Origin: a virus | DNA: 20,339 bases | Strand: one strand, 5' to 3' | IMG/VR virus record: IMGVR_UViG_3300010153_000164 | Span: 1-20,339 of that record | In this document: piece after piece, positions 1 through 20,339 of the stretch | Numbering within the stretch: position 1 is the first letter of the stretch | How the letters are laid out: every line of letters begins with the position of its first letter | Program-made: the position numbers and the translations under genes | Notes under the pieces: generated by a model | Told to the model about the DNA's origin: nothing | Database searches by the model: none | Seen by the model: the letters and a program-made list of their open reading frames with translations, nothing else

Positions 1-171
1 AATAACCTTGCACCACCATCCTGCGCCTGCGGTGGCGGCGGTGGGCAACGTGAGCGCGACGGCGGCGTCCACAATAAAAATTGTTCCACAATCATGAACT
101 TCAACTGTCTTCGCAGCGGTCACTGTTTCGATCTTCTTTCTATCCGCACTGTATCTTCCTAATTTACTCAT
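1..171 (-). CDS. Virion-type protein, N-terminal part only (runs off window)
   Basis: An ATG at 169-171 opens a frame that stays open to the left edge, giving 57 residues. It begins MSKLGRYSADRKKIETVTAA and continues into an Ala/Thr-rich part with a TLPTAATAGAGWWCKV stretch. A good ribosome site (AAGGAG, about 181-187) lies 10 nt upstream. The short basic N terminus followed by a beta-type 'TLPTA..AGA' stretch is seen in small capsid-decorating or fibre-like phage proteins. Its position directly downstream of the major capsid gene fits a head-surface or other structural role, but that is inference. It lies beyond the terminator at 254-288 and probably has its own promoter in 172-316. The C-terminal part is not visible, so the length is unknown. 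Confidence 0.7.
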   Translation of the reverse strand, partial: MSKLGRYSADRKKIETVTAAKTVEVHDCGTIFIVDAAVALTLPTAATAGAGWWCKVI

Positions 172-230
172 TTTTAAGAATCTCCTTTTATTTTATGCTT
201 TAAATGAATTAAGGCATAAATCGCCTTATC

Positions 231-248
231 TTTTCTCTACTAAATAGT
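231..248 (-). promoter_or_regulatory. Candidate phage promoter element upstream of the left-edge virion gene
   Basis: The 145-nt gap 172-316 holds the MCP terminator and then, on the minus strand, an ACTATTTAGTAGAGAAAA element about 60 nt before the ATG at 171. Similar CTATTTA-n-TAGAG-n-AAA sequences lie at 3275-3296 and 19207-19231, each 35-60 nt upstream of a structural gene. The shared pattern suggests a phage-specific (for example late) promoter. It does not match the T4 late consensus TATAAATA, so the assignment is tentative. Confidence 0.3.
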
Positions 249-253
249 TTTAG

Positions 254-288
254 AAAAACAAAAACCCCCTCCAAATTAATGAAGGGGG
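254..288 (-). terminator. Rho-independent terminator after the major capsid gene
   Basis: Read on the minus strand, a CCCCC/GGGGG stem (284-288 with 265-269, plus a flanking A-T pair) encloses an A/T-rich loop. It is followed by a T-rich run (TTTTTGTTTTT, 254-264). It starts about 28 nt after the MCP stop codon. The stem and T-run are plain in the sequence. The terminator probably protects or ends the abundant capsid mRNA before the next virion gene. Confidence 0.85.
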
Positions 289-316
289 AATTTATTTTGA
301 GATATCAATTTATCTC

Positions 317-2134
317 TTAGCTAGCGCCTGCTTCTCCCAAGAGACCTCGGACGATAACGATACCGTACATGTCAGGACGAACCATCTTCTTCGCATAGCG
401 AGTCATGACGCCCTTACGTGGTACGAAATCTTCCGTTCCGAAGATCGTAGGAGTGACCTGTAGTGGCACATAAGGGGCGTAGACGTATCCACTCTCCAAG
501 AAGGAGCTACCCTTGCGACCAACGAGGATCACGTTACGTGGGAAGTAAGGATCAACCATAACGTCGAACTTCTTACTTAGCGAACCAACATTCTGTGCAC
601 CGATGGTGCCGCGGTCCTGGTCGGCAGTCACGCTTGCGCGGAAACCGCTTGTGAACTCAAGAATGTTAGCAACTTCTGGCGAACAAACAACGAAGTTTGC
701 TCCGCCGCGAAGCGTCTTGCGGTGGATCTGAGCACTTACGTCATTGATTGTCTCAATGAGAGTCTCGTACCACTCACTGACAGTACCAGTGAAGTCTGGA
801 GCGGCGGCAGTTGCGCCAAGCTCAGCACCATTGCTATCTACGAACAATCCAGGAGCACGCGACCAGTAACGAGTACCTGCCTTGGCACCATTGACCAAAT
901 CACCGAGGATTTCCTGATCGATCTCAAGAGCAATTTGCTCTGAAAGAATACCAGTCAACTCCACTTCAGCATCAAGATTGTGGTATGCGTTGAGATCTTG
1001 TCCCAACTCAGGCGTCCACTTTGCCTTGAGCTTCTTGGTGACTGCAGTCACAGCAACGCTGTCAACCTTGATGTCGATTTCAGGAATCAAGTCGTTACCA
1101 CCGGCCTTGGAGGCGGCAGCAAGTTCTAGACCCCATGGTTCTGTACCCTTAACGCCACCAACGGCGTGGGTTCCAGCAACGGCAAATGCGTCAACGAGAG
1201 GGTATGATGCAACACCAAGTTGGTCCTTGTCAGCACCCGCTTGAACATCACCAGCGCCGATATCTAGATCGTTACCACCCGTGTCCACAAGTACGATACG
1301 AAGTCTATCGGTTCCGATCTTTTGCGTTAAGCGTCTAACGTGCTTAACGGTAGTTTCAAAATCATCTCCTCCGGTTGCGGATTTATCATAAATTACAATC
1401 TGATCGCCTGCGCCGTTCATCTCCAACTCAATTGCACCGAGAGCGTTTTCGTTGAGATCTGACGAAATGGAGTCATAATCACAATCAAGAACCTGAACTG
1501 TGTATCCTGTGTTTGCAAGAAGGTCAGGATCAAACTTGATCAACTTCTTGTCTGCCTCGGTAAGGGCAGAGACAAGTTTACCATCCACACCAAGGTGAAC
1601 AGTGCGGACGCCGAGACCGGTATTCAACGCTGCGGAAACAGAACCAGTTGGTGAACTGTATCCGGTACCAAGGTCATAAAAACCACCGGGACCACCGCTA
1701 CTGAGGTCGCCGTCAAGATCAACACCGTCGATGAGGTGGCGACCAAGTTTGTTACCACCATAGATTGATTCACCGGCGGCCATTCCTGCGCGGCCATGAG
1801 TATGAGAGAAATCCAAGAAGAACAATAGACCACTTGGTAGACTCATTGGTTGAACTGAAACTAGATCGTTAGCGATCAAACCGCCGAATACACGACGGAC
1901 AATTGGGAAAGCAACAGCAGCGAAACCCTCTACATCACCAGCAGCCATTGAGGATGCTTCGCGAAGAAGCTCCTTTGCCTGGTTTTCGAGGAGAACTGCC
2001 ATGCTTTGTGCTTTGCGGTCGTTATCGAGACCTTCAAGGAGACCGGTGGTCTGCCACTTCTCAAGAAGAGCAGCACCTTCCTTGGAGACATCACGAGTAA
2101 CAACGCCTTCTGTAAGCTTTTGCAAAATAGACAT
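317..2134 (-). CDS. 23: Major capsid protein, T4 gp23-like
   Basis: This 605-residue protein forms the head shell. Two stretches align well with T4 gp23. Residues about 75-110 (FPIVRRVFGGLIANDLVSVQPM) match the VRR...N.IA.D...VQPM core, with the quoted run split by the A-N junction. Residues about 368-412 (KAKWTPELGQDLNAYHNLDA, then ELTGILSEQIALEI) match LKAAYSIELAQDLRAVHGMDADAELSGIL. The C terminus keeps YAPYVPL and TRYAKK-like segments. T4 gp23 is 521 residues. The extra length here sits mainly at residues about 175-345, an expanded insertion between the core blocks. An LRE|A site at 57-60 is placed like the T4 LTE|A maturation cleavage by gp21, so the first 59 residues are probably a propeptide. 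A strong AGGAGG ribosome site precedes the ATG, only 19 nt after the scaffold stop. It ends in a clear terminator. Confidence 0.95.
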   Translation of the reverse strand: MSILQKLTEGVVTRDVSKEGAALLEKWQTTGLLEGLDNDRKAQSMAVLLENQAKELLREASSMAAGDVEGFAAVAFPIVRRVFGGLIANDLVSVQPMSLPSGLLFFLDFSHTHGRAGMAAGESIYGGNKLGRHLIDGVDLDGDLSSGGPGGFYDLGTGYSSPTGSVSAALNTGLGVRTVHLGVDGKLVSALTEADKKLIKFDPDLLANTGYTVQVLDCDYDSISSDLNENALGAIELEMNGAGDQIVIYDKSATGGDDFETTVKHVRRLTQKIGTDRLRIVLVDTGGNDLDIGAGDVQAGADKDQLGVASYPLVDAFAVAGTHAVGGVKGTEPWGLELAAASKAGGNDLIPEIDIKVDSVAVTAVTKKLKAKWTPELGQDLNAYHNLDAEVELTGILSEQIALEIDQEILGDLVNGAKAGTRYWSRAPGLFVDSNGAELGATAAAPDFTGTVSEWYETLIETINDVSAQIHRKTLRGGANFVVCSPEVANILEFTSGFRASVTADQDRGTIGAQNVGSLSKKFDVMVDPYFPRNVILVGRKGSSFLESGYVYAPYVPLQVTPTIFGTEDFVPRKGVMTRYAKKMVRPDMYGIVIVRGLLGEAGAS

Positions 2135-2153
2135 TTTTATAAAACCTCCTAAA

Positions 2154-3239
2154 TTAGTTATTCTTTAGTCCTGCAAGAGTTTTCATCCTATCGAAGAAAG
2201 GACTATTGTCTTGCTTTGCTGTCTGGTTGCGAGATGCAACCATTAATGAAGGTTTCCTACTAACTGCTTCGCTAAGTGATTCTGGAAGTGGACTTTTATC
2301 CGTGCTTCCCACTGTGCTTTGAAGGGTTTCGAAGAGTACCTTCGCGTTTTCAACAGACTTTGCTTTAGAAATGGCTTCGACAATTTTCTTCTTTTGTCGC
2401 TCATTCAAGGAGGCATTCCCTAACGTCTGGTTAATATACAATAATTTCGCATTCATAACGTTGGTCTCGCTGATCTTGTTCTTGAGGGTCTCAATTGCCC
2501 CCTCAAGAGTCTCGGACTTAGTTTGTAACTTTTGTCCAGCGGAAACCAATGTTTCATTTTGCTCTTGCAATTCGGCGACACGGGTACGGAGAGACTTCAT
2601 CTCTTCTGCATACTCGGTATCAATCTCCTTCGCAAGTGCCATATCTTCTTTCTCTTTCATGTGTGCTTCTGGAGTACCTGCCCAACCAGATTTTACGGGT
2701 TCAATATCAACGACAACCTTCTCGATAATTTCTTCGATGGACTCTTCGTCAATATTTTCCAAATCAAGTTCTGCAATAAGGTCACTAGCAACAGATTCTA
2801 GGAGATCTTCATCAATGTCGACTTCGATTGCAGACTCGGTGCCACTCTCAGCGAGAGTGTCAGGTCCAGGTTCAGGGGATCCAGGCATGCCTTCTGGTGG
2901 TTCTTCTAGTGCCATATCCGCGATGTCCTCTGCGGCATCCTCGTGAGATTCGATCTCACCGTCGAGTGCCTTCTCAACCGCGGCGGACAATTGGTCAAGA
3001 TCAATCTCTACCACATCATCACCCTCGGAGGCATCTTTAAAAGAATCGGGTAAATCATCAACAGATCCATGAACCTCCTCCTCTTCGTCACCTAAAGGAT
3101 CTTCGTCCTCCAGCAACTGATTTACGGCACGCTTGACTTCTTCGGAATACTTTTCAATAACCAAATTCTCAGCATTTTTAATAGCGGCTTCTTTTAGTGC
3201 TCTTGCATCTACGATCGCCTGTTCTAGCATTGATGACAT
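2154..3239 (-). CDS. 22: Prohead core scaffolding protein, T4 gp22-like
   Basis: This 361-residue protein is very acidic over residues about 43-180, with long Glu/Asp runs. It is coiled-coil-like at about 200-265 (repeated leucines and lysines, for example LRTRVAELQEQNETLVSAG). It then has a conserved-type C-terminal part: LNERQKKKIVEAISKAKSVE at about 285-304 and a final FFDRMKTLAGLKNN. This composition and the C-terminal signature are typical of gp22-like scaffolds, which fill the prohead and are degraded by the gp21 protease. Numerous L/I-x-E sites fit that fate. The AGGAGA ribosome site lies just before the ATG. It is followed directly by the MCP gene in what looks like one transcript. 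It is assigned by position plus composition rather than by a catalytic motif. Confidence 0.85.
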   Translation of the reverse strand: MSSMLEQAIVDARALKEAAIKNAENLVIEKYSEEVKRAVNQLLEDEDPLGDEEEEVHGSVDDLPDSFKDASEGDDVVEIDLDQLSAAVEKALDGEIESHEDAAEDIADMALEEPPEGMPGSPEPGPDTLAESGTESAIEVDIDEDLLESVASDLIAELDLENIDEESIEEIIEKVVVDIEPVKSGWAGTPEAHMKEKEDMALAKEIDTEYAEEMKSLRTRVAELQEQNETLVSAGQKLQTKSETLEGAIETLKNKISETNVMNAKLLYINQTLGNASLNERQKKKIVEAISKAKSVENAKVLFETLQSTVGSTDKSPLPESLSEAVSRKPSLMVASRNQTAKQDNSPFFDRMKTLAGLKNN

Positions 3240-3274
3240 TTTCTATCTCCTAAATAATGAAAAATCATAAAATA

Positions 3275-3296
3275 TTTCTACTCTAAATAAATAGTT
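3275..3296 (-). promoter_or_regulatory. Candidate phage promoter element upstream of the scaffold gene
   Basis: In the 99-nt gap 3240-3338, the minus strand reads AACTATTTATTTAGAGTAGAAA about 36 nt before the scaffold ATG. It resembles elements at 231-248 and 19207-19231. A second AT-rich block just upstream, 3318-3333, reads TATAAAATATAAAATA, which is close to the T4 late-promoter core TATAAATA with one extra A. Either could drive scaffold and capsid transcription. No sigma70 -35 box is obvious. The evidence is limited to motif similarity and placement. Confidence 0.35.
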
Positions 3297-3338
3297 ATTT
3301 TTTTCACAAAAGAACGGTATTTTATATTTTATAAACTA

Positions 3339-3566
3339 CTACTTGTTTTTAGCATCTTTTTCTTGCTGTAGTTTCTTAAGTACCCTCTTTCTTTTCTTCT
3401 TTTCTCTTCTCTTTTTATCGGAGGGTTTCTCGTAATACTCTTTTGATTTTAGTTCGTCAAATAGTCCACTCTTTTTAACTTTCTTGGTGAACTTTTTGAT
3501 CATTCTTGCGGTTTGGTCAGGATGTCTTATTATGACCTCTATGTTGACTGGTGTTCTTCTGCCCAT
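3339..3566 (-). CDS. rpsU: Phage-encoded ribosomal protein bS21 homologue
   Basis: The product is 75 residues, close to the 71 of E. coli bS21. Residues about 8-70 align along the whole family. There is a short N-terminal beta-like part (VNIEVIIRHPDQ), then helix 1 (ARMIKKFTKKVKKSGLFDEL matching ALRRFKRSCEKAGVLAEV), then the hallmark KEYYEKPSDKKRR matching REFYEKPTTERKR. A highly basic helix follows, ending VLKKLQQEK. bS21 binds the 30S platform near the anti-Shine-Dalgarno end of 16S rRNA and aids translation initiation. Phage copies are known and are thought to exchange with host bS21 in ribosomes. Here the gene starts 3 nt after the stop of the preceding head-cassette gene (KKMV, stop, GAG, ATG) and lies directly before scaffold and capsid. 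Late co-expression with virion genes is therefore inferred. The family call is firm, and incorporation into ribosomes is not shown. Confidence 0.92.
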   Translation of the reverse strand: MGRRTPVNIEVIIRHPDQTARMIKKFTKKVKKSGLFDELKSKEYYEKPSDKKRREKKKRKRVLKKLQQEKDAKNK

Positions 3567-3569
3567 CTC

Positions 3570-3974
3570 TTACACCATCTTTTTCCAATTTTCGCTTAAT
3601 CCGCCGAAGAGACCTTGGATATCTACGCCGGGGTCGGACGGGTCAACGCTTGCTAATGGAGATGACGATGACGGGGCACCAGGAGTCCCTGCTGAAGAGA
3701 GGGGATTCGTGTTCTCAAACACATTTCCATACGAACTATTGCCTATAGAGTCCAGCATTCTCTTCTTGGTTTCTTCTAGTTGCCTAATCTTGCTTGTGTT
3801 GTCGGCGCGGGGGGTGGGCGATGGAGTTGCTTCATCAAGTACTTGCTGATTAACTCCGAGACCTACTACAACTTCTTGAACGATCTTAGATAAAGACCCT
3901 TCTTCAAATATAACTTCTTTAATACACTGCTTTATCAATGGTTTAAGAATGTTTTTTAAATTTTCTTGATTCAT
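3570..3974 (-). CDS. Head-cassette protein of unknown function, 134 aa
   Basis: I do not recognise a named family. The N terminus (NLKNILKPLIKQCIKEVIFE, then E-G-S-L-S-K-I-V-Q-E-V-V) is an amphipathic helix rich in Ile/Leu/Lys/Glu. The middle is a charged helix (about 58-80), and the remainder is Ser/Pro/Gly-rich and probably disordered, with a C-terminal GLFGGLSENWKKMV. The leader contains I-K-E and I-F-E sites of the L/I-x-E type cut by gp21-like proteases. Together with the placement between protease and scaffold, this suggests an internal or prohead-associated protein, but that is inference. A GAGGA ribosome site lies 5 nt before the ATG. The gene overlaps the upstream gene by 4 nt. Confidence 0.8.
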   Translation of the reverse strand: MNQENLKNILKPLIKQCIKEVIFEEGSLSKIVQEVVVGLGVNQQVLDEATPSPTPRADNTSKIRQLEETKKRMLDSIGNSSYGNVFENTNPLSSAGTPGAPSSSSPLASVDPSDPGVDIQGLFGGLSENWKKMV

Positions 3975-4612
3975 TTGTTCCTCAAATTTTCTTTTACTCT
4001 ATTTCTTATCTCTTGCATGGTGGAGGCAACAGAATAAGCAAGCGCCTGACGTGCAGTTTGCTCGTCCTCGAATTTGCCCCTCATGCGCTGCGTCAACTGA
4101 TCAATCCCAAGGACTCCACGGTTGGCGTAACCAGGACCAATCCTCTGAACCGATAAACCGGCCTTGCCTCGGGCGTCGTTGCCAAAGGTCCCACCAAGAA
4201 TCTTCAATAAGGCGCGGGATCCCTTTTTGGTCATGTATGCGTAAACATCACCAGGCGTTGGTACCCACTTGCCAGTCTGTAATCCGTCGACCGGGGGCGG
4301 TTCTTCGTCAAAAGGTTTAAGGAGGTCGTTTTCCACCTCAGTGTCAGAAAGTTTCCCTACTTCCTGTGCCCAATCCTTCGAAAGACCCAACTTTCGCCCT
4401 AAACGAGCGAGAAAACCTGGTTTTGCGGCGGCGGGAGATTCATCTGGCGTCAACCCGGCACTTTTGCCGAGGCGAGGTGAGCGAATCTTCCTTTTACTCT
4501 GAGGTACGCGGGATGCGCTAAACGGATTGCCAACCAATTCTGGCAAAACCTCTTCTATCAGGATATCATCAATAACTTCTTCTAATATTTCAGTCTCAAT
4601 AAGTAATCTCAT
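3971..4612 (-). CDS. Head-cassette protein of unknown function, 213 aa
   Basis: This is an unrecognised protein. The first 25 residues (RLLIETEILEEVIDDILIEE, then VLPEL) form a very acidic hydrophobic helix with three L/I-x-E sites that a gp21-like protease could cut. Residues about 35-75 are basic and Pro/Ser-rich. The C-terminal half (about 115-213) looks folded, with WVPTPGDVYAYMTKKGSRAL, a Gly-rich LGGTFGNDARGKAGLS stretch and a final long helix ending QEIRNRVKENLRNK. It lies directly after the prohead protease with a 4-nt overlap and a GGGGAG ribosome site, so it belongs to the head operon. A prohead-internal or ejected protein is possible. No enzyme motif is visible. Confidence 0.8.
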   Translation of the reverse strand: MRLLIETEILEEVIDDILIEEVLPELVGNPFSASRVPQSKRKIRSPRLGKSAGLTPDESPAAAKPGFLARLGRKLGLSKDWAQEVGKLSDTEVENDLLKPFDEEPPPVDGLQTGKWVPTPGDVYAYMTKKGSRALLKILGGTFGNDARGKAGLSVQRIGPGYANRGVLGIDQLTQRMRGKFEDEQTARQALAYSVASTMQEIRNRVKENLRNK

Positions 4613-5247
4613 GTATTTCTCCCCTTAGACAGAATATCGTTCATCAATCTGTTAACTTTGTCTGCTTTGGTGAATATGTTGGGATAGTTTTTCGCCTCTT
4701 TCATCATAAAAGCGCCGGGTGTCGATGGTTCCGAGACCATGTCGAAGCAAATTAGTTGAAAATCGTCCTGAACTATAGTTTTTCCACTGGTCTCCTGTAC
4801 AGAACCCATACCCCTGGAAGAAATGCCCATCTTTATACCAGACTCTACCAGACTTCTAAGGATTTTACCAGAAGGCGTAGGTAGAACCTCGATTTTACCC
4901 ATAACCTTCTTGTCTTCCATCCAAATACCAGTGACCACATGGGACGCGTTCTTCAAATTGATGACAGAATCATCTGGATGGTCTAATTCGCCGAGGGCGC
5001 GGCGCTCATTTACCAACTTTTTGTAATTTTCAATCTCTCGGGTCAAAATTTCGTGAGGATACACTCGGTTGTTGCCGTTAAGTGTCTCGGACATCTGCAT
5101 AACACCGGACAAAATCAGGGCACCATTGGCAACCCTAACCTTTTCTTCCTCAGTTAACAGGTCGGTGCAGATTCCGCCCTCGCAAAGTTCATAATATTCT
5201 CTTAAAATCTTCATAATCTCTCTCTTCGCGGGGGTCACCCGCGTCAT
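4609..5247 (-). CDS. 21: Prohead core protease, T4 gp21-like (peptidase U9/S77-type)
   Basis: This 212-residue serine protease processes scaffold and capsid propeptides inside the prohead. It shows the family landmarks. The fold begins at LILSGVMQMSETLNGNNRVY (44-63). GELDHP carries the catalytic-type His90. IKMGISSRGMGSV holds the nucleophile-region Ser143/Ser144. CFDMVSEPSTPGAF holds the third acidic residue, Asp169, in the segment conserved in this family. The size matches T4 gp21. The start at 5247 has an AGGGGA site 7-8 nt upstream. An internal ATG at 5214 (residue 12, weaker AAGAGAG site) is an alternative. Its expected products here are the MCP cut at Glu59, the scaffold, and leader peptides of neighbouring proteins. 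It is placed in the T4 order portal-protease-scaffold-capsid. Confidence 0.93.
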   Translation of the reverse strand: MTRVTPAKREIMKILREYYELCEGGICTDLLTEEEKVRVANGALILSGVMQMSETLNGNNRVYPHEILTREIENYKKLVNERRALGELDHPDDSVINLKNASHVVTGIWMEDKKVMGKIEVLPTPSGKILRSLVESGIKMGISSRGMGSVQETSGKTIVQDDFQLICFDMVSEPSTPGAFMMKEAKNYPNIFTKADKVNRLMNDILSKGRNT

Positions 5248-5296
5248 TCACTTTCCCCTACAACACCTTGCCACAGGGCGCATCATCCATCGGATC

Positions 5297-5611
5297 TTAG
5301 TCAGTGGTCTCATTTACATTCCCCATAATCTTGATGCCGTCGTCTGTAAACACAGAACACAACGCATAACTCGTTGCCGAAGACAGACATCCCAACATAA
5401 ATCCAGTAATCGGACTCATATCAAAACTAATTAGTGTAGTAAATAGAGATAAGATCCATAAAATAACACCAACCCAAAAACCTGTGCACATTGGACAAGA
5501 TAAGAGTTCTCCCAACCACCCCTGAGTGGGGCGAATTTTAGATAGGATCTTTCCGTATACTAAGATCTGCGTCAAACCCCAAGAGGTCAACACAAAGAGG
5601 GTTAGGTTCAT
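5297..5611 (-). CDS. Small membrane protein, DUF1360-like
   Basis: This 104-residue membrane protein has three likely TM segments (about 2-19, 43-62 and 66-88). A GELLSCPMCTGFWVGV motif (about 34-49, Cys39 and Cys42) begins the second. The 'L.CP.CTGFW.G' signature is that of the DUF1360 family, known from bacteria and many phages but without a settled role. The start overlaps the stop of the upstream gene (TCATGA), with GAGGAG immediately before it, which indicates translational coupling. Sitting inside a head-assembly cassette is odd for an inner-membrane protein. It could act in superinfection control or prohead-membrane association, but nothing in the sequence decides. Confidence 0.8.
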   Translation of the reverse strand: MNLTLFVLTSWGLTQILVYGKILSKIRPTQGWLGELLSCPMCTGFWVGVILWILSLFTTLISFDMSPITGFMLGCLSSATSYALCSVFTDDGIKIMGNVNETTD

Positions 5612-6174
5612 GACTCCTCGGAGTCTTCCCTGATAAGACTATAATTATACATGTACCCGTAAGGTCTCACGGTTGGCACCATGGAACCCTTTCTAGGATC
5701 GTGAGGGACGTCTCCAAGTTCAGTGCTGTGCTCATCGTCTGGATGGAGGATGTGATCCTTAGATTTATGACTTATTCTGGAAGTTGCTTCGAAGTATGGT
5801 CTCTCCTCCTCAATAAAGCGGTGGATCACATACAATGCTGCTTGAACTTCGTCGATGCCCTCAAAGGCTGACTCGAATATTGTTGCCTCCATAGCGCCAT
5901 AAAAAGATCCACCTCGGACTGATGCAGGGTCTACCACCCCACGAGAAGTCATCACATTAAACAGACGATCTTGAGCGCCGTATGCCTTGTCGTCTATTTC
6001 GTCCTTTGGGAAAACAACACACTTTCTCTTGGAGGGTACAACAACAATATCTACGTCTTCATGGTCAAAAATCATGATATCACCGTTCAAACTCCTAGAC
6101 GCATTAAGTTTTATTGTTTCTACGTCAACTCGCTCTCCGGTGAGAGGATCTCTGTCTATCTTAATCGTTATCAT
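5608..6174 (-). CDS. Conserved-type head-cassette protein of unknown function, 188 aa
   Basis: I do not recognise the family. It begins with a beta-rich part: MITIKIDRDPLTGERVDVET, then a DIMIFDHEDVDIVVVPSKRK segment at about 32-51. A helical part follows at about 90-135 (AMEATIFESAFEGIDEVQAA, then LYVIHRFIEEERPYF). The tail is His/Asp-rich and polar (about 139-188: ILHPDDEHSTELGDV, VRPYGYMYNYSL). It contains no TM segment, signal peptide or enzyme motif. It overlaps the end of the upstream gene by 14 nt and the start of the DUF1360 gene by 4 nt, so it is translated within the head operon. A virion or assembly role is plausible only by context. Confidence 0.78.
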   Translation of the reverse strand: MITIKIDRDPLTGERVDVETIKLNASRSLNGDIMIFDHEDVDIVVVPSKRKCVVFPKDEIDDKAYGAQDRLFNVMTSRGVVDPASVRGGSFYGAMEATIFESAFEGIDEVQAALYVIHRFIEEERPYFEATSRISHKSKDHILHPDDEHSTELGDVPHDPRKGSMVPTVRPYGYMYNYSLIREDSEES

Positions 6175-6997
6175 TGTCCATCTTCTCTATTTCATGAATT
6201 AACTGCTGTGTCTTAAGAACAGTCTCGACAATCTCAACAGTGATCTTTTGATCTGAGTACTGCTCAAGCAATGCACATATATCTTTCGAGTTCTTACTGA
6301 GGTCTTCGTCGGAAGACACAGTGGCGGTGGATGAGAGTTGCCCCATCTTTTCTCTCAGGCGGCCGATCTCCTCATTCAAGAAGACCTTTATTTCCAAACC
6401 GTTATCGGAAAATGACGTGATATACCTCGTCAACAACTCCTTCTGCTCATCTAGGAGTTTTCCACTGTATTCTTGATTAAACTTGCTCACAAACGTACTG
6501 TAAACGATATTATCAACTGGTTTCATTTCTTGTTCTGTCATGACAGACCCGGACATGGCGTCTAGGACTTTCTCTTCCAGCAAGACCCTCTCATTTGCGG
6601 GAACATCAGCATTAAAAAGAGAGTATATCGTTGCAATGTTTCTAAAATTGGGGACAAAAGTGTTGAAAACTTTAGGAGTAAACGCAATATTCATGTTCTT
6701 TATAAGACTAGTCTGGTCTTCGAAAATCTTCCTCTTGTTGAGTTCTCTATGCGCGATTTTGGTTTCCACCACAATCTTCTCTGCTATCTTACGATCAACT
6801 CCAGACGTGTTGTACAGCGACTTGTATAGGTCCAATTCTCTCTTGAGGGACGAATTGCCAGAAAAATACTGCTTGAGGATCTCAACCACTTTGTTTTTGC
6901 GGTTCTTATCCTGCTTTAGGATAGACTTTGTCAACTCTCTAACTAACGACTCATAGAGAAACGCGGTATTTCTCTTCTTATTATGTTTTAGTCTCAT
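6161..6997 (-). CDS. Alpha-helical head-cassette protein of unknown function, 278 aa
   Basis: The first in-frame start is GTG at 7006, but it overlaps the Shine-Dalgarno sequence. The ATG at 6997 lies 8 nt after a perfect GAGGAG (7006-7011) and is preferred, so the protein begins MRLKHNKKRNTAFLYESLVR. It is lysine/glutamate-rich and almost entirely helical, with no recognisable domain. There is a basic N terminus (about 1-50), a middle with FVPNFRNIATIYSLFNADVP at about 115-134, and an acidic C terminus. It directly follows the portal gene (17-nt overlap), a slot occupied in T4 by small head-assembly proteins. A portal- or prohead-associated role is inferred from position. Confidence 0.8.
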   Translation of the reverse strand: MRLKHNKKRNTAFLYESLVRELTKSILKQDKNRKNKVVEILKQYFSGNSSLKRELDLYKSLYNTSGVDRKIAEKIVVETKIAHRELNKRKIFEDQTSLIKNMNIAFTPKVFNTFVPNFRNIATIYSLFNADVPANERVLLEEKVLDAMSGSVMTEQEMKPVDNIVYSTFVSKFNQEYSGKLLDEQKELLTRYITSFSDNGLEIKVFLNEEIGRLREKMGQLSSTATVSSDEDLSKNSKDICALLEQYSDQKITVEIVETVLKTQQLIHEIEKMDNDND

Positions 6998-8939
6998 TCT
7001 TTTCACTCCTCAAATTTAAAGTCTCAATGAGCATTGAAACCTCTTTGTTGGTTTCAAAAATCCTCTTCTCTTCTTCTTTATAATTAGTATTGTCTTCCTC
7101 TGTTATACTACCTTTTCCTAATCTTCCAAGATCAGAGGCACCCTTCATTGTATTTCTTATGGTATTTTTAGTTATTTCATTATTCCAAGACCCCTTGGTA
7201 GACCTCTGGGATGCTCCAAATTTGTTCTTACTGCTCTTAGTCGGACGGTATCTCTTTCCCTTTGAACGCTTTGTCGTGGTACTGCCATCTTTAAACGTTA
7301 CTTTATCCTTTTCTTGTGCTGAATATCTGCTACCTGGAGGTTGAATAGGAAGAACGTTGTCCGCTTCGTCGCCTTCCTCCTCGAAGTCTTCGTCCGCGTC
7401 GGCGTCCATATCTTCGATGTCCCCAAACTCAGGTTCTTCTGCGTCGCCAAAAGAGTCGTCCGGAAGTCCTGAAGATGCCTCTGCCTGAACAAGTTCACCA
7501 ACCACTTCCAATTGAGCATCAAAATTCCGATCATAAAACATTTCCCTCTGGTTTCTGAGAAACTCCTCATCTGAAAGACCAAATAACTTCTTGGTGATCC
7601 AACGGCGACTGAAATATCCTTCTGTTGCCGAAGAGGCAACGTCGAACTTTGTCTTCCAGTGTTCTAACTCTTGCATTTCTGCAATCTTAGACGGATTGTT
7701 CAACGCCAACTTAAAAGATAGCAGATCGTCTTGGCGGAAACCCAACACATACAGGTGAATTATGCCAATCTTTTCTAGTTCCGTAACTATTGATCTCTGT
7801 AACCTCTGCACTGTTCTAGCAAAACGAATATCTTTCTGAGCGAGGGTTGTCTTGTCTTCGCCGCCTTCATCGGATTGGGCAAGATATGCCTGTGGCACCT
7901 TAAGTGCCGAAAACAGTTTGTTCCTTAAATACTTGACATCGTCGATGTCACCAGTGTATGATCCACCCGGCAAACTTTCAACCCTAGAATTCGATCCTGC
8001 TCTGGTTGGTATAAAGTAATCCTCGTCTATAGACAGTGGATTGTACCTCAAATCTACGCGTCCGGTATCCGGATCAACAACCTGGTGTCGCTTCATTTGG
8101 GTCATGATTTTCTGCATATACTGTTCTATATCATCGGGTGGAATGTTCCCAACGTCAACATAGAAAACCCTTCTCTCTGGAGATCGCACGATTCTGTATG
8201 CCATCATCGCGTCTTCCAGCAGGGTCAACTGTCTCCAGATTCTCCTAGCAGGTTCTAAAATAGAACTACCGTAAGGGGCATACTTGTCGTTTCCAAGAAT
8301 CCTAAAGTGTCCAACTTGCCAATTCTCAAAAGTCATACCAGAAGAAGTCCACTGGAACTGGGTGTAGTTCGGATTTGTTTTGTCTTCCCCCTCTAACCTT
8401 TCTAGTTCAGGAGTTGGGAGTCCAATGGCAGACTGAATCCCCCTTGCTTCGTCAATGTCCAGGTATAAGAAGAAATCGCCATACTTACACATGGTTCTGC
8501 ACCATCCAAATAGGTTATATTCAATATTTAAAATATTATAATAAAGCGCACTAAGGACAGATTTTATCTCTTCGTTGGCGCAATCAATATTCAACAAAGG
8601 TCTAAGTTGGGTGCTCGTTGTCATCTCATCGGCGTATATATCTAACGTTGAGGCGATCTCTGGAGAGTACTCCATTTGGTCAAAGTCAACATATCGTTCA
8701 GTGCGCTGCTGAGTTGCCATGACATTCGACTGCAAATTAGAAAACGGATCATACGCCATCTTCTTAAACTGCTTGCCGCTGGCGGACTTAAACCGGGAAG
8801 AGAACTTGTCTAAGTCGACGCGGCGTAGGCGACGGCCAGTCTGTGTCCTTCGACCCACCAAAGGTCCGGACAGCAACTTGGTCAACCTCTTGAATAATAT
8901 ATTTTCTGAATTTTTTACGTTTTTAGATTTGTCTGCCAT
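6981..8939 (-). CDS. 20: Portal protein, T4 gp20-like
   Basis: This 652-residue protein forms the dodecameric portal vertex through which DNA enters and to which the neck attaches. Diagnostic gp20-type segments are MAYDPFSNLQ near the N terminus, ASTLDIYADEMTT, CKYGDFFLYLDID, AYRIVRSPERRVFYVDVGNI, then RVESLPGGSYTGDIDDVKYL and KLFSALKVPQAYLAQ. The order and spacing match T4 gp20 (524 residues). The surplus is a C-terminal extension from about residue 490: an acidic stretch (EEPEFGDIEDMDADADEDFE) followed by a basic, low-complexity tail. An AAGGG ribosome site precedes the ATG by 8-9 nt. It lies 4 nt after the terminase gene, in the packaging operon. Confidence 0.95.
   Translation of the reverse strand: MADKSKNVKNSENILFKRLTKLLSGPLVGRRTQTGRRLRRVDLDKFSSRFKSASGKQFKKMAYDPFSNLQSNVMATQQRTERYVDFDQMEYSPEIASTLDIYADEMTTSTQLRPLLNIDCANEEIKSVLSALYYNILNIEYNLFGWCRTMCKYGDFFLYLDIDEARGIQSAIGLPTPELERLEGEDKTNPNYTQFQWTSSGMTFENWQVGHFRILGNDKYAPYGSSILEPARRIWRQLTLLEDAMMAYRIVRSPERRVFYVDVGNIPPDDIEQYMQKIMTQMKRHQVVDPDTGRVDLRYNPLSIDEDYFIPTRAGSNSRVESLPGGSYTGDIDDVKYLRNKLFSALKVPQAYLAQSDEGGEDKTTLAQKDIRFARTVQRLQRSIVTELEKIGIIHLYVLGFRQDDLLSFKLALNNPSKIAEMQELEHWKTKFDVASSATEGYFSRRWITKKLFGLSDEEFLRNQREMFYDRNFDAQLEVVGELVQAEASSGLPDDSFGDAEEPEFGDIEDMDADADEDFEEEGDEADNVLPIQPPGSRYSAQEKDKVTFKDGSTTTKRSKGKRYRPTKSSKNKFGASQRSTKGSWNNEITKNTIRNTMKGASDLGRLGKGSITEEDNTNYKEEEKRIFETNKEVSMLIETLNLRSEKNETKT
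7006..7011 (-). promoter_or_regulatory. Ribosome binding site that sets the 6997 start
   Basis: GAGGAG on the minus strand lies 8 nt upstream of the ATG at 6997 and overlaps the alternative GTG at 7004-7006. It therefore selects the ATG. It sits within the last codons of the portal gene, implying translational coupling. Confidence 0.75.
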
Positions 8940-8943
8940 TTAT

Positions 8944-10530
8944 TTAACCCTTATACAACCATGGAAACTCTTCAGTGCTTTCCTTGTGCTCTTGAAGTGC
9001 TTTTTGAGATTTCTTGTGCTGATATCCTTGCATACCTGGGATGGTTGTATTTAACATTGTAGATGATTTTGACATAGATTTTAAGAAAACCCTCTTATAT
9101 TCTGACTCTTTTCTATTCTCAACTAGTGCCGTATCTCGAACCCAGCAACCGATCGCCAAGGACATCACCAGGTCATCATTATAGGACCTCATTGCCTCGG
9201 CGCGACCGTTGTTCCAGATAAATGTTTTCATCTCATTCACTAATCTAACAGAATTTACCTTAATTAGTTTGTTTCTAACGAATTCTTCAAGTTTTGCGAC
9301 GATTAGAGGTCTGGTCTTTTGAGTCATAGAGAATCCAGGCACTGCGTTGGTCAAGTGTTCACCCTGATATTGATCAATGTATTCATGAGTTGACTTGATC
9401 GAATAGTAAATATTCGGATAACCGCTCTCTTTGAGTTTCCCCAGCACCGCGAAACCGACCGTATTATTCTCCACAACAAGCATGCAGTTGCCGTATTCGC
9501 CTCCAGCGTCGAGCAGAATCTGAGAAAAGACGTCGGGGGCGACCTTGCCGCGATATTCTGCGACGATCTCCATCGTGACAAGATCAAAAACATGAAATAC
9601 CGAATAATCTTTACCATCGCCTCGGGCGACGTCTGCTGAAATCATATAGTCCTTGCCCGGTTCTGCTGGTTTCCAAATCCAAAAGTTCCTGTCATATCCG
9701 GTTCGATATTCTGGTTCCCCTGCGGAGTCCATCATCCTCGCTATGTCTTCCCCATGGAAAACCGTCTCTCCCGACATGTTGAAACTGCACTCAAGTTCTT
9801 GGGCGATCTCACGGCGGGACATGTTCTTGGTCTCTTTTTCGTACCAATTTAAGTCCCTATCCGGATGGGACTCCCAAGGGAGACTAATCGGATGAAAATC
9901 GTTAAGTTTTTGAGTTGATTCGGTGTATGTCTTGTGAAACCAGTTACCCACACCATTGGGGGTGGACAAAGCAATGCACCTACCGCCGGTGCTCAAGGTG
10001 GGGTATAAACCGGACCACAACTCGGACAAACCCTCCACATATGCCGCCTCGTCGATGACCAAGAGCGACAATGCCTCTGAACGACCGGCGTCACCAGACG
10101 TCGAGGATGCCTTGATCAGAGATCCATTCGACAATTCAAAAGATGTGCGATTATCGACCGAAACTTTTGAAATCTGAACCCATTCTGGAAGATTTCTCAT
10201 TATAGTCTTTACTTTTTTAACTAAATTTGTCGCTGTACTGAGTTTGGTCGCCACAACGACTACAGTTTTCTCTTTGTGAAACATCATCAACCAAGCAACG
10301 TATGCTGCTGTAATCGTAGAAATGCCGAGTTGGCGTGCCTTCAGTATGATGTTAAACCTAAACTGTCCGAAGTCCCCCAAACAGTCTCGCTGATAGGGGA
10401 ACAGACGAAAGGGGATTAGTCCCTTTTGAGGATGGGATATTTTTGCGTAATTATCGATAAAGTATGCGGAATCCTTGCCACATTTGACAATCTCTCGCAT
10501 CATCTCTTTTTTTGTGAATTTGAACGACAT
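8944..10530 (-). CDS. 17: Terminase large subunit, T4 gp17-like
   Basis: This is the DNA-packaging motor, with an N-terminal ATPase and a C-terminal RNase H-fold nuclease. Of its 528 residues, an adenine-binding FPYQRD segment is at 44-49. The Walker A variant is KARQLGIST (64-72). Walker B is LLVIDEAAY with Asp160/Glu161, and the coupling motif ALSTPNG is at 187-193. The nuclease acidic residues are Asp300 (ISADVARGDGKDYS), Glu354 (LVVENNTVGF) and Asp452/453 (YNDDLVMSLA). The length is somewhat less than T4 gp17 (610). All catalytic residues are present, so the protein should be active. The upstream sequence has only a weak SD (TTGG). It lies 9 nt after the 166-residue gene. No small terminase (gp16-like) is recognised in the window. 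Confidence 0.96.
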   Translation of the reverse strand: MSFKFTKKEMMREIVKCGKDSAYFIDNYAKISHPQKGLIPFRLFPYQRDCLGDFGQFRFNIILKARQLGISTITAAYVAWLMMFHKEKTVVVVATKLSTATNLVKKVKTIMRNLPEWVQISKVSVDNRTSFELSNGSLIKASSTSGDAGRSEALSLLVIDEAAYVEGLSELWSGLYPTLSTGGRCIALSTPNGVGNWFHKTYTESTQKLNDFHPISLPWESHPDRDLNWYEKETKNMSRREIAQELECSFNMSGETVFHGEDIARMMDSAGEPEYRTGYDRNFWIWKPAEPGKDYMISADVARGDGKDYSVFHVFDLVTMEIVAEYRGKVAPDVFSQILLDAGGEYGNCMLVVENNTVGFAVLGKLKESGYPNIYYSIKSTHEYIDQYQGEHLTNAVPGFSMTQKTRPLIVAKLEEFVRNKLIKVNSVRLVNEMKTFIWNNGRAEAMRSYNDDLVMSLAIGCWVRDTALVENRKESEYKRVFLKSMSKSSTMLNTTIPGMQGYQHKKSQKALQEHKESTEEFPWLYKG

Positions 10531-10539
10531 GGACCAAGA

Positions 10540-11040
10540 TTATTTAAGTCCGCCTAACTCCAACCACCTCTGGGTGGTGGAATCAATTCGATCTGGATCC
10601 GATCCTGGATTGACTGATTCCGAGTCAGTGCCCAAAACCTTAAAGTCCTGGTGAGCGCGGACTGACGTTCTGACTCGGGAAATATATTCTACGAGAACTT
10701 CAACCTCAGTTGCGCCGCCGAGGGAGAGTGAAGTTCCAGTTGCCTTTTTGAACTCCTTAACCAGGTGACTCTTGACCTTGTTTATCATCATCTCGATCTC
10801 ATTTTCAAACCTGGGATTGTGAGTCTCTTTGAGTTGAATCTCAGTGTGATACCTGATTCTCAAACTATCTCCCTTAATACAGGCAGAAAAACCATCCATA
10901 ACCCTGGAGTCATGAATCGGGTGTCCTTCCTCCCTCTTCAGTCCAATAGTTACCCTGTTGCCTTCTTCGTCAGTCGCGCCATCGTATGAATTTGCTAAAA
11001 CTTGCGATATTCCTCTTGCGATTTCTAACATTGTTGCCAT
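10540..11040 (-). CDS. Unknown protein upstream of terminase, 166 aa
   Basis: I do not recognise the family. It has a mixed alpha/beta pattern: an N-terminal helix (MLEIARGISQVLANSYDGA), a segment GNRVTIGLKREEGHPIHDS at about 27-45, then strands (DSLRIRYHTEIQLKE). A long helix follows (about 82-103, EIEMMINKVKSHLVKEFKKA), then VEVLVEYISRVRTSVRAHQD at about 113-132. The C-terminal tail ends IDSTTQRWLELGGLK. It is soluble, with no TM or enzyme motif. An AAAGGAG ribosome site lies 8 nt before the ATG, and the gene abuts the Zn-binding gene upstream and terminase downstream. It could be a packaging accessory or a neck protein, but neither is demonstrated. Confidence 0.8.
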   Translation of the reverse strand: MATMLEIARGISQVLANSYDGATDEEGNRVTIGLKREEGHPIHDSRVMDGFSACIKGDSLRIRYHTEIQLKETHNPRFENEIEMMINKVKSHLVKEFKKATGTSLSLGGATEVEVLVEYISRVRTSVRAHQDFKVLGTDSESVNPGSDPDRIDSTTQRWLELGGLK

Positions 11041-11041
11041 T

Positions 11042-11428
11042 CTATTTTTCTCCTTTGGGGGGACGCCAACCGTCTAACCACCTTTGTTCTCTGTCTTCGA
11101 TAAAATCAACATAACAATCGAAACAAGCATCAAACTTTGCGAAATAAACATCATCCTTTTGATCAAAAGAATATTTTGCACAGACTGGACACTTTTTCTT
11201 CGATTTCTTATTAATTAGGTTTTTAGACACTAAAATGCCCTTATAAAGGGTTTTTTCACGGGTGCGTCGATTGGAGTCCTGTTTTCGATAAAAGTCCTTC
11301 AACTCTTTCAGGTACTTCTCCTCTTTTTCTTTTGTCCAAAACTTCTTTGGGTTATCAACTGCCTCTTGACCGTACTTTTCCTTTATTGCCTTTTCAACCT
11401 TTGCAATATAATCGTAATCTTTGCTCAT
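11042..11428 (-). CDS. Putative zinc-ribbon protein, 128 aa
   Basis: Two Cys pairs, CPVC at 80-83 and CFDC at 102-105, separated by 18 residues, form a likely four-Cys zinc ribbon. They are preceded by a highly charged helical region (about 5-78: KKFWTKEKEEKYLKELKDFY) and followed by a conserved-looking tail EDREQRWLDGWRPPKG. Such ribbons bind nucleic acid or proteins. The function here is unknown. Its start overlaps the preceding stop (TAATG), so it is coupled to the putative lysis gene upstream, and it ends 2 nt before the 166-residue gene. The position just ahead of terminase raises the idea of a packaging or transcription accessory, but no family-level evidence supports either. Confidence 0.8.
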   Translation of the reverse strand: MSKDYDYIAKVEKAIKEKYGQEAVDNPKKFWTKEKEEKYLKELKDFYRKQDSNRRTREKTLYKGILVSKNLINKKSKKKCPVCAKYSFDQKDDVYFAKFDACFDCYVDFIEDREQRWLDGWRPPKGEK

Positions 11429-11883
11429 TATCGCACCGCCATCACAATTCCAATAGTAACTAGGACGCCTGCTACAAAACCGCCTGACGCCGCCCAGAAC
11501 GCTTTGCTGGTGGGTCGATCAAGTGCAATCTTCTCTAGTCTCTCCAGTTCTTCGTCCTTTATTGTAATAACAGATCGGTGCTCCTCTTGCAAAGTCTCAA
11601 TCCTCAACTCAAGATTTGATATCCTGAGTCCATACTTTGCGCGTTCCTTTTCCAACTCCAATTCGATCTTCAACTCGCATCGCTCCTTCTCACGCTCTGG
11701 AGCAGTGATCAGAATTGCGTTTGCCTGTGCGTCGTAACACCAGGCAGGACCGACGAGTCCGACTGATTCGCCATCTTCCAAGTGAGTAAAAGACGCCGGG
11801 GGCATGTCAGAAAGACACACCCCCGAGAACGCCACACTAAGCGCCAAATAACAAGCAAGCACCCTAAACACGACGGAAACCAA
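11428..11883 (-). CDS. Exported coiled-coil protein with C-terminal TM, spanin-like
   Basis: The protein is up to 151 residues from a TTG at 11883. GTG at 11871 or 11862 would give a more typical short signal-peptide n-region. It starts with a hydrophobic signal (FRVLACYLALSVAFSGVC). A short soluble part follows, then a long charged coiled coil (about 65-120), and it ends in a clear TM segment (FWAASGGFVAGVLVTIGIVM, about 129-148) plus an Arg. An N-terminal export signal, a periplasmic coiled coil and a C-terminal inner-membrane anchor is the layout of unimolecular spanins, which fuse inner and outer membranes at lysis. However, the Cys at SGVC is not a canonical lipobox. It lies beside a holin-like gene and another TM/coiled-coil gene, overlapping the latter by about 20 nt. 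Confidence 0.65.
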   Translation of the reverse strand: MVSVVFRVLACYLALSVAFSGVCLSDMPPASFTHLEDGESVGLVGPAWCYDAQANAILITAPEREKERCELKIELELEKERAKYGLRISNLELRIETLQEEHRSVITIKDEELERLEKIALDRPTSKAFWAASGGFVAGVLVTIGIVMAVR

Positions 11884-12247
11884 AAACCTTCTCTATATGA
11901 TCATCGATCTTGGAAGGATCCTTCTTTGACTTTACCACGATGTCTCTTACAATCTTCTTATGCGACTCGTTCAACTCCTCTTCCCTCTTGGCGAACTCAA
12001 CCTCCAGTTTTGCAACTGTATCTTGATACTCTTCTATCAAGTTGTCCCTCTGGAGGATTTCCTTATTATGAGCATCTTTTAGAGCGTCGATTTGCTGTTG
12101 GTAAGATTTCTTTCTCGCCTCTAGAACGCCCAATGCTGCTTGATAATTCTTTCTCGCGAAGATCCAAACAAACAAGGTCCACAAGATTAGTAGAAACACC
12201 TTCCAGTGCCGCCTTACCCATAAGCAAGACTTAGTTAAGAGATACAT
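11864..12247 (-). CDS. Single-TM coiled-coil protein, i-spanin-like
   Basis: An upstream in-frame start at 12304 would overlap the holin-like gene deeply. The ATG at 12247, 1 nt after that gene's stop (TAGCATG), is preferred and gives 127 residues. A basic start (KSCLWVRRHWK) leads into one TM segment (VFLLILWTLFVWIFA, about 17-31). A long coiled coil follows (about 33-100: ARKKSYQQQIDALKDAHNKE and onward), then a basic tail. N-terminal TM plus periplasmic-type coiled coil is the layout of Rz-type inner-membrane spanins, and the gene order after a holin-like protein fits. There is no sequence-level match to a named family. An alternative is a membrane-tethered structural or exclusion protein. 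Confidence 0.65.
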   Translation of the reverse strand: MYLLTKSCLWVRRHWKVFLLILWTLFVWIFARKNYQAALGVLEARKKSYQQQIDALKDAHNKEILQRDNLIEEYQDTVAKLEVEFAKREEELNESHKKIVRDIVVKSKKDPSKIDDHIEKVFGFRRV

Positions 12248-12248
12248 G

Positions 12249-12449
12249 CTATTGTGGTCCGTGCTTCCATTGCACTGCCATGTCGACCAGTGCTTGGGTG
12301 CCAATGTACGCCAAAGTAATTGCCGTCCAGTTATCGCTAGTTACAAGTCCATACGCGCAAAGTCCCGTTGCCGTAATCCAGGCAAGAAACTTTCTTGAAA
12401 TAAACTTTTCTACATATTTGTCTGCAAACGCCTTCAATTGTGCTACCAT
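12249..12449 (-). CDS. Small two-TM protein, holin-like
   Basis: This is a 66-residue membrane protein. The ATG at 12449 has a perfect AGGAGG 6 nt upstream (12456-12461). The longer frame from 12497 would run into the gp46/47 coding end and is not needed. An amphipathic basic N terminus (VAQLKAFADKYVEKFISRK) is followed by two TM segments (about 21-37, FLAWITATGLCAYGLVT; about 41-59, WTAITLAYIGTQALVDMAV). The C terminus is short and charged (WKHGPQ). Size, two TM helices and a charged tail fit small class II-type holins, which permeabilise the inner membrane to time lysis. No endolysin is seen in the window, so the assignment rests on topology and the two coiled-coil membrane neighbours. Confidence 0.7.
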   Translation of the reverse strand: MVAQLKAFADKYVEKFISRKFLAWITATGLCAYGLVTSDNWTAITLAYIGTQALVDMAVQWKHGPQ

Positions 12450-12455
12450 GATTTT

Positions 12456-12461
12456 CCTCCT
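12456..12461 (-). promoter_or_regulatory. Ribosome binding site that sets the holin-like start
   Basis: AGGAGG on the minus strand lies 6 nt before the ATG at 12449 and overlaps the stop codon of the gp46/47 fusion gene. It argues against the longer frame beginning at 12497. Confidence 0.8.
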
Positions 12462-15400
12462 ATAAATTAACGTGGGCGAACCCATCTTTTCTATCAATCA
12501 CTACTTGCATATCCACTGCATCTTTTAATGCATCAAGGTGTGATATTAGTATAACAGTTTTAAAATAATTTTTAACCATTTCCATTATGCGAACAAACCC
12601 TTCCATGTTATCTTCGTCCAAGGCGGTGCCGGGTTCATCCATTATAAATAGGTCCGGTTTCGGCAAGTTAGACACCGTAAGGAATGCTAACCTTATTGCC
12701 ATCGAAGCAATCGTCTTCTCCGCGCCGGAACCCATTTCCAAAGGGCGTGGTTCATACTTTGGGTGTTTTATGAAGATATCCAACTTCTTGTCCTCATTCT
12801 GGATGAACACTTCGAAGTCTACGATGCCTGTCAATATCTTTGCCACTTCTTCGTTTATAATAGGCAACCTATTCTTGATAATATTATAAGAAATGCCGTT
12901 AGTATGACAGCACCTCATGAACAGGTCATATGCTGCGAACTCCAACCTCAAATCTTCCAACTCCTGCTTCTTTGCTTCGAGAGACACCACCTTCTCTTCT
13001 AGAGACCCTATCGTGCGATACTGATTGTTAATAGATTCCTGGCACTCCTTGCATTCCGTTGTCTTTTCATCTATTTGATTCTCAAGATTCTTCTTTTCTT
13101 CCAAAAAGACCTCTAACTGCTCAATCGACTCCTTGTTTGCGGAGTACTCAGACATACGCTCATTCAAGTCATCCAGAGCGGATTTAGTCTTCAGCAGGTT
13201 GTTCTTGTTCTTTTCCAAAGAAAGTTCCAAAGCAACAGCGGTAGATTCCTGAGTGGATCGTTTTTCTAGAACCTTATCGTATTTCTCAATATAAGAATTA
13301 ACTTTTTCAGGTTCTAATCCAACTATTTCTTCTTGTATGCTTTCTACATCCTTCTTTAGGTCTTTTATCTTCTTGCTGGAGATATCAATAAGACCGACTG
13401 CCTTGTGGGCATCCTTTATAAACCTGCAGTTCGAATATTCATTTCCACAAGGGACTTCAAGCAAAAGACCTTTCTTCTTCTCGTTTCGAGAAAGTGTATC
13501 CTCTTCCTTTTCCAGATCTAAAAGAAAGTTCGATAATATTTCCGACTTCTCCTCTAGGGTCTTCTTTTTATCACTCCACACTCCAATATCAAAACCACTT
13601 AAAAAATCTTTTATTTTATTGATTGTTGCTTTATTTTCAGCGATCAGTTGCTCTATCTTCGCCTGTTCACTCTCTAGATCGGTCTTCTCTTTTGTGAATT
13701 TTTGGATATCATGACCCGTCAGAACTGGATCCACCACCTCTGCTGGAATCGAAGATATCTTGCCGTCCACTTCATTTAATAAATTCTGTAGTTCCCCGAT
13801 ATGTCGTTCTATGACTTCGCACCTGTTCTTGTTCGACTCTAGAGATGATTGCTCAAACTCCAACTTAGACTGTGCCTCAGAAATCTGCACGTCGAAATTA
13901 GTGCCCTCGATCTTCCTCAAGGCACCCCTAGTGTCTGCCGAGTCTTCCTTCGCTCTCTTGAACTTTTTATCAAAAATCTCCAAATCTAAAAATTTTGCCA
14001 GGATCTCCTTTCGGCGGGTGGACCCTTCATTAATGAAAGTGAGCGACTCTAGTTGACTTGCCATAGAAGTCATTAGGAAATCATCCAAAGAACCAAAGTG
14101 TTTTCGTATGTTCTTGTCGGTGTCCTGTCTTGATAGTCCGTTCTTACTCACCTCATTGCCGAGTAAATCCACGGAAGTGAAATCCACTTCCGTCTTTGCC
14201 TCCATGGTCTCAACTCCCTTCAACTTCTTGACATACTTCTCTGAATTTCTTTCAACCCGAAGGGTCTTATCTCCCACCTGCAACGTTGCGATGCCGAGAC
14301 CGTAATCCTTGTTTTGGTTTACTATATTCAGGTTCTTCCTAACTGATTTCGATGTCGAATTATATAAAGTATATAACAGTGCATCAATTATAGAAGATTT
14401 TCCAGAAAAGTTTTTACCAAATATGCCGACGATGCCTTCCAACTTATCGAAATCAATAGAGTTAGATTCGCCATAGTTAAACAGATTGTCCCACTCCAAC
14501 CTTCTCAGACTCCAATTCACATTTCTATAGACGTCCTCTTTCTCCTCAATCTCTACGTTATAAGAAGAGTTGAGTTCCAGAACCTTTTTCATTAGGTTCT
14601 CGGAAATCTCATAGTCTTTAAGGTACCCTTTCATCAACCTTTCCTGAACCTTGACATCTCGTAGGTTTTCCTGGCGTGGGTCCTGAACTCCGTCTGATAC
14701 TTCTACATTTTGACTTGATGCTCGATTTAAATATGTAACCGTCTCTGGTTTAAACTTGTGCTTCACAACGTCTACAGACTTTCGCATCTTGTCCAACGAG
14801 ATGTTATTATCTGACGTAAGGCGGATTCTCGCACCGGGATTTATTTTCAACTTTCTCGGTAAATTTCCTGCCTTGGTGAGCGGAATCGTAATAAAGGGTT
14901 TTGGATTATCGAAGATAATGTGCTTAACAGTGAAGTCCTCTTTATCCTTGATATCCCAAACCAAATAACCCTTATCTAGCGACTCGCCAAAGTTTTGTTG
15001 TATTGTAGATCCGCAATACCTTATCCTCCCTCTTTTGTCGAGAGTCTGAGTCTTGTGTATATCGCCCAGAAAAGCAAAGTCAAAATCATCGAAAATAGAG
15101 ATGCAATGATCACCAGACAGTGTCCAGTTCAAGTCGGTCTTTGACCTATCGATCGCACCATGGTATAATGCTATGTTTATTTCTTCTTTGTCCGATGGTG
15201 TGGTCCAGTTATCCTCGTCGAATACCGAAAGAACGTTCAAGTTGAACCCATGACCCAAACTAACCTCTTGGGACTCCTTCAATAAACGAAGGTTTGGATT
15301 ATCAAGAGCATCCACAATCGGAGTCAGAGCATCCTGACGACTACTATTCTTAAGGTTTCCGTCGTGGTTCCCCAAAATCACATATGTTGGGGCGATGGAT

Positions 15401-15603
15401 GCCAAGTCTGACAAAAAGTTGGAACACATCTCTACGAACTCTGGAGATATCTGTGTTTTGGTGTGGGCGATGTCGCCACAGTGAATAATATATTCTACTT
15501 TTTCTTTTCTAAGAGATTCATATAGTTGCTTGAACACCTCCTTATATTCATAATGATATTTTAAATTACGAATATGCGTGTCCGCAATATGGGCAAAGCG
15601 CAT
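12460..15603 (-). CDS. Fused Mre11/Rad50-type recombination nuclease (gp47-gp46 fusion)
   Basis: This single 1047-residue protein carries both subunits of the SbcCD/Mre11-Rad50 complex, which resects DNA ends for recombination-dependent replication. The N-terminal nuclease has phosphoesterase motifs ADTH (7-10), GD (43-44), GNHD (78-81), His148 (YHGA) and GDIH (180-183). The ATPase begins at about 365. Walker A is GKNFSGKS (396-403), long coiled coils run at about 560-890, and the zinc-hook position is CGNEYSNC (Cys719, Cys726; spacing of six rather than the usual CxxC). The ABC signature is GSGAE (958-962) and Walker B is FIMDEP (Asp989/Glu990). In T4 these are separate proteins, gp47 (339 residues) and gp46 (560). 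There is no stop or restart between the domains here. AGGAGG precedes the ATG, and a consensus promoter lies just upstream. Confidence 0.93.
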   Translation of the reverse strand: MRFAHIADTHIRNLKYHYEYKEVFKQLYESLRKEKVEYIIHCGDIAHTKTQISPEFVEMCSNFLSDLASIAPTYVILGNHDGNLKNSSRQDALTPIVDALDNPNLRLLKESQEVSLGHGFNLNVLSVFDEDNWTTPSDKEEINIALYHGAIDRSKTDLNWTLSGDHCISIFDDFDFAFLGDIHKTQTLDKRGRIRYCGSTIQQNFGESLDKGYLVWDIKDKEDFTVKHIIFDNPKPFITIPLTKAGNLPRKLKINPGARIRLTSDNNISLDKMRKSVDVVKHKFKPETVTYLNRASSQNVEVSDGVQDPRQENLRDVKVQERLMKGYLKDYEISENLMKKVLELNSSYNVEIEEKEDVYRNVNWSLRRLEWDNLFNYGESNSIDFDKLEGIVGIFGKNFSGKSSIIDALLYTLYNSTSKSVRKNLNIVNQNKDYGLGIATLQVGDKTLRVERNSEKYVKKLKGVETMEAKTEVDFTSVDLLGNEVSKNGLSRQDTDKNIRKHFGSLDDFLMTSMASQLESLTFINEGSTRRKEILAKFLDLEIFDKKFKRAKEDSADTRGALRKIEGTNFDVQISEAQSKLEFEQSSLESNKNRCEVIERHIGELQNLLNEVDGKISSIPAEVVDPVLTGHDIQKFTKEKTDLESEQAKIEQLIAENKATINKIKDFLSGFDIGVWSDKKKTLEEKSEILSNFLLDLEKEEDTLSRNEKKKGLLLEVPCGNEYSNCRFIKDAHKAVGLIDISSKKIKDLKKDVESIQEEIVGLEPEKVNSYIEKYDKVLEKRSTQESTAVALELSLEKNKNNLLKTKSALDDLNERMSEYSANKESIEQLEVFLEEKKNLENQIDEKTTECKECQESINNQYRTIGSLEEKVVSLEAKKQELEDLRLEFAAYDLFMRCCHTNGISYNIIKNRLPIINEEVAKILTGIVDFEVFIQNEDKKLDIFIKHPKYEPRPLEMGSGAEKTIASMAIRLAFLTVSNLPKPDLFIMDEPGTALDEDNMEGFVRIMEMVKNYFKTVILISHLDALKDAVDMQVVIDRKDGFAHVNL

Positions 15604-15633
15604 TAATCCTCCTGCTGATTTTAGTCTCTGCTT

Positions 15634-15662
15634 ATTGTACGACTTTTATTTTATTTTGTCAA
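15634..15662 (-). promoter_or_regulatory. Sigma70-type promoter of the gp46/47 fusion gene
   Basis: On the minus strand, a perfect TTGACA (15657-15662) is followed after exactly 17 nt by TACAAT (15634-15639, one mismatch to TATAAT) in an A/T-rich spacer. The -10 box lies 31 nt before the ATG at 15603, leaving a short leader with the AGGAGG site. The -35 box forms the last codons of the 66-residue gene. This is the only near-consensus host-type promoter I found in an intergenic position. It suggests early expression by host RNA polymerase. Confidence 0.8.
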
Positions 15663-15851
15663 GTGTTTTTGTAGGTTGGAAATCATTATTTGCAAAACAT
15701 CTTTATTTTCTTGCAAAGTGCCAGTGTTGGCATCGGAGATTGACCTAATGGCATCCAAAAGTTGCTCAGTGGTAGTTCCTGGTTGGGTGCCGGAAAACTT
15801 TGCAATCTCCTCTTTGATTATTAATTGTAGTTTTTCTTTAGTAATTTTCAT
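15651..15851 (-). CDS. Small protein with leader-like N-terminal helix, 66 aa
   Basis: It begins MKITKEKLQLIIKEEIAK, a short amphipathic Lys/Ile/Glu helix of a type that starts many small proteins of marine phages. A Gly/Thr-rich linker (SGTQPGTTTE) and a helical C-terminal half follow (LLDAIRSISDANTG, then VLQIMISNLQKHLTK). No domain is recognised. The start resembles T4 capsid-targeting sequences (the MKTYQEFIAE type), with an I-x-E site (IKE|E) that a gp21-like protease could cut. It may therefore be an internal head protein, although its neighbours are replication genes. A GGAG ribosome site lies 7 nt before the ATG. Its last codons contain the -35 box of the next gene's promoter. Confidence 0.7.
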   Translation of the reverse strand: MKITKEKLQLIIKEEIAKFSGTQPGTTTEQLLDAIRSISDANTGTLQENKDVLQIMISNLQKHLTK

Positions 15852-15854
15852 AAA

Positions 15855-16799
15855 TTAACTCCATATGGTATTAGTTTTATAAAGTAAATAGTCATCTACT
15901 GACGCAAAAGAAGCAGTGTTTTTCAACCTCAAGAACTCTTCCTTGGTCATGGACCCAACGTCGTCGAACAAAGAGGTGTCAATCCTGAGTACCTCCATGC
16001 CATACAGAAGCAAATTCCTAACCACCCTGAGTGACTTCTCATGTGCGTCTGCGTCCAGGGCGACATAAACCCGCTTGCTTTTCTTTACCAAAGACTGAAA
16101 CAGGTTGGACCTGGGATTGAGGGTCGATCCAAGAAGTGGTATTGCATTTTCTGCGTTTAGTGCATCAAAAACGCCCTCGACCAACACTATCGGTTTCTGC
16201 CAGTCTATCAACATCTCGTTGAAAACCAAGTCCTTGCTGGTGGGAGGGTTCTTATATCGAGCATAGGAACCGTCGTAAGATCGTGCCACAAAGTAATCCA
16301 GGTCTCCATTCACGTCAAATGATGGAATTATTACTCTGTTCTCATAATCCCCGAAGAGGCAACAACCCATCTTCCACCTTAGAATGTCCCCTTTGTCAAG
16401 ACCTCTAGATTCCAAATACCTATACGGTCGTAATAAGGTCCTTGTTATTTCCCCAGTCAAGGTGACAAACCCAGGAGGCATGTCGATGACCCTTTTGACC
16501 GACTCCTCCTGCTCTGTTTCGAACAGTTTATCAAAGTTTGATATCTCTACAACGTTCCCGAACTGCTTCCACTCGATAGATGCCTGTCTTGATCCGTATC
16601 GCTTTAAGAGTCGATATATGTCGGCACCAGAGTATTCGCAAACCCAGCACTTAAACACATTTCTTGCAATGTTTACAGACAGTTTTCTCTTGTGGTGTTT
16701 GCATTTGGGGCAATGAAACAAAAGTTCATCACCATTCTTATAAGAATATCCAAAGTTTTCCTTTAAGATCTTTAACTTTTGCTCTTCCAATCGATCCAT
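15855..16799 (-). CDS. DNA primase, DnaG-type (zinc finger plus TOPRIM)
   Basis: This 314-residue primase makes RNA primers for lagging-strand synthesis with a replicative helicase (not in this window). The N-terminal zinc-binding domain has HCPKC (Cys30, Cys33, nearby His35/His36) and CWVC (Cys51, Cys54) around a strand VNIARNVFKC. The catalytic TOPRIM part shows LVEGVFDAL (Glu208) and YVALDADAHEKS (Asp249, Asp251), with DYENRVIIPSFDVNGDLDYF upstream at 151-170 as in DnaG-like folds. The protein is compact compared with bacterial DnaG (about 580) and close to T4 gp61 (342). It overlaps the resolvase gene by 28 nt, with AAGGCGGG just before the ATG. It is placed with recombination genes, consistent with a replication module. 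Confidence 0.9.
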   Translation of the reverse strand: MDRLEEQKLKILKENFGYSYKNGDELLFHCPKCKHHKRKLSVNIARNVFKCWVCEYSGADIYRLLKRYGSRQASIEWKQFGNVVEISNFDKLFETEQEESVKRVIDMPPGFVTLTGEITRTLLRPYRYLESRGLDKGDILRWKMGCCLFGDYENRVIIPSFDVNGDLDYFVARSYDGSYARYKNPPTSKDLVFNEMLIDWQKPIVLVEGVFDALNAENAIPLLGSTLNPRSNLFQSLVKKSKRVYVALDADAHEKSLRVVRNLLLYGMEVLRIDTSLFDDVGSMTKEEFLRLKNTASFASVDDYLLYKTNTIWS

Positions 16800-17305
16800 C
16801 CCGCCTTCGCTATTATATAACTATCTGATTTATCTAGCGTTCCTGGTTTGAGGTTTCCATTTCTTGTATACTCTACCACAAACTGGGGGTATTCGTCAAC
16901 AACAAAATTAAAACACTTTTCCTTTGCGTTTTCACCACGGCGGATGGTGACCCCTGCTTTTTTTCTCGCAGTGGAGGCGGAAATTAACTGCGGTGACTTA
17001 CCATAAACACTATGGCAAATCCAGGAGATCATCCCGTTATACCTAGACAACTTAGAGAGTATTTGCGCAGACGAAAATCCACTCCTAAAGGAGTGAAGTG
17101 ATTGCTCGATATAGACCTCAGTAATGTCAAACTTACTTTCCAGCATTGTCAACCTTTGCCTTAAAAATCGTGCTTTGACATAGAGGTCAGGAAATTTGTT
17201 CTTATTTCTTGTGTCTACTGATTCGTTATGAACACAGATACCAGCACTATCAAAGACTGAGATGCCGGTGATGCTTGTCGAAACGTCTAATCCTAATATA
17301 TTAAT
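16772..17305 (-). CDS. RuvC-like Holliday-junction resolvase, ATT start inferred
   Basis: The first conventional start, TTG at 17152, would remove the first catalytic strand. The frame is open back to 17331 and encodes INILGLDVSTSITGISVFD, the RuvC/RNase H-fold first motif. There is no ATG, GTG or TTG before it. An ATT at 17305, 6 nt after AAAGGA (17312-17317), is the best start and gives 177 residues. The full acidic set is then present: Asp7, Glu67 (VYIEQSLHSF) and Asp158/Asp161 (LDKSDSYIIAKAGW). FRSGFSSAQILSKLSRYNG (73-91) is typical of phage and poxvirus-type RuvC proteins. It would cut branched DNA before packaging. The start overlaps the J-protein stop, so translation may be coupled. 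Fusion by +1 frameshift is the alternative. Confidence 0.82.
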   Translation of the reverse strand: MNILGLDVSTSITGISVFDSAGICVHNESVDTRNKNKFPDLYVKARFLRQRLTMLESKFDITEVYIEQSLHSFRSGFSSAQILSKLSRYNGMISWICHSVYGKSPQLISASTARKKAGVTIRRGENAKEKCFNFVVDEYPQFVVEYTRNGNLKPGTLDKSDSYIIAKAGWIDWKSKS

Positions 17306-17939
17306 TTTTAATCCTTTGTATGTACTTGTTCATTATCTCTTCTCTCATCAGGGGATTGTCTTCATGATACCAGACCCAAGCGATCATCGATTTAATCCTA
17401 GAAATCCCCCTCTGAATACGGTCCATGGTCCTCTCTAGCATCTTTACGTGTTTCATGTTCGGTTCTGGTGGTTCGATTCCTAAAGATTTTGCAATTTCAG
17501 ATAATTCCAGAAAATCATCTTCCTCTATTGCCTGCTTCGCTTTCATGAACATCTTTTCCTTGTTGTCTCTTTCGAACTCAGACTTATCTAGTAAAATATC
17601 GGGATGAGTGCGCTTGGCGATCTGCTTGAACACCCTCTTCAAGTCATCATCCTTGTCCTCTTTTATATGCTCCTGAATGTCGGAATTGTTTGCTTCCTTC
17701 TTGGCGCGGCGGCGGTGTTTTGAGAGATCATTTCGGGTGACCCTCTCTTTCTCTTCGGTGGTTGAAGATTCTTCCTCTTTCTGTTCTTGGTCTTCATCAT
17801 CCACGATGATGACCTTTGTCATAAACTCTTTTGAGAATTCCGACTTTGCCATTTCAAGAATATCCTTGCTTATCTCTAGTTCCTTCTTGAGAAACTCAAC
17901 CTTAGCAGATACAAGACGAAATTTGCCACGTACATTCAT
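17301..17939 (-). CDS. J-domain (DnaJ-like) protein
   Basis: This is a 212-residue protein with a J-domain-like core at about 98-155. Helix II is DDLKRVFKQIAKRT, immediately followed by the diagnostic HPD tripeptide (His112-Asp114). A helix III-type segment follows, KEKMFMKAKQAIEEDDFLEL, then SEIAKSLGIEPPEP. J domains stimulate the ATPase of Hsp70 (DnaK), and HPD is essential for that. N-terminal to it are a coiled-coil-like helix (about 10-40) and an acidic/basic linker (about 47-95). The C-terminal part (about 163-212) is a charged helix pair with IAWVWYHEDNP. The arrangement differs from bacterial DnaJ, having no Gly/Phe or zinc region. It may recruit host DnaK for replication-complex or virion assembly. 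It overlaps the resolvase start. Its own SD is weak. Confidence 0.8.
   Translation of the reverse strand: MNVRGKFRLVSAKVEFLKKELEISKDILEMAKSEFSKEFMTKVIIVDDEDQEQKEEESSTTEEKERVTRNDLSKHRRRAKKEANNSDIQEHIKEDKDDDLKRVFKQIAKRTHPDILLDKSEFERDNKEKMFMKAKQAIEEDDFLELSEIAKSLGIEPPEPNMKHVKMLERTMDRIQRGISRIKSMIAWVWYHEDNPLMREEIMNKYIQRIKN
17312..17317 (-). promoter_or_regulatory. Ribosome binding site pointing to an ATT start codon
   Basis: AAAGGA on the minus strand lies inside the last codons of the J-protein gene, 6 nt before ATT (17303-17305). It is the only site upstream of the conserved LGLD motif in that frame, so it decides the start of the resolvase. Confidence 0.6.
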
Positions 17940-17946
17940 TAGAATA

Positions 17947-19164
17947 TCAGAAATCCAATTTTAACTTAAATGTATAATCTCGTTTTTCTCTCTTTCTAAC
18001 AGGGTTGGCAAGAGTAGCGATACCTAGCAAGTTCTGTTGGTCGTCGTAAATACCGATCTTTGTTATATAGGTCGTCTTCTCAAAGGAGGCAGAATGGTTG
18101 ACATATGGAGACTCAGCAATATTCTTTATTTCACAAGACGGATCAGTGAAGGTGTCGCCCGTAAGAGTAGAAGGCGCGTGGGATGAGGACGCGACATAAG
18201 TCGGATTCGAAGAATAATTCAATTCCGCTTTTTCAGCATGTGCAAGCATAGTAATGGTCGGGACGGGGTTCACCCCTTCAAACTCTATCTGATATGATGT
18301 ATTTGGTGTTGACCCTGGAGGCAGAGCGTTATCTGCTTTGCGGGCGATGGGCAGACCTGCGCCAAAAGTGACCCATTTTGGATATGAATTTCCGTCGTCG
18401 CTTATATATGGTTCTTGGTTTGTGGTCGGCATGTTCCAAGAACCTGTCAACAACACTATACCCTGGTCGTACAGAACGACACCCGCAACTGAACCTACCG
18501 ATGAACCTGTGGTCTCTATCATTTCTCCGTTCTTCTTGTGATCGCTACATTCTGCGGCGAGTGCGCCAGTAACAAAAGTCTTGATCTTCAAACTACCCTT
18601 CTTTATAGAAGATCCATAAAATATAGAAGGAACACAGATCATGTTCATCTTTTGATACCCCTTGTCCCCAAGGGATGATGAGTACTCAAAATGCGGAGAA
18701 AGAGAAGTATAACTCTTAAGAGGTCCCTCAAGGGCAAGAATATATTCCTTGTTATCCCAATCCGTATGCGCTGGTTGGGAGAACGTAGATGCCTGATAGT
18801 CTACGCCCTGTGGGATGAAAATCCTACTAATACTAGCAGATAAGGGATACTTCCCCGAAATCTTATCCCCGAACTGAAAATTTGAATTAAAGGAAGACAA
18901 GGAGACAGTTGAAAAGGCAGTCCTTGACCCGTCCTTGGTTATGAACGGATAAACCAACCCATCTGCTGGTCTGTTGACGTTCATCTCATAAAGACTTACA
19001 TACCCCGGTTCAGAGGTGTGCTTTTCCTTATTCGAAAAATTCCCCACCCTAAGAGGTTCCTTGTTCAGGTATGCTTTGCCGCCATGGATATGAAAGACGT
19101 ACTTGGGATTGGTGATGATGGTGTTGTGAAATACTTCAGTAGTTTTAAATTTCTTAAAAGACAT
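17947..19164 (-). CDS. Virion/tail-fibre-type protein, tandem paralogue (405 aa)
   Basis: The protein is beta-rich and Ser/Thr/Gly-rich with no TM or signal, typical of tail or fibre-associated virion proteins. It is related to the next gene upstream (19233-20282). Both have an I-KKGS segment (about 187 here), a hydrophobic VLYDQGIVLLTGS strand pair (about 228-240), and a C-terminal domain starting ELNYSSNPTY (about 313). That domain runs through TYITKIGIYDDQQNLLGIA and ends KLKLDF. Compared with its paralogue, it has an unrelated N-terminal part with FHIHGGKAYLNKEPLRVGNF. A GTG at 19176 overlaps the ribosome site, so the ATG at 19164, 11 nt after AGGGG (19176-19180), is preferred. The exact structural role (fibre, baseplate or head decoration) is not resolved. 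Confidence 0.75.
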   Translation of the reverse strand: MSFKKFKTTEVFHNTIITNPKYVFHIHGGKAYLNKEPLRVGNFSNKEKHTSEPGYVSLYEMNVNRPADGLVYPFITKDGSRTAFSTVSLSSFNSNFQFGDKISGKYPLSASISRIFIPQGVDYQASTFSQPAHTDWDNKEYILALEGPLKSYTSLSPHFEYSSSLGDKGYQKMNMICVPSIFYGSSIKKGSLKIKTFVTGALAAECSDHKKNGEMIETTGSSVGSVAGVVLYDQGIVLLTGSWNMPTTNQEPYISDDGNSYPKWVTFGAGLPIARKADNALPPGSTPNTSYQIEFEGVNPVPTITMLAHAEKAELNYSSNPTYVASSSHAPSTLTGDTFTDPSCEIKNIAESPYVNHSASFEKTTYITKIGIYDDQQNLLGIATLANPVRKREKRDYTFKLKLDF

Positions 19165-19206
19165 GCCTAATTTCACCCCTAATGTATATAGGACTTTGCT
19201 TGCTAA

Positions 19207-19231
19207 GTTTTACTCTCTATTCCAAATAAAG
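19207..19231 (-). promoter_or_regulatory. Candidate phage promoter element before the 405-aa virion gene
   Basis: The minus strand reads CTTTATTTGGAATAGAGAGT followed by AAAAC, about 43 nt before the ATG at 19164. It resembles the elements at 231-248 and 3275-3296 (TATTTA, then TAGAG and AAA). All three precede structural genes in the few sizeable gaps of the window. This is motif similarity only. Confidence 0.25.
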
Positions 19232-19232
19232 A

Positions 19233-20282
19233 CTAGTAATCCAGTCTAACTCGAAGAGTAACTTCGTTTGTTGGGTCCTTTCTAAGAGGTTCTGAAAGTT
19301 TTGCTACTGCCAACAATTCATTGTTTGCGGAGTACATTCCAACCGTAGTAATATATGAGCGTGGAGCGTCTGTCCGGACATTCTTGACCCTAATTTTTGA
19401 ATTATTCAAATAAGTCGGATTAGAACTGTAGTTAAACTCATTGTGGTTTGCCCTGCAGAAATAAACTGTCGAGTTGAGTTCGGTGGTATTGTTAAAAGAG
19501 ACATTTGCGATCCTATGTCTGATACCGTTTGAGATGGTGTTGATGGTTGACCCCGTCATAGCACCAGCAAACTTATAAGAAGCAACAGCACCTCCTGCGG
19601 CGTCTGCTAAGATTGTTCCAGTTCCTAAAATGGATCCGGTTAACACAACAACACCTGCCTGATAATAAATCAATCCGACCTTGGTGGTTTTATGCTTCAA
19701 AATCCCATACTCGCCAGCGGGTGAGTTGGACTTGTAAGATGTCGCTTGGTCAGAATCTGTAATGGTGGTATACTTAGTGGCGGCACCTTCAGTCCAACTG
19801 CCTGTGCCAATGATCAAACTAAAAGAACCTTTCTTAATTTCGTCCTTAACCAACAATCTAGAAAAACTAAGAAACACAACTTCTTGGTGCTTATCTGTAG
19901 TCACCGAAAAGTCCCCGTCTGAATCAAATGCTCGAATTGATCCATCTACGTCATGACCCACCAACATTTGTGCCATCTGAGAATACATATTGTTCTTCTT
20001 TGCCTTTTGACTGGTGTAGTTTGCAATACCTGCCAAAGAAGGATCGGCACCGACAGAGATGTCGAATACATGGTTGGCAGAAGAACTTAGGTGGGGATAA
20101 TCATACACCGATTGAAACATGCCGTGCGAGAACGCCTTAACATGCCCCTCCGACCCCAGTGCGGTCGCATTGCCGCCATAGGTACCGGACACTATCGTAC
20201 CTGTAAGAGGGATCGCTTCGTGAAGAAGTGTCCTTGTGCTTGTTGCGTCTGAACTCAAAAAATGCTTAAATGTTGATGCCAT
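19233..20282 (-). CDS. Virion/tail-fibre-type protein, tandem paralogue (349 aa)
   Basis: It is a beta-rich structural-type protein of 349 residues. The N terminus (STFKHFLSSDATSTRTLLHE, then AIPLTGTIVSGTYGG) is unlike the 405-aa paralogue. The middle and C terminus correspond: EIKKGSFSLIIG (about 147), GLIYYQAGVVVLTGS (about 203-217), then EFNYSSNPTY (about 280), SYITTVGMYSANNELLAVAK and the end VTLRVRLDY. The shared C-terminal domain of about 70 residues may be an assembly or trimerisation module, with variable N-terminal parts. The ATG at 20282 has AAGG 7 nt upstream and a GCATAAAATAAGGAG leader like that of the left-edge virion gene. A third copy appears to end just upstream. Confidence 0.78.
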   Translation of the reverse strand: MASTFKHFLSSDATSTRTLLHEAIPLTGTIVSGTYGGNATALGSEGHVKAFSHGMFQSVYDYPHLSSSANHVFDISVGADPSLAGIANYTSQKAKKNNMYSQMAQMLVGHDVDGSIRAFDSDGDFSVTTDKHQEVVFLSFSRLLVKDEIKKGSFSLIIGTGSWTEGAATKYTTITDSDQATSYKSNSPAGEYGILKHKTTKVGLIYYQAGVVVLTGSILGTGTILADAAGGAVASYKFAGAMTGSTINTISNGIRHRIANVSFNNTTELNSTVYFCRANHNEFNYSSNPTYLNNSKIRVKNVRTDAPRSYITTVGMYSANNELLAVAKLSEPLRKDPTNEVTLRVRLDY

Positions 20283-20318
20283 GTTACTACCTTAACTCCT
20301 TATTTTATGCTGGTTTCT

Positions 20319-20339
20319 TCAAAAATCTAACCGGTAAGT
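20319..20339 (-). CDS. C-terminal end of a further virion-protein paralogue (partial)
   Basis: Reading the minus strand from the right edge gives ACT TAC CGG TTA GAT TTT TGA, that is TYRLDF then stop. This matches the termini of the two following genes (RVRLDY and KLKLDF) in the same relative position. It suggests a third member of the family ends here, 36 nt before the next ATG. Only six residues are visible, so the call rests on that pattern plus tandem context. Confidence 0.45.
   Translation of the reverse strand, partial: TYRLDF

Follow-up and report, generated by a model that had tools for sequence, protein, structure and literature searches.

A predicted RuvC-type Holliday junction resolvase gene carried by a T4-like phage, which is described as marine, almost certainly begins at AUU. 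The window, meaning the whole 20,339-nucleotide stretch of DNA that was analyzed (IMG/VR record IMGVR_UViG_3300010153_000164), contains an otherwise intact reading frame for this gene in which no ATG, GTG, or TTG (together, NTG) precedes the codons for the catalytic N terminus. An ATT preceded by a Shine-Dalgarno sequence overlaps the stop codon of the upstream gene, and the lack of an NTG recurs in related lineages. In the reading that we favor, at a probability of roughly 0.75, the 177-residue resolvase would be made from AUU 17303-17305 through Shine-Dalgarno-assisted, termination-coupled initiation, with the weak codon limiting output. Coordinates of the features concerned are in Table 1.

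Table 1. Features surrounding the resolvase start, in window coordinates
Feature	Position	Strand	Remarks
Upstream J-domain-like gene, 212 aa, HPD motif	17301..17939	−	TAA stop at 17301-17303 overlaps AUU
In-frame TGA opening the resolvase frame	17330..17332	−	No NTG from here to 17152
Shine-Dalgarno AAAGGA	17312..17317	−	6 nt before AUU; −5.4 kcal/mol with anti-Shine-Dalgarno
Proposed AUU start codon	17303..17305	−	Final base common to TAA stop of upstream gene
Predicted RuvC-like Holliday junction resolvase CDS, 177 aa	16772..17305	−	AUU start at 17303-17305; acidic D7, E67, D158/D161
First in-frame NTG (TTG)	17150..17152	−	NTG-only gene finder gives 126-aa protein
Downstream DNA primase gene (phrog_47)	15855..16799	−	Overlaps resolvase 3' end by 28 nt

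Reading frame and gene neighborhood

On the minus strand, the codons ahead of the conserved LGLD core read TGA(17330-17332) ACA AGT ACA TAC AAA GGA TTA AAA ATT(17303-17305) AAT ATA TTA GGA, and the frame stays open from this TGA down to the stop at 16772. The preliminary description, made from the sequence alone, had placed the strand with the catalytic Asp upstream of every NTG in a frame opening at a TGA near 17332, put the ATT 6 nt after AAAGGA, and expected a gene finder to return a truncated, 126-residue protein lacking that Asp. Rereading the codons bore out each of these points, as no ATG, GTG, or TTG was found in the resolvase frame between the TGA and the TTG at 17150-17152, and the open reading frame from that TTG encodes 126 aa, without strands 1 to 3, helix 1, or the catalytic Asp. 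The RNA of the start region is AU-rich, and the ribosome-binding site is unstructured (z +1). Two features were absent from the earlier account: the ATT and the upstream TAA share one T, which ends the former and begins the latter, and a second near-cognate codon, ATA, is the next codon but one after the ATT, poorly spaced from the Shine-Dalgarno sequence.

The phage itself is represented by one 20-kb virus record. Its gp23-type capsid protein had tblastn matches in 2504 phage records, the best at 38 to 48% identity, and no match to phage GenBank records was found at the DNA level. The order J-domain-like gene, resolvase, primase is repeated in two further lineages, L046 and L047, with a similar downstream start, and the HPD motif of the J-domain-like gene was seen in all members inspected.

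In many contigs the J-domain-like gene is a conserved operon neighbor of this resolvase family. Its protein matched Pfam DnaJ below the cut-off (E 0.022) and matched no phrog family of known function. No relatives turned up when this one J-domain protein served as the query, and the partner was traced through resolvase loci instead. Elsewhere in the window, positions 12460 to 15603 encode one 1047-aa protein with an N-terminal SbcD-like nuclease and a C-terminal SbcC-like ATPase, equivalent to the T4 gp47 and gp46 homologues fused into one gene.

Start codons in related phages

Start codons were compared across homologue loci from IMG/VR together with the window, with identical start regions collapsed, leaving 112 distinct start regions. 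Near the LGLD core, 86 of these have ATG, 14 have TTG, 9 have GTG, and 3 are without an NTG. An NTG thus lies within 12 codons of the core in 109 of 112, so that an intact gene with none truly stands apart from its family. Most other relatives have ATG one codon downstream of the position of the window's ATT (ATG-ILGLD). The ATT of the window corresponds precisely to an ATG in one relative, L011, within a nearly identical leader (GAAAGGCTTAAAAATGCTA vs AAAGGATTAAAAATTAAT). In L036, the nearest known relative (74%), an ATG stands six codons ahead of the core, and the AUU is thus not conserved there. Alignment of homologues had been named in the preliminary description as the comparison able to overturn its proposal; the N-terminal segment proved to be present in homologues, with the L011 ATG at the very codon in question.

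The three lineages without an NTG are the window (ATT), L047/L048 (ATT), and L046 (ATC or ATT). In L047/L048 (ATATGGGGAATTAAAATTAAGCATATACTAGGA) the ATT lies 6 nt after GGGGA, and these two sequences, identical over 6525 bases, come from two metagenome assemblies. In L046 (AATGAGGTAATTATCAAAAAATTTTTACTAGGG) the ATC/ATT follows GAGG; its NTG codons are 32 to 34 codons upstream, within the J-domain gene, and are unlikely starts at that distance, while AUC instead of AUU could be used. The Shine-Dalgarno sequences of the three lineages, at −5.4, −5.5, and −6.9 kcal/mol, pair more strongly than those of most members with an ATG start, and in all three the start and the upstream J-domain stop overlap or are 1 to 2 nt apart. 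A maximum-likelihood tree of 106 proteins places them in one subclade with the ATG members L036 and the L002/L043 group, and is compatible with either a single or a threefold origin of the non-NTG starts. Separately sought close relatives of L046 and L047 yielded no extra members lacking an NTG. A scan of a genome collection found no homologue of the resolvase in bacterial or archaeal genomes, and the sole homologue in phage GenBank records, LR756508, is distant (26%).

For the window alone, the main rival explanation is that a sequencing or assembly error conceals an NTG carried by the real phage; we consider this improbable. The window is a single metagenomic contig, one base change would turn its ATT into the ATG that L011 has there, and the upstream gene in many relatives extends further, stopping inside the LGLD codons, a layout that a lengthened upstream gene in the window would be similar to. 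Two other lineages, however, also lack an NTG, and one of these was recovered from two separate assemblies, so the phenomenon is independent of one base call. The T in question is also required for the upstream TAA: any other base would lengthen the J-domain gene by 18 codons, to its next in-frame stop, and the LGLD codons of the window hold no TGA that could substitute.

Initiation at the near-cognate ATA (17297-17299), giving M-LGLD, would produce a protein of nearly usual length, as most relatives begin only one codon earlier. This too seems very improbable, since the Shine-Dalgarno sequence would then be 11 to 12 nt away instead of 5 to 6, and both the ATG of L011 and the ATT of L047 occupy the position with Shine-Dalgarno spacing.

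A +1 ribosomal frameshift at AAA-AAU-UAA would dispense with a start codon altogether by producing a fused J-domain-RuvC protein. The window, L047, and many relatives with overlapping genes do have the resolvase in the +1 frame relative to the J-domain gene, and slippage could occur on AAA AAU. The resolvase of L046, however, is in the other frame, 109 of the 112 distinct start regions have their own NTG, and in-frame fusions are absent among the relatives, none of which is open for more than 44 codons ahead of the core. A frameshift fusion could hardly account for the locus and was rejected on the mixed frames and the absence of fused relatives.

Protein fold and selection

The predicted product is a full-length, 177-residue RuvC-type Holliday junction resolvase, an identity already proposed in the preliminary description and upheld here by family matches and structure prediction. 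All 21 members of a protein alignment matched phrog_159 and phrog_827 (RuvC-like resolvases); the window protein alone matched phrog_159 (E 4e-4) and phrog_827 weakly and had no Pfam match. AlphaFold, run on the alignment, gave a mean pLDDT of 92.1, rising to 95 for residues 1 to 10, with strand 1 at residues 2 to 7. In Foldseek searches against the PDB, the top matches were all bacterial RuvC (7xhj, 4ld0, and 7w8d, from D. radiodurans, T. thermophilus, and P. aeruginosa; TM 0.66 to 0.80), and the modeled protein has the RNase H-like RuvC fold. Residues L4, G5, L6, and D7 are invariant among the 21 aligned members, as are the four acidic residues D7, E67, D158, and D161, the first of them on strand 1. 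We take these four to correspond to D7, E66, D138, and D141 of E. coli RuvC. Phage RuvC-like resolvases (phrog_159, phrog_827, and the Lactococcus phage 67 RuvC, 4ktw) have in common with the window protein the fold, the N-terminal strand with the catalytic Asp, and the acidic residues; unlike the window gene, nearly all relatives in its family start at ATG, GTG, or TTG.

Codons before the first NTG are under purifying selection equal to that on the rest of the gene. Compared with L036, the first 49 core codons, which precede the TTG, have a pN of 0.177 and a pS of 0.687, and the remainder of the gene has a pN of 0.167 and a pS of 0.768. Because constraint is similar before and after the TTG, the N-terminal segment is real coding sequence, needed for the active site. 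Least credible of all is that the start has been lost and the gene is decaying, or that the 126-residue product from TTG 17150 is the only one made, for although automatic gene calling yields this form and an AAAGG precedes the TTG, albeit without spacing, the short form has none of strands 1 to 3, helix 1, or the catalytic Asp, would not fold as RuvC, matches no phrog family whereas the full form does, and would leave the strong selection upstream of the TTG without a cause.

Proposed initiation at AUU

The favored reading is that initiator fMet-tRNA would read AUU 17303-17305, to which ribosomes would be brought by the AAAGGA lying 6 nt before it in RNA that is AU-rich and unstructured. Because the ATT overlaps the upstream stop codon, termination-coupled initiation is the likeliest route, and ribosomes terminating at the J-domain stop may re-initiate at the AUU. 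In E. coli, ribosomes are known to re-initiate at a start codon that overlaps the stop before it, and excess IF3 inhibits this under some conditions (PMC2268962). Initiation at the AUU of the window might be sensitive to IF3. No coupling hairpin was detected in the start region of the window (z +1) or L047 (z +0.5), and that in L046 is weak (z −1.7). The weak AUU would probably keep resolvase output below that of its operon neighbors, because non-canonical start codons lower yield in reporters (PMC13009471).

The need for a T to complete the upstream stop may be a reason that the ATT has been kept in the window. This does not apply to L047 and hence can be at most part of the explanation. A broader proposal, which we regard as unlikely but not far-fetched, is that a clade of marine T4-like phages keeps AUU or AUC resolvase starts, discriminated against by IF3, as a regulatory device, with expression needing both J-domain termination and low host IF3 or relaxed stringency.

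Comparison with known AUU starts

Well-documented genes that start at AUU are few. The category itself is not new, and the window appears to add to it a phage case that recurs in related lineages and may be coupled to the gene upstream. Within T4-type phages, Nivinskas et al. in 1992 reportedly described an internal AUU start in phage T4 gene 26. That AUU yields a second, shortened protein from a baseplate gene, whereas in the window it is the sole sensible start for the whole gene. E. coli infC and pcnB have a rare AUU start that limits expression, with infC regulated via IF3 discrimination (cited in PMC5472188 and PMC13009471). Those are host chromosomal genes. Feedback through IF3 is understandable for infC, whereas the window gene encodes a phage resolvase, and its AUU overlaps the stop codon of the gene upstream. 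In Staphylococcus aureus, cvfC1 (AUU) and ccpN/citZ (AUA) pair a non-canonical start with a strong Shine-Dalgarno sequence, conserved in relatives, and reporters show lowered yield (PMC13009471). The pairing resembles that in the window, but the Shine-Dalgarno sequences there are extended, whereas the window combines an AAAGGA of moderate strength with overlap of the upstream stop. In addition, cvfC1 heads its operon, unlike the resolvase.

A resolvase family that has ATG, GTG, TTG, or ATT/ATC beside a well-defined core forms a natural series, in which one can ask how far Shine-Dalgarno strength and stop overlap can replace AUG. The practical consequence is an annotation error: a program that accepts no start other than NTG would either predict a resolvase that lacks the Asp of its active site or overlook the gene.

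Other start regions in the family

Several other arrangements were seen among the relatives. Where the J-domain gene stops inside the LGLD codons, the sole NTG is often a TTG 7 to 8 codons before the core, seen among L005, L006, L012, L014, L015, L018, L054, L060, L072, and L085, and in several such overlapping loci this core-proximal TTG falls inside the Ile-Glu/Gly codons of the upstream gene. L012 has ACG at a position where its near relative L013 carries ATG. In another set of relatives, the upstream gene ends in FKLKLD* about 50 nt before the resolvase start (e.g., L074, L082, L088, L102, L106, and L121). Among these, about 20 distinct loci have TATAAT (rarely TACAAT or TATCAT) exactly 6 nt before the resolvase ATG or GTG; it usually follows directly on the stop of the upstream gene, and a Shine-Dalgarno sequence is lacking. 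Judging by its position, this looks like a −10 element from which the resolvase mRNA would have no leader or almost none.
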